Of a DNA stretch of 45,815 bases, positions 1-45,815 are shown one piece after another. Position numbers and translations under genes: made by a program. Below the pieces are notes generated by a model. That model was not told where the DNA came from and searched no databases. It saw nothing but the letters and a program-made list of their open reading frames with translations. The DNA is taken from IMG/VR virus record IMGVR_UViG_3300042996_000005, positions 1-45,815 of that record. One strand, given 5' to 3'. Source of the DNA: a virus. Positions within the stretch are counted from its first letter, which is position 1. Each line of letters opens with the position of its first letter.

Positions 1-2106
1 ATGTGGAAGCGGCGGCTCGGAGCAGTTCTGTTCGGCGCCGTCCTCATCGCCGGACTGATCGCCTTGCGCGCAGCCGACCCCTATCCGGTCGTTGTCGCCC
101 GGGAAACCACGTTCGATGTGTTCCAGCAGGTCCAGCCGCGTCCAGCACCTGCCGATCTGCCCCTGCGTATCATCGACATCGACGAAGCTTCGCTCGCCGA
201 ACTGGGGCAATGGCCTTGGTCGCGTGATATCATGGCACGAATTACCACGCGCTTGACTGAACTCGGCGCCGTAGCTGTTGCCTTCGACGTGCTCTTTGCC
301 GAGCCGGACCGGATAGCCTCCCCAGGCGGGCAACAAGGCAGCCCGGATGAACTGTTTGCCCAAGCGCTTGCACGGGCGCCCAGTATTCTTGTCTTGAGCC
401 GCGCTGTTCTGGGCGCTCCGGCGCCCACGCCCAAAGCCGGCTTTGCCATGACCGGCGCCGATCCCTTGCCGCATCTGCCAAAACTGGACGGTGTGGCCGC
501 GCCACTTCCAACTCTGCTCAGTGCCGCGACCGGCCTCGGCGTTGCCAGCCTGGATCGGGCCGGGGCAGGCATCGCACGGCGCTTGCCTTTGCTGTGGTCC
601 ACCGGAACGGCGCCATTGCCGACCTTGTCGCTCGAGGCCTTGCGCGTCGCACAAAGCGCCTCCACCCTCGTTGTCCTCGGCGACAGCGCCGGCGCCGGTA
701 CCGTCGAGAGTATCCGTGTAGGCGATTTGATGATTCCGACCGGACCTTCAGGCGAAATGTGGCTCTACTATCGACCACTGCCCGACAACGCCTATGTCCC
801 CGCCAAGGACCTCCTCGCCGAAAATTACCTGCAACTGGCGCCGCAACTCGCTGACCATGTCGTCCTTGTCGGCGCCTCGGCCACCGGGCTGCTCGACATC
901 CGCGCTACGCCACTCGGCGAAGCAGTTCCCGGCGTTTCGATCCACTTTCAGGCATTGGAACAGATGCTCACCGGCACGTTCCTGCATCGTGCCGATTGGG
1001 TTGGCGGCCTCGAACTGCTGCTGATCGCTCTCAGCGCTGCGGCAATCGTGCTGGTGATCCTCATCACCGGCCCGATCATCGGCCTTATGTTTTCCCTCAT
1101 GATCGCTTCGATAGCGACTGCCGCAGGCTGGTTTGCGTTCAGCCAATACGGTGTTCTGCTAGATCCAAGCTTCACGCTATTCGCCGCCCTGGTATCCTAT
1201 GCGGCTATGGCTTTCTTCCAGTTTGCCGTCACTAACGCCGACAAGCGCCGCATCCGCCGCGCCTTCGCGCATTACATCGCGCCATCCTTGCTCACGCGCC
1301 TCGAGGCCGATGAAAGCCTGCTCAAGCTGGGCGGAGATGTGCGTGAGGTCACCATCATGTTCTCCGATGTGCGCAATTTCACAGCCCTGAGCGAGCGCAC
1401 CCAACCGGCCGAACTCGTTACCATCCTCAACCGCCTCTTTGCCGCCCTTGGCTCCGCCATTGTCGGTCGCCTTGGCACGATCGACAAATTCATGGGCGAT
1501 GCCGTCATGGCGTTCTGGAACGCCCCGGCCGACGTGCCCCGACATCCATTGATGGCCTGCCAAGCCGCGCTCGACATGCGCCTGGCCCTGCGCCAACTGA
1601 ATGCCAGCCAACCAACGGCCGAGCCTATTTCCATCGGTATCGGCCTTGCGACCGGCCCAGCCCTCGTCGGCAATATGGGCTTCGAGCAGCGCTTCGACTA
1701 TTCCTGCATTGGCGAAACGGTCAATCTCGCCAGCCGCCTGGAAAGCGCCTGCAAGATCGTCGCCTATGATATCCTAATTACCGCCGAAACCCGTGCCGCA
1801 GTTCCCGAACTCGCCTGCCTTCCAGCCGGCCAAGTCCCTCTCAAAGGAGTCAGCGCGCCGGAGCCGATCTACCTGCTCGTCGGCCCTGCAGAAGTGGCTG
1901 CAACGCCAGCATTCACAAAGCTGTCCGCACTGCACGGGGCTCTCCTAACTGCCTTGACGGAGGGAGGGTCCGGCGCTGACGAAATCCTGTCGTGCTTAGG
2001 GTCGGCAAACGAGGTCGATCCCGCACTCAGCGCCTTCTACGCCGCTTGCACCACTAGGCTGCAGGACTTTGCTCCTCTTCCGGTGCGAAGCATCGCTGCA
2101 GCATAG
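1..2106 (+). CDS. CHASE2-domain adenylate/guanylate cyclase (class III)
   Basis: A 701-residue host signalling enzyme predicted to make cyclic nucleotide from NTP at the inner membrane. An N-terminal hydrophobic segment (about 7-22) leads into a CHASE2-type extracytoplasmic sensor (about 30-330), three membrane helices (about 333-352, 357-378, 386-410) and a C-terminal class III cyclase domain (about 445-630). The metal-binding aspartates are visible in FSDVRNF (D456) and DKFMGDAVMAFW (D500), and the catalytic Asn/Arg pair in GETVNLASRLE (N575, R579). The domain order is the usual CHASE2-TM3-cyclase layout and length. The ATG is the first base of the window, so upstream context is missing. 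It is the only complete host gene present. Confidence 0.93.
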   Translation: MWKRRLGAVLFGAVLIAGLIALRAADPYPVVVARETTFDVFQQVQPRPAPADLPLRIIDIDEASLAELGQWPWSRDIMARITTRLTELGAVAVAFDVLFAEPDRIASPGGQQGSPDELFAQALARAPSILVLSRAVLGAPAPTPKAGFAMTGADPLPHLPKLDGVAAPLPTLLSAATGLGVASLDRAGAGIARRLPLLWSTGTAPLPTLSLEALRVAQSASTLVVLGDSAGAGTVESIRVGDLMIPTGPSGEMWLYYRPLPDNAYVPAKDLLAENYLQLAPQLADHVVLVGASATGLLDIRATPLGEAVPGVSIHFQALEQMLTGTFLHRADWVGGLELLLIALSAAAIVLVILITGPIIGLMFSLMIASIATAAGWFAFSQYGVLLDPSFTLFAALVSYAAMAFFQFAVTNADKRRIRRAFAHYIAPSLLTRLEADESLLKLGGDVREVTIMFSDVRNFTALSERTQPAELVTILNRLFAALGSAIVGRLGTIDKFMGDAVMAFWNAPADVPRHPLMACQAALDMRLALRQLNASQPTAEPISIGIGLATGPALVGNMGFEQRFDYSCIGETVNLASRLESACKIVAYDILITAETRAAVPELACLPAGQVPLKGVSAPEPIYLLVGPAEVAATPAFTKLSALHGALLTALTEGGSGADEILSCLGSANEVDPALSAFYAACTTRLQDFAPLPVRSIAAA

Positions 2107-2235
2107 AGGAGGTATCGCAGCGCGCCGGCTCTGTCGTCAGGCGATCCTATGGTCAATCAAAAACGCCGTTTGTCGACAGGGCGCCAAAAATCAGGGTTGC
2201 GCCGAAACTCTGCTTTCTCTATGTCTCCGACCAGT

Positions 2236-2275
2236 CGGGGCGTAGCGCAGCCTGGTAGCGCATTTGTCTGGGGGA
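2236..2275 (+). other. 5' half of tRNA-Pro(GGG); candidate prophage attachment site
   Basis: The bases match the 5' half of a bacterial tRNA-Pro: acceptor strand CGGGGCG, D-arm GCGCAGCCTGGTAGCGC, anticodon-stem strand TTTGT and loop CTGGGGG with anticodon GGG at 2270-2272. After 2275 the expected ACAAA stem strand, T-arm and 3' acceptor strand are absent. The integrase stop codon follows 18 bases later. A tRNA cut in the anticodon arm beside int is typical of an att core. This would be attL, with the 3' half at the unseen right end. Retention of a 5' rather than a 3' half is the less common arrangement. Confidence 0.75.
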
Positions 2276-2293
2276 AATAGTGCCCCAACCCGA

Positions 2294-3217
2294 TTATCCC
2301 TTACTCTTCAGCGAAGTAGAAGCACTGCTGATTGTGCTTGTGTGATTTTCCGTGGCGTTCATCGCGGCGCGCAGATCGTCCGTGGTTACGTGGGCATATT
2401 TCAGCGTGGTTTTCATGTCTTCATGGCCTAACAGGTCTTTGACCAAGCGCAGGTTGCCAGTGGCGCGCAAAAGCCTCGTGGCGCATGTATGACGCAGGTC
2501 ATGGAAATGCAGGTCGATGACCTTTGCATTTGCCACAGCGCGGCGGAAGGTGATCTTGAGCCCTTCCTTCTCGATAGGCAGGCGCGACCCACGCGGCGCG
2601 TGATCGGCTCGCTGTACGATGTAGGTAAACACTGCTTCGTCAGGCTGGGGAATGCGGTCTGTGATAGCTCGCTCGGCGGTCAGCAACGCATGCAGCCCTG
2701 AGCTGATAGGTACGGTGCGTGTTTTACTACCCTTACCCTTGATCCGCATCTGGCGGTTATTCAGATCTACGCTGCGCCAGGTCAGGTCCAAGCACTCTTG
2801 CATGCGACAGCCCGACAGCAGCGCAAAGCGAACGATGGCGTGATAGTCAGGGCGTAGGGCGGCGAACAACGCGGCCTCTTCATCGTCCTGCATTTCCCGC
2901 ACACGTTCTTCCGGCTCCCGAAGCATGTGGCTGCGCCAGTCGATCTGGCGAACATCTACGCCCCATGTCTTGCGAGCCCTGGTCATCACCTTGCGTATGA
3001 CCTCTGTCACCGTCCGGTTGACCGACGCTGGCGCCAAACCCTCCCCACGCCTCTTTGCTACAGCCTTGGCTATGTCGGCATCAGTGATGGCTGACAGCAG
3101 CCTATGCCGCCCTAGCTGGTTTTCTACCCAGCCAAGGTTCACGAGCGTAGTCCCGCTGTTGACGTGATGCTGCCCGACCTCGGAATAATAGAGGGCGGTT
3201 GCATCCCGCACTGTCAT
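2294..3217 (-). CDS. int: Phage tyrosine integrase
   Basis: A 307-residue tyrosine recombinase, predicted to integrate and excise the prophage at the adjacent tRNA-Pro fragment. Residues about 1-95 form a SAM-like core-binding domain. The catalytic domain shows the full set: R138 in SGCR, a lysine in GKGSK (about 162-165), H239 and R242 in HDLRH, H265 in LLGH, and the nucleophile Y274 in KYAHV. The ATG overlaps the stop of the upstream helix-turn-helix gene (ATGA), so the two are probably coupled. It is the last gene of the leftward operon. The short Ser/Thr-rich tail after Y274 is unremarkable. Confidence 0.96.
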   Translation of the reverse strand: MTVRDATALYYSEVGQHHVNSGTTLVNLGWVENQLGRHRLLSAITDADIAKAVAKRRGEGLAPASVNRTVTEVIRKVMTRARKTWGVDVRQIDWRSHMLREPEERVREMQDDEEAALFAALRPDYHAIVRFALLSGCRMQECLDLTWRSVDLNNRQMRIKGKGSKTRTVPISSGLHALLTAERAITDRIPQPDEAVFTYIVQRADHAPRGSRLPIEKEGLKITFRRAVANAKVIDLHFHDLRHTCATRLLRATGNLRLVKDLLGHEDMKTTLKYAHVTTDDLRAAMNATENHTSTISSASTSLKSKG

Positions 3218-3567
3218 TGGCTGGCTTGCTCTCTCTGCTGCAACTTCTGCCTTTTTGCGCTCGGCTCTTTCGATGGCGAGGGCTTCAGGCTTCGACGTTG
3301 CAGTAGTAGCTCCTGAATATCGGTCACCTTTGAACCGGAAATCGTAGCTGTACGTTTTCTGGCCGGGTCTTTTGAAGACGGGGATAATAGCCTCCTACGT
3401 TCGGCTTTGAACGCTTGCACGTCGCTGGGGTCGAACCGGGGCGCAGCGCGTTTCCCGATCCCCACGTCAATGAAGGGCAGATCACCCTTCGCGGTCAACT
3501 TCCGAAGCTGGCGATCTGAGATGCACAGTTCCTCGGCCACCTGGGCTGGTGTGAGCAGAGCTACCAT
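3214..3567 (-). CDS. Excisionase-like helix-turn-helix protein
   Basis: A 117-residue protein starting MVALLTPAQVAEEL. The N-terminal 60 residues read as a MerR/excisionase-type winged helix (HTH_17-like): AEELCISDRQLRKL followed by a wing and a FDPSDVQAFKAERR helix. The C-terminal half is basic and Ser-rich. I placed the start at 3567, where the leftward strand has AGAAGG upstream; the frame is open further upstream, but that part has no protein-like character. It overlaps int by four bases, which with the fold suggests a recombination directionality factor. A general DNA-binding adaptor is the alternative. Confidence 0.72.
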   Translation of the reverse strand: MVALLTPAQVAEELCISDRQLRKLTAKGDLPFIDVGIGKRAAPRFDPSDVQAFKAERRRLLSPSSKDPARKRTATISGSKVTDIQELLLQRRSLKPSPSKEPSAKRQKLQQREQASQ

Positions 3568-3655
3568 GCCCCTTCTCCCTTCCAAGCCGTCCCCAGCCAT
3601 ATAATGGATAGAGATAGTGCTAGTATTGCGATGCGAATTGGCAACGGAGTGCGGG

Positions 3656-3925
3656 TCATGCTGCGTCCTTCCGTTCGGATTGCATGGCCCATTCGGCGCG
3701 AAATCTCCGTAGGTGCCGGTAGACCGTCTTGCGGCTGATACCCAAGGCTTGGGCGCACTCCTCTGGGGAACAGCCAGGATGCGTTTGATAGAAGGACAGG
3801 ACTCGGTTTCTGAAGTTCTGCATTGGCTTCCACCAAATCGGACCCTCACGGCGCTTTGTCTCGGGAAGGTGAAACTCACCATACACTAAGGCGACAACCA
3901 TGCGCTTATCGTCACGGTGTGCCAT
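3656..3925 (-). CDS. Small helix-turn-helix protein
   Basis: An 89-residue protein with a C-terminal helix-turn-helix (about 42-78): CSPEECAQALGISRKTVYRH reads as an HTH_23/HTH_29-type, transposase- or regulator-like fold. The N-terminal 35 residues resemble nothing I know. The start at 3925 has a GGGGGA ribosome site; the longer open frame adds residues without one. It lies between the operon body and the xis/int pair, separated from xis by about 90 bases, so it may regulate integration genes. That role is inference from position. Confidence 0.6.
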   Translation of the reverse strand: MAHRDDKRMVVALVYGEFHLPETKRREGPIWWKPMQNFRNRVLSFYQTHPGCSPEECAQALGISRKTVYRHLRRFRAEWAMQSERKDAA

Positions 3926-3976
3926 GACCATCCCCCATCTGAGGCAGCGCCAGTATTGCAAGACCATGTGGGGAGG

Positions 3977-4204
3977 TCATGGGCGCACCGATAGAGCGGC
4001 GCGAGGGACGACCATGCACAGAAGCTGCGAAATCGCGAACTCCGGCTTTTCCTCCATGACGCTTGAGATGAACGAACCTTTGGCTTCGTCCTCTGACCTT
4101 GCCACTCGATAGCCCTGCATGAGGCTATGTATGCTTTTCCCTGGCTCCGATTTTATTAATGAAGCGGCCAGCACATAGACCTCGGTTTGCTCTGCTTCCT
4201 TCAT
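3977..4204 (-). CDS. Hypothetical small phage protein
   Basis: A 75-residue protein that I do not recognise. It begins MKEAEQTEVYVLAASLIKSE and has a mixed alpha/beta-looking sequence without cysteines clustered for metal binding. Its ATG overlaps the stop of the Lar-like gene by four bases (ATGA), which supports it as a translated member of the leftward early operon. No function can be assigned. Confidence 0.6.
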   Translation of the reverse strand: MKEAEQTEVYVLAASLIKSEPGKSIHSLMQGYRVARSEDEAKGSFISSVMEEKPEFAISQLLCMVVPRAALSVRP

Positions 4205-4758
4205 GGCTTGGCTCCCTGTTGGAGGGTGGCGAATACGAACTCGGGCAGATTAGCTACCGTTGAAAAATAGCTTCCCGCTGACGCATAGCCAGAACCGTCA
4301 TCGCCGGTCGCATGCGCCTCTCTCATCGCTGCTAAATATTGCTCAACTGCACTCTTAGCCGCCTCGGCATACGCCTGGTTCTTGGCCTCTGCGGCTTGGA
4401 GGCGGGTGATGAGATTGGCGATATGGGCTTCGGCCCGGATCATATTGGAGACGAGTAAGTCTGGTGACTTGACCCGAACCGAAATCTCCTCGCCAAACTT
4501 CGCTGCTTCCGACATGCGCAAAAGTTGGGCGGCATCGCTACGCAAGTTTGCAATTACAGCGTCTACCTCCCCCATTGCTTCTAGCGCAGGGATGGGGCGG
4601 GAGTTCCACGCGGCAATGGCTTCGGACTGGCGAGGGGAACTCCCGGTCTCTGCGCCGCAGTGGGCACACTGGCACCAGTATGCTCCTGCGGGCATAGTGT
4701 CGGTTATTTCGGCTTCATCCATGCCGCAAAACGGGCATGGCAATAGCTCCACGCTCAT
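4201..4758 (-). CDS. Lar-like restriction alleviation zinc-ribbon protein
   Basis: A 185-residue protein whose first 55 residues match the Lar family pattern: LLPCPFCG (C8, C11), then CQCAHCG (C29-C34), then the closing AIAAWNSRP. Lar of the Rac prophage modulates type I restriction in E. coli; most phage homologues are named by this zinc ribbon alone. The C-terminal 120 residues are an additional predicted coiled-coil extension (MIRAEAHIANLITRLQAAEAK) and are not part of the short family. It overlaps both neighbours by four bases. The fold is well supported; the anti-restriction role is not. Confidence 0.68.
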   Translation of the reverse strand: MSVELLPCPFCGMDEAEITDTMPAGAYWCQCAHCGAETGSSPRQSEAIAAWNSRPIPALEAMGEVDAVIANLRSDAAQLLRMSEAAKFGEEISVRVKSPDLLVSNMIRAEAHIANLITRLQAAEAKNQAYAEAAKSAVEQYLAAMREAHATGDDGSGYASAGSYFSTVANLPEFVFATLQQGAKP

Positions 4759-4976
4759 CTCTGGCTCTCTTCTGGCTGGGCGGTGATGGCGGGGGTTGTC
4801 TCTACGTGAGTGACGCCATAAACAGCCATGCCGATGGCATCGATGGTCCCAATTTCCCCAGTGAGCAGCAGACCCGCGAGCCGCGATCCAAGCGCTTTGG
4901 TGTCACCCTGCATTTTGTGGAGCATGTCGAACAGCATGACGTCATCCACCTCCAAGGTGATCTGATACTTGCTCAT
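4755..4976 (-). CDS. Hypothetical small phage protein
   Basis: A 73-residue acidic protein of unknown function. It opens with a probable beta strand (SKYQITLEVDDV), followed by helices rich in Leu/Gly. The ATG overlaps the stop of the upstream gene (ATGA) and its stop overlaps the start of the Lar-like gene, so it is embedded in the translationally coupled run 4201-6150. Confidence 0.58.
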   Translation of the reverse strand: MSKYQITLEVDDVMLFDMLHKMQGDTKALGSRLAGLLLTGEIGTIDAIGMAVYGVTHVETTPAITAQPEESQR

Positions 4977-5701
4977 ATTGTCTCGCTCCTATTAGTGCTG
5001 AGAGCGGCGTTGAGGGCGCGGCGCATGTCGTTGGAATAGTCTTCATCCTCGGGCGGCATCATGGGGTGAAACCAAGCCTTCAAGGCTCGCTCCACGGCTT
5101 CATTGCTAACCGCTTCGGGCTTCGGGGCTGGTTGGGAGGCGCCAACGTGGAGTGGCAGCGGTTGCCAGTGTGTTGGCTCAAACGGCAGTTCGGTCATGCC
5201 GCCTTCGCTACCCAGAACGCGCCACACACCAGTCACATCGAGAAAGGCCGCAAGGGGGCCATAGATGTACTTGTCGGGCGTCCTGCTCACCAGTACACCG
5301 AAGTGATCCGAGTGAGTTTCAATTGGTCGCCAAGCCACCGCCTCTGCTATCGGCTCTGGCGCGGGGGATGAGAGGGCATGAGACTGCGCGGCAGCTTGGG
5401 CGTCTTCCTTGGATGAATACCAGCCGGGAAGGTCGGTCCCATTCCAGCGAAGCTGCCAAACGGCATCGCTCAACCGGCACACCGAATAGAGATTGCCCGC
5501 TGCTGATCTAGCTTCGCTGCCCTGCCACTCCAGCGCCTTCACCTCTCCCTGAATTGGAGAGCGCAGGGATTGGAGGGCGATGAGGGCTTGCCGAACGTCT
5601 GACAAGTCCTTTCCGGTGAGCACTGCCGCGCCGATTGGCAACTGCAATGCCGCGAGCATCTCACTCAGCCGTGCATCACTGACCGCCTCTATGCTGTTCA
5701 T
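4973..5701 (-). CDS. DUF551-like phage protein
   Basis: A 242-residue protein starting MNSIEAVSDARLSEMLAAL. A central segment carries the DUF551-type signature: AWRPIETHSDHFGVLVS, then a variable loop, then PTHWQPLPL. DUF551 proteins are common small early phage proteins without a known activity. An N-terminal helical region (1-60) and a C-terminal helical tail (200-242) flank it. I placed the start at 5701, overlapping the upstream stop (ATGA), with GGAG nine bases upstream. A second gene with the same W-P-L signature lies at the right edge (45552-45815). Confidence 0.62.
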   Translation of the reverse strand: MNSIEAVSDARLSEMLAALQLPIGAAVLTGKDLSDVRQALIALQSLRSPIQGEVKALEWQGSEARSAAGNLYSVCRLSDAVWQLRWNGTDLPGWYSSKEDAQAAAQSHALSSPAPEPIAEAVAWRPIETHSDHFGVLVSRTPDKYIYGPLAAFLDVTGVWRVLGSEGGMTELPFEPTHWQPLPLHVGASQPAPKPEAVSNEAVERALKAWFHPMMPPEDEDYSNDMRRALNAALSTNRSETI

Positions 5702-6123
5702 GGGGTAAGCTCCGAAATGAGGGTGGGTGCGGAGGGGTTCGCAACGGGCTCGCACCACTCAGAAAGCGCCCACGCGACGGTTTCTTCCTTATGTTCGTGT
5801 TGCGGATCGAAGCTGGTCATCCAAGCTCTTATCGCCGTCATCGCTGCTGCGTGGTCGATGCCACTTTTGAGCTTTAGGCCATGGTCAGCAAGCTTGCCTC
5901 CCCGGAAGAAAAGGTCGCTGAAAGCATCCTTGAATTTATGCTCAACCGTAGGGATCGACTTGCGCTCGGGGTAGTCCTTGATACGAGCACCAAAGACTGC
6001 CGCAATGCCGTCGAACTCGGGAACTTTGAAATTCCCAAGCATCAAAGGGCCGAACGTTGAGCGCCGCTGTTCCAGTGTCGGGTGAGCAATATGACGAGCG
6101 CGAGATTTCTTGTTCTTAGCCAT
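5698..6123 (-). CDS. Hypothetical phage protein
   Basis: A 141-residue protein starting with a basic segment (MAKNKKSRARHIAHPTLEQR). The rest appears helical and ends with an AWALSEWCEP stretch. I do not recognise the family. I chose the start at 6123 because GAGGG lies about ten bases upstream; alternative starts at 6147-6150 have no ribosome site. It is coupled to the DUF551-like gene by an ATGA overlap. Confidence 0.58.
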   Translation of the reverse strand: MAKNKKSRARHIAHPTLEQRRSTFGPLMLGNFKVPEFDGIAAVFGARIKDYPERKSIPTVEHKFKDAFSDLFFRGGKLADHGLKLKSGIDHAAAMTAIRAWMTSFDPQHEHKEETVAWALSEWCEPVANPSAPTLISELTP

Positions 6124-6168
6124 TGTCCAGCAGCCCTCGTAGCGCATCAACTGATAAAGGGGTGGGGG

Positions 6169-6648
6169 TCATTGAACCGTCTCCGATTTGGCTTTTGCCT
6201 TGCGGGACTTGCCCCAAGGATCGATTGGCTGGGGAATGGGGCGGCTTGCTGAGGGGCCGAAGCCGCGCGAATGCATTGGCCTGGATGGCTGGCGCTCAGA
6301 CTTCGGTTTGGACTGCTTTGGTTGGGCTGGCGCGTCCAACTTGAGGCGCAAAATCTTCTGCTCAATGCGGCGTCGGATAGTGCGTTGGAGCGCCCGGAAG
6401 GCATAGAACAGCCAGTCCCGTTCGCTTAGGACCACACTGCGGCCATCCATTGCGTCGTGGCAGGCCATGCAACCATCGCCGGTCGATGTGTCATCTGCCT
6501 TCTTTGCCATGGCGAACGTCTCGTCGTGCAGGTGGCAGGAGACTGTTGGCCCACCGGTGCACACGTTCGGGATGGCAAAAACGCAGGTCTGCCCCTTGCT
6601 CCCGTCCAAATACTCGCGGCTGCGAATTGGTTCGCGGCGTTGGCTCAT
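6169..6648 (-). CDS. DUF1364-family (HNH-like) phage nuclease-domain protein
   Basis: A 159-residue protein with the DUF1364 pattern: CVFAIPNVC (C22, C30), SCHLH (C38, H39), and the diagnostic DGCMACHDAMDGR (C60, C63, H64, D69). Annotation pipelines call this a nuclease-domain protein because the Cys/His set resembles a treble-clef HNH fold. The family is frequent among lambdoid early genes, where a role in DNA recombination or processing is assumed. The C-terminal 60 residues are basic and proline-rich (PAQPKQSKPKSERQPSRP), plausibly for DNA contact. The start overlaps the upstream stop by four bases. Confidence 0.8.
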   Translation of the reverse strand: MSQRREPIRSREYLDGSKGQTCVFAIPNVCTGGPTVSCHLHDETFAMAKKADDTSTGDGCMACHDAMDGRSVVLSERDWLFYAFRALQRTIRRRIEQKILRLKLDAPAQPKQSKPKSERQPSRPMHSRGFGPSASRPIPQPIDPWGKSRKAKAKSETVQ

Positions 6649-6842
6649 GACGCCACCGCATGATAGGCAGGACCATCGTCGGTCATTTCAGCAACAGCAC
6701 AGCGCTTGCGCACTAGCCCATCTAGGATGGCTTTCACCTGCTTGCCAGCGTCCGTTTGGGCTTGGTCCCCTGGGCAGTAAGGTCCGTTCTTGGCCAGCCA
6801 TCTGATTGCATTGGTTTCGACAAAAGAGAGCTTACGCATCAT
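6645..6842 (-). CDS. Hypothetical small phage protein, possible winged helix
   Basis: A 65-residue protein starting MMRKLSFVETNAIRWLAKNG. The arrangement of two helices and a VKAILDGLVRKRC segment ending in a short strand could be a minimal winged helix, but no family match is evident to me. It overlaps genes on both sides (ATGA at 6839-6842), supporting expression within the leftward operon. Confidence 0.55.
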   Translation of the reverse strand: MMRKLSFVETNAIRWLAKNGPYCPGDQAQTDAGKQVKAILDGLVRKRCAVAEMTDDGPAYHAVAS

Positions 6843-7243
6843 GCCGCATCCTTCAGCCAGAAATCATAGTCGGCTTTGAGGGCGAGGAACTTGCGGGCCG
6901 CTTCGTCGTCATGGTCTAGAAACCGACGTGACTCCACAGCGCAATAATCACGGATGTACTGTGCTGCCTCGTCTGCAGTCTTTACGCCTGCGAACTGATG
7001 AAACGCGACCTCACCAGCCATGATGCCAGCCATCTGAGCGTTCTTGCCGCCCTTAACCTCGGCAGCGGCTTCCTTGAGCAAGGCAACCGCGACCCAGCGC
7101 TCAACCTTGGGGTTGGGAGCGCCTAGCAACTGCATCGCCGCTTCCATTTGCTCAATCGGCCCTTCAAGAACAATTTGAAAGCAGCCGCGCGTCTTGACGG
7201 TTTTAATGTCGGAGTAGGTGAGGGCGAGGATGTCTTTGGACAT
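6839..7243 (-). CDS. Hypothetical phage protein
   Basis: A 134-residue protein starting MSKDILALTYSDIKTVKTRG. The N-terminal 45 residues look like a beta-rich segment (CFQIVLEGPIEQMEAAMQLLG); the remainder is helical (FHQFAGVKTADEAAQYIRDY). Proteins of this appearance sit near phage recombination genes, but I cannot name the family. The start at 7243 follows a GGGAG ribosome site that directly abuts a perfect nine-base-pair hairpin (7255-7282). Confidence 0.6.
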   Translation of the reverse strand: MSKDILALTYSDIKTVKTRGCFQIVLEGPIEQMEAAMQLLGAPNPKVERWVAVALLKEAAAEVKGGKNAQMAGIMAGEVAFHQFAGVKTADEAAQYIRDYCAVESRRFLDHDDEAARKFLALKADYDFWLKDAA

Positions 7244-7254
7244 TTGAAGCTCCC

Positions 7255-7282
7255 GCCCCATGCTGTTTGACGAGCATGGGGC
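7255..7282 (-). promoter_or_regulatory. Perfect hairpin abutting a ribosome binding site
   Basis: GCCCCATGC (7255-7263) and GCATGGGGC (7274-7282) form a perfect nine-pair stem with a ten-base loop. In the leftward transcript the hairpin ends immediately before GGGAGCTTCAA-ATG of the gene at 7243. No T-run follows, so it is not an intrinsic terminator. A translation-control element, processing site or transcript stabiliser are the open possibilities. Confidence 0.6.
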
Positions 7283-7297
7283 CTGCGCTGGTTAAGG

Positions 7298-7987
7298 TTA
7301 TGCTCTGAGGTATTCGGCAGGGCTTCGTTCGCCCCCGAATGGTATGTCTTTGTCGAGTGCATCGAAGTTAGGTGGCACGTCGGGCTTGGTGAGTTCAGCC
7401 TTGCGGGCGTCCTTGGCCGCTATCAGATCTTCTGCCTCTTGCTTCGTCAGAGACTTGTCTGCCTTGGCAATCAGGAACGCGTCCTGTAGTTGCTCCAGCG
7501 TTTTCGCCTTGATGATCGTCTGGCGGTGTCGCTCGGCGCGCCCTTGGTTCTCGACTTCGCGGCGTCCAGCTTCGCTGCGCTGATCGGTTGTGCGCTGCTC
7601 TGGCTGCTTAAAATCGTCAGCCTCATCCTCGGAATAAACGAGCCCACCAATCCCGCTGAGCTTTAGAACAACGCGGTCCTTTGCCCGTTTCTCAGCCATA
7701 GCCCACGGATAGGCGTTCTTGTTGTTCTTCGGGCTTGCCTCGCCAGTCGCCCACTCAGTTCGGTCGCCCATGGTCCCGGCAACGATCATTGCAGCGATGC
7801 CATCAGCGCCATTCGCTTCAACGATCTGCGGCATGGACCAAACGATGTTCGCCTTGACGGCGACGATCTCCAGAGCGGCATGCTTGGCGACCCATGTGCC
7901 TTTCTTCTGTGGCAGTTCCCAGAAGTCAGTCGCCGCCAAATCGTACTTGTCGCGGATCGCCTCAATGCGAGGATCTAACTTGCTCAT
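7298..7987 (-). CDS. Probable phage single-strand annealing/recombination protein
   Basis: A 229-residue protein whose residues about 60-115 contain GDRTEWATGEASP followed by NAYPWAMAEKRAKDRVVLKL, the segment pattern seen in Erf/Rad52-like single-strand annealing proteins of phages. Such proteins pair complementary strands during phage recombination. The C-terminal half (about 125-229) is charged and helical and looks like a flexible tail. It overlaps the Gp157-like gene by four bases and sits with nuclease-type genes, as recombination modules do. The family assignment is by motif recognition only. Confidence 0.55.
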   Translation of the reverse strand: MSKLDPRIEAIRDKYDLAATDFWELPQKKGTWVAKHAALEIVAVKANIVWSMPQIVEANGADGIAAMIVAGTMGDRTEWATGEASPKNNKNAYPWAMAEKRAKDRVVLKLSGIGGLVYSEDEADDFKQPEQRTTDQRSEAGRREVENQGRAERHRQTIIKAKTLEQLQDAFLIAKADKSLTKQEAEDLIAAKDARKAELTKPDVPPNFDALDKDIPFGGERSPAEYLRA

Positions 7988-8490
7988 GCCACCCTCACTG
8001 TTAGGATTGGGTCGCCCGATTTAAGCACGGCTCCAGGCACATCATCGCCTGCCTCAAGCAAGGACTTGATGGCATTCTTGTCCGGCTTCCGAACGGTTGT
8101 GAACGTGCCTTGCGGCAGCACATCAACATCGGTGACTTCAACGCTGACGCGAGGCTTAGCCACACTGACAGTTGCCTCTGGCAGTGTAAGCTTTGGCACG
8201 TCCGCCACGCTCATTAGCGACAGCATCAGAGATTTCACGCCATCGGCTGTTCGCACCTGACGTGCTTTGCGTTCGGACAGCTCATCAATGTACGTGCCGA
8301 GCCCGTCTGCATCAGCCAGCTTTTCCTTGCGGATACGCACCAGCTTTGACATGAGCCGCTTGAAGTCGGTTTCCCCCTCGATCATGTCGAGGCGCAAATC
8401 TTCGTCTTCCTTAATCTCTGGATATACTGCCAGCATGTGCTGGATTTCTGCTGCGAGCTTGCTTGCGTCCATCTGCAGGTAGTCAGCCAT
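7984..8490 (-). CDS. Siphovirus Gp157-like protein
   Basis: A 168-residue protein with the Gp157 family layout: N-terminal helices (DASKLAAEIQHMLAVYPEI), a long charged coiled coil (about 45-100: KLVRIRKEKLADADGLGTYI and following), and a C-terminal domain ending DVPGAVLKSGDPILTVR. Gp157 of Streptococcus phage SFi was linked to phage resistance; the biochemical role is unclear. The family usually sits beside recombination or single-strand-binding genes, as here. I placed the start at 8490 after GGAG. It overlaps the next upstream gene by eight bases. Confidence 0.8.
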   Translation of the reverse strand: MADYLQMDASKLAAEIQHMLAVYPEIKEDEDLRLDMIEGETDFKRLMSKLVRIRKEKLADADGLGTYIDELSERKARQVRTADGVKSLMLSLMSVADVPKLTLPEATVSVAKPRVSVEVTDVDVLPQGTFTTVRKPDKNAIKSLLEAGDDVPGAVLKSGDPILTVRVA

Positions 8491-8719
8491 GACGAGCGCT
8501 CCTTGCCGGAACCAGTTCGTACCCAAGGCGCTTCGCTACTTCCTGCATGTCGAGAACAGCGGCGCGAACATTGGCGTGACGAGCTTCGCTGCCCTCGGTC
8601 TGGATCGAAGCGCGGTAGCAATGATCCACCAGATTGAGCGCATGCATGTGAGCGATGGAGAGTTGACCGGCTACAGGCTGCAAGACCTGCACGGCTTTGA
8701 GTTGTGCGATCTGGTTCAT
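8483..8719 (-). CDS. Hypothetical small phage protein
   Basis: A 78-residue mostly helical protein starting MNQIAQLKAVQVLQPVAGQL. I do not recognise it. Its 3' end overlaps the Gp157-like start by eight bases and contains that gene's ribosome site, which supports both genes. An intergenic gap of 83 bases with no clear signal separates it from the HNH gene. Confidence 0.5.
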   Translation of the reverse strand: MNQIAQLKAVQVLQPVAGQLSIAHMHALNLVDHCYRASIQTEGSEARHANVRAAVLDMQEVAKRLGYELVPARSARHG

Positions 8720-8802
8720 ATCAGGCTCCGATCATCAGGATTATGGAAAGGGGAAATAGAGCGATGGTGAAACAGAAGGATGCAGGGTGGTGGTGAAGCC
8801 AG

Positions 8803-9327
8803 TCACGCATGGTGGGCTTCCTTGGGTTTGGCTGAGGCGGAAGGCGCGACATTGCGCTTAGCGTCCCGCAACATCACCTTTTCCGCCACCGACAGCAGGC
8901 CCGCCTCGCCGTTGCAATCAGGGCAGGCAAGCACGAGGTTGGACACGTGATGCGGTCCGCCGTGAGCGACTGAAACTAAGTGCTCAATCGTGATTTCACG
9001 GCTATCGACGGACAGAAAGCCGTTCTCGCAAAACCAACAGAAGAGACCATCCCGCGCTGCTAGAGCCTCAATCTGGTGGCGTAGTCGCACCCGCTGCTTT
9101 TGATCCGGAGACAAAGGAACATCGCGTCCATCAAGATAGGCGGAGCGGATCGCATCAATGCCCATCGGCCATGTTTGTTTGCCCGCCTTGTTCTGGTAGA
9201 CTACGAACAGGCCTTCGGCGGTATCGACCCGCAAAACCTCGTATGGGTTTGTTGGAGACAACAGAATTGCCCCGCGCTCCACCAGCCAAACCTTGAAGGA
9301 GGCGATTTCGAAGCGCTTCTTAGCCAT
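8803..9327 (-). CDS. HNH endonuclease-domain protein
   Basis: A 174-residue protein with a C-terminal HNH nuclease fold (about 95-145): CWFC (C97, C100), EHLVSVAHGG (H116, H122), NLVLACPDCN (N130, C135, C138, N139). This complete CxxC-H-H-N-CxxC set indicates a zinc-stabilised beta-beta-alpha-metal nuclease. The N-terminal 90 residues are a separate domain with a lysine-rich beginning. I placed the start at 9327, where AAGGAAG precedes the ATG; the longer frame lacks a site. It sits in the early operon, so it may act in recombination or as a free-standing endonuclease, not packaging. Confidence 0.82.
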   Translation of the reverse strand: MAKKRFEIASFKVWLVERGAILLSPTNPYEVLRVDTAEGLFVVYQNKAGKQTWPMGIDAIRSAYLDGRDVPLSPDQKQRVRLRHQIEALAARDGLFCWFCENGFLSVDSREITIEHLVSVAHGGPHHVSNLVLACPDCNGEAGLLSVAEKVMLRDAKRNVAPSASAKPKEAHHA

Positions 9328-9502
9328 TGGCAGCTTCCTTCTGCTTGGGCATAGCCCCAGTTCTGAGAAATCTGTGCGTCTCAAGCTGTGTCATCGGCCC
9401 TGTTATCGTGGGCAATGGCTGGAGAGGCTTGGTTGCGTAGATGAAACGGCCTTGAGGCAGGGCGAACAGGGCGCGACCGGAGCCGATCTGGTGCGAGGCC
9501 AT
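9320..9502 (-). CDS. Hypothetical small phage protein
   Basis: A 60-residue basic protein starting MASHQIGSGRALFALPQGRF. I recognise no family. Its end overlaps the HNH start by eight bases and its start abuts the stop of the gene above, consistent with operon membership. Composition is compatible with a real gene, but direct support is limited to context. Confidence 0.45.
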   Translation of the reverse strand: MASHQIGSGRALFALPQGRFIYATKPLQPLPTITGPMTQLETHRFLRTGAMPKQKEAANG

Positions 9503-9805
9503 TTACTTGCCCTCGGCTTTCCGAATGACTGCCTGAACAGCATCGCGCCGGATCGTCAGGCGCTCTAATTCCCCGCCATCAGCCCACCGGATATCGTCCT
9601 CAAGCCCGTCAAGCTGTGCATAGAGTTCCGCCAACATGTCAGGCGCCGCAGCGATTAGCAGGGCATTGGCAATCGTCTCCCCAGAGCGCGACGGGACGAG
9701 GCTGGTTGTCGTGCCGACATGGCAGATGCGATCGCGCATCTCACGACCACCCATTACAAGGAACGTTCTGGCTTCCCATGGCCCTGTTGTGTGCTGTGCG
9801 CTCAT
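9503..9805 (-). CDS. Conserved phage protein of the TxGPW...IAAAPDML type
   Basis: A 100-residue protein starting MSAQHTTGPWEARTF. The opening HTTGPWEA and the later ANALLIAAAPDMLAEL are the two conserved stretches of a very common phage early protein of unknown function, usually 90-130 residues. The start at 9805 follows GGAGG. The C-terminal helical region (about 68-100) is charged. It overlaps the upstream gene by four bases. Confidence 0.72.
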   Translation of the reverse strand: MSAQHTTGPWEARTFLVMGGREMRDRICHVGTTTSLVPSRSGETIANALLIAAAPDMLAELYAQLDGLEDDIRWADGGELERLTIRRDAVQAVIRKAEGK

Positions 9806-10098
9806 TCTGCAGCCTCCATCGCCCACATTGCTGCTGTCTCTGCATGGATCACCGGCAACCGAGCCATAATGGCGTTGCTCACCGCATCGTCGGCTTCGAT
9901 CTTGGCCCGCAAGCGCCGGTCCAACTCACGGCGGAACCGGAACAGCTTGGTAGCGTCTGCATCAGCTACCGAGCTTGGCGTGGAGAGGCAGTATTCAGCG
10001 CCCTTGTGGATTGAAGCCAGACAATCAACTTCAGCGCTAATGTCCTCAGTGGACAGATGGGCGAAGGCTTCAATCTCGGCTTTTTCGGTCGTGGACAT
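9802..10098 (-). CDS. Hypothetical phage protein
   Basis: A 98-residue protein starting MSTTEKAEIEAFAHLSTEDI, almost entirely helical, with an FRFRRELDRRLRAKIEADDA stretch. I recognise no family. I chose 10098 as the start because GGAGA lies upstream; upstream extension of the frame gives proline/arginine-rich sequence typical of non-coding reading. It is coupled to the following gene by a four-base overlap. Confidence 0.55.
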   Translation of the reverse strand: MSTTEKAEIEAFAHLSTEDISAEVDCLASIHKGAEYCLSTPSSVADADATKLFRFRRELDRRLRAKIEADDAVSNAIMARLPVIHAETAAMWAMEAAE

Positions 10099-10121
10099 GT
10101 GCCGTTCTCCGGGGGATGGGG

Positions 10122-10436
10122 TTAGGCGCGAAGGCGCTTGATCTCGTCCATGGCAAGGCTGACGGTGTTGGCCTGCACGTGCATGCCCTCCTCGTCCAAC
10201 CTGCGGTACAAGACCGAAAGGCGGGCCAGCACATCGCCGCCCGGCATCAGGTCCGGCGTGGGCACTGAGAACACTCCGGCATGGACCTCGCCGTATTCGG
10301 CTGGTTCGACCTTGCGCATCAGATCCAAGATGCGCTTGACCCACTCGGCCATGGCGGACGAGTTGTTCGTGGACTGAGGGAAGGCGCTGCGCGCCCACCC
10401 TTTCAGTCGCTCAGAGATTTCCTGATCTGCCACCAT
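10122..10436 (-). CDS. Hypothetical phage protein
   Basis: A 104-residue protein starting MVADQEISERLKGWARSAF. It appears helical with a central loop containing VFSVPTPDLMPGGDV and ends in a charged helix. I recognise no family. The start shares its bases with the stop region of the first operon gene. Confidence 0.55.
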   Translation of the reverse strand: MVADQEISERLKGWARSAFPQSTNNSSAMAEWVKRILDLMRKVEPAEYGEVHAGVFSVPTPDLMPGGDVLARLSVLYRRLDEEGMHVQANTVSLAMDEIKRLRA

Positions 10437-10669
10437 TACGCAGCCAACCGTGGCTTGTAATTATATTTGCCAGTGGAGGCGTAATCCCAACCGTGAGCCT
10501 CGCGGTGAGCGCGCTCTGCATCGGCGGCAGCACACCACGCCAAATAGTTGACGCCTTCCTGACCGCGAATGGTGCAGGCATCAGCTTCGGCACCACGCAT
10601 CATGACGCGCTCTGCCTTGTCGCTGGCCTTCATCAATTGATTGAGCTTGGCTACTGGGTTCATCTGCAT
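10436..10669 (-). CDS. Hypothetical protein, first gene of the leftward early operon
   Basis: A 77-residue protein starting MQMNPVAKLNQLMKASDKAE, helical at the N-terminus, with an NYLAWCAAADAERAHREAHG segment. I recognise no family. The ribosome site is GGAGA. It is the first gene downstream of the operator-bearing leftward promoter region (10735-10779), so it is probably the earliest lytic product on this side and may have a regulatory role; that is inference. Confidence 0.58.
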   Translation of the reverse strand: MQMNPVAKLNQLMKASDKAERVMMRGAEADACTIRGQEGVNYLAWCAAADAERAHREAHGWDYASTGKYNYKPRLAA

Positions 10670-10734
10670 TCTCCATCGGGAGCCGTGATCGGCTGTTGCC
10701 GGGTGGCTGGTTCGTTCTGATGAAAACTACCCTA

Positions 10735-10779
10735 TACGCATAAAACGTACGACGCAAGTGGGTGAACGCAAAAAACGTA
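10735..10779 (-). promoter_or_regulatory. Leftward early promoter region with two repressor operators
   Basis: Two copies of one 15-base element lie 30 bases apart: TACGCA-TAA-AACGTA (10735-10749) and AACGCA-AAA-AACGTA (10765-10779). They share ACGCA-N5-CGT with two sites beside the repressor gene. The leftward strand has TATAGG as a possible -10 overlapping the first copy, but no convincing -35. Position upstream of the leftward operon suggests an early promoter silenced by the S24 repressor. Confidence 0.65.
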
Positions 10780-10816
10780 CGCATTCGTTTTGCACAGCTT
10801 TTCCACATGCGACAAA

Positions 10817-10839
10817 AACGAATCAAATCGTTCTTGATT
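10817..10839. promoter_or_regulatory. Nested inverted repeats upstream of a rightward gene
   Basis: AACGA (10817-10821) pairs with TCGTT (10828-10832), and AATCAA (10821-10826) pairs with TTGATT (10834-10839), giving two mutually exclusive short dyads. The element is AT-rich and lies between the operators and the gene at 10898. It could bind a regulator or form alternative hairpins. No promoter hexamers are obvious. Confidence 0.35.
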
Positions 10840-10897
10840 TGTTCTCTCAAGGTGAGTCAGACTGTCGCAGGGGCTAAGGAAAAGGCAGGAGCCGGAG

Positions 10898-11233
10898 ATG
10901 AGCTATTTCGCCGTGCAGACGTTTGCTCGCAGTGGTCGGGGCGCGTTGATGGAAGATGCGCCGCTGATCTGTAAGACGAAGGATCAGGCGGTGCGGACTG
11001 CGCAGCGCTTAGCCAAAAAGAAGGCAGGGGCCATTGCCTTCTATCGAGCCGCTAATGATTTTGACGATTATGGTGCGCCGGAGTTCTTGGCCGTGCACGG
11101 CACGGTGCCGGAGTACCTGGCTGATATGATCCCGGCTGACTTAGCGCCGGTTGTGCCTTCCGAGGACGCGGTGACAGATCGGCCAGTCGATACGGTCGAC
11201 CTTAAATTGCTCGGCTGGACGGAACTGCTCTAG
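10898..11233 (+). CDS. Hypothetical phage protein
   Basis: A 111-residue protein starting MSYFAVQTFARSGRGALMED, with a lysine-rich helix (QRLAKKKAGAIAFYRAAND) and an acidic C-terminus. I recognise no family. The ribosome region is GGAGCCGGAG just before the ATG. Its last 93 bases overlap the 3' end of the repressor gene on the opposite strand, so transcription converges. Placed between the two early promoters, it may be a regulator of lysogeny; this is inference. Confidence 0.58.
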   Translation: MSYFAVQTFARSGRGALMEDAPLICKTKDQAVRTAQRLAKKKAGAIAFYRAANDFDDYGAPEFLAVHGTVPEYLADMIPADLAPVVPSEDAVTDRPVDTVDLKLLGWTELL

Positions 11234-11866
11234 GTGCCATTGTCTATCGTCCCAACCATTGAGCTGCTTGATGATGCACTCGGCATTAGCTGTCGGTGGG
11301 GTATGAAACAGCACAACGTCTGTGTCCTTGGCTGGCGGGAGCCTTGGATGCACATAGGCAATATCTGACGGTCGGTAAGCAGGGTACATAGACTCGCCAA
11401 CAATATAGACCGCGTAAGCGTCTGGAACATGCTCCAGGTACGAAGGGCGGTCCACGTACTCCATCGGCTCAAAGGTAATGATGACATGCCCGTCACCACC
11501 CATTGCCGCCGACATCACTGGCAGATCGCGCCGACCGAAATTTGGGACAGTGACCACACCTTCGGGCTTTGCCGCTTCGGTCCCGAACTCCGGTCCAGCA
11601 AGCTCCCAGATTTCCTCGCGAGTGATCGGCGGGACGCCCTTGCCGAGAACTACACTTTCGATCTTTGAAACAAGATCGCGGTGCAGATAGCCGCCCTTAT
11701 ATTCATCGGGGCTCATGTAGCGCTGGATGCTGGAAGCGTTCTTATAGCCCATCGCCAAGGCCATGCTGCGCATGCTGTGCCCAGAGCGAATACGCAGCTC
11801 ATTGACGCGATCTGTGATGGCTTCTGCCGTGCTTTCCATAGGCGGCATTTGTGCACGTACGTTCAT
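11141..11866 (-). CDS. S24 (LexA/CI-like) prophage repressor
   Basis: A 241-residue repressor starting MNVRAQMPPMES. The N-terminus holds a helix-turn-helix (about 14-50, SMRSMALAMGYKNASSIQRY), and the C-terminus a LexA-type S24 peptidase domain with nucleophile S149 in VGESM and general-base K190 in CIIKQL, 41 residues apart as usual. The family represses lytic promoters and self-cleaves when RecA is activated. The expected Ala-Gly cleavage site is not obvious; MSAAMGGDG (109-117) is the candidate. The frame is open to an ATG at 11899, which lies inside an operator; I chose 11866 for its upstream GTGGA, without certainty. Confidence 0.87.
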   Translation of the reverse strand: MNVRAQMPPMESTAEAITDRVNELRIRSGHSMRSMALAMGYKNASSIQRYMSPDEYKGGYLHRDLVSKIESVVLGKGVPPITREEIWELAGPEFGTEAAKPEGVVTVPNFGRRDLPVMSAAMGGDGHVIITFEPMEYVDRPSYLEHVPDAYAVYIVGESMYPAYRPSDIAYVHPRLPPAKDTDVVLFHTPPTANAECIIKQLNGWDDRQWHLEQFRPAEQFKVDRIDWPICHRVLGRHNRR

Positions 11867-11904
11867 ACGCATTCCACGTTTGACATTCGTACGCACCATG
11901 CGTA
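11866..11904. promoter_or_regulatory. Two repressor operators at the switch
   Basis: TACGCA-CCA-TGCGTA (11890-11904) is a perfect dyad. TACGCA-TTC-CACGTT (11866-11880) is a weaker copy 24 bases away. Both share ACGCA-N5-CGT with the two sites at 10735-10779. The perfect copy fills most of the -35/-10 spacer of the rightward promoter, so bound repressor would exclude polymerase. The weaker copy overlaps the repressor's own 5' coding end and could serve autoregulation. Confidence 0.75.
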
Positions 11905-11908
11905 TAAG
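11880..11908 (+). promoter_or_regulatory. Rightward early promoter
   Basis: TTGACA (11880-11885) and TATAAG (11903-11908) are separated by exactly 17 bases, a near-consensus sigma-70 promoter. The expected start of transcription, six to eight bases beyond the -10, falls at or beside the ATG at 11914. The spacer contains the perfect operator dyad. Confidence 0.8.
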
Positions 11909-11913
11909 AAATT

Positions 11914-12171
11914 ATGGCTCACGATGATCACACCCAAACCATAAGCGCGGCGGATTACGTCATTGGCAAATTCGGCGGTCTCGCCGGTACGGCCAAGGCG
12001 ATCAAACGCCCTGTAACAACCGTTCAGGGATGGCGCATTCGCGGCCAGATACCCCAAGAGCACTGGCATAAGTTGATCGACGCCGCCAAAGCGCGGGACA
12101 AGCTCATCACGCTGGAGGACTTCCTGAAGTCTCACCCCGTGCCATCCCAAGACATGGCGCAAGCGTCATGA
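11914..12171 (+). CDS. Cro-like regulator (carph-isopro type helix-turn-helix)
   Basis: An 85-residue DNA-binding protein starting MAHDDHTQTISAADYVIGKF. Residues about 20-55 form a Cro/YdaS-like helix-turn-helix: GLAGTAKAIKRPVTTVQGWR then IPQEHWHKLIDAAKA, the pattern of the carph-isopro Cro family found in proteobacterial phages. It would compete with the S24 repressor at the shared operators and open the rightward operon. There is no ribosome site, and the predicted transcript starts at the ATG itself, so translation is probably leaderless. It overlaps the next gene by four bases. Confidence 0.8.
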   Translation: MAHDDHTQTISAADYVIGKFGGLAGTAKAIKRPVTTVQGWRIRGQIPQEHWHKLIDAAKARDKLITLEDFLKSHPVPSQDMAQAS

Positions 12172-12440
12172 GCGGCCCATTCACTGCCCGCAATGCTGTT
12201 GCAGCCCATGCCTCCGAAGCCCTTGCCCTCCATAAGGCTAAGGTAGCGAAATACCATCTGAGAGCAGGGGGCGAATACCTGCACTGGTCCGCGTCCAAGC
12301 TCACCACTAACCGCGCTCATGCGTGGGAAGGCACGATGGATCAGGCCCGCAATTGTCGGCGCACATTCGCTACTGCTGCCGGATGCAAGCTCGTCGCGCT
12401 TGACGACACTCCACACCATCATGGGGCTGAGACGCCATGA
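12168..12440 (+). CDS. Hypothetical small phage protein
   Basis: A 90-residue protein starting MSGPFTARNAVAAHASEALA. It is basic, helical, and ends in a His-rich tail (DDTPHHHGAETP). I recognise no family. Both ends overlap neighbouring genes by four bases (ATGA), placing it firmly in the rightward early operon as its second gene. Confidence 0.6.
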   Translation: MSGPFTARNAVAAHASEALALHKAKVAKYHLRAGGEYLHWSASKLTTNRAHAWEGTMDQARNCRRTFATAAGCKLVALDDTPHHHGAETP

Positions 12441-12775
12441 GCGGAGAGACCAAGCCTGCTTTCGTTCCGGCAGATGTTGACCCTGAAACTTGGGTGAATG
12501 CGGCCGAGGCTATGGCGTCGGTTGGCTGGTACGCCACAAGCATGATCAGGGGGGCTTACATCGCCATTATGGCTGCGAAGGCAGAGGCGCACCGCGATCT
12601 TGTGGATTGCCTTGATGACATGACCAAGCACTACGTCGAGCTTGCCGGTTCTGGCGACTGCGGTTTCTGGAACCCAGAGCGAGAAATGGAAGTGATTGCC
12701 GCTCGCAAGATGGTTGCAGAGCACCGCGCTGGCGATGTGAACGCTGCTCACACAAAAAATAATTCGGAGGCTTGA
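12437..12775 (+). CDS. Hypothetical phage protein
   Basis: A 112-residue protein starting MSGETKPAFVPADVDPETWV, helical with an alanine-rich middle (GAYIAIMAAKAEAHRDLVDC). I recognise no family. Its start overlaps the preceding stop, and its stop is directly followed by the GapR-like start codon, so the three genes are co-translated in one run. Confidence 0.6.
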   Translation: MSGETKPAFVPADVDPETWVNAAEAMASVGWYATSMIRGAYIAIMAAKAEAHRDLVDCLDDMTKHYVELAGSGDCGFWNPEREMEVIAARKMVAEHRAGDVNAAHTKNNSEA

Positions 12776-13042
12776 ATGAACTATCGAGACGATAGCGACA
12801 GCAGCACCGCGACCGTAGCCGCCGACGAACTGCGCCAGTTCATAGACCGCATAGAGCGCATGGAAGAAGAAAAGGCCGCGATAGGAGCTGACATCAAGGA
12901 GATTTTCTCTGAGGCGGCGGGTCGCGGCTACGACACCAAGGTTCTCAAGCTCATCGTCAAAATCCGCAAGCAGGACGCCAACGAGCGAGCAGAGCAAGAG
13001 GCAATCCTGAAGCTCTACATGAACGCGATCGGAATGGGATGA
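12776..13042 (+). CDS. GapR-family (DUF2312) DNA-binding protein
   Basis: An 88-residue protein with the DUF2312 signature along most of its length: ADELRQFIDRIERMEEEKAA, DIKEIFSEAAGRGYDTKVLK, then IRKQDANERAEQEAILKLYM. GapR of Caulobacter is a nucleoid-associated protein that clamps overtwisted DNA ahead of polymerases and aids replication; this phage copy is of usual length. The ribosome site GGAGG is present. In an early replication operon it may relieve torsional stress or act on host chromatin; that is inference. Confidence 0.88.
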   Translation: MNYRDDSDSSTATVAADELRQFIDRIERMEEEKAAIGADIKEIFSEAAGRGYDTKVLKLIVKIRKQDANERAEQEAILKLYMNAIGMG

Positions 13043-13185
13043 TGAGAACCCTAGTCTCAGCCCTTCACCGTTACACCCGTCCTCGCGGCTGGACCCTATT
13101 GGGCGCCGCCATTGCAGCATGGGTGATTTGCCTAACAGCCTATTTGGTTGGCGTTGGCGTTGTCCTGTCGATTGGTGCGCCATGA
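13042..13185 (+). CDS. Very small single-pass membrane protein
   Basis: A 47-codon gene, MRTLVSALHRYTRPRGW followed by one hydrophobic helix (about 18-44) and a short end. Its ATG overlaps the GapR-like stop (ATGATGA context), and its stop overlaps the next start (ATGA). I recognise no family. Basic residues before the helix predict an N-in topology. Confidence 0.55.
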   Translation: MRTLVSALHRYTRPRGWTLLGAAIAAWVICLTAYLVGVGVVLSIGAP

Positions 13186-13280
13186 ACCGCGTTGCCTTCG
13201 TTGTCACCTTTGGCGGCATGTACCTTGCGGCTTTGGTCATCGTCTTGGCGATGATCTGGTTTGGAACGGGCCCGCTCTAA
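13182..13280 (+). CDS. Very small single-pass membrane protein
   Basis: A 32-residue gene, MNRVAFVVTFGGMYLAALVI and on, almost entirely one membrane helix ending WFGTGPL. It overlaps the preceding membrane-protein gene by four bases. Two consecutive tiny membrane genes in the replication operon are suggestive of a membrane-acting pair, but the function is unknown. Confidence 0.48.
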   Translation: MNRVAFVVTFGGMYLAALVIVLAMIWFGTGPL

Positions 13281-13354
13281 TGCGCGACCACGGGGCAACC
13301 ATATCGGGCGCGACATGGGCAGGGTCTTCCAAGGCCATCCGCGCCGTACCTCTG

Positions 13355-13606
13355 TCATTTCACCACGGCGAGCATAGGACGGCGCATCTTGCCGGTGCGT
13401 CCTCCTATGGCCGCTGGATTGCTCCACGCCAAATATATCGGACGGTTGAACCCTCCCTGTGCCGTCCGCACCTCGACGGTGTGCGCTGTAACCGGCGCGC
13501 CCGTCGCTTTCCTTCTGCGCGCTTTCCGGATTGCCGTCCGGTCTGCGCTCAACCCCTGAGCCATCAGCAGCTTATACAAATCCCGGCTGATCGGCTCCAT
13601 TCCCAT
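13355..13606 (-). CDS. Hypothetical protein encoded against the operon
   Basis: An 83-residue basic protein starting MGMEPISRDLYKLLMAQGLS, with an arginine-rich helix (TAIRKARRRKATGAP). AAGGA lies eight bases upstream of the ATG, and a TTGACC further upstream could be a -35, though no good -10 follows. The opposite-strand frame here is Cys/Arg/Pro-rich and looks like a shadow. Its orientation against the rightward operon suggests a separately controlled gene. No family is recognised. Confidence 0.5.
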   Translation of the reverse strand: MGMEPISRDLYKLLMAQGLSADRTAIRKARRRKATGAPVTAHTVEVRTAQGGFNRPIYLAWSNPAAIGGRTGKMRRPMLAVVK

Positions 13607-13679
13607 CGTCTTGTCCTTTCCAAAGCAACTTCACTTGCTGGTTCAATAAATGCCCGCAAGCGAGGTCAATTAATTGGGA

Positions 13680-14096
13680 ATGCAGGACAAGTCAGAGGCT
13701 CGTGACGTGACAATGGACGTTGCCACCGATCTTCGAGTTTACGCCGGTCAGCGATGGCCGACGATGAACCACAAATGGCGCAAGGCCAGGCTCGCATCAC
13801 TGCTTGGGATGAATGAGCGCCGCGTTAAGTCCATCTACGAAGCCGAACAAACCGCTCGTCTCAGGGCGGATGAAGAGGTTCGGATCAAAGCCCTGATCGG
13901 GCGGAAAGAAGAGGCCAATGCTGCATCGGATAGGGCCTTTGCGGAACGCATTGCTGCGCTTGAGGCGGAACTTGCCGGGGTCCGCGCGCTCGTGGATCGC
14001 CTCTCACTGGAGGGAGACCTCGGAGCGTCACGAGCAACGGGCAGCGGATCATATCGAGTTGGCAAAGGCCATCCGTTTCGCCGCGCGACTGATTGA
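13680..14096 (+). CDS. Helix-turn-helix/coiled-coil phage protein, possibly frameshifted
   Basis: A 138-residue protein starting MQDKSEARDVTMDVATDLRV. Residues about 25-55 (KARLASLLGMNERRVKSIYE) look like a helix-turn-helix, followed by a charged coiled coil (about 58-105). The last 30 residues (DLGASRATGSGSYRVGKGHP) lose that character, whereas the +1 frame continues as a good helix (ERHEQRAADHIELAKAIRFA) to a stop at 14133. A frameshift near 14000-14020, programmed or not, is likely. GTG at 13706 or ATG at 13712 are alternative starts. Confidence 0.5.
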   Translation: MQDKSEARDVTMDVATDLRVYAGQRWPTMNHKWRKARLASLLGMNERRVKSIYEAEQTARLRADEEVRIKALIGRKEEANAASDRAFAERIAALEAELAGVRALVDRLSLEGDLGASRATGSGSYRVGKGHPFRRATD

Positions 14097-14135
14097 AGCG
14101 ACCGACGAGCCCAGCGGAGGGGACAAGGAATAACC

Positions 14136-14309
14136 ATGCACACCGACAAGACCCATGAAGCCGCTCTAACCCGCCTGATCTCTCCAAAGCCCTTTCGTAA
14201 GGGCATGAGCGAAGCCTCCATGGCTGTGGAACTGGAGCAGCGGCGCACGACCAAAAAGCTCACGGCATTCGTGGGCAAGCGGAAACTTCTCAAAGGAGTT
14301 CGGGGCTAA
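14136..14309 (+). CDS. Hypothetical small basic protein
   Basis: A 57-residue protein starting MHTDKTHEAALTRLISPKPF and ending in a lysine/arginine-rich stretch (KKLTAFVGKRKLLKGVRG). AAGGAA lies eight bases upstream. Its stop shares a base with the next start. I recognise no family; small basic early proteins often bind nucleic acid. Confidence 0.52.
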   Translation: MHTDKTHEAALTRLISPKPFRKGMSEASMAVELEQRRTTKKLTAFVGKRKLLKGVRG

Positions 14310-14773
14310 TGCAAACTGAAACCTACGACATGTTCAAGAGCGCTGTGCAGGAAATCGCCGCTGGTCCGCGCGTGAATTCTTTCCATGGCCTCACCAAGAG
14401 CCTGCTTGAGCGTCTTGCCGAAAAGGGCCTGACCCTTGAGCAGTGCGCAGACCGGCGCATGCTCAATCGCTCGCTCAGCACGTTGCAGGCGCATTGCCGG
14501 GACTACGGCATCCGCTTCCCTGATTACACCCCATCCAACATGCGCAAGCACATCAAGTTCGTGCCGAGCGGCGATTACCTCGTGCTGACTGGCGAGGAAG
14601 TTGCCGCAGTGGCCAGGGCCCTGGAGATTGTCGTTACAACCCGCGCCAAGGTCGAAAGCTGCAGCATCCCCGTCCACGGATTTGATAACGCCAAGGAAAC
14701 GCTCAAGCGCGCCGGGTATGTCGCCAAGGTCGCCAAGCTGCCCAAGAAGGCGAAGGCGGTCGCAAATGCGTAA
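14309..14773 (+). CDS. Hypothetical phage protein
   Basis: A 154-residue protein starting MQTETYDMFKSAVQEIAAGP. Helical segments surround a FPDYTPSNMRKHIKFVPSGD middle, and the C-terminus is Lys/Ala-rich (VAKVAKLPKKAKAVANA). Two cysteines (C46, C63) are not in a metal motif. I recognise no family, though the layout of a helical N-terminal and a basic tail recurs in alphaproteobacterial phage replication operons. Confidence 0.58.
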   Translation: MQTETYDMFKSAVQEIAAGPRVNSFHGLTKSLLERLAEKGLTLEQCADRRMLNRSLSTLQAHCRDYGIRFPDYTPSNMRKHIKFVPSGDYLVLTGEEVAAVARALEIVVTTRAKVESCSIPVHGFDNAKETLKRAGYVAKVAKLPKKAKAVANA

Positions 14774-14996
14774 AGACCTTACCACAAAAGACGTTCTCTA
14801 TGCTCTCGAATATCTGCATGACGCTATGGTTCGCGTCCCGCCGCAGACGATGGGAGGCGCTGCCAAGTGGCGGATGAAATCGTCCGGCGCGCCCATCAAG
14901 GACAGTATAGCAAACGAGGTCCGCGCCTCTGGTTCGGTGGCGTCCTTATCGGAGCGCAACGGGTCTGAGCTGATCGTTTGGCGGTCGGCAGCATGA
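14766..14996 (+). CDS. Hypothetical small phage protein
   Basis: A 76-residue protein starting MRKDLTTKDVLYALEYLHDA. It overlaps the preceding gene by eight bases and the RusA-like gene by four. The sequence ends with a beta-like ELIVWRSAA. I recognise no family. Confidence 0.55.
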   Translation: MRKDLTTKDVLYALEYLHDAMVRVPPQTMGGAAKWRMKSSGAPIKDSIANEVRASGSVASLSERNGSELIVWRSAA

Positions 14997-15358
14997 CCCT
15001 TCGCATCACCCTAGCATGGCCTGACAAGGCTCTTTGGCCTAACGGCGGATATGCACACCGCTTTGCCAAGGCTAAGGCCGTCAAGGCCGCTCGCACGGCT
15101 GCATGGGCACTAACGCTGGAAGCCCTCAAGGGCGCCAAGCCCGATTGGTCTGGGGCGAAACTGTCCTGGTTCCATCATCCCAAGACAGCGCATCTTCCTG
15201 ACAAGGACAACTGCATCGCCAGTGCCAAGGCAAGCCAGGACGGCATTGCTCAAGCGCTCGGCATTGATGACCGCCATTTCCAATCAACTCACACCATAGC
15301 CGAACCCATCAAGGGTGGCCTTGTCCGTGTTGAGATTACCGAAGCAGGGGCAGCATGA
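14993..15358 (+). CDS. RusA-like Holliday junction resolvase
   Basis: A 121-residue protein with the RusA pattern: a beta-strand start with WPDKALWPNGGYAHRFAKAK, and the metal-binding acidic cluster LPDKDNCIASAKASQDGIAQ (D70, D72, N73, D83) followed by GIDDRHF. RusA is a dimeric nuclease that resolves four-way junctions; the phage copy would debranch replicated DNA before packaging. The length matches the family (about 120). The ATG at 14993 overlaps the stop of the preceding gene. Confidence 0.85.
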   Translation: MTLRITLAWPDKALWPNGGYAHRFAKAKAVKAARTAAWALTLEALKGAKPDWSGAKLSWFHHPKTAHLPDKDNCIASAKASQDGIAQALGIDDRHFQSTHTIAEPIKGGLVRVEITEAGAA

Positions 15359-15690
15359 CATTGCCGCAGACCCACGAGAACGCCGTCAACTATCGCAAGC
15401 GCGACAAGCAGATGGGCGAGATGTTCAAGGGCGGCATGTCTGTCACCCAAATAGCTAACGAATTTGATCTCAGCCTTTCGCATGTTTGGTATCGGCTCAC
15501 GCAAGCCGGGTACGATGTTGGTGCCAACTCTTCCAACGTTTGGTCTATGCCTGATGATGACCGCCGTGCCGAGTTCGCCAAGAGGGCGGCTAAAGGCGCG
15601 CGCGAGGCTCTCAAGGGTTTCGAAAGCTTCCGCACCATTGGCGAGCTGACTAACCAGGTTGTCTCTGATCTGGAGAAACGCCGTGGCTAA
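15355..15690 (+). CDS. Hypothetical helix-turn-helix protein
   Basis: A 111-residue protein starting MTLPQTHENAVNYRKRDKQM. Residues about 25-52 (KGGMSVTQIANEFDLSLSHV) form a plausible helix-turn-helix. The C-terminal half is helical. It overlaps RusA by four bases, and the helicase GTG start lies inside its last codons, so it may be translationally coupled to DnaB. I recognise no specific family. Confidence 0.6.
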   Translation: MTLPQTHENAVNYRKRDKQMGEMFKGGMSVTQIANEFDLSLSHVWYRLTQAGYDVGANSSNVWSMPDDDRRAEFAKRAAKGAREALKGFESFRTIGELTNQVVSDLEKRRG

Positions 15691-17041
15691 TGCAGCCTCC
15701 CAGATCGTACTTGCAGAAACCGATGTTGAGTTAACCCTGCTCGGCACGTTCTTTGACGATCCTGATGTGTTTGATCGCTTCGCCCATACCGTCAAGCCAG
15801 AGTGGTTTGGCGACCCTTTCGCTCGATACATGTTCGAAGCCTGCCTGCGCATCCATGAGGCGGGAAACCGGCTGACCACCGCTACTGTGATCGCAGCGTT
15901 ACCGCTCGATCTGGGCGGTATGAGCCGTGGCGCTTTCTATGCCAAAGCCTCTGGCGCGGCGTTGCCTGGCATTAACGTCCCCAGCCTGGTGGCGAACATG
16001 AAGGATCGTTGGGCACGGCGCTCGCTGATCGACATGGCGCAACGAACTGCAGATGCAGCCGTGACCTTTGAAGCCGATCCATACGAACTCGCCAGCCATT
16101 GTCTCCTGGACCTTGACCATATCCTTGAGGTTAAATCCGAGAAGGCGGGCACCAGTATCGGCGGGGCAGGGCGCGATCTGATTGCCGACATCGAGAACCC
16201 TGACAAGCAGCGCGGCGCTACGACCGGCGTTCGCATTCTTGATGCCAAACTGAACGGTTATCGTCCAGGCCAGCTCTATGTGATCGCTGGGCGCCCCGGT
16301 ATGGGCAAGTCTGCGTTCATGTGTTCATCGCTACGCCGGACAGCGGCGGCGGGAACTGGCGTAGCGATATTCTCGCTGGAGATGACCCGGCAGGAAATAG
16401 CCGCCCGCATGGTGTCGGACGCCCATCAGTCGCTCAATGCGCCCAAGTATGGCGACATCCTCAAAGCCAATTTGAACGACGAGCAAAAGCAGTCGGTCTA
16501 TGAGGCCGCGCAAGACCTGTTCAACATCCCAATGCACATTGATGACAGTGCGCGTCTGACCTTTGCCCAGATCGCCGCCAAGGCCCGCAGGGTCAAGAAC
16601 GAGATGGCCGGGGCAGGGGTACGGCTTGGAGTGGTCTGTATCGACCATATGGGGCTCGTAACGCCCTCTGACCGCTATGCCGGGAACAAGGTAGCGGAAG
16701 CCGGGGAAGTCTCTGGACGGGCTCGTGCGCTTGCCAAGGAACTCGACTGCTGTGTAGTGCTGCTCTGCCAGTTGTCCCGCGAAGTCGAAAAACGCGACGA
16801 TAAGCGGCCCGTTATGTCCGACCTTCGCTGGTCCGGTGAAATCGAGCAGGACGCTCATGTGATAGGCTTCCTCTACCGCGAGGAATACTACCTCAACCAG
16901 CAAGCCGATGCAGATTTCGAAAAGCTCCGCGATGCGCGCTGGAAAATGGAGTTCCTTATCCGCAAGAACCGCAACGGCGCCACCGATGATGTGCGCCTGT
17001 TCTGTTCGATTGCGCACTCATCTATCGGGGATAATGAATGA
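15683..17041 (+). CDS. DnaB-like replicative helicase
   Basis: A 452-residue hexameric helicase predicted to unwind phage DNA at the fork. The N-terminal domain (1-140) starts with DVELTLLGTFFDDPDVFDRF. The RecA-like domain has the Walker A GRPGMGKS (203-210), the H1a-like SLEMTRQE (231-238), a Walker B region LGVVCIDHMG and the later SGEIEQDAHVIGFLYR. I placed the start at GTG 15683 because GGAGA lies seven bases upstream and the homology begins there; the longer TTG frame has no ribosome site. It is coupled by overlap to the initiator-like gene. Confidence 0.92.
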   Translation: MANAASQIVLAETDVELTLLGTFFDDPDVFDRFAHTVKPEWFGDPFARYMFEACLRIHEAGNRLTTATVIAALPLDLGGMSRGAFYAKASGAALPGINVPSLVANMKDRWARRSLIDMAQRTADAAVTFEADPYELASHCLLDLDHILEVKSEKAGTSIGGAGRDLIADIENPDKQRGATTGVRILDAKLNGYRPGQLYVIAGRPGMGKSAFMCSSLRRTAAAGTGVAIFSLEMTRQEIAARMVSDAHQSLNAPKYGDILKANLNDEQKQSVYEAAQDLFNIPMHIDDSARLTFAQIAAKARRVKNEMAGAGVRLGVVCIDHMGLVTPSDRYAGNKVAEAGEVSGRARALAKELDCCVVLLCQLSREVEKRDDKRPVMSDLRWSGEIEQDAHVIGFLYREEYYLNQQADADFEKLRDARWKMEFLIRKNRNGATDDVRLFCSIAHSSIGDNE

Positions 17042-17868
17042 CCGATCCCTGGCTCAAGTTCTACCCGACTGACTGGCGTTCTGACCCCAAGCTTAGGATG
17101 TGCGGGTTATCCGCCCGTGGGCTTTGGATTGAGATGGTTTCAATTATGCATGAAGCCACGCCATACGGTCACCTTCTCGTCTCCGGTCGCGCTCCGACAG
17201 ACACGCAGCTTGCCGTGTTGGTAGGTGCGCCTCCCGCTCAGATCCCCGAACTGCTCGGCGAACTGGAAGCGGCAGGCGTATTCTCCCGCACGGGAAAGGG
17301 TGTGATCTACTCCAGGCGAATGACGCGAGTGGCGAAGAAGTCCGCAATTGCGCGGAAAAATGGGAAGAACGGCGGCAACCCAACTCTAAGTAAACAAAAG
17401 GAAATTGGAGCTTCGGATAACCAAAACCCAACCAATGGGGTTAAGCCCCAGAAGCCAGAAGCTATATTCCAGACTGCTTCGCAGCTAGGCGAGGCGAAAC
17501 AGGTTTTTGGCCAAGTGATCGAAGCCGCATCATCTCGCGGCCAATGTCATCAGAGCCTAATCTACGGCATTGGGCCAATAACTGACTTGATCGCTCAAGG
17601 CTACGATCTTCAGGCCGACATCCTGCCTGTCATCCGGGAAAAAGCCAGCCCAACCATCCGGAGCTGGAAGTTCTTCGCCACGATCATTGTCCAGCGAACA
17701 CAGGAGCGCCAAGCCATTCCTGCGAAACTGCAGGCGCCAGCGGTTGATTGGCTAAAACGGGTTCACGCCTTCTACACCGATGATATTTGGCCGATGGCTT
17801 GGGGACCACGCCCTGGCGATCCAGGCTGCGAAGCTCCGCCTGAACTGATCCGGGGAGCGGCCGCATAA
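17038..17868 (+). CDS. Phage replication initiator-like winged-helix protein
   Basis: A 276-residue protein beginning MTDPWLKFYPTDWRSDPKLR, the start seen in alphaproteobacterial phage proteins of the O/DnaT type. Residues about 1-100 form a winged-helix-like DNA-binding domain (LSARGLWIEMVSIMHEATPY; LLGELEAAGVFSRT). A low-complexity linker (about 108-150) leads to a C-terminal helical domain that would recruit helicase. It overlaps the DnaB-like gene by four bases. The order helicase then initiator is reversed relative to lambda O-P. The origin is not identified; the initiator gene itself is a candidate location. Confidence 0.68.
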   Translation: MTDPWLKFYPTDWRSDPKLRMCGLSARGLWIEMVSIMHEATPYGHLLVSGRAPTDTQLAVLVGAPPAQIPELLGELEAAGVFSRTGKGVIYSRRMTRVAKKSAIARKNGKNGGNPTLSKQKEIGASDNQNPTNGVKPQKPEAIFQTASQLGEAKQVFGQVIEAASSRGQCHQSLIYGIGPITDLIAQGYDLQADILPVIREKASPTIRSWKFFATIIVQRTQERQAIPAKLQAPAVDWLKRVHAFYTDDIWPMAWGPRPGDPGCEAPPELIRGAAA

Positions 17869-18062
17869 TGCCAGTCAAATTCGAAAAGTCCGGCCCCAAC
17901 CTCAAGCCAGTTGCGCGATGCGATGAACCTGGCTGCACCGCTTATGCACCGTTCGGCATGGATGGGCATCTAGGCCAAGCAATAGACCGCAAGGATGCCC
18001 GATTGGCTGGGCGGCATTATTGCAGAGAGCATAACCCAGACAACAGCAAGGAAACACCATGA
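17868..18062 (+). CDS. Small zinc-binding protein
   Basis: A 64-residue protein with C-x4-C (CDEPGC) near the start and HYCREH near the end, a plausible single zinc site. It shares a base with the preceding stop and overlaps the next gene by four bases. I recognise no named family. Confidence 0.55.
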   Translation: MPVKFEKSGPNLKPVARCDEPGCTAYAPFGMDGHLGQAIDRKDARLAGRHYCREHNPDNSKETP

Positions 18063-18241
18063 GCATCGGCAAAGAACCTGAGAAAGCCCCGACACTGGAC
18101 GCCATCAAGGCCAATCTTCTGGAAGTGCGCGACCATGTGCAGTTCAACATCGGCTCGCCAGTCGCCATCGATCATCTGCTGATCAGCATCGTGGCAGTCA
18201 TCGACGCCATCCAAGCAGAACGAAGCGCAAGGAGCGCATGA
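18059..18241 (+). CDS. Hypothetical small protein
   Basis: A 60-residue helical protein starting MSIGKEPEKAPTLDAIKANL, with a hydrophobic helix (IDHLLISIVAVIDAIQAE). I recognise no family. It overlaps the preceding stop by four bases and ends one base before the next gene. Confidence 0.52.
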   Translation: MSIGKEPEKAPTLDAIKANLLEVRDHVQFNIGSPVAIDHLLISIVAVIDAIQAERSARSA

Positions 18242-18242
18242 G

Positions 18243-18473
18243 ATGAGCGATTTGGCAGACATTCGTAAGCAACTAGCCGGTTGGGCAGAAGCTGGTGAGC
18301 CAGAGGTATTCAACGCTTTGGTTTTGGCTGTTCAAGGCCTGCTCAATTCAGAGAGGGCTCGAATTGCAGAAGTTGTGATGGGTGCCATGGATTGGGACTA
18401 CGTGGACGGCGGCGTTCTGCCGTCTCCCAAGCTACGGCATGTCCTTAACAAGATCGGCGCACCAGCCGCCTAA
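18243..18473 (+). CDS. Hypothetical small protein
   Basis: A 76-residue helical protein starting MSDLADIRKQLAGWAEAGEP. I recognise no family. It is followed by a 38-base gap, the first true spacing in the rightward operon, before the NusG-like gene. Confidence 0.52.
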   Translation: MSDLADIRKQLAGWAEAGEPEVFNALVLAVQGLLNSERARIAEVVMGAMDWDYVDGGVLPSPKLRHVLNKIGAPAA

Positions 18474-18511
18474 CCCTCCTTCCTATCCACTCAATACAAG
18501 GGGCAAGACAT

Positions 18512-19081
18512 ATGGCGATCTACGTTGTTCGAACGAATATCAAAGCCGAGGATAAAGCCGAGCGCAACCTCCGCAATGCTGGTTTTGCGACCTATGCCCC
18601 ATGGCAGCGCTTCGAGCGGCTCAACCGGCGCAAGCGTATTTGGGTGCAGCACGAGATGCGCCTAGCTCCCCGCTACATCTTCCTTGATACCGGCGCGCTG
18701 AGCCGCGAACAGACGCCGTGGGGCATTATCCGGGGCTGTGAGGGCGTGGAACATGTTCTCGGCTACCAAGGGCTTCCCCTGCCGCTCAGCGGAGGCGAGG
18801 AGAAGGCACTGAACGCCATCAAGGCAGCAGAACGGGATTTTGCGTTTGATGAGACACGCGCCGGAAAGCTCCATCGTCGCGAGATCGGTAAGACCAAGCG
18901 CGAAACAACCCGCATGAAATTTCCCGTTGGCTCCAAGGTACGGATCAACGAAGGCCCGTTCATAGCGTTCGGCGGCGAAGTCACCAATGTTAACGGGCGC
19001 GGGCATTTGTTGGTAATGACGGAAATCTTCGGGCGCTTGACGGCTGTGGAGATGGAGCCGGGGCAAGTAGAAGCTGCTTGA
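18512..19081 (+). CDS. Phage NusG-like transcription elongation/antitermination protein
   Basis: A 189-residue protein with an N-terminal NusG-type NGN domain (about 1-110: MAIYVVRTNIKAEDKAERNL, YAPWQRFERLNRRKRIW, LAPRYIFLD) and a C-terminal KOW domain (about 137-187: FPVGSKVRINEGPFIAFGGE, then a VEMEP end). NusG-family proteins bind the clamp of RNA polymerase; specialised paralogues such as RfaH act at particular operons. As the last gene of the rightward early operon, just before the late genes, it occupies the place of a Q-type antiterminator. That role is inference; the fold is clear. Confidence 0.85.
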   Translation: MAIYVVRTNIKAEDKAERNLRNAGFATYAPWQRFERLNRRKRIWVQHEMRLAPRYIFLDTGALSREQTPWGIIRGCEGVEHVLGYQGLPLPLSGGEEKALNAIKAAERDFAFDETRAGKLHRREIGKTKRETTRMKFPVGSKVRINEGPFIAFGGEVTNVNGRGHLLVMTEIFGRLTAVEMEPGQVEAA

Positions 19082-19139
19082 CCTACAAGCCACATCGACA
19101 AAAGGCTGCTTTGATATCCAATTAGCTTGTATTTAGTGC

Positions 19140-19168
19140 TTGACGCATACAACCTACTTGGATAGATT
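19140..19168 (+). promoter_or_regulatory. Candidate late-region promoter
   Basis: TTGACG (19140-19145) and TAGATT (19163-19168) are exactly 17 bases apart, and AAGGAG follows at 19181 before the ATG at 19195. It lies between the NusG-like gene and the late genes, with hairpins and a terminator downstream (19897-20018). It is a natural start for a transcript that an antiterminator would extend. Confidence 0.7.
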
Positions 19169-19194
19169 GATCTCACAAACAAGGAGATCGACAA

Positions 19195-19413
19195 ATGGCA
19201 ACCATCATCCAGACCGCAGCAAACACCTACACCGCCAACAACGGCAAGGGCACCGAACTGACGCTGGTAAAGATGGAAGCCGGTTACTGGCTGGTTAGCG
19301 CAGACAATGCAGCGGCCCGCGCTTGGCGCTCTATCGGCAAGACCTTCTGGAGCCTTGCCGAGATCGAAGCAAAGTATAAGACCTTCCGTGGCATCTCCGC
19401 TCTCATCAGTTGA
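19195..19413 (+). CDS. Hypothetical small protein
   Basis: A 72-residue protein starting MATIIQTAANTYTANNGKGT, predicted mostly beta with a YWLVSADNAAARAWRSIGK middle. The AAGGAG ribosome site and the strong promoter upstream make it a well-expressed gene. I recognise no family. Confidence 0.6.
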   Translation: MATIIQTAANTYTANNGKGTELTLVKMEAGYWLVSADNAAARAWRSIGKTFWSLAEIEAKYKTFRGISALIS

Positions 19414-19422
19414 GGGCGGGCC

Positions 19423-19692
19423 GTGCTGCTCAAGAAGAACCTAGAGCCGACAGACTTTGCTGACGCAGATTGCCGCGTGTCGGGCTGGACGCCTTATTCA
19501 GGGCCAGCAACAAGCGTGACGGGCTACCGTGTATGGATATGCAGATGCGGTGGCGGCTACTGGTTTCAGCGTCACGAGTGGTCCAAGGAAGGTCGCAACA
19601 GCACCGAAATGGATGGATGGATTTTCTCCGGCTATTCGCCATATCGTCGCTGGGGCAATCACTATCTACCAGCACCCAAGGAAGAACTATGA
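19423..19692 (+). CDS. Hypothetical protein
   Basis: An 89-residue aromatic-rich protein with GTG start and GAGGG upstream, starting (M)LLKKNLEPTDFADADCRVS. WICRCGGGYWFQRHEWS contains a CxC pair. Its stop overlaps the next start (ATGA). I recognise no family. Confidence 0.5.
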   Translation: MLLKKNLEPTDFADADCRVSGWTPYSGPATSVTGYRVWICRCGGGYWFQRHEWSKEGRNSTEMDGWIFSGYSPYRRWGNHYLPAPKEEL

Positions 19693-19883
19693 CCGGCCCT
19701 GATTTTGTAAACTGGCTCGCAGAGATGAAGGCCGCAGGGTTAGCGCGTTCTGATGCTGAGTGCGCGCGCCAGCTCGATATTTCCGCCAATTCAGTTGTGA
19801 GCATGAAAGAACGTGGGGCTGATCGTAGAACCGCCTTGGCGTGTCGTGCGCTTCTCCATCGATTGCATCCCTACGGAGAGTAG
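19689..19883 (+). CDS. Small helix-turn-helix protein
   Basis: A 64-residue protein starting MTGPDFVNWLAEMKAAGLAR. DAECARQLDISANSVVSMKE reads as a helix-turn-helix, with basic residues after it (GADRRTALACRALL). It resembles short Cro-like phage proteins and may act on the hairpin-rich region immediately downstream. The overlap with the preceding gene supports the start. Confidence 0.6.
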   Translation: MTGPDFVNWLAEMKAAGLARSDAECARQLDISANSVVSMKERGADRRTALACRALLHRLHPYGE

Positions 19884-19896
19884 GTAGCCGCTTGAA

Positions 19897-19940
19897 CTAT
19901 GCTGCGAAATAGCATAGATTTACCCGCAAGTGATTTGCGG
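19897..19940. promoter_or_regulatory. Two perfect hairpins in tandem
   Basis: CTATGCT-gcgaaat-AGCATAG (19897-19917) and CCGCAA-gtgat-TTGCGG (19924-19940) are perfect inverted repeats seven bases apart. Neither is followed by a T-run. They lie in the 230-base gap before the packaging genes and could be an antitermination target, a regulator site or part of a packaging site. Confidence 0.55.
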
Positions 19941-19983
19941 TTGAACGCAAGGGGGCCTTCGTTTCAGGCGCTACCTTCGGGCC

Positions 19984-20018
19984 GTGCGGGTTGAGTTCAC
20001 TCCCCGCGCTTTCTTTTT
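19984..20018 (+). terminator. Rho-independent terminator
   Basis: GTGCGGG (19984-19990) pairs with CCCGCGC (20003-20009) around a 12-base loop, followed by TTTCTTTTT. It would stop transcripts from the promoter at 19140 before the late genes unless polymerase is modified. The pairs include one G-T wobble. Confidence 0.75.
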
Positions 20019-20113
20019 ATCGCACAAATTTCCCCCATCGAGCGCGGCGATTATCCAATATCGGACCCATTAGCCAATGTCGCCCGCTCGACCTTATTAC
20101 ATCGGAGTAAGCC

Positions 20114-20254
20114 ATGACGATCATCATCGTATTGCTGGTCATCCTCCTGTTCGTCGGCATACCCAATTGGCACGGCTATGGATATGGGCCTAGCGGCATC
20201 ATAGGCCTGCTGGTCGTTGTGCTGCTGATCCTGCTGTTGCTCGGGTATCTCTGA
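20114..20254 (+). CDS. DUF3309-family small membrane protein
   Basis: A 46-residue protein, MTIIIVLLVILLFVGIPNWH, then a YGYGPSG turn and a second hydrophobic helix ending LLLLGYL. This two-helix hairpin with the conserved W-x4-YGPSG turn is the DUF3309 family, common in proteobacteria and without known function. It lies after the terminator and abuts the next gene. Location beside terminase is unusual for a membrane protein. Confidence 0.8.
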   Translation: MTIIIVLLVILLFVGIPNWHGYGYGPSGIIGLLVVVLLILLLLGYL

Positions 20255-20449
20255 ATGAAGGGCAGCGAGTTCCTTGACGCTCTCCGCGATGCTGTTGCGC
20301 CTGCAGCCATCAGCAGCGTGACTGGCAGTTCCACAGGCGTAGCGATCAAGCTTTCTGATGGTCGCACAATCAAAGCTGAGCGGAAAGCAATAGCCGAACT
20401 CAACAGCGATGATGACATGGCGGCGTATGTGAAGCGGGTAGTTCGCTGA
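20255..20449 (+). CDS. Hypothetical small protein
   Basis: A 64-residue protein starting MKGSEFLDALRDAVAPAAIS. The start codon directly follows the DUF3309 stop. It looks like a small alpha/beta protein (GVAIKLSDGRTIKAERKAI). I recognise no family. Confidence 0.52.
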   Translation: MKGSEFLDALRDAVAPAAISSVTGSSTGVAIKLSDGRTIKAERKAIAELNSDDDMAAYVKRVVR

Positions 20450-20486
20450 TCGTTTGAATAGCTGAAAATAATCAAAGGTAAATCAA

Positions 20487-20765
20487 ATGGCAGAACGTGG
20501 CGGCAAACGCCCGGGCGCCGGTCGCAAGCCAGGGGCAATCACCAAGCGCACACAGGAGGCCACGGCGGCAATCCTAGCCAGCGGTCTAACACCGTTGGAC
20601 TACATGCTTGGCATCCTGCGCGATCAGACAAAGAACTCAGACGAGCGGTTTGAAGCGGCCAAAGCCGCTGCGCCGTATGTACATCCAAAGCTAGCGGCTA
20701 TCGACCATAGCGGCATCCTAGCCATTGTCCCGCATGAGGACGCACTCGATGAGCTTGACGACTAG
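20487..20765 (+). CDS. terS: Terminase small subunit-like protein
   Basis: A 92-residue protein starting MAERGGKRPGAGRKPGAITK, the opening typical of one group of small terminase subunits and terminase-associated proteins, followed by helices. The small subunit recognises the packaging site and recruits the large subunit. It overlaps terL by 17 bases. The protein is shorter than many small terminases (about 150), so it may be a reduced version; the call rests on motif plus position. Confidence 0.7.
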   Translation: MAERGGKRPGAGRKPGAITKRTQEATAAILASGLTPLDYMLGILRDQTKNSDERFEAAKAAAPYVHPKLAAIDHSGILAIVPHEDALDELDD

Positions 20766-22305
20766 GGAGAAGGCGATCAGGCGCCGGCTGCGCGACGACT
20801 ACCCCCACTACAGCGCTAAGTGCCTAAAGATCAGATCCAAGAGCGGGGCGATTGAACCGTTCAGCCTCAACCCCGCGCAGTTGTATCTGCATGGGAAACT
20901 AGAGGCTCAGAAGGAAGCGACTGGCAAGGTTAGAGCCTTGGTCCTCAAAGGGCGTCAACAAGGTATCTCCACCTATATCGGTGGTCGGTTTTACCATCGC
21001 ACCACGCATAACAAAGGTTTGCGCTGTTTCATCCTGACCCATGAGCAGGAAGCCACGAACAACCTGTTCGGCATGGTTGAGCGGTATCACGAGCATTGCC
21101 CCTGTCTGGTGAAACCATCAACTGGCGCTTCCAATGCCAAGGAACTCTATTTTGACCGCCTAGAAAGTGGTTACGCGGTCGGCACAGCCGGTTCTAAGGC
21201 AGTCGGGCGGTCACAAACCGTTCAATTGTTCCACGGCTCTGAGGTAGCCTTCTGGCCTAACGCACCGACCCACTTTGCAGGCGTCGTGCAAGCCATCCCT
21301 GATCTGCCAGGCACAGAGATAATCCTCGAAAGCACGGCTAACGGCGTCGGCGGTGAGTTCCACGAACGCTGGCAGCAGGCAGAGGCCGGCATAGGCGACT
21401 ACATTGCGGTGTTCGTGCCTTGGTTTTGGCAACCAGAATATGCCCGTCCAGTGCCACAGGGCTTTGCCCTTGACGACGACGAAACGATCTACGCCGAAGC
21501 CTATGGGCTCAATCTCGATCAGATGGTTTGGCGGCGCAACAAGATTGCCGAACTGAAAGACCCGATGCTGTTTATGCAGGAATATCCTGCCACCGCTGCG
21601 GAGGCTTTCCAGATGACGGGCCACGACAGCTTTATAGCGCCTGAACTCATTATCAAGGCCCGCAAGAACAAGGCTCCTGCCTCTGGCGCCCTAGTGATCG
21701 GGTACGATCCTGCATGGAAGGGATCGGACCGGCACTCAATGGCATTTCGGCAAGGGCGCAAACTGCACAAGGTGGAAAGCAAGGCCAAGCTTGACACCAT
21801 GCAGGGAGCCGGTTGGGCGAAATGGGCTTTAGACTACCACAAGCCAGCCCGAATGTTCATCGACGTAGGTGGTGTAGGGGCTGGGGTTTATGACCGGCTG
21901 GTGGAGATGGGTTACGGCGATGTTGTTCGAGCCGTGAACTTTGGCTCCTCGCCCTTTGAGCCCGCCCCAATGGACCATAAGGGTAGACCCAGTGGCGGGC
22001 CTTTGAACCGTCGCGCGGAAATGTGGATGAAGTCCAAGGAATGGCTGCAGGACGTAGCTGGTGTGGACATTCCAGACGAAGACAGCCTCCAAGCCGACGC
22101 CTGCTCGCCAGGTTACAAGTACGACAGCCACACACGTCTGCAGCTTGAGAGCAAAGACGACATGCGATCACGGGGCGTCCGATCCCCAGACGAGTGGGAC
22201 GCTGTAGCGCTCACCTTTGCAGAGCCTGTCTTCATGTACGAAGACGACGACTATCAAGACTACGACAACCGCAACCAATCCCGTTCCAGCACCACAGGTT
22301 ACTAG
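20749..22305 (+). CDS. terL: Terminase large subunit
   Basis: A 518-residue packaging motor protein. The ATPase domain shows a deviant Walker A LKGRQQGIS (about 66-74), an acidic HGSEVAFW (about 162-169) and the coupling motif ESTANG (194-199). The C-terminal RNase H-like nuclease has D320 in IGYDPAWKG, D372 in FIDVGG and a late Asp in DEWDAVAL. It translocates DNA into the prohead through the portal. I placed the start at 20749 (GAGGA upstream) within the end of terS. The ATG of the portal gene follows the stop directly. Confidence 0.92.
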   Translation: MSLTTREKAIRRRLRDDYPHYSAKCLKIRSKSGAIEPFSLNPAQLYLHGKLEAQKEATGKVRALVLKGRQQGISTYIGGRFYHRTTHNKGLRCFILTHEQEATNNLFGMVERYHEHCPCLVKPSTGASNAKELYFDRLESGYAVGTAGSKAVGRSQTVQLFHGSEVAFWPNAPTHFAGVVQAIPDLPGTEIILESTANGVGGEFHERWQQAEAGIGDYIAVFVPWFWQPEYARPVPQGFALDDDETIYAEAYGLNLDQMVWRRNKIAELKDPMLFMQEYPATAAEAFQMTGHDSFIAPELIIKARKNKAPASGALVIGYDPAWKGSDRHSMAFRQGRKLHKVESKAKLDTMQGAGWAKWALDYHKPARMFIDVGGVGAGVYDRLVEMGYGDVVRAVNFGSSPFEPAPMDHKGRPSGGPLNRRAEMWMKSKEWLQDVAGVDIPDEDSLQADACSPGYKYDSHTRLQLESKDDMRSRGVRSPDEWDAVALTFAEPVFMYEDDDYQDYDNRNQSRSSTTGY

Positions 22306-24498
22306 ATGATTGATGCTGTGATAACGGATGTGCCGCAGGTCGGCACGGGCATGGTTACGCCCGATGAAGACGTGGATGTTGTTGTGGCTGATGCCGCGGC
22401 GACCAATGACATGTCCGGTGAGCAGATCCTGTTTGCTATCATGTCCATGCCGAACATTGCTGAAGCGCTCCTAGATGCCCCAGAAGGCGGCAAGAACAGC
22501 CTTTCGGCCATCTCGGCTCGTGCTGTCGAGGACTACGAGCTAGACGAGTCCAGCCGCAAGGAATGGCTCAAGAAGAACGAAGAATCTTTGAAACTGGCTA
22601 TGTTGGTTTCAGAGGAAAAGAACTACCCGTTCGAAAACGCAGCGAACATCAAGTTTCCCCTGCTGACCACAGCAGCGCTGCAGTTCAATGCGCGCGCCTA
22701 TCCCGCCATTGTGCCGCCTGACCGTGTGGTCAAGGTCAAGGTGCGGGGCAGGGATGAGCAGGGTCTCAAAGCCGCCCGTGCTGATCGTGTTGGCGAGTTC
22801 ATGTCGGACCAACTCCTTCAGGGCATGCCTGAATGGGAAGAGGACACCGACCGCATCCTGATCATGCTTCCAATCGTTGGCAGCGTGTTCCGCAAGTTCT
22901 GGTATGACCCGGGGCTAAAGCGCAATCGGTCTAAGCTGGTGACGGCTGCGGACTTTGTAGTAAATTTCCGCGCCTCGTCCCTTGAGGCCACACCGCGGTT
23001 CACTGAAAAGCTGCGCCTCTATCCATACGAGATCGAAGAGCGCATTCGTGATGGTCGGTTCTTGGCTTTTGAGTATCAAAACACCGGCTCAGACGATGAG
23101 CAGAAGACCAATGCATCGGGCGAGAACGCCACTCAGACCGATGATGACGGCCCGCAGTTATTCCTTGAGCAGCATCGGCTGCTTGATCTGGACGAAGACG
23201 GCTATCCCGAGCCCTACATCGTCACGATACACAAGGCGACCGCTAAGGTTGTTCGCATCGTCGCCAACTACAACCAGGGCACAGTGACCATCGGCAATGA
23301 TGGCCGTGTCGCTGCCATTCGCCGTCAAGACTACTTCGTGCATTACCAGTTCATGCCCAACCCAGAAGGCGGGTTCTATGGCTTGGGCTTCGGCTGGCTG
23401 CTCTCCAGCACGAACGAGACCATCAATTCCACGCTGAACCAGCTGCTTGATGCGGGCCACATGGCCAACATGCAGGGCGGGCTGATTTCATCGGTGCTTG
23501 GCGTCAAAGAAAAGAACATCAAGCTTGAGCGTGGCGAGTGGCGCATCCTGAACACCACTGTGCCGCTCAATCAGGCAGTCATGCCAATGACCTACAAGGA
23601 GCCGAGCGCGGTTCTGTTCAACCTCCTAGGCCTCATGATCGACATGGGCAAGGAAGTGGCCGCGGTTAAGGACGTGCTCACCGGTGAAGGGCAGGGCAAG
23701 AACGCCTCGCCAACCACGACACTGGCGCTTATTGAGCAGGGCCTGCAGGTCTTCACCTCAATCTACAAGCGCATTCACCGGACGCTGAAGCATGAATTCG
23801 GCATCTGCGGCCGGCTCAATGCGGCGAACGTCACGCCAGAGGAATACACCGCGTTCTTTGACGATCCGAGCGTCAACCCGCAATCCGACTTCAATGAAGC
23901 TGACATGGACGTGCTGCCAGTTTCTGATCCGCAGTCCGTGACCAAGATGCAGAAGCTGGCCAAGGCTGAGATGATTATGAACGTGGGTGGCAATGACCCG
24001 CTGTTCAACCCAATCGAGGTCCGCAAGCGCTTCCTTGAAGCCGCAGACGTTGAGGACGTGGAGAAGCTGCTTGTTCAGCCTCCGCAGCCGGATCCAGAAG
24101 AAGCCGCGTTCATGGACGCCGTGAAAAAGCTTGGACTCCAGCAGCAGGTTGCCGAGATCAACAACAAGATCGCAGACACGCTCAAGAAGATTGCCGACGC
24201 CGAAGCCGCCGAAGAGGGCATGCAGATGTCCTACTATGACTTGGTCATGAAGGCGCTAGGCCAGGAACATGCCATGGAGCAGGAAATTGCCAACCAAGCA
24301 CCCCCCGTTGGAGCTGGAGGAATTCCAGATATGGCTGGCCAATCCGATAACGGAGCGGGTGCTGGCCTATTACCGCCAGCGGGCATTGGAGGAGGCGGAA
24401 TCGACCCAACAGCGCCTGTACCAGTCGGCGGGCCAGCTATCGGGCCTGGAATGGGCCAGCCTGCAAGCCCAAGCGGCATATCTCAAGGGGCACTGTGA
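22306..24498 (+). CDS. P22-like portal protein
   Basis: A 730-residue portal, the dodecameric ring through which DNA enters and leaves the head. Recognisable stretches include ENAANIKFPLLTTAALQFNA and LTGEGQGKNASPTTTLALIE, and the length suits the P22 gp1 group. The C-terminal 75 residues change to Gly/Pro/Ala-rich low complexity (GAGGIPDMAGQSDNGAGAG), precisely where a second gene starts in another frame at 24269, so this tail looks shaped by overprinting. Confidence 0.9.
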   Translation: MIDAVITDVPQVGTGMVTPDEDVDVVVADAAATNDMSGEQILFAIMSMPNIAEALLDAPEGGKNSLSAISARAVEDYELDESSRKEWLKKNEESLKLAMLVSEEKNYPFENAANIKFPLLTTAALQFNARAYPAIVPPDRVVKVKVRGRDEQGLKAARADRVGEFMSDQLLQGMPEWEEDTDRILIMLPIVGSVFRKFWYDPGLKRNRSKLVTAADFVVNFRASSLEATPRFTEKLRLYPYEIEERIRDGRFLAFEYQNTGSDDEQKTNASGENATQTDDDGPQLFLEQHRLLDLDEDGYPEPYIVTIHKATAKVVRIVANYNQGTVTIGNDGRVAAIRRQDYFVHYQFMPNPEGGFYGLGFGWLLSSTNETINSTLNQLLDAGHMANMQGGLISSVLGVKEKNIKLERGEWRILNTTVPLNQAVMPMTYKEPSAVLFNLLGLMIDMGKEVAAVKDVLTGEGQGKNASPTTTLALIEQGLQVFTSIYKRIHRTLKHEFGICGRLNAANVTPEEYTAFFDDPSVNPQSDFNEADMDVLPVSDPQSVTKMQKLAKAEMIMNVGGNDPLFNPIEVRKRFLEAADVEDVEKLLVQPPQPDPEEAAFMDAVKKLGLQQQVAEINNKIADTLKKIADAEAAEEGMQMSYYDLVMKALGQEHAMEQEIANQAPPVGAGGIPDMAGQSDNGAGAGLLPPAGIGGGGIDPTAPVPVGGPAIGPGMGQPASPSGISQGAL

Positions 24499-24556
24499 GG
24501 CCTTCGCAGAGGTTGCTGCCGTGACTTTCGAGGAAATCCAAGAGGAAGACGAATGA
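24269..24556 (+). CDS. Conserved small head-module protein overlapping the portal
   Basis: A 95-residue protein whose central region ELEEFQIWLANPITERVLAY and tail LKGHCEAFAEVAAVTFEEIQ read as a genuine amphipathic helical protein. The first 230 bases overlap the portal gene in another frame. A CAGGA lies close to the ATG; internal TTG starts are possible. It overlaps the Acb2-like gene by four bases. Proteins of this appearance occur after portals in related phages; the function is unknown. Confidence 0.65.
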   Translation: MPWSRKLPTKHPPLELEEFQIWLANPITERVLAYYRQRALEEAESTQQRLYQSAGQLSGLEWASLQAQAAYLKGHCEAFAEVAAVTFEEIQEEDE

Positions 24557-24777
24557 CAACCCTGCATCCGACCACATTTGAATACCTGCAGCCGACTGAC
24601 GCGCAAAAGTCGTCCATGATGGTACTCCGTTCGGCCTCTCAAGAATACGCCGAACTAGTCGACTCCATGCTGCCTGACGGGCCGGATAAGACCTACGTGC
24701 TGCGCCGTATTCGTGAAACGGCCATGTGGATCAACGTCGCTGTCACCCGCGAAGCTGACGGGGCGCCGCGCGCATGA
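24553..24777 (+). CDS. Acb2/Tad1-like cyclic-nucleotide sponge
   Basis: A 74-residue protein with the pattern of the Acb2/Tad1 hairpin family: an initial F-x-Y (FEYLQPTDAQK), a helix KSSMMVLRSASQEYAELVDS, a P-rich turn, then the second helix VLRRIRETAMWINVAVTRE, which matches the family's alanine/tryptophan-rich closing helix. Acb2 forms hexamers that trap cyclic di- and trinucleotides and thereby block CBASS; some members also block Thoeris. The gene is coupled to both neighbours by four-base overlaps. The call is by motif recognition; ligand residues cannot be confirmed here. Confidence 0.68.
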   Translation: MTTLHPTTFEYLQPTDAQKSSMMVLRSASQEYAELVDSMLPDGPDKTYVLRRIRETAMWINVAVTREADGAPRA

Positions 24778-25094
24778 ACTCCACCGGCATCGTCCCAACT
24801 GAATTCAAGGTCATGATCCTCCCCAAAGAGGTGGAACAGGTAAGCAAGGGCGGCATCATCCTGTCCAGTCAGACTGTAGACGCTGAAAAGGCCATGACCA
24901 TCGAAGGCGAGATCGTCGCTGTCTCGCATCTGGCATTTACCTACGCCACCGAAGCCGAATGGGATGGCAAGAAGCCACGCCCCGGCCAACGTGTGATCTT
25001 CGCCAAGTATGCCGGCGTTCGGCACAAGGCAAAGGACGGGCAGGAATACCTGCTGGTCAACGACAAGGATGTCGTGGCAATAATTGAACAGTAG
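24774..25094 (+). CDS. GroES-like co-chaperonin
   Basis: A 106-residue Cpn10-fold protein: FKVMILPKEVEQVSKGGIIL matches the conserved opening of GroES, with a mobile-loop-like stretch at KGGIILSSQTVD, then EGEIVAVS, KPRPGQRVIFAKYAG and YLLVNDKDVVAII. Phage co-chaperonins (T4 gp31 type) replace or assist host GroES in folding capsid protein by GroEL. It lies 2.5 kb upstream of the capsid gene, which supports that role. It overlaps the Acb2-like gene by four bases. Confidence 0.85.
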   Translation: MNSTGIVPTEFKVMILPKEVEQVSKGGIILSSQTVDAEKAMTIEGEIVAVSHLAFTYATEAEWDGKKPRPGQRVIFAKYAGVRHKAKDGQEYLLVNDKDVVAIIEQ

Positions 25095-25105
25095 TGGAGG
25101 TTCAC

Positions 25106-25291
25106 ATGTTCGGTCTTTGGCGCGATGAATACCACGAACAGATGCAGCAGCAGGTGAGGCGCATAGAGCGTCAAGCTTATGCTGAGTTCGAGGAACGAGA
25201 AACTCTAAAGCGAATAGCCAATAAGAAGTTCAAGTGCGGACCATTTATCTGGTTTGTCCAGGACGATGGACGCGTTCTAACGATACGCTGA
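25106..25291 (+). CDS. Hypothetical small protein
   Basis: A 61-residue charged protein starting MFGLWRDEYHEQMQQQVRRI, mostly one long helix with a short beta end (FIWFVQDDGRVLTIR). GGAGG precedes the ATG. I recognise no family. Confidence 0.55.
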   Translation: MFGLWRDEYHEQMQQQVRRIERQAYAEFEERETLKRIANKKFKCGPFIWFVQDDGRVLTIR

Positions 25292-25312
25292 GAGCAACCA
25301 TCGAGGACTAGC

Positions 25313-25528
25313 ATGAAGGTCAAAGAATACGTGGCTCGAGCTATGTGCGAGCGCGATGGACACGACCCCGACGCTATGGTGTTCGAAGTGGCTCTGGCGA
25401 AAGGCCCTCTAAACTCTTTCATCGCGCCTGACGATCGATACTTGGTTCCAGCTTGGGTCATGTACGCGCAGCTAGCAGCTACTGCCATCACCGCTCTTGA
25501 GGATTTCACCACTACCACAGAGGACTAG
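25313..25528 (+). CDS. Hypothetical small protein
   Basis: A 71-residue protein starting MKVKEYVARAMCERDGHDPD, with an aromatic middle and a helical end (MYAQLAATAITALEDF). This VKEYVARAMC-x-RDGHDPD form recurs in small phage proteins, without assigned function. It ends one base before the scaffold gene. Confidence 0.55.
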   Translation: MKVKEYVARAMCERDGHDPDAMVFEVALAKGPLNSFIAPDDRYLVPAWVMYAQLAATAITALEDFTTTTED

Positions 25529-25529
25529 C

Positions 25530-26423
25530 ATGACCGATACGCAAGTGAGTGGAGAAGCCACCACAGTCGAGCCGACCACCACCGCCCCAGAGGCGGTTTT
25601 TTCATCCCCGGAGACTGGCGCAGCTGATCAGTCTCAAGAACGAAACTACGAAGCCGAAGCCCGCGATATGGGTTGGGTGCCAGAGACTGAGTTCAAGGGC
25701 GACAAGAAGCCCCTCAAGTTCCTGGATGCCAAGGAGTTCGTAGAGCGCGGCGAAACGGTTCTGCCGTTCGTGCAGCGCGAAAACAAGCGGCTCAAGGATG
25801 AACTATCCAAGCGGGACAAGGATTTCGACACCCGCATTGAGAAACTGACCAAGGCGACGGAAGCCACGCTCAAGAAGCAGCGTGAGGATTATGATCGGCA
25901 ACTTTCCACTCTCGCAAGCCAGCGTGAAGCAGCGCTAGACAAGGGCGACGGCGCGGAAGTCCGCAAGATTGAACGGCAGATCAACGAGGCCAAGGCCAAT
26001 GCGCCCCAGGTGGAAGACCTCGCCCCGGCCAAAGTAGAGCCTACCTCCGACGCACCAGATGCTGTCCTTGCCAAGTGGCAGGAGACAAACAAATGGTATG
26101 GCACCGACGACACACTGACTGAAGCCGCCATCGGCATCAGCCAGCGTTTGTTGATGCAAAACCCCAGCATCACGATGGAGGAAAATCTCCTTCGAACAGA
26201 TGCAGCCCTGAAGGAGCGGTTCCCGCTTCGGTTTGGCGGCAAGACGGGCGCGAATGCGCATGCGCCTGTGGACAGCGGCGGCGATCCAAAGCCGTCTGAA
26301 GGAAGCAGCAAAACCCCACTTTTCGACCGGCTTCCCAAGGAAGCCAAGGCACTTGCGGAGCAAGCCGTGAAGGACGGCATCTACAAGACCAAGGAAGAAT
26401 GGGCGCGTGTCTACAACAGTTAA
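25530..26423 (+). CDS. Scaffolding-type protein
   Basis: A 297-residue acidic protein lacking cysteine. The first 40 residues are Thr/Pro/Glu-rich, followed by a small domain (ARDMGWVPETEFKGDKKPLK) and a long coiled coil (about 85-160). The C-terminal end is helical (LAEQAVKDGIYKTKEEWARV). Composition, coiled coil and position between the portal and the capsid genes fit a capsid scaffolding protein, which guides prohead assembly and is then removed. I placed the start at the ATG of 25530 after GAGGA. Confidence 0.75.
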   Translation: MTDTQVSGEATTVEPTTTAPEAVFSSPETGAADQSQERNYEAEARDMGWVPETEFKGDKKPLKFLDAKEFVERGETVLPFVQRENKRLKDELSKRDKDFDTRIEKLTKATEATLKKQREDYDRQLSTLASQREAALDKGDGAEVRKIERQINEAKANAPQVEDLAPAKVEPTSDAPDAVLAKWQETNKWYGTDDTLTEAAIGISQRLLMQNPSITMEENLLRTDAALKERFPLRFGGKTGANAHAPVDSGGDPKPSEGSSKTPLFDRLPKEAKALAEQAVKDGIYKTKEEWARVYNS

Positions 26424-26435
26424 AGGAATGCCACG

Positions 26436-26909
26436 ATGACCAATCATCAGCAGCAGAATGCCCCGCGTCAGGATCGCGCCTCCGAGGTGCGTACCGAGCG
26501 GCGAAGGAAGCCAGGCTCTGTTGTCCACACCGGCATCCAGCTCGGCGTGGATGAGAACAAGCTGGATCGTGCCAACTATGCCTACCGCCTTGTGAACGAT
26601 GCCAACGGCCGCGTTCAGCAGTTGCAGGAACAGGATTGGGATCCAGCACCGGAGCAAGCCCTAGTGGGTGCTACCGGATCGGGAACAGTCCAGTCCAAGC
26701 ATGCAGGCCACATCGAAGGGAAGGCATTCAATGCCGTCCTGATGCGCAAGCCGATTAACTTCCACAACGAAGACCAAGCCGCCAAGCAGAAGCCACTGGA
26801 CGAAATGGATGAAGCCATTCGCCACGGGCAGAACCATGCTGCGGCCGAGCCTCAACTTGCTGCCGGCACCTACACCCCTGGCGGCTCCAATACCCTCAAC
26901 CGCGCCTGA
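26436..26909 (+). CDS. Hypothetical head-module protein
   Basis: A 157-residue polar protein starting MTNHQQQNAPRQDRASEVRT, with a basic N-terminus and a disordered, alanine-rich end. Its middle (LDRANYAYRLVNDANGRVQQ) recurs in proteins found next to scaffolds in related podovirus-like genomes. The function is unknown; a scaffold partner or packaged protein is possible. Confidence 0.58.
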   Translation: MTNHQQQNAPRQDRASEVRTERRRKPGSVVHTGIQLGVDENKLDRANYAYRLVNDANGRVQQLQEQDWDPAPEQALVGATGSGTVQSKHAGHIEGKAFNAVLMRKPINFHNEDQAAKQKPLDEMDEAIRHGQNHAAAEPQLAAGTYTPGGSNTLNRA

Positions 26910-26965
26910 CCCGTCAGCTTGCCTGATGAGGGCGCGTCCCTCCACCCCCTTGGGAGTTCCCCATC

Positions 26966-27556
26966 ATGCCTAACGGTAATGCTCCGACCGGGCTTAACCC
27001 CGTTCGCGACCTCTATAGCCGTCCCTATAACGGCGGCGTAAACCACTACGCGGTGCCTGCTTCCGACGCCACGGCCATTTTCATCGGTGACCCGGTGAAG
27101 CTCGTCGGCACATCCTCGACCATCAACAGCCAGTCCATGCCGGACGTGGCGCTAGCCGCAACCACTGATGTGATTGTCGGTGTTGTCGTCGGGTTCCTTG
27201 CCGCTGATCGTGACTCTTCGCTTTATCGCGTGGCGTCTACCCAGCGCATTGCTATCGTTGCCGATGATCCTGCTGCCATGTTCGAAATTCAGGACCTTAG
27301 CACAGGCACTCCACTCACCATCGCGGATATCGGCCTGAACGTCAGCTTCGCGGCTGGCGCAGGTGGCAGCACTTTCACGGGTCTGTCTGGCATTGTGCTC
27401 GACAACGCCACGGAAGCCACCACCAACACGCTGGCGCTTAAGATCGTCGGCTTCCCCAACCGTGCCGACAACGATGCTGCGAACGCGGAAGCATCCAAGA
27501 AGCTCTATGTCCGCATCAACCGTCACCAGTACGTCAACCAGGTCGCTGGCGTCTAA
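26966..27556 (+). CDS. Capsid decoration/cement-type protein
   Basis: A 196-residue protein starting MPNGNAPTGLNPVRDLYSRP. It is beta-rich and Ala/Val/Thr-rich (DVALAATTDVIVGVVVGFLA) and placed immediately upstream of the capsid gene, as structural cement proteins usually are. The call rests on composition and position. Confidence 0.65.
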   Translation: MPNGNAPTGLNPVRDLYSRPYNGGVNHYAVPASDATAIFIGDPVKLVGTSSTINSQSMPDVALAATTDVIVGVVVGFLAADRDSSLYRVASTQRIAIVADDPAAMFEIQDLSTGTPLTIADIGLNVSFAAGAGGSTFTGLSGIVLDNATEATTNTLALKIVGFPNRADNDAANAEASKKLYVRINRHQYVNQVAGV

Positions 27557-27574
27557 TAGGGAAAGGACCAGATC

Positions 27575-28486
27575 ATGACTGGCGTTATTACCACTGGCAA
27601 CCATCCCAAGCTCCTTTGGCCTGGGCTGCATGCTCTCTTCGGCACTACCTACGACGATATTCCCCGCCGCTATCAGGACATCTTCCGTGTGGAGCAGTCC
27701 GACAAGGCTTACGAGGAAATCGTTGAGCTGTCCGGCTTCGGTCTTGCACCGATCAAGGCAGAAGGCGCTTCCATCGTCTATGACTCGACCTCTCAGGGTC
27801 CGACATCGCGTTTCACTAACGTGGTCTATGGCCTGGGCTTCATTGAAACCCGTGAAAGCGTCGAAGACAACCAGTACAAGGGCCGCGCTACCCAGCGTAC
27901 CCGCGCACTGGCGCGCTCAATGAGCGTGACCAAGGAAACCGTGCATGCCAACATCCTGAACCGTGCCTTCAATACGCAGTACCTCGGCAGCGATGGCAAG
28001 CCGCTAATCGCAACCGACCACCCGACGCTTGGCGGCGCTCAGTCGAACAAACTGGCAGTGGACGCGGACTTGTCGGAAGCTTCTCTTGAAGATGCCCTGA
28101 TCCAAATCCGCACGGCCAAGGATCGTCGCGGCCTTCCGATCAACCTGTCGGGCATGAAGCTTGTGGTTGGGCCGGGTGAAGCTTTCAATGCCAAGCGCAT
28201 TCTAGGCTCCACTGGCCAGAACGATACGGCCAACAACGCAATCAATGCCATGAAGTCTATGGGCATGCTCCCGGGTGGCGTGATCGATTGGGTTTACCTG
28301 ACCGATCCCGATGCTTGGTTCATCCTCACCGATGTGGATCAGGGCCTGATCTCGTTCCAGCGTCGTGCGCTTGAGTTCGCCAAGGATGGCGATTTCGACA
28401 CCGACAATTTCAAGCACAAGGCGACTGAACGCTATGTGCCTGGCTGGGCCGACTGGCGCGCAGTGTTCGGATCTCAAGGGGCCTGA
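27575..28486 (+). CDS. Major capsid protein (HK97-fold type)
   Basis: A 303-residue protein starting MTGVITTGNHPKLLWPGLHA. An N-terminal segment (FGTTYDDIPRRYQDIFRVEQ) leads to a body with TDHPTLGGAQSNKLAVDADL, INLSGMKLVVGPGEAFNAKR and the C-terminal VPGWADWRAVFGSQGA. These are features of the gpT/HK97-like capsid group in alphaproteobacterial phages. It sits after scaffold and cement genes and is followed by a strong terminator, consistent with a highly expressed product. Confidence 0.85.
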   Translation: MTGVITTGNHPKLLWPGLHALFGTTYDDIPRRYQDIFRVEQSDKAYEEIVELSGFGLAPIKAEGASIVYDSTSQGPTSRFTNVVYGLGFIETRESVEDNQYKGRATQRTRALARSMSVTKETVHANILNRAFNTQYLGSDGKPLIATDHPTLGGAQSNKLAVDADLSEASLEDALIQIRTAKDRRGLPINLSGMKLVVGPGEAFNAKRILGSTGQNDTANNAINAMKSMGMLPGGVIDWVYLTDPDAWFILTDVDQGLISFQRRALEFAKDGDFDTDNFKHKATERYVPGWADWRAVFGSQGA

Positions 28487-28508
28487 TCCACTCCCATCTG
28501 AACAACCG

Positions 28509-28533
28509 GCCCGCGCTTCGGTGCGGGCTTTTT
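28509..28533 (+). terminator. Strong rho-independent terminator
   Basis: GCCCGCGC pairs with GTGCGGGC around a TTCG tetraloop (28509-28528), followed by TTTTT. It lies 22 bases after the capsid stop and would set capsid expression above that of the neck and tail genes. Confidence 0.88.
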
Positions 28534-28582
28534 CATGCGCCGCATTCCGCGGCGTCTCGCCATTGACGCATGAGGTTTCCAA

Positions 28583-28930
28583 ATGGCCGCAACTCGCTAC
28601 ACCGACTTTGCTCTTGGTAAGGGCAACAAGGCTGCAACCGCCACAGCAGGCGCTGCAACCCTCGATAACTATTCGGGGGTGGTTACCACAGAAGCGCTCA
28701 CAACGGCCGCTGCTGCCGTCTACACGCTCACGCTGACCAACCCCAAGGTCAAAGCCACTGACATTGTAATTGCCACAGTCGCCAACGGCACGAACTCGGC
28801 TGGCGCACCAACTCTCCAGACTGCCACGCCCGCTGCCGGCTCGCTTGTTGTCCGGATTGCCAATCGTGATGCATCCGCAGCTTTCAACGGCACCCTGGCA
28901 GTACATTTTGCCATTCTTCGTCGGGAATAG
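28583..28930 (+). CDS. Hypothetical structural protein
   Basis: A 115-residue beta-rich protein starting MAATRYTDFALGKGNKAATA, almost free of cysteine and rich in Ala/Thr, resembling small virion decoration or fibre-domain proteins. It is the first gene after the capsid terminator. The structural role is inferred from composition and position. Confidence 0.55.
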   Translation: MAATRYTDFALGKGNKAATATAGAATLDNYSGVVTTEALTTAAAAVYTLTLTNPKVKATDIVIATVANGTNSAGAPTLQTATPAAGSLVVRIANRDASAAFNGTLAVHFAILRRE

Positions 28931-28939
28931 GAGAACGTC

Positions 28940-29332
28940 ATGAGCAAGATCAACAACGCTCCTAAAGATACCTCGTTTGGCAGCAAGCCTGCTGATCCGG
29001 TAAAGGCTGCAAATCAGCCAAGCACCACCACAAAGCAGACCGAACAGAAGGCTGAACCAAAGCCAACCACGACCGTGAAGGTTGGTGAAATACTGCACTA
29101 CCGCATTGCCAAGGACGATGCGACCGAGCGCAACGATTTGCGCAAGACAGCTGCGCATCAGCACCAAGGCCACAAGCTTGAGGCCGGTGAAGTCGTGCCG
29201 TTTATTGTGACGGCGCTCGGCAATGACGGCAAGTTCAATGGGCAGGCCCTGCTCGACGGCAACGATAGCCTATGGGTGAAAGGCGTGACCCTTGGCGATG
29301 AAGACGGGCAGTGCGCTCGTCCGAGGGGGTAG
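28940..29332 (+). CDS. Hypothetical protein
   Basis: A 130-residue protein starting MSKINNAPKDTSFGSKPADP with a disordered Lys/Thr/Pro-rich first 45 residues, then a beta-rich domain (VKVGEILHYRIAKDDATERN). I recognise no family. It lies between two structural-type genes. Confidence 0.52.
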   Translation: MSKINNAPKDTSFGSKPADPVKAANQPSTTTKQTEQKAEPKPTTTVKVGEILHYRIAKDDATERNDLRKTAAHQHQGHKLEAGEVVPFIVTALGNDGKFNGQALLDGNDSLWVKGVTLGDEDGQCARPRG

Positions 29333-29335
29333 ACC

Positions 29336-29569
29336 ATGGCGTCAGACAATCAGCCTGTACGCGGCTTCGCCGTTCTGACGGTCGGCGCCGATGGCCCAAT
29401 GGGCAGGCTCTTCGTTGTCAATGCATCCGTGGCTGGCAATGTCACGGTTAAACTCCAAGACAACAGCACTCACACCTTTCCGGTGCCAGCGGGCTATTCG
29501 GCCTACCCCTATCAGGTTCGTCAAGTGACAGCGACAACCGCAACAGCCGTCTATTCCAACGGCTTATAA
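29336..29569 (+). CDS. Hypothetical small structural-type protein
   Basis: A 77-residue beta-rich protein starting MASDNQPVRGFAVLTVGADG, with a single-domain beta-sandwich look (AGNVTVKLQDNSTHTFPVPA). I recognise no family. It lies in the run of small structural genes after the capsid. Confidence 0.52.
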   Translation: MASDNQPVRGFAVLTVGADGPMGRLFVVNASVAGNVTVKLQDNSTHTFPVPAGYSAYPYQVRQVTATTATAVYSNGL

Positions 29570-29581
29570 AGGACGACCAAC

Positions 29582-30091
29582 ATGTTGCCGTTTCTTTTGC
29601 CAGCAGGTCTTCCAGCCGCGCCAACCTTTACTGGACTGATCACTGCTGATGGTGGTCAGGTCAAATATCCGGCTACCCAGCTGCCATCATCTGATCCGAA
29701 TACCCTAGACGACTATGAGGAAGGCACATTCTCGCCAACTCTTCGCTTTGGCGGTGCGAGCACCGGCATGACACTTGCGGTGCAGAAAGGCCGATACATC
29801 AAGATCGGCTCTAAGGTCAGTGTGTTCATCTACCTGGCTCTATCGGCTAAGGGGTCGGCAACGGGGGTTGCCAGTGTTGGTGCGCTTCCGTTTGTGTCCA
29901 AGACAGACAGCGGCATGTTTTGGGGCGGCAACACTCTAGGCTACGGCAATCTAGCTGCTGGTATATCGGTGCTTGTCCCATCAGCCTCGACGCTCATGCT
30001 GCTTTATAAGGCAGTGGTAAGCGCGACTGACGCAGACTTTGCCGCTAACAGCGAGTTCGCATTCACCCTCGAATATGAAGCCGCAAACTAA
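29582..30091 (+). CDS. Fibre-type structural protein
   Basis: A 169-residue protein carrying the stretch LPSSDPNTLDDYEEGTFSPT followed by a GRYIKIGSKVSVFIYLALSA sandwich, a pattern repeatedly seen at the ends of phage fibres and appendages. Here it is free-standing, with no upstream fibre shaft, so it may form an accessory receptor-binding or head-decoration domain. Confidence 0.6.
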   Translation: MLPFLLPAGLPAAPTFTGLITADGGQVKYPATQLPSSDPNTLDDYEEGTFSPTLRFGGASTGMTLAVQKGRYIKIGSKVSVFIYLALSAKGSATGVASVGALPFVSKTDSGMFWGGNTLGYGNLAAGISVLVPSASTLMLLYKAVVSATDADFAANSEFAFTLEYEAAN

Positions 30092-30322
30092 ATGGCCGGG
30101 AGTCTTGCGAAAGGCATCTGTGACCGATGCGGCTTTGAGTACCCGCTAAACCAACTCCGCAAGGAATGGACGGGTCTTAAGGTCTGCCGCGACGACTACG
30201 ACCGCAGGCACCCGCAGGAATTCGTTCGGGGTGTCGCTGACAGGCAAGCCTTGCCCGATCCTCGCCCTGATCCTGCGCCCGTCTTTGTCGCTCCTGGCGA
30301 TGTCACTGCTGAGGATTTGTAA
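30092..30322 (+). CDS. Small zinc-motif structural-module protein
   Basis: A 76-residue protein with an initial CDRCGFEYP (C-x2-C) and CRDDYDRRHP; the tail is proline-rich (LPDPRPDPAPVFVAPGD). This type commonly precedes gp4-like genes in P22-like phages. The function is unknown. It shares a base with the gp4-like start. Confidence 0.6.
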   Translation: MAGSLAKGICDRCGFEYPLNQLRKEWTGLKVCRDDYDRRHPQEFVRGVADRQALPDPRPDPAPVFVAPGDVTAEDL

Positions 30323-31035
30323 TGGCCGTATCCAACAGCACTGATTTCGCTCAGACCGCGCAAGAGATCATTCAGGATGCCCTGACGGAACTCGGCGTGG
30401 GCGCAGACGAGGAACCACTAGAGGCAATGGATCTGCAGCGCGGCATTCGTGCGCTCAACCGCATGCTCAAGGCGTGGCAGACCGATGGTGTGATGATCTG
30501 GACCTATGCCGAGGGCGAACTCACAACCGTGCTGGATCAGCCTGGCTACGAGTTCGGCGCAGGTGGGGACTTTGAGACTGTGCCATTCGAGATCATTGAT
30601 CTTCGCATTAACCGCGGCGGCAATGATCTGCCGATGCACCGGCTAAGCCGGGAAGAATACTACGCACTCCCCAACAAGACGAACCGCGGCTATCCAACCC
30701 AGTTCTATTACGACCGGCAGCGCGACAGTGGGATGCTTTACCTCTGGCCCGCTCCCGACACCCAGCTCGGAACGCTGAAGTTCACCTATCGCCGTGCCAT
30801 CATGGACATAGACAGTGGCGCCAATGACTTTGACGTACCGCCAGAGTGGATGGAAGCCTTGGTCTTTGGTTTGGCCAAGCGGCTTGTCGGGGCCTATGCC
30901 AAGGCGGGTTCCGCCGATGAAGCGCGTGTCGAGCGTGAAGCCGAACGAGCCTATATGACCGTAAAGGGGTTCGACATCGGTGAAGGTGTCGGCTCTGTAA
31001 AGGTCACGCCCGACCGCTCGCGGGAATGGCGCTGA
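30322..31035 (+). CDS. P22 gp4-like head-to-tail adaptor
   Basis: A 237-residue protein. Conserved traits of the gp4 tail accessory factor are visible: TAQEIIQDALTELGV at the start, ALNRMLKAWQTDGVMIW, GYPTQFYYDRQ, LYLWPAPD and a helical C-terminus. In P22 gp4 binds under the portal after packaging and starts tail assembly. The order gp4 then gp10 is conserved here, and the genes overlap. Confidence 0.85.
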   Translation: MAVSNSTDFAQTAQEIIQDALTELGVGADEEPLEAMDLQRGIRALNRMLKAWQTDGVMIWTYAEGELTTVLDQPGYEFGAGGDFETVPFEIIDLRINRGGNDLPMHRLSREEYYALPNKTNRGYPTQFYYDRQRDSGMLYLWPAPDTQLGTLKFTYRRAIMDIDSGANDFDVPPEWMEALVFGLAKRLVGAYAKAGSADEARVEREAERAYMTVKGFDIGEGVGSVKVTPDRSREWR

Positions 31036-32396
31036 TGCCCAAGATCGAAGTACCTTTCGCCAATCAGGAAGGCCATTCTTCCATCGCGCAGAACAGCCAA
31101 GAGCGGCTCATCAATATGTTCTGCGCCATAGAGATTTCCGGCAAGTCCAAGCTGGTTCGTCGCCAGCGGGTGAGTGTTGATCAGGTCTTTGCTCTCACAG
31201 GCGAAAAGCGCTGCATCGAGCGCAATGCCGGGATCTACTATGTCGTGGTTGGCAGCACTTTCGCCACATGGAATGGCGTCACCTACACCGCCCTTGGAAC
31301 CCTCGACACCAGCACCGGCCGCTGCACCACGGTCTTTGATGACAATGGCGACGTGCTGATCTCCGATGGAGCCACGGCATACCATTGGGACGGCGCCACT
31401 CTCACGAAGCCAGACACGAACGGCGACATTGGACCGCTGACATTCCTTGGCGGATTCGCAGTAACAAACACCCCTGGAACGGGGCAGTTCAAATGGTCTG
31501 CCGTAAACGACATGCAGGCATGGGATGGACTGGACTTTGCGACTGCCGAGGGCAAGACCGACAATTTGGTGCGCGTGACGGCCAACCAAAACGAACTATG
31601 GCTTTGGGGCGAGGAAACAACGGAGATCTGGCCGCTGACCGGCGGCAGCGACAGTCCCTTTTCCTTCAACGCAGCAATGGCGCGAGGATTGGGCGCAGCG
31701 CTGTCGGTCACATCAGAAGACAACAGCCAATTCTGGCTGGGGAATGACTGGATCATCTACCGCGCCGATGGCTTCCGCCCAATGGCTGTGTCCAACCCCT
31801 CAGTGCAGGAAGCCATTAATAAAGTGCCGGAAACCGCTCGTGCGCTGTGCGAGGCGTTTTCCTACACGGACGGTTTCAACAAGTTCGTCACGTTCAAGTT
31901 TCCCGGCTATCTGACGCTTCAGTACAACGTCGCTACTCAGTTCTGGAACATTGCCCAGACATTCGGGCAAGATGACTGGGACGTTCTGGCTTCGCAGTAT
32001 TCGCAGTGCGACCGATACCTTACGAGCACGGGCATTGCTCAGCTTCGCAGGGGCATCAACACCGACAATGGCGGTATCTTTTACCGTGGCGGCATCTCTC
32101 CGCAATTGGCAGCGGGTAATAGCCGCGTTGCGCTGCGGGCCTTCTTCCTAGATTGCGAGGTCGGCAGGGCAGGAGTTGGCATCACTACACAGGTGATGAT
32201 GCGGGTGGCAAGGGACGGCGTGACGTTCGGGAACGAACGCTGGCGGTCATTAGGGCTAACTGGAAAATATCAGCACCGGGCGATCTGGCGCAATTGGGGC
32301 GTTGGCCGGCGCATGACGGTGGAGATAGGATTCACCGACGATCTGAATTTCTCAATCATGGGCGCCGAAGCCGAAGGCGACATTCTCAATGGTTGA
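31035..32396 (+). CDS. P22 gp10-like packaged-DNA stabilisation protein
   Basis: A 453-residue beta-rich protein beginning MPKIEVPFANQEGHSSIAQN and then SQERLINMF, the family's N-terminal pattern. In P22, gp10 binds the gp4 ring to close the channel. I placed the start at 31035, overlapping the gp4 stop (TGATG), because GGGA sits nine bases upstream; an ATG at 31026 lies against that site. Repeated WNG/WDG elements suggest a beta-propeller. Confidence 0.84.
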   Translation: MPKIEVPFANQEGHSSIAQNSQERLINMFCAIEISGKSKLVRRQRVSVDQVFALTGEKRCIERNAGIYYVVVGSTFATWNGVTYTALGTLDTSTGRCTTVFDDNGDVLISDGATAYHWDGATLTKPDTNGDIGPLTFLGGFAVTNTPGTGQFKWSAVNDMQAWDGLDFATAEGKTDNLVRVTANQNELWLWGEETTEIWPLTGGSDSPFSFNAAMARGLGAALSVTSEDNSQFWLGNDWIIYRADGFRPMAVSNPSVQEAINKVPETARALCEAFSYTDGFNKFVTFKFPGYLTLQYNVATQFWNIAQTFGQDDWDVLASQYSQCDRYLTSTGIAQLRRGINTDNGGIFYRGGISPQLAAGNSRVALRAFFLDCEVGRAGVGITTQVMMRVARDGVTFGNERWRSLGLTGKYQHRAIWRNWGVGRRMTVEIGFTDDLNFSIMGAEAEGDILNG

Positions 32397-33003
32397 GGTT
32401 CAGCGTAAGAAGTACCCGCTCAATCCTACTATGAAATGGACTGATGCAGAAGGTCGTCTCACGGCCGAAGGCTTCCGAATTATACGAGCCATTGGTGAAC
32501 TCATTGAGAACATCTCGATAGAGGACGGTGAAGTTCGGACTGAGATGCTGGAGGCCGAGATCATCCGCGTTTCAACGCTTTTTGCTGATGAAGTTATCAT
32601 CACCAACAAGATCAAGCCTAATGCGGTTTCAGAGTTGTCGGCACTGTTCCAAGTAGGCTCTACCGGGCCGGGTGGCGGCACGATTGTGTCCGGTGCAGTG
32701 CCTATCACGACATTGAGCAACACAGGCCTGTTGCTGACGCTGACCGCGTTCATGGATCGTCCTAATCTGGATTCAGGCAATTTTGGCTATTGGAGCATGC
32801 AGCTCAACCGAAACGGTACGCAAATCGACACCACGCCGCAGCTCTACTATGACGACAATTTCTCATATCAGCCCGTTGCGTCCTTCATCGACCCTACCCC
32901 CGGCGCAGACCCGACCTACTCCGTAACAACAACCCTGCACTCAGGCGATGGCGATTTCAGCATCACTGGTGGTGTCCTCAACGTGAGTTTGTTGAAACGA
33001 TGA
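32389..33003 (+). CDS. Hypothetical tail/fibre-type protein
   Basis: A 204-residue protein starting MVEVQRKKYPLNPTMKWTDA. A helical section (about 20-80) precedes a beta-rich end with Gly/Pro linkers (STGPGGGTIVSGAVPITTLS). It overlaps genes at both ends and is next to a Tfa-like gene, so a fibre or fibre-attachment role is plausible. No family is recognised. Confidence 0.58.
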   Translation: MVEVQRKKYPLNPTMKWTDAEGRLTAEGFRIIRAIGELIENISIEDGEVRTEMLEAEIIRVSTLFADEVIITNKIKPNAVSELSALFQVGSTGPGGGTIVSGAVPITTLSNTGLLLTLTAFMDRPNLDSGNFGYWSMQLNRNGTQIDTTPQLYYDDNFSYQPVASFIDPTPGADPTYSVTTTLHSGDGDFSITGGVLNVSLLKR

Positions 33004-33407
33004 GCGAAGTTTTTCACTATGCCATTTATGAGGAGGTCACCGGCCGCGTTCTTCGGGCGGGACGGGGCTCTAGTCCAGACATTGGCAAGATCCAACCTCT
33101 AGGCCCTGGCGAGGCGCTCTATGAGGGTGAAATTGATCCTGCGAAGGAATATCTGCCTGGCGGGGCTCCATGGCCTAAGCCGGACGAACCTGTCTGGGTG
33201 ACGAAGCGGCAGGTGAAGGAACATGCAGCAAGACTGCTGTCCTATACTGACTGGTACGCCCTGCGGCGGGCGGATACGGGCGAGGAAATGCCGGAAGGCG
33301 TCCAGGCCTATCGCGCCGCCGTCCGCGCTGCCTCCGATGCTCTTGAGGCAATGCAGCCTATTCCTGCTGACTATCAGGCTGCACAGCATTGGCCCGCTAA
33401 GTCGTGA
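33000..33407 (+). CDS. Tail fibre assembly-like protein
   Basis: A 135-residue protein whose C-terminal half has the Tfa/DUF4376-like pattern: AARLLSYTDWYALRRADTGE, then VQAYRAAVRAA and PADYQAAQHWP. Such proteins chaperone fibre folding. No large fibre precedes it directly; the candidate client is the 32389 product or the tailspike. Confidence 0.65.
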   Translation: MSEVFHYAIYEEVTGRVLRAGRGSSPDIGKIQPLGPGEALYEGEIDPAKEYLPGGAPWPKPDEPVWVTKRQVKEHAARLLSYTDWYALRRADTGEEMPEGVQAYRAAVRAASDALEAMQPIPADYQAAQHWPAKS

Positions 33408-33832
33408 CGCCTTGGATAGCGACGGAAGCTGATATTCCCGCTCTCATTGAGATCGGGGCGAAGTTTCACGCCATGAGCCCGCATCGGTTCATGGGGGAAT
33501 ATGAGCCTGAGGCCCTAGCTAATGTATTCCGGTTCATGATCGGAAGCGATCAATCCGTGATCTTTACCAATGGCGAGGGATTGATCGGCGGCACCTATGC
33601 GCCGGTCTATTTCGCACCATCCAAATGGATGCTTGAGGAAAACTTCTGGTTCGCCGGCAAGGAGGGCATGGAATTGCTGAATTCGCTCTTCGCTCACGCG
33701 ACAGCCTGGGGCGCGGACTTCTTCATGCTCTCCACTCTTGAGAACGAGCATTCCAACGCCATTGACCGACTACTCACCCGAAAGGGCTTCCGCATGATTG
33801 AACGCCGCTACATGAAGGAGCTACACCGATGA
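33404..33832 (+). CDS. GNAT-like N-acetyltransferase-type phage protein
   Basis: A 142-residue protein with a GTG start, beginning (M)TPWIATEADIPALIEIGAK. It has GNAT topology: ALIEIGAKFHA helix, GEGLIGGTYAP strand and ERRYMKELHR end with RKGFRMIE as the last motif. Free-standing GNAT-like proteins are frequent in podovirus late regions beside ejection genes, with unproven activity. The acetyl-CoA loop (Q/R-x2-G-x-G/A) is not clear, so catalysis is uncertain. Confidence 0.68.
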   Translation: MTPWIATEADIPALIEIGAKFHAMSPHRFMGEYEPEALANVFRFMIGSDQSVIFTNGEGLIGGTYAPVYFAPSKWMLEENFWFAGKEGMELLNSLFAHATAWGADFFMLSTLENEHSNAIDRLLTRKGFRMIERRYMKELHR

Positions 33833-34512
33833 TCGGTACAACTATGGCCGTTCTGGGCGCTGCTGCCATTGGCGGTGCAGCGTCCCTAGCTGGCGGGATG
33901 ATGCAGTCAAATGCGGCCAAGAAGGCAGCGCAGACGCAGGCGAACTCCGCAAGTCAGTCTCTGGCCCTGCAGGAAAAGCAGTACAACCAATCTCGCACCG
34001 ACAGCCTGCCATGGATGGAAGCGGGCAAGACTGCGCTCACCAGCTACATGAACGAGCTTGGTCTTGGTGCTGAAGCTAAGGCCGGCACGTTCAAGTCCGG
34101 GTTCAGGGAAACACCTGGCTATGCCTTTGCAGTGGAGCAAGGCGAAAAGGGTGCAGTCAACAATCTCTCGGCGCTCGGCATGAAGAATAGCGGCGCGGCG
34201 CTCAAAGCCCTGACGCGCTTCCGCACCGGCTTAGCCGATCAGACTTATCAAGGCTATCTAGACCGCCTCTCAGCCGCCTCCACAGGCGGACAGGCGCAAG
34301 TTGCAAACAACGCTCAGCTCGGCGCCAACTTCGCTAACAATGCGGGTCAGACCCTGCAAGACCGTGGTGCCGCTACGTCTTCCGGCTATGTGGGCTCGGC
34401 TAATGCATGGTCCAATGCCCTGGGAAATTTCTCCAACCAAGCCGGTTTTGCGCTTGGCATGGGTTCCAATAACTTCGGCAATGGCTTCGGCATGAACTTC
34501 GGGGGCCGCTAG
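33829..34512 (+). CDS. P22 gp7-like ejection protein
   Basis: A 227-residue protein with a hydrophobic N-terminus (MAVLGAAAIGGAASLAGGMM), an Ala/Gln-rich helix (AAKKAAQTQANSASQSLALQ) and a Gly/Asn/Phe-rich end (NNFGNGFGMNFGGR). This profile is typical of DNA-injection (gp7-type) proteins that leave the capsid and help DNA cross the envelope. It precedes two larger proteins of similar type. Confidence 0.72.
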   Translation: MIGTTMAVLGAAAIGGAASLAGGMMQSNAAKKAAQTQANSASQSLALQEKQYNQSRTDSLPWMEAGKTALTSYMNELGLGAEAKAGTFKSGFRETPGYAFAVEQGEKGAVNNLSALGMKNSGAALKALTRFRTGLADQTYQGYLDRLSAASTGGQAQVANNAQLGANFANNAGQTLQDRGAATSSGYVGSANAWSNALGNFSNQAGFALGMGSNNFGNGFGMNFGGR

Positions 34513-34513
34513 C

Positions 34514-35779
34514 ATGGCTATTCAGGCAATGGCGCTAGGCGTCCAAAATCCAGAGATCAACACAATGCAGGCGCTGGGCGCAGGCCAAGCCGCTCGGCAG
34601 TCTTTCGATATGAACAATATCGCCTTGGCTCAGAAGGGTCTGGAAACCGTCGCCCAAGTCGCACTTGGCGCCATGGGCGGTGATCTCAACGGCCAAGCCG
34701 ATCCGGCGCGGTTCGAAGAGGGTCTGAACTACCTCGCTCAGCAGGGGGTAAACGTTGAGCCGTTCCGCGGGCGTCCTGATCTAGCGCCGGTTGTCGCTCG
34801 CTCTGGCATGACCGCGCTACAGCAGCTGGCGCAGGCGCAGGATGAAAAGAACTACAATCTGGCATTGCAGAAATTTCAGCTGGACATTGAACAAGCAATG
34901 CAAGCCCCTGCGCCAACAGCCGACATGCAGAACTTCCAACTAGCCCAAGAAAACCCGGACTTTGCCGCTCATCTATCCAGTAAGGACGCGCCAAACCCAC
35001 CGGCACAAGTTGGCGAATACAACTTCTACGCGCAGCAGGAAAAAGCAGCGGGGCGTGAGCCTATGTCGTTCTTGGACTTCCAAGCGGCGCAAAAGGGCGG
35101 CGGGCTGACGGTTACAACCAACCCTGATGGGACAACAACGGTACAACAGGGCGGGTCAGGTGGCAAACTCACCGAAGCGCAAGGTAAAGATCTCGGCTTT
35201 TATACGCGCGGCGCGCAGGCTAACCTAGGGCTCGCAACGTTAGAAGGCCAACTCACCGACTTAGTGCAGCAGAATGCTGGAGCAGCGCCCCTGGGCTTGG
35301 GTAATTATATGCGCTCCCCGGAATTCCGCCAAGCCAAGGTTGAGGCTGATAACTTTCTGACGGCACTGCTTCGTAAAGACACAGGTGCTGCCATCACCGA
35401 TGGGGAGTTCAATCTCTATGGACCAATGTTCTTGCCGATCCCCGGTGATGACCCTGCAACTATTGCGCTGAAGCGGCAGAAGCGGGCAACGGCGCTCTTG
35501 GGCCTGCGTTCTGGGCTTGGTACTGCCGAGATAGTAGCGGCTTCTAATGAAGCCGCATTGGGCCTGCCAGACCCTGCGGTGGAGGCGGCGGGTCTTGAAG
35601 CCTCTCAGCCTGATCCTGCGCCAGCTGCACCAGTTACTGTAACTGGCGCTCCCGCTTCGGCGCCGATCTCAAGTGGAGGCGAACCAGCCAAGCCGATGAG
35701 CCAAGCCGATTACGATGCAATCCCATCAGGCGGTCTGTTCGTGGACCCTGACGATGGCCAAACCTACAGGAAGCCATAA
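34514..35779 (+). CDS. Ejection/internal virion protein
   Basis: A 421-residue protein starting MAIQAMALGVQNPEINTMQA, rich in Ala/Gln with long helices (about 1-140), then a Thr/Gly-rich linker and a globular C-terminal part. It ends FVDPDDGQTYRKP and shares a base with the next start. Position fits the second of the three P22 ejection proteins (gp20-like); sequence identity to P22 cannot be claimed. Confidence 0.65.
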   Translation: MAIQAMALGVQNPEINTMQALGAGQAARQSFDMNNIALAQKGLETVAQVALGAMGGDLNGQADPARFEEGLNYLAQQGVNVEPFRGRPDLAPVVARSGMTALQQLAQAQDEKNYNLALQKFQLDIEQAMQAPAPTADMQNFQLAQENPDFAAHLSSKDAPNPPAQVGEYNFYAQQEKAAGREPMSFLDFQAAQKGGGLTVTTNPDGTTTVQQGGSGGKLTEAQGKDLGFYTRGAQANLGLATLEGQLTDLVQQNAGAAPLGLGNYMRSPEFRQAKVEADNFLTALLRKDTGAAITDGEFNLYGPMFLPIPGDDPATIALKRQKRATALLGLRSGLGTAEIVAASNEAALGLPDPAVEAAGLEASQPDPAPAAPVTVTGAPASAPISSGGEPAKPMSQADYDAIPSGGLFVDPDDGQTYRKP

Positions 35780-37518
35780 TGGCACCTCGCTTCGCAGGCG
35801 TTCCAGTCGAGACGGCTAAGAAGCCCCGGTTTGCCGGTGTGGCAGTGGCGCCAGCCGCGCAAGACCCGTACCTTGCCGATCTGCCGGTTCCGGGGGCAGG
35901 GCCTGGATATGTTGCGCCGGGATCAACGCCCGCGCCGACAGAGAAGCCGTTCAGTGAGACAGCCTTTGCTCAAGGCACGTCCGGCGTGAATGAAGGTATT
36001 GCCTCAGTATTGGGCCTCCCCGTCGATGTTACTCAAGGCGCCCTGCGTTTAGGAGCGGCAGGCATCAACGCGGCTACAGGTTCTGATATCCAATTACCAG
36101 TTGATGCGATTGGCGGGAGCCAGTCGATCAAGGCTGCTATTGGACCTGCGATACAGCCTGAAAGCAAAGACGGCAGCAATCAGGTTATCCGCCGCGTTGG
36201 CCAAGAAGTTGGCGCATCTTTGGTGCCAGCTGGGGCCGTTGTGGCGCGGTCTGCAACGCCTATTCGCGCTGCAATCGGACAAGCAGCAACCGCAGCTGGC
36301 TCCGGGGCAGCTGCCGGGACTGCTCAGCAGTTGACAGACAATCCATATGTGGAAATTGCTGCCCAGATCATGGGGGGTGGCGCTGTCGCTGGCGCCGCAG
36401 GCCTAGGGCGAAAGGCCATCACGCCATTTACCATTGATCCTGAGCGCCAGGCTGTCAACGCTACATTGGCACAAGAAGGCGTTGAGCTTACCGCAGGCCA
36501 AGCCACAGGCAATAAGGCCCTTAAGTACGCAGAAAGCGAACTTGGCGGAGCACGGCTGGAAGACCTCACCTCTCGTCAGCAGGAGCAGTTCACGCGCGCG
36601 GCGCTAAGCCGAGCCGGGATCAGCGCTGATCGCGCTACGCCTGAAGTGATGCAGCGGGCATATCAGTCTCTTGGAGCACAATTCGACGCGCTTGCGGCTC
36701 GCAACTCAATTGCAGCCGACCCCCAGATTGTTCAGGATCTGGGCGGCGCATGGTCGGAATACACTGCTCTCGTCAACCCGAACGCCCGTGCGCCCATTGT
36801 TGAGAATACAATCCGCGACATTGCTGACGCTATTCAGGCAAACGGAGGTTCGATCTCTGGGGAGGCATACCAATCCCTACGCAGCCGCCTGGGCAGGGCT
36901 TTGAACAGCTCCGCGGATCCTGAATTAACAGGAGCCCTTAGAGGCCTGCAGGGCGCACTAGATGACGCCATGGAGCGAACGCTAACCGCTGCGAACTCTC
37001 CTGACCTCGGAGCGTGGCAGCAGGTTCGCGGAGACTACCACAACTTCATGATCCTGCAGAACGCTGCATCAGGGGCCGGTGAAGATGCCGCAATGGGCAT
37101 CATATCTCCCGCCAAGCTTCGGCAGGCCGCTACCCAGCAGAACAGGGGCGGCTATGTGCGGGGGCAGGGTGCCTTCTCAGAATTAGCGCGAGCCGGGGTG
37201 GCGGGCATGAGCCCAATGCCCAATAGCGGGACTGCGAGCCGCATGGCTGTTCGTGGCATGACGGCAGGCATTCCAGGAGCAATCGGGGCGTTGCTCGGCA
37301 ACAACGTTGGCGGCGGATTGGGCGCAGTTGCCGGATTGGCGGCGGGTAGCGTAGCACCAAAGGCCTTATCCGCGATGATGCTCTCTGGTCCGGGGCGCAG
37401 GTATCTTACCAACCAAGTTCTCCCAAACCGCGGTAACGCGCTGCAGATGATCGCTGGTCCTGCGCTAGGTGGTGGAGCAAACGCTCTGCAAGCCTTGCGG
37501 GTCACTGGCCTCAACTGA
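35779..37518 (+). CDS. Large ejection/internal virion protein
   Basis: A 579-residue protein. Its N-terminus repeats PRFAGV twice (residues 3-8 and 16-21), followed by Gly/Ala-rich segments with membrane character near the middle (about 165-215) and near the end (GAIGALLGNNVGGGLGAVAG). No transglycosylase motif is evident. It fits the third ejection protein (gp16-like), expected to form part of the conduit. The call is by position and composition. Confidence 0.66.
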   Translation: MAPRFAGVPVETAKKPRFAGVAVAPAAQDPYLADLPVPGAGPGYVAPGSTPAPTEKPFSETAFAQGTSGVNEGIASVLGLPVDVTQGALRLGAAGINAATGSDIQLPVDAIGGSQSIKAAIGPAIQPESKDGSNQVIRRVGQEVGASLVPAGAVVARSATPIRAAIGQAATAAGSGAAAGTAQQLTDNPYVEIAAQIMGGGAVAGAAGLGRKAITPFTIDPERQAVNATLAQEGVELTAGQATGNKALKYAESELGGARLEDLTSRQQEQFTRAALSRAGISADRATPEVMQRAYQSLGAQFDALAARNSIAADPQIVQDLGGAWSEYTALVNPNARAPIVENTIRDIADAIQANGGSISGEAYQSLRSRLGRALNSSADPELTGALRGLQGALDDAMERTLTAANSPDLGAWQQVRGDYHNFMILQNAASGAGEDAAMGIISPAKLRQAATQQNRGGYVRGQGAFSELARAGVAGMSPMPNSGTASRMAVRGMTAGIPGAIGALLGNNVGGGLGAVAGLAAGSVAPKALSAMMLSGPGRRYLTNQVLPNRGNALQMIAGPALGGGANALQALRVTGLN

Positions 37519-37529
37519 TACAAAGCCGC

Positions 37530-37724
37530 ATGCAGAAAAAAGAAGCGAATGCCCTAGTCTGGGGTGCTTGGGGCGGCATCGTGTGTGCCATCATCGCTTT
37601 TGGCGCTGAAATGGCTGGCGAACCGCTCCCCCAAACGGTTTGGGGCGCTGGCATGGGCGGCTTCTTTTGGCTCTGGGTAGTCGCCAACGTCCGCAACTGG
37701 CTCGCTGCTAGACCGCTCCGATAA
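37530..37724 (+). CDS. Small membrane protein
   Basis: A 64-residue protein with two hydrophobic segments (about 8-25 and 38-54), starting MQKKEANALVWGAWGGIVCA. It follows the ejection genes and precedes a terminator. A holin role is possible, but true lysis genes lie 3.5 kb downstream; function unknown. Confidence 0.5.
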   Translation: MQKKEANALVWGAWGGIVCAIIAFGAEMAGEPLPQTVWGAGMGGFFWLWVVANVRNWLAARPLR

Positions 37725-37750
37725 GAGCTGATCATCGCTAGGAATTTGCA

Positions 37751-37775
37751 AGGTTCGCTTAAGCGGGCCTTTTTT
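37751..37775 (+). terminator. Rho-independent terminator
   Basis: AGGTTCGC (37751-37758) pairs with GCGGGCCT (37763-37770) around TTAA, with two G-T pairs, followed by five T. It separates the ejection genes from the peptidase/tailspike pair. Confidence 0.78.
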
Positions 37776-37790
37776 GTTTGGGAACAACAC

Positions 37791-38393
37791 ATGGCCAACT
37801 TCGACTTCTCGCCTTACGCGAGGGGCGGCGCTGCTGCGCGTCCTGATAGTTTTACGGGCATGCAGGATCCGTTTCAGCAAGCACTTGCCCGGATGCTGCA
37901 AGACGCGCCGGCAGAGGTGAAGATCGGCATCACATCGGGTTATCGCTCGCCTGAAGTGCAGGAGCGGCTGTGGCAAGAAGCGCTTGTCAAATACGGTTCA
38001 CCCGAAAAGGCCCGCAAGTGGGTAGCGCCTCCCGGACGATCACAGCACAACCACGGCGCTGCAGCTGATCTTGAGTACCTCTCGCCAGAAGCTCAAGAGT
38101 GGGTTCACGCAAATGCCGAGCGATACGGCCTCGCATTCCCACTCAGCAACGAAGCCTGGCACGTTGAACTAGCTGGTGCTCGGGGCGAGCATCAACACGC
38201 ATCCCCTACAGCAACCACAGCGAACGCCCTTGGCGGCACTAACGCGCTGCGAGCGGCTGCACTTCCGTCCAATGGCTCACTTGGCTCAGCGGCCACCCTT
38301 GCGACCCGGGCCCCGCCGGCTTGGATCAAGCCCATCACTCCCCCATCCGTCACCTTCACGCCCCTAGAGCTTCCCACGCGCCGCCGCGCTTAA
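37791..38393 (+). CDS. M15-type peptidoglycan peptidase
   Basis: A 200-residue protein with the M15 (VanY/endolysin) zinc motif: H86-x6-D93 in SQHNHGAAAD, and E121-x2-H124 in EAWHVE. Residues before it include the substrate-loop GYRSPEVQERLW. The 75 residues after the domain are Ala/Thr/Pro-rich. It would cut peptide cross-links. Because it sits with the ejection and tailspike genes, away from the lysis genes, it is more likely a virion-associated lysin used at entry. The start at 37791 has GGGAAC upstream. Confidence 0.82.
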   Translation: MANFDFSPYARGGAAARPDSFTGMQDPFQQALARMLQDAPAEVKIGITSGYRSPEVQERLWQEALVKYGSPEKARKWVAPPGRSQHNHGAAADLEYLSPEAQEWVHANAERYGLAFPLSNEAWHVELAGARGEHQHASPTATTANALGGTNALRAAALPSNGSLGSAATLATRAPPAWIKPITPPSVTFTPLELPTRRRA

Positions 38394-38409
38394 TTTGACA
38401 GGTACATTC

Positions 38410-40068
38410 ATGGCTAATCTTTTCGATCCGCACTATCAGGCGGTAGATGCCAACGGCCTGCCAATGGCAGGAGCCAAGCTATACTTTTACCTTGCTGGCA
38501 CTTCGACACTGGCAACGGTTTACCAGAATGCGGACGCATCAACCCCGCACACGAACCCGGTTGTGGCTGATGCATCTGGCCTGTTCCCGCCGATCTACGT
38601 TGGAGACATATCGCTGAAGGCGGTGCTGAAAAGTGCTTTGGACGTGACCGTTCAAACCACTGACCAGATCGATGCCATCCCTGTCGGCTCAATATCGACT
38701 GCTAAGATAGCGGACTCGGCCGTGACCACCGAAAAGCTAGATGATGGCGCTGTCACCACTAGTAAACTTGAGAACGAGGCAGTAACGCCCGCCAAAACGT
38801 CTTTCCTCATAACCACAGCGGTTACAAAGACGGTGGGTACAAGCGGCGCTGACTTCACGACATTGGCGGCCGCTTTTGATTGGGCTTTGGCGCGGCGCAT
38901 CATTGGGGCTGGTTCGCTCTCGATCTCGCTCTTGGCTGGCGAACACGCTTTGGCAACCTACAAGTTTGACCATCCCGACGCTTCCAAGATCAGCCTTGTC
39001 GGGCAAGCCATTGTCGGAACTGTCCCGCGCATCTCTAACATGACCGGCACTCTCGCCACAGATGTCGCAACCATTGAGGCGGTCTTCCCGTCCCGGATTG
39101 CGTTGTCGGGAGCCAGTAACTACGGGCTATCGCTGCCTAAGGGCCTCGCGACGATAAACAACATCTACATCAAGAGCACGGCCCGCTATTCTCTGATGGT
39201 CGGCAATTTCTCCTCCTCGTACCAGAACGCAGACGGCAGCGGCGCATCGATCCGTTTCGGCAATTTTGCGATCACAGGTGGAATTTGGGGGGTGGGTCTG
39301 TCACATGCCTTCGCTACCAATGCAGGCGCAATGTGTATGGCGCATCAAGGCACCAGCGGGGCTGGCAATCAGGGTGGTCCGTTCCTAATCCTTCCCGGGT
39401 CTACGCTTGAAAGCAAGGGTGCGCCAGACAGCTTCCGTATCGACATGTACGGCACAGTTAATACCGGCTACGGCATGTTTGTCGAAGGTGCGCAGGTTCA
39501 CGCCTTCAATAACCTGAACTTTGGTGGGCCAATGCAGCTTGGCATTCACGCCATTGCCAATGCGGTGGTAGATGCAGCTGCTGCCGGCTTCAGCGGCGTT
39601 CAATGCGGCGCTTTTGCTATGCGGAACAGCTACATCAATCTCTATGAAGCAGGGTTCACGAACTGCAATGCCTCGGCATCCGATGCTCCGTTGGAAATTG
39701 CGCAGGGCAACTCTGGTCCGATCCGGTGTTTGATCGGCGTGGGCCAGGGTTCTTCCATGGCCTTTTATGACGCCCAGTTCAACGGTTGCTTGGCAAACCT
39801 GCTGCTCTACGCTGAAAACGCCAACAACATTTACGGTCAGTCTATCGACGTGACAAACTGCAAGTGGACTCAGGATTGTGTTGGCCTATATGGGTTTGCG
39901 ACGGCCGTTTTGCGGATCGCTGTCACCAGCCCACAGGTTGGATCACTTGACACTGTGAGGTGTGACACAGGCGCTTCTGCTCAAGTGCAGGGGTCAACTG
40001 GGCTAACCTATTCGCCCAATGCTGGCATCAGCAACATGAACTCTAAGGGCTCATACATCATCAGCTAA
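38410..40068 (+). CDS. Tailspike/tail fibre
   Basis: A 552-residue protein starting MANLFDPHYQAVDANGLPMA. The first 110 residues resemble the head-binding domain of podovirus tailspikes. A neck follows with near-repeats AVTTEKL and AVTTSKL (about 115-135). The body (about 150-540) is rich in Gly/Asn/Ser with evenly spaced short strands, as in a right-handed beta-helix, a fold that binds or cleaves surface polysaccharide. The start at 38410 follows a weak AGG. Confidence 0.78.
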   Translation: MANLFDPHYQAVDANGLPMAGAKLYFYLAGTSTLATVYQNADASTPHTNPVVADASGLFPPIYVGDISLKAVLKSALDVTVQTTDQIDAIPVGSISTAKIADSAVTTEKLDDGAVTTSKLENEAVTPAKTSFLITTAVTKTVGTSGADFTTLAAAFDWALARRIIGAGSLSISLLAGEHALATYKFDHPDASKISLVGQAIVGTVPRISNMTGTLATDVATIEAVFPSRIALSGASNYGLSLPKGLATINNIYIKSTARYSLMVGNFSSSYQNADGSGASIRFGNFAITGGIWGVGLSHAFATNAGAMCMAHQGTSGAGNQGGPFLILPGSTLESKGAPDSFRIDMYGTVNTGYGMFVEGAQVHAFNNLNFGGPMQLGIHAIANAVVDAAAAGFSGVQCGAFAMRNSYINLYEAGFTNCNASASDAPLEIAQGNSGPIRCLIGVGQGSSMAFYDAQFNGCLANLLLYAENANNIYGQSIDVTNCKWTQDCVGLYGFATAVLRIAVTSPQVGSLDTVRCDTGASAQVQGSTGLTYSPNAGISNMNSKGSYIIS

Positions 40069-40139
40069 AATGCGGGATCAAATTTAAACTGCTGGTATAT
40101 GCAATTGCACTTGTTTGTGTGCTGAAGTAGGGCTGACGG

Positions 40140-40847
40140 ATGCGTAAATACCTCATGGCTGTTGCTGCGGTCTTAGTCGCGTTTGCCGCCATCGGTGTAG
40201 CACTTTGGCAATGGAAATGGCCCAACCCACCGATAGCAATTGTCCTGGCGAGCGTCCAATCCGACACTCTGGATGGCATGAACGGGGTGGACCCAATTGC
40301 GCCTGCCTTGCGGGATCTAGGCTATCAGGTCTTGTCCATCGATCTTCCTTGCCACTCCAGCACGATGCAATCGAGCGGGCTTGTCTGCTGGGCAAACCGT
40401 ATTGGGATGGGGGAGACAAACTTGCTCTCCGGCTTCTGCACTGAAGTTTCGGCATTGATCGACAGCACCGGAGCCCGCCGAGTGCAGATGGTTGGCGTCT
40501 CTAGAGGGGGCTATGTGGCCTTTGAGTGTGGGGCTCTTGATGACCGCGTGACTGAGATTGCCCAAATAGCTCCAGTGGTCAGTCTTGCCGACCTCACAGA
40601 GTTCGATGGAGTCAAGGTTGATCCTGCTCAGTTTTCGCTTTCCAAGTACGCTGATAAGCTTCGCGGCAAGGAGACGTTGATCCGTATTGGCCGCTTCGAT
40701 GACAGAGTAGATACTAATGCGTCCATTATGTTTGGATCCCTTATTGGCGCGGAAGTTCAACTTCTGGATTCAGACGGCCATCGGGCGCCCGATCCAGAGA
40801 ACGTCATGGCGGCTTGGCTAAAAGCAAAATGGGACTGGCCGTTCTAG
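40140..40847 (+). CDS. Membrane-anchored alpha/beta hydrolase
   Basis: A 235-residue protein with an N-terminal signal anchor (about 4-24) and an alpha/beta-hydrolase core. The nucleophile S121 lies in GVSRGG; D187/D188 in GRFDD and H214 in SDGHR complete a plausible catalytic triad. The mature part would face the periplasm or be lipid-anchored. It follows the tailspike but has its own 71-base leader. No substrate can be assigned; deacylation of surface glycans is one reading, lysogenic conversion of the envelope another. Confidence 0.75.
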   Translation: MRKYLMAVAAVLVAFAAIGVALWQWKWPNPPIAIVLASVQSDTLDGMNGVDPIAPALRDLGYQVLSIDLPCHSSTMQSSGLVCWANRIGMGETNLLSGFCTEVSALIDSTGARRVQMVGVSRGGYVAFECGALDDRVTEIAQIAPVVSLADLTEFDGVKVDPAQFSLSKYADKLRGKETLIRIGRFDDRVDTNASIMFGSLIGAEVQLLDSDGHRAPDPENVMAAWLKAKWDWPF

Positions 40848-40848
40848 C

Positions 40849-41076
40849 CTACCGCCTATCAGGCGTCTCCGGCTCCACAACTGCAAAGCCCTTCGCCGCT
40901 AGATCAGCATCAACCGGCAACCCACTGAACATAGCATCTGCACTGTCCAGTGTAGCGTAATAGCTCCAGCCGCTCCGGTACTCTTTCGGGATTGCCGCTG
41001 TCGGACTAATCGGCAGCACCAATAGCCTGTTCTGCAACTGCCCGTCCTGGCGGGTGATGAACACGTTTACCTGCAT
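40849..41076 (-). CDS. Hypothetical small protein against the late operon
   Basis: A 75-residue protein starting MQVNVFITRQDGQLQNRLLV, beta-rich at first. TTGGAG lies upstream of the ATG on this strand. Its stop lies one base from the hydrolase stop, so the two genes converge. No family is recognised. The orientation suggests a gene expressed outside the late programme. Confidence 0.5.
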   Translation of the reverse strand: MQVNVFITRQDGQLQNRLLVLPISPTAAIPKEYRSGWSYYATLDSADAMFSGLPVDADLAAKGFAVVEPETPDRR

Positions 41077-41156
41077 TCGTATGGCTCCAAGCCCCCGCTC
41101 ATTGAAGCGCAGGGCAGGGCGTTCCGCAATTAACCTACATCAACCGGAGAATACCC

Positions 41157-41909
41157 ATGCTCGCTTACCCGGCGGCGTTCTATTCGCACGTGCGCAAGGT
41201 GCTATTCGAAGGCGCCATGACGCAAAAGCAGGTGGATGGCATCAACGCGATTCTGGATGCTTTCACGCTTTACGGTGACGGCAATGCCCAACGGCTGGCT
41301 TATATCCTCGCCACCCCCAACGTAGAGACTGGCGGGCACTATGAAGCAATCCACGAGATAGGGGCGCGGTCCTACTTCAACAAATACGAGCCTGGCACAA
41401 AGCTCGGCAAGGCTCTCGGCAACACCGTCATTGGCGATGGCTTTCTCTATCGGGGCAGGGGCCTTGTTCAAATTACCGGCCGCGCCAACTATGCCAAGGT
41501 CGGCAAGGCGCTCGGCATTGACCTCATCGGCAATCCCGATTTGGCTCTTGATCTGACAATTGCCGCCAAGATCCTCGTCATTGGCACTCTCAAAGGCTGG
41601 TTCACGGGCAAGGGGCTCGCTGCCTACATCGATGATACCGACGAAGCCGATGATCTTGACCTTGCCGAGTTCATCCAAGCCCGTCGCACTGTGAACGGCC
41701 AAGACAAGGCTGCAGCCATTGGCGGGCATGCCCTAGTGTTCGAAGCCGCGCTCAAGGTCGGCGGTTACACCGTTCAACGCGCACCCAAGCCCATCCCCAC
41801 TGTTCCCCTGCCTGCTGCGCCTCGCAAGGGCATTGGCGGCTGGATCATAGCGGCTGTCGTCATCGTGGCCGTGCTGGTCACGCTCGCTGTTTTCACTCCC
41901 GTATTTTGA
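41157..41909 (+). CDS. GH19-type endolysin with C-terminal membrane segment
   Basis: A 250-residue lysozyme-type enzyme of the GH19 (chitinase-like) family: ATPNVETGGHYEAIHE with catalytic-type Glu (E57, E66), then LYRGRGLVQITGRANYAKVG. GH19 endolysins cleave the peptidoglycan glycan strand. After a Pro-rich linker (about 208-222) a hydrophobic helix (about 227-247) ends the protein; endolysins usually lack this, and it would tether the enzyme by its C-terminus. GGAGA precedes the ATG. Holin-like and spanin-like genes follow. Confidence 0.85.
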   Translation: MLAYPAAFYSHVRKVLFEGAMTQKQVDGINAILDAFTLYGDGNAQRLAYILATPNVETGGHYEAIHEIGARSYFNKYEPGTKLGKALGNTVIGDGFLYRGRGLVQITGRANYAKVGKALGIDLIGNPDLALDLTIAAKILVIGTLKGWFTGKGLAAYIDDTDEADDLDLAEFIQARRTVNGQDKAAAIGGHALVFEAALKVGGYTVQRAPKPIPTVPLPAAPRKGIGGWIIAAVVIVAVLVTLAVFTPVF

Positions 41910-41916
41910 GGCTCCC

Positions 41917-42273
41917 ATGAACATCCTGAACAACGTCGCTGTACAATGGCTGGTCCGTCGCGTCCCTGAGTGGGGCGGCATCATTGCTGGCATCATCGCA
42001 TTCGTGACTCTTGCGCCGCCAGACGTGCAGGCAACGCTCTGGGCGGTGCTAAACGGCAGGGGCGGGGAGCAGACGGCACTAGCTTACTTTGGGGTTGCCT
42101 CTTGGCTCTGGGCTCAGTTCAACAGCTACCGCGCCACGGTGCGCCCGCAGGCGGTGGTCAAGACCATCGAGGGCACCAGCGTCCGCGTTCCGCCTGAACA
42201 GGTCGCCATCCAAGGCACAACCCACCTCAGCCCGCCACGCCGCACTCTCTGGGACGTTATCCAAGGCAAATAG
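41917..42273 (+). CDS. Holin-like membrane protein
   Basis: A 118-residue protein with hydrophobic segments at about 20-38 and 55-68 and a polar C-terminal half. Its position right after the endolysin and its size fit a class II holin or lysis-associated membrane protein. No family match is evident to me. Confidence 0.6.
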   Translation: MNILNNVAVQWLVRRVPEWGGIIAGIIAFVTLAPPDVQATLWAVLNGRGGEQTALAYFGVASWLWAQFNSYRATVRPQAVVKTIEGTSVRVPPEQVAIQGTTHLSPPRRTLWDVIQGK

Positions 42274-42341
42274 GCAAGCGGCCGGAGCAAGGGTGGCGAC
42301 CCAAGCCCCGGCCTGACCACACCGATCGATAAGGACCGGAT

Positions 42342-42446
42342 ATGGCTTCCACAACTATCCCACGCGCTGATTTAAGGCTCGTTAACCCGCCGCAACGCCC
42401 AACAACCACCAACCGGGAAGGGGTTGCGCAGTGGACTGGACTATAA
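42342..42446 (+). CDS. Very small hypothetical protein in the lysis module
   Basis: A 34-residue gene beginning MASTTIPRADLRLVNPPQRP, with AAGGA upstream. It overlaps the GTG start of the next gene by 16 bases. It has no membrane segment. Support is limited to the ribosome site and the overlap. Confidence 0.4.
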   Translation: MASTTIPRADLRLVNPPQRPTTTNREGVAQWTGL

Positions 42447-42793
42447 ACATCCCTACGATCATGGGCGTCATGGTCCCTGGCATCGTCGTCGTGATCTGGC
42501 TGGCAAGGGTCGGAGAACGTGTAGCAACCAACGCCATTCATATCGAAGAACTGCAGCAGCACAAGGACAGCGAACACCGGGACATTCGCCTCTCCATAGC
42601 GGCAACCCATGCGCAGCTTTCAATTCTGGGCGAGCGCTTGAACGATGTCCGCCTTGAAGCTGCACAGAAGTACGTCACCTACGAGTCGCTGATCAATATT
42701 GAACGCAAGGTCATCGATGAGGTTCAACGGGTGGAAAAACGGCTAGAGGCTCAGATAGAGCGGGTGATAGAGGTAAACAGGGCTGGCAAATGA
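42431..42793 (+). CDS. Membrane-anchored coiled-coil (spanin-like) protein
   Basis: A 120-residue protein with GTG start: one N-terminal membrane helix (about 7-25, MGVMVPGIVVVIWLA), then a long charged coiled coil to the end (ERKVIDEVQRVEKRLEAQIE). This topology fits an inner-membrane spanin (Rz-like) or another lysis-module scaffold. No outer-membrane partner with a lipobox is visible. It overlaps the next gene by four bases. Confidence 0.6.
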   Translation: MDWTINIPTIMGVMVPGIVVVIWLARVGERVATNAIHIEELQQHKDSEHRDIRLSIAATHAQLSILGERLNDVRLEAAQKYVTYESLINIERKVIDEVQRVEKRLEAQIERVIEVNRAGK

Positions 42794-43020
42794 TCATCCC
42801 GTGCCCTTCGTGCCGAAAGCCGCTTGCGTGGGAAGTTCAGCGCGTCGGCTCTGTCGCCATGCTTATGTGCAAGTGCTGGCACTGCGACGGGGCAGGGCCG
42901 TGGCATCAGGAATTAGTCGAGATCATCCGCAAGCCAGCCGGTAAAGCATCGCTATGGCCCGCGCCTACGGATGCTCCTATTTCAGAGCACGAGCCACGAC
43001 AGCCAAGTCCTCTTCCCTAG
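42790..43020 (+). CDS. Small zinc-ribbon protein
   Basis: A 76-residue protein with CPSCRKPL (C-x2-C) and CKCWHC, a probable zinc ribbon, and a Pro-rich end. It follows the spanin-like gene. The last 44 bases overlap the opposite-strand gene ending at 42977. The function is unknown; small Lar/Com-like zinc proteins are comparable. Confidence 0.58.
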   Translation: MIIPCPSCRKPLAWEVQRVGSVAMLMCKCWHCDGAGPWHQELVEIIRKPAGKASLWPAPTDAPISEHEPRQPSPLP

Positions 43021-43255
43021 TCCAAGACAAGACGCTTTCCCTGCTGAACTTTGCCCGGCAAATATCGGAGTTGTTGCCCACGTTCTTGCAGCCGCCATCA
43101 CGGGCTATGTGGTTCTTGACATCGGGCAGCACGGCATCCGCGCCATGCTTGGCAATGAGGGATGCGACGGAGATCAGGCCGTGGCGGTTGCAGCGGGAAC
43201 ATTCAATTTCCAGCTTATCCGCCTTTACGTCAGCTAGCGTGTAGGCATCCGTCAC
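42977..43255 (-). CDS. Cysteine-rich hypothetical protein with a truncated second copy nearby
   Basis: A 92-residue protein with GTG start, beginning (M)TDAYTLADVKADKLEIECSR. It has a probable zinc site: CSRCNRHG, then CKNVGNNSDIC. The family recurs in alphaproteobacteria and their phages without known function. Its start overlaps the RHH gene stop (GTGA). The first 16 codons of a diverged second copy are found at 44481-44528 in the same kind of overlap. Confidence 0.7.
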   Translation of the reverse strand: MTDAYTLADVKADKLEIECSRCNRHGLISVASLIAKHGADAVLPDVKNHIARDGGCKNVGNNSDICRAKFSRESVLSWTREEDLAVVARALK

Positions 43256-43452
43256 GTCTTTCCGCCTTTCTGCCTACGCTTGATCTCGCGCTCTATGGCT
43301 TCGCGGATCATGTCTAGGCGAGGCTCACCTTCCGACAAGACAGCATCGATCCTTGCGGTTGTCCCTTCGGCCAACGGCAGGCGTAACTGCTCTGTCCATT
43401 CCTTTTTCCGTCCCACGCGAGCGGGCATAACGGGAACATGAAATTCTGTCAA
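43252..43452 (-). CDS. Ribbon-helix-helix regulator
   Basis: A 66-residue protein with a TTG start and AAAGG six bases upstream. QLRLPLAEGTTARIDAVLSE and LDMIREAIEREIKRRQK are the strand and two helices of an Arc/CopG-type ribbon-helix-helix DNA-binding domain. Three copies of GGTACAYGAT-like sites lie in its promoter (43465-43526), so it probably represses itself and the divergent gene at 43538. Confidence 0.75.
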   Translation of the reverse strand: MTEFHVPVMPARVGRKKEWTEQLRLPLAEGTTARIDAVLSEGEPRLDMIREAIEREIKRRQKGGKT

Positions 43453-43464
43453 AGGGCACCTTTA

Positions 43465-43526
43465 ATCGTGTACACGCTATTGACCTTATAACAGGTACAC
43501 GATAAGTCTTCAATCAGGTACATGAT
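43465..43526. promoter_or_regulatory. Three operator-like repeats between divergent genes
   Basis: GGTACACGAT (43494-43503) and GGTACATGAT (43517-43526) are direct repeats 23 bases apart. A third, inverted copy ATCGTGTACA (43465-43474) forms the perfect dyad CGTGTACACG (43467-43476). The array spans the promoters of both the RHH gene and the gene at 43538. Confidence 0.68.
43485..43513 (-). promoter_or_regulatory. Leftward promoter of the RHH gene
   Basis: On the minus strand TTGAAG (43513-43508) and TATAAG (43490-43485) are exactly 17 bases apart. The spacer contains the central operator copy, so a bound RHH protein would block polymerase. Confidence 0.65.
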
Positions 43527-43537
43527 TGGAGACAGCG

Positions 43538-43903
43538 ATGACTAAGGAATTTAGCTATACCGTTCGGGGCATATGGCCTTTCCCTCTGGACATGCTGCGG
43601 CACGATGGCGCTGTCGCAGCGACGGATGAAGATCAAGCTCTGATTGAGAGGTATTCGGCAGAGTACGCTCCCGACCGGGACGTATTCAAACCTGTAGGAA
43701 TCAACTTGCTGTCTCGCTGGAAACCGAACAGCGCTCGTTGGGAGAGCTTTGGCTGGGACGTGCCAGGCGATGAAATGCATCAGTTCTACAAGCGCCTTCG
43801 TCAAGAAGAACGTGGGCGGGAGGCTCTGCTCAAATCGGCCCTTGCTAAGCTGACTCCAGAGGAAGTTGCCGCATTGGATTGGCAGAAGGGGTGTCGATCA
43901 TGA
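43538..43903 (+). CDS. Hypothetical protein divergent from the RHH regulator
   Basis: A 121-residue protein starting MTKEFSYTVRGIWPFPLDML, which looks alpha/beta with a helical end. GGAGA lies upstream. I recognise no family. Its stop overlaps the HNH start by four bases (ATGA), so regulator control probably extends to the endonuclease. Confidence 0.6.
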   Translation: MTKEFSYTVRGIWPFPLDMLRHDGAVAATDEDQALIERYSAEYAPDRDVFKPVGINLLSRWKPNSARWESFGWDVPGDEMHQFYKRLRQEERGREALLKSALAKLTPEEVAALDWQKGCRS

Positions 43904-44481
43904 CCCGCATCTGCTCAATAGAGGGGTGTGGCAAGCCATACCATGCAAAGGGGTACTGCTCCATCCACGCTGGGCGATTGCAGCGACACGGTGACCCTCT
44001 TGGCGGCAGATATGGCCAAGGTTTCTTAGCGAAGGAACTGGAGCGGTTTGCAGCGATGCGGGGAGTTGATGCCTGCATCATCTGGCCGTACTCACGAAAT
44101 CCTCGTGGTTACCCTACCTATAAGGGAGGGGAAGGCACTTACTACGTTCATCGCCAAATATGCATCAAGGTTCATGGTGAGCCGCCTGATCCCAAACTCC
44201 ATTGCGCACATTCATGTGGCAACGGCCATTTGGGATGCATCAATCCTGACCACCTCAGGTGGGCTACAGCCAAAGAGAATCGAGAAGACGCACTAGCGCA
44301 TGGGGTTTTGCCATTTGGCGAAAAGGTCGGCACCTCCAAGCTAAATCCCGAAAAGGTTAGGGAGCTTCGTCGCCTGCATTCTCAAGGTGTGCGGGTGAAC
44401 AGATTGGCGCGGCAATTTGGGCTTAGTTGGCATGGTACTAAAGCCATCGTGGACCGAAGGGTTTGGCGGCAAGTAACATAG
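43900..44481 (+). CDS. Free-standing HNH homing-type endonuclease
   Basis: A 193-residue protein. Residues 1-32 carry a small zinc knuckle, CSIEGCGKPYHAKGYCSIH. The HNH_3-type core (about 94-130) is YYVHRQICIKVHGEPPD, then HCAHSCGNGHLGCINPDHLR (H104, C106, C113, N115, H118). The C-terminus (about 146-193) has a helix-turn-helix, KLNPEKVRELRRLHSQGVRV and following. This layout is that of phage homing endonucleases. Its stop codon coincides with the end of the truncated neighbour gene. Confidence 0.84.
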   Translation: MTRICSIEGCGKPYHAKGYCSIHAGRLQRHGDPLGGRYGQGFLAKELERFAAMRGVDACIIWPYSRNPRGYPTYKGGEGTYYVHRQICIKVHGEPPDPKLHCAHSCGNGHLGCINPDHLRWATAKENREDALAHGVLPFGEKVGTSKLNPEKVRELRRLHSQGVRVNRLARQFGLSWHGTKAIVDRRVWRQVT

Positions 44482-44528
44482 TCGATCTTATCGGCCCTGA
44501 CGTGGGCGAGGGTATAGGCGTCGGTCAC
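44481..44528 (-). pseudogene. Truncated second copy of the 42977-43255 gene
   Basis: Read on the minus strand from GTG 44528, the first 16 codons give (M)TDAYTLAHVRADKID, matching the start of the protein at 43255 at 13 of 16 residues, with the same GTG start and the same GTGA overlap to an upstream gene. Homology stops at 44481, the last base of the HNH gene. The frame runs on to 44382 without similarity. The nucleotide sequences differ at many synonymous positions, so this is a diverged paralogue cut by the HNH cassette, not a recent tandem duplication. Confidence 0.7.
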
Positions 44529-44752
44529 TTCGCCTCCCGCGCCCGTTCTTCCTCAACAGCCCTGATAATCAAAGCTCGTACCTGTTCTGTCTTGAACAAG
44601 GTGTATTCTCCAGACTTGCCTAGGAGGCGAGTGGCTATCTGTTCGGGGGTGGGGTTCATGGCTACCAGATCAAGATAATCGCGGATAAGCCTAGCGTCCA
44701 CAAACTCAAACCAACAACCCACTCTGTTTTGGTTGGCGGCATTTTGAGCCAT
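44525..44752 (-). CDS. Hypothetical small protein
   Basis: A 75-residue protein starting MAQNAANQNRVGCWFEFVDA, helical with a charged end (QVRALIIRAVEEERAREAK). Its stop overlaps the start of the truncated gene, parallel to the arrangement at 43252-43255. I recognise no family. Confidence 0.52.
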   Translation of the reverse strand: MAQNAANQNRVGCWFEFVDARLIRDYLDLVAMNPTPEQIATRLLGKSGEYTLFKTEQVRALIIRAVEEERAREAK

Positions 44753-44770
44753 TGTCTGAGCAGGTCCATG

Positions 44771-45085
44771 CTATTGCTCCTTGGCTTTTGAGAGGGCAGA
44801 AAGGACGCGGCTAAAGTGTCTCACCTGCAACTCATAACGGTGTTTCCCGTCCGGCCCTCGCGCAGCATGCACAGGGAAAGCGTCCGGGAAAGTATCTTCC
44901 TCAACCACCAAAGCCGCATTCCCAAATGGCTTCAACGCCTCCAGCAGTTCAGCAATAAGCCTATCCTTGGCTTCTAGCTGGGCGGCTAATGCGGCCTCAC
45001 GGGCTCGACTAGGAGGATCGTATCTGAAATCGCCATCAAGCGGCATGTGCTTTGCTGGCGCACCGCACTTCGGACACGTACTCAT
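44771..45085 (-). CDS. Hypothetical zinc-motif/coiled-coil protein
   Basis: A 104-residue protein starting MSTCPKCGAPAKHMPLDGDF. The N-terminal CPKCGAP is half of a zinc ribbon. A coiled coil follows (about 26-52, AREAALAAQLEAKDRLIAEL). Similar Lar-type or C-x2-C early phage proteins are common. AAGGA lies seven bases upstream of the chosen ATG. No function is assigned. Confidence 0.58.
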   Translation of the reverse strand: MSTCPKCGAPAKHMPLDGDFRYDPPSRAREAALAAQLEAKDRLIAELLEALKPFGNAALVVEEDTFPDAFPVHAARGPDGKHRYELQVRHFSRVLSALSKAKEQ

Positions 45086-45087
45086 AT

Positions 45088-45300
45088 TCAATCCTTCTGC
45101 TGTGGGGAGACAAAAGGCGCTAAAGCCTTCTCAATCTTCCGAAGGTGCTTGATAGCCATCCCGGCATCACACGACGCGCAGCCATCGGTATAATCCGCCT
45201 CGGAGCAATCGGCGCTGAAAGCCTTGTCCAGCCATTCAGCCATGGCGTTCACCTTTGCCGACAGGTCTGCCAGTTCTAAATCTTCAGGCTGCTTTCCCAT
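45088..45300 (-). CDS. Hypothetical small protein
   Basis: A 70-residue acidic protein starting MGKQPEDLELADLSAKVNAM. Cysteines in CSEADYTDGCASC could bind metal or be redox active. I recognise no family. The following gene starts two bases beyond its stop. The longer TTG start at 45306 is an alternative. Confidence 0.5.
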   Translation of the reverse strand: MGKQPEDLELADLSAKVNAMAEWLDKAFSADCSEADYTDGCASCDAGMAIKHLRKIEKALAPFVSPQQKD

Positions 45301-45334
45301 CTTCAATCCCTCTCTTATAACAGGCTAGGCTGCG

Positions 45335-45526
45335 TCACTCGTAATCGCTGCCGGGTTGCCCTGGGGCGTTGCTCCCGGTGCATTCCAAAGCGCGGTCTGT
45401 CGCATGCGGGCATCGTTTGTTGCCACATTTTTCGCACACGATGAACGGACGCGCGAACGTCAGCACGTCACGGCCCTTCGCCAGTTCCTGCCATTCGCGG
45501 ATCGTCAAGTTTGTCTCTGCGGGCAT
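45335..45526 (-). CDS. Conserved small cysteine motif protein
   Basis: A 63-residue protein starting MPAETNLTIREWQELAKGRD. VCEKCGNKRCPHATD and the closing CTGSNAPGQPGSDYE resemble a recurrent phage protein with a C-x2-C-x4-C zinc site, which ends in a C-x-S-N-x2-G-Q-x-GS signature. Function unknown. The start at 45526 follows GGAAAG. Confidence 0.62.
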   Translation of the reverse strand: MPAETNLTIREWQELAKGRDVLTFARPFIVCEKCGNKRCPHATDRALECTGSNAPGQPGSDYE

Positions 45527-45551
45527 TTCGTTCTTTCCATGTGAACAGGTG

Positions 45552-45815
45552 TTAGGCTGGGATTGGCTTGATCGGCTGCTTGGGATGGGCTTCTTTCCAC
45601 AATCGAGCGTCACTAAATGAGGGCAGAGGCATCCATGCTAGAACCTCATGCTTAACCGCGAAGCCTCCAGCCCAACTCCAGTTCTGCACCAGATAGTCGC
45701 CAAAGAGCGCTTCGCCCCATAGGAACGTCGCCTCGCCCACCCAGCCGCCTTCCGTGGCAATGATGACGCTCTCGTCCTCTGGTGCGCTGTCTAGGCTCAT
45801 CCATTCGTCTGCCAT
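45552..45815 (-). CDS. DUF551-like protein at the window edge
   Basis: An 87-residue protein starting MADEWMSLDSAPEDESVIIA, then an aromatic-rich middle and HEVLAWMPLPSFSD. This W-x-S/P-x-D...W-x-PLP layout is DUF551-like, as in the gene at 4973. Its ATG is the last codon of the window, so a longer form cannot be excluded. Confidence 0.55.
   Translation of the reverse strand: MADEWMSLDSAPEDESVIIATEGGWVGEATFLWGEALFGDYLVQNWSWAGGFAVKHEVLAWMPLPSFSDARLWKEAHPKQPIKPIPA

Follow-up and report, generated by a model that had tools for sequence, protein, structure and literature searches.

What does a small gene resembling the Acb2/Tad1 family of phage sponges do in the middle of a phage head operon, and does it belong there? 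The question is raised by an ORF of 225 bases at positions 24553-24777 (+) of a viral sequence of 45,815 nucleotides (IMG/VR record IMGVR_UViG_3300042996_000005), analysed over its full length and referred to here as the window. A first-pass annotation, made from the sequence alone, had described the product as an Acb2/Tad1-like cyclic-nucleotide sponge, and its coordinates for the gene are exact. The encoded protein has the sequence MTTLHPTTFEYLQPTDAQKSSMMVLRSASQEYAELVDSMLPDGPDKTYVLRRIRETAMWINVAVTREADGAPRA.

Genomic setting

The window is a prophage-type genome, since it encodes a tyrosine integrase, an S24 repressor, and a NusG-like antiterminator; a DnaB helicase and head-closure and DNA-ejection proteins were also identified. 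Judged by this gene content, the source phage is temperate and probably podovirus-like. A DNA comparison with the phage collection returned no close record. The features relevant to the sponge gene are the following:

18512-19081 (+), NusG-type transcription antiterminator (Pfam NusG, E 7.9e-11; phrog_6386, E 8.5e-21)
20487-20765 (+), probable terminase small subunit (phrog_641, E 2.4e-6)
20725-22305 (+), terminase large subunit (phrog_2, E 1.4e-32)
22306-24498 (+), portal protein (phrog_1216, E 7e-15)
24269-24556 (+), orfX, a small conserved gene (40-65% identical in the related contigs L090-L093, at the same position)
24536-24556 (+), junction ATCCAAGAGGAAGACGAATGA, with a ribosome-binding-like purine run and an ATGA stop/start overlap
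24553-24777 (+), acb2-like sponge gene (product of 74 aa, with residues 11-66 forming the Acb2/Tad1 hairpin domain)
24774-25094 (+), GroES-type co-chaperonin (Pfam Cpn10, E 1.8e-12; phrog_3188, E 3.3e-14)
25530-26423 (+), presumed scaffold (assigned from its position and coiled-coil composition; matched by no family; conserved at 45-53% in L091-L093)
27575-28486 (+), major head protein (phrog_371, E 9.7e-19; Pfam Mu-like_gpT)

The ATG of the sponge gene overlaps the stop codon of orfX and its TGA overlaps the start of the GroES gene, in both cases as ATGA, and the genes from the probable terminase small subunit to the major head protein form a cluster on the + strand. The proposed location in the head operon and the proposed translational coupling therefore hold at the sequence level. 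The gene had been placed between the portal and scaffold genes; its site in the head operon stands, but its immediate neighbours are orfX upstream and the GroES gene downstream, and the presumed scaffold gene lies three genes further, with two small ORFs between the GroES and presumed scaffold genes. Promoter and terminator scans around the sponge gene gave no more than expected by chance.

Two neighbouring genes have features of their own. orfX overlaps the 3' end of the portal gene by about 230 nt in a different frame, where the portal tail is Gly/Pro-rich and of low complexity; the 40-65% conservation of orfX over this low-complexity tail suggests dual coding. The GroES-type co-chaperonin gene is conserved in the head operons of L091-L096.

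Family membership

The sponge protein matches the Pfam family PF24729 (Acb2_Tad1_hairpin) over profile positions 2-58 of 58, with an E-value of 1.5e-7 and 32 bits, above the curated gathering cut-off of 27 bits. The profile search that had been proposed as a check thus returned the expected family, and a whole-genome search of the window agrees with the assignment. T4 Vs.4 and PaMx33 Acb2 match the same profile, and none of the 14 control genomes contained a match to the Acb2/Tad1 family. The best PHROG match is phrog_1454 (E 1.7e-9), which is labelled 'unknown function' and carries no functional label, and tblastn retrieved relatives with 49-76% identity and E-values down to 1e-34. No model matching the protein was found in NCBIfam or PADLOC. 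At the profile level, the protein is a true member of the Acb2/Tad1 family.

Searches against the PDB gave a more graded picture. Neither the protein alone (phmmer) nor a profile built from the 17 relatives closest to it retrieved an Acb2 from the PDB, both giving only weak matches to unrelated or designed proteins. A broader profile that included more distant phage hairpins matched PDB entry 9ptq, 'Acb2 homolog 43' (76 aa, six chains), with an E-value of 2.7e-6. 9ptq shares with the sponge protein its length and its design as a short hairpin standing alone, an F-x-[YH] start, an LP[DE]G..K[TS] turn, and a matching closing helix; however, pairwise identity is low, the profile match depends on the inclusion of the other phage hairpins, and the TRxxDGxPR tail of the sponge protein is not seen in the aligned part of 9ptq. 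Since the structure of this 76-residue protein has been solved, work on Acb2 homologs already extends to hairpins of exactly this compact size. The kind of protein is thus already known, and it is its address in the genome that is somewhat unusual.

Predicted fold

The AlphaFold2 model, based on an alignment of 17 relatives, has a mean pLDDT of 93.3 and is an antiparallel hairpin of two helices (residues 16-39 and 44-65). The F-x-Y start (F9-E10-Y11), the two-helix hairpin, and the closing helix (residues 49-64, VLRRIRETAMWINVAV) noted in the first-pass annotation are all present. In a Foldseek search of the PDB, T4 Vs.4 with cGAMP (7uq2) ranked second and third (TM 0.60-0.62, 0.62 by query; probability 0.72-0.80) and was the best meaningful match, followed at a lower score by PaMx33 Acb2 (8h2x, TM 0.57). 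The corresponding E-values, 1.4 and 8.9, are weak; a protein of only 74 residues and two helices can hardly be expected to give better ones. Among the predicted viral structures of BFVD, nearly all top matches are named Acb2/Tad1 hairpin proteins, the best of which superimpose at 0.7-0.8 Å across 56-57 residues with a probability of 1.00.

No additional domain was found in the 74 residues. A short N-terminal segment followed by two helices is the layout of Acb2 (PMC10419184, PMC12043709), the short N-terminal helix of Acb2 being a coil in the model. Tad1, which shares the C-terminal hairpin domain family, differs in having an N-terminal antiparallel beta sheet (PMC12043709); the model lacks this sheet, and only 15 coil residues precede its first helix. 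Because the Tad1 beta domain is missing, the modelled architecture is of the Acb2 type. In Tad1, the four-stranded N-terminal sheet and the helices together form the gcADPR pocket.

The known Acb2 proteins differ from the sponge protein in sequence, size, and gene position. The PaMx33/PaMx41 Acb2 (8h2x, 8ixz series) shares the PF24729 domain, the hairpin fold, and the aligned Y11 and K/R26, but is only about 18% identical and has 93 residues with longer helices; the hairpin of the sponge protein is about 10-20 residues shorter than PaMx33 Acb2. The PaMx41/33 gene is the last of a minus-strand block on the replication side, outside the head operon. T4 Vs.4 is 23% identical and has 88 residues; its gene, likewise outside the head operon, is surrounded by small non-structural genes in the vicinity of regB and denV.

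Conserved residues and selection

In 70 distinct relatives, P14, M22, D45-K46-T47, R51, R54, M58, W59, R66, G70, and P72 are unchanged, and F9, Y11, Q18, R26, N61, D69, and R73 are changed in at most 4%; Y11 is kept in 99% and R26 in 97%. Y11 is also invariant in a six-way alignment, where R26 falls over K26 of PaMx33 Acb2 and over a lysine of Vs.4. Y11 and K26 of PaMx33 Acb2 contact cGAMP in the cyclic-dinucleotide pocket, and the sponge protein has, by alignment, the aromatic and cationic residues of such a pocket. The model comparison suggested earlier for this protein thus gave both the hairpin and the alignment of Y11 and the cationic position 26 with PaMx33 Acb2, which together with the PF24729 match supports its identity as Acb2/Tad1-like.

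The first-pass annotation had singled out the closing helix as a departure from the typical pattern (AMWINVAVTR instead of AMWANAAIAR). This is ordinary variation: A, V, I, and C all occur at position 60 among the 70 relatives, whereas M58, W59, and N61 are kept, and since this position is free, AMWINVAV is no meaningful departure. The C-terminal tail TRxxDGxPR is invariant in the sponge clade and missing from the PaMx33 and T4 Acb2 proteins in the alignment, and the ligand could therefore differ. Comparison of the window gene with its relatives gave dN/dS values of about 0.1-0.34, with dS partly saturated, and the gene is, on this measure, under purifying selection.

Related head operons and genomic addresses of relatives

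Five contigs cover the head operon including the orfX-groES junction without carrying the sponge gene (0/5): L091 and L093, with 64-65% portal identity to the window, and L094-L096, with 42% portal identity, which are near-copies of one another. In all five, orfX leads straight to groES with an overlap of a few bases. The nearest relative, L090 (84%), ends short of this site. A further contig, L092, retains the 21 bases ATCCAAGAGGAAGACGAATGA at the end of orfX, but the sequence after them is unrelated and continues in frame into groES; the GroES of L092 thus has an extra N-terminal stretch of about 46 residues where the window has the sponge gene. Since related head operons lack it, the sponge gene is, as read from these sequences, accessory cargo set exactly into the orfX/groES stop-start junction, and the sponge-free relatives show that such cargo is removable.

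A profile scan of IMG/VR identified at least 268 relatives, which adds a well-supported and so far unannotated clade of compact Acb2-type sponges from metaviromes. In 27 of 84 loci, the sponge gene has a terminase, portal, or capsid homologue at most 3 kb away on its own strand. This number, obtained by tblastn with several seed proteins, is a lower bound that includes redundancy among related phages, and since many of the loci are related to one another, it does not tell how many independent events occurred; portal and terminase PHROG searches, run on 50 relatives, had only partial sensitivity. The arrangements include terminase-sponge-portal (L008 and kin, L039), portal-sponge (L012), and sponge-terminase (L001, L042, L079, L084), as well as a sponge gene near a capsid gene (L072). 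Other relatives are located in replication modules (L002, L006, L011, L022, L026, L051, L054), in five cases beside a P-loop NTPase or helicase (L006, L011, L022, L026, L054). A scan of genome contigs yielded one distant locus, in a Verrucomicrobia MAG.

Proposed function and alternatives

The evidence argues strongly for an Acb2-type hairpin sponge, carried as cargo in the head operon, that would withhold cyclic oligonucleotides from CBASS; by analogy with characterized family members, we consider this reading very probable. A short ORF encoding 74 residues may be spurious or decayed, but we give this practically no weight, as it is ruled out by conservation across at least 268 relatives; a dN/dS far below 1, the exact ATGA coupling at both ends, and the purine-rich, ribosome-binding-like run upstream also speak against it. 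The position of the gene inside the head operon and next to the GroES gene, together with the recurrence of packaging or head addresses in 27 of the 84 loci, would also fit a small protein of the head or of virion assembly, such as an assembly helper that acts with the neighbouring co-chaperonin, with a mere resemblance to Acb2. Such a structural role is highly unlikely because the related head operons L091 and L093-L096 do without the gene, so that it is not needed for the capsid; relatives in other phages also occur in replication modules, outside head modules, and the protein matches a curated sponge family. The structural reading was therefore rejected.

Less easily set aside, but in our view still unlikely, is a sponge that serves another signal, namely the cyclic oligoadenylates of type III CRISPR, the gcADPR of Thoeris, or a nucleotide yet to be named. 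Tad1 binds gcADPR, and cA3 is used by both CBASS and type III CRISPR (PMC12043709); the subfamily is also set apart by a shortened hairpin and by an invariant C-terminal tail peculiar to it. Against this, the sponge protein lacks the beta domain that, together with the helices, forms the gcADPR pocket of Tad1, and its conserved Y11 and R26 correspond to the cyclic-dinucleotide residues of Acb2.

For the Acb2-type sponge, the following mechanism can be proposed. Acb2 forms a homohexamer that offers three sites for dinucleotides and two for trinucleotides, and by analogy with the solved Acb2 proteins, monomers of the sponge protein would assemble into a hexamer. This hexamer would bind and withhold cyclic di- and trinucleotide alarm signals, and the effectors of CBASS, along with any further defence that relies on these signals, would stay off. 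The hexamer, this ligand range, and an anti-CBASS effect are the most likely properties of the protein on the strength of this analogy.

From the gene order we infer late expression and hence late protection, as the gene lies downstream of the NusG-type antiterminator and within the terminase-to-capsid cluster. After prophage induction, the sponge would be co-translated with the head proteins and appear together with capsid components. According to reviews, a phage deleted for acb2 escapes CBASS through mutations in its major capsid protein (PMC10419184), and a Thoeris sensor recognises the phage major head protein (PMC12043709). With sponge and head proteins made from one operon, shield and trigger may therefore rise together. 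If the timing of the sponge indeed matches capsid synthesis, this provides a simple, testable idea on the stage at which a phage has to be shielded from nucleotide-signalling defences. A wider proposal would be that the clade of 70-80 residues, marked by an invariant DKT turn and the TRxxDGxPR tail, forms a sponge sub-type that prefers a ligand of its own and has moved into packaging or head operons repeatedly, where its synthesis keeps pace with that of the capsid proteins triggering CBASS or Thoeris; this is speculative and, taken as a whole, rather unlikely.

Additional observations

The NusG-type antiterminator gene, shortly upstream of the packaging and head cluster, is a candidate regulator of the late operon. 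At the left end of the window, a CHASE2 adenylate/guanylate cyclase gene (1-2106) lies beside the integrase gene (2294-3217) and is probably host DNA flanking the prophage. Finally, in cyanophage S-2L (MW334946), an unannotated gene at L098:3974-4189 (about record positions 35199-35414) is a strong match to the Acb2/Tad1 hairpin family (PF24729, E 3.7e-19); it is flanked by tail genes in the late module.
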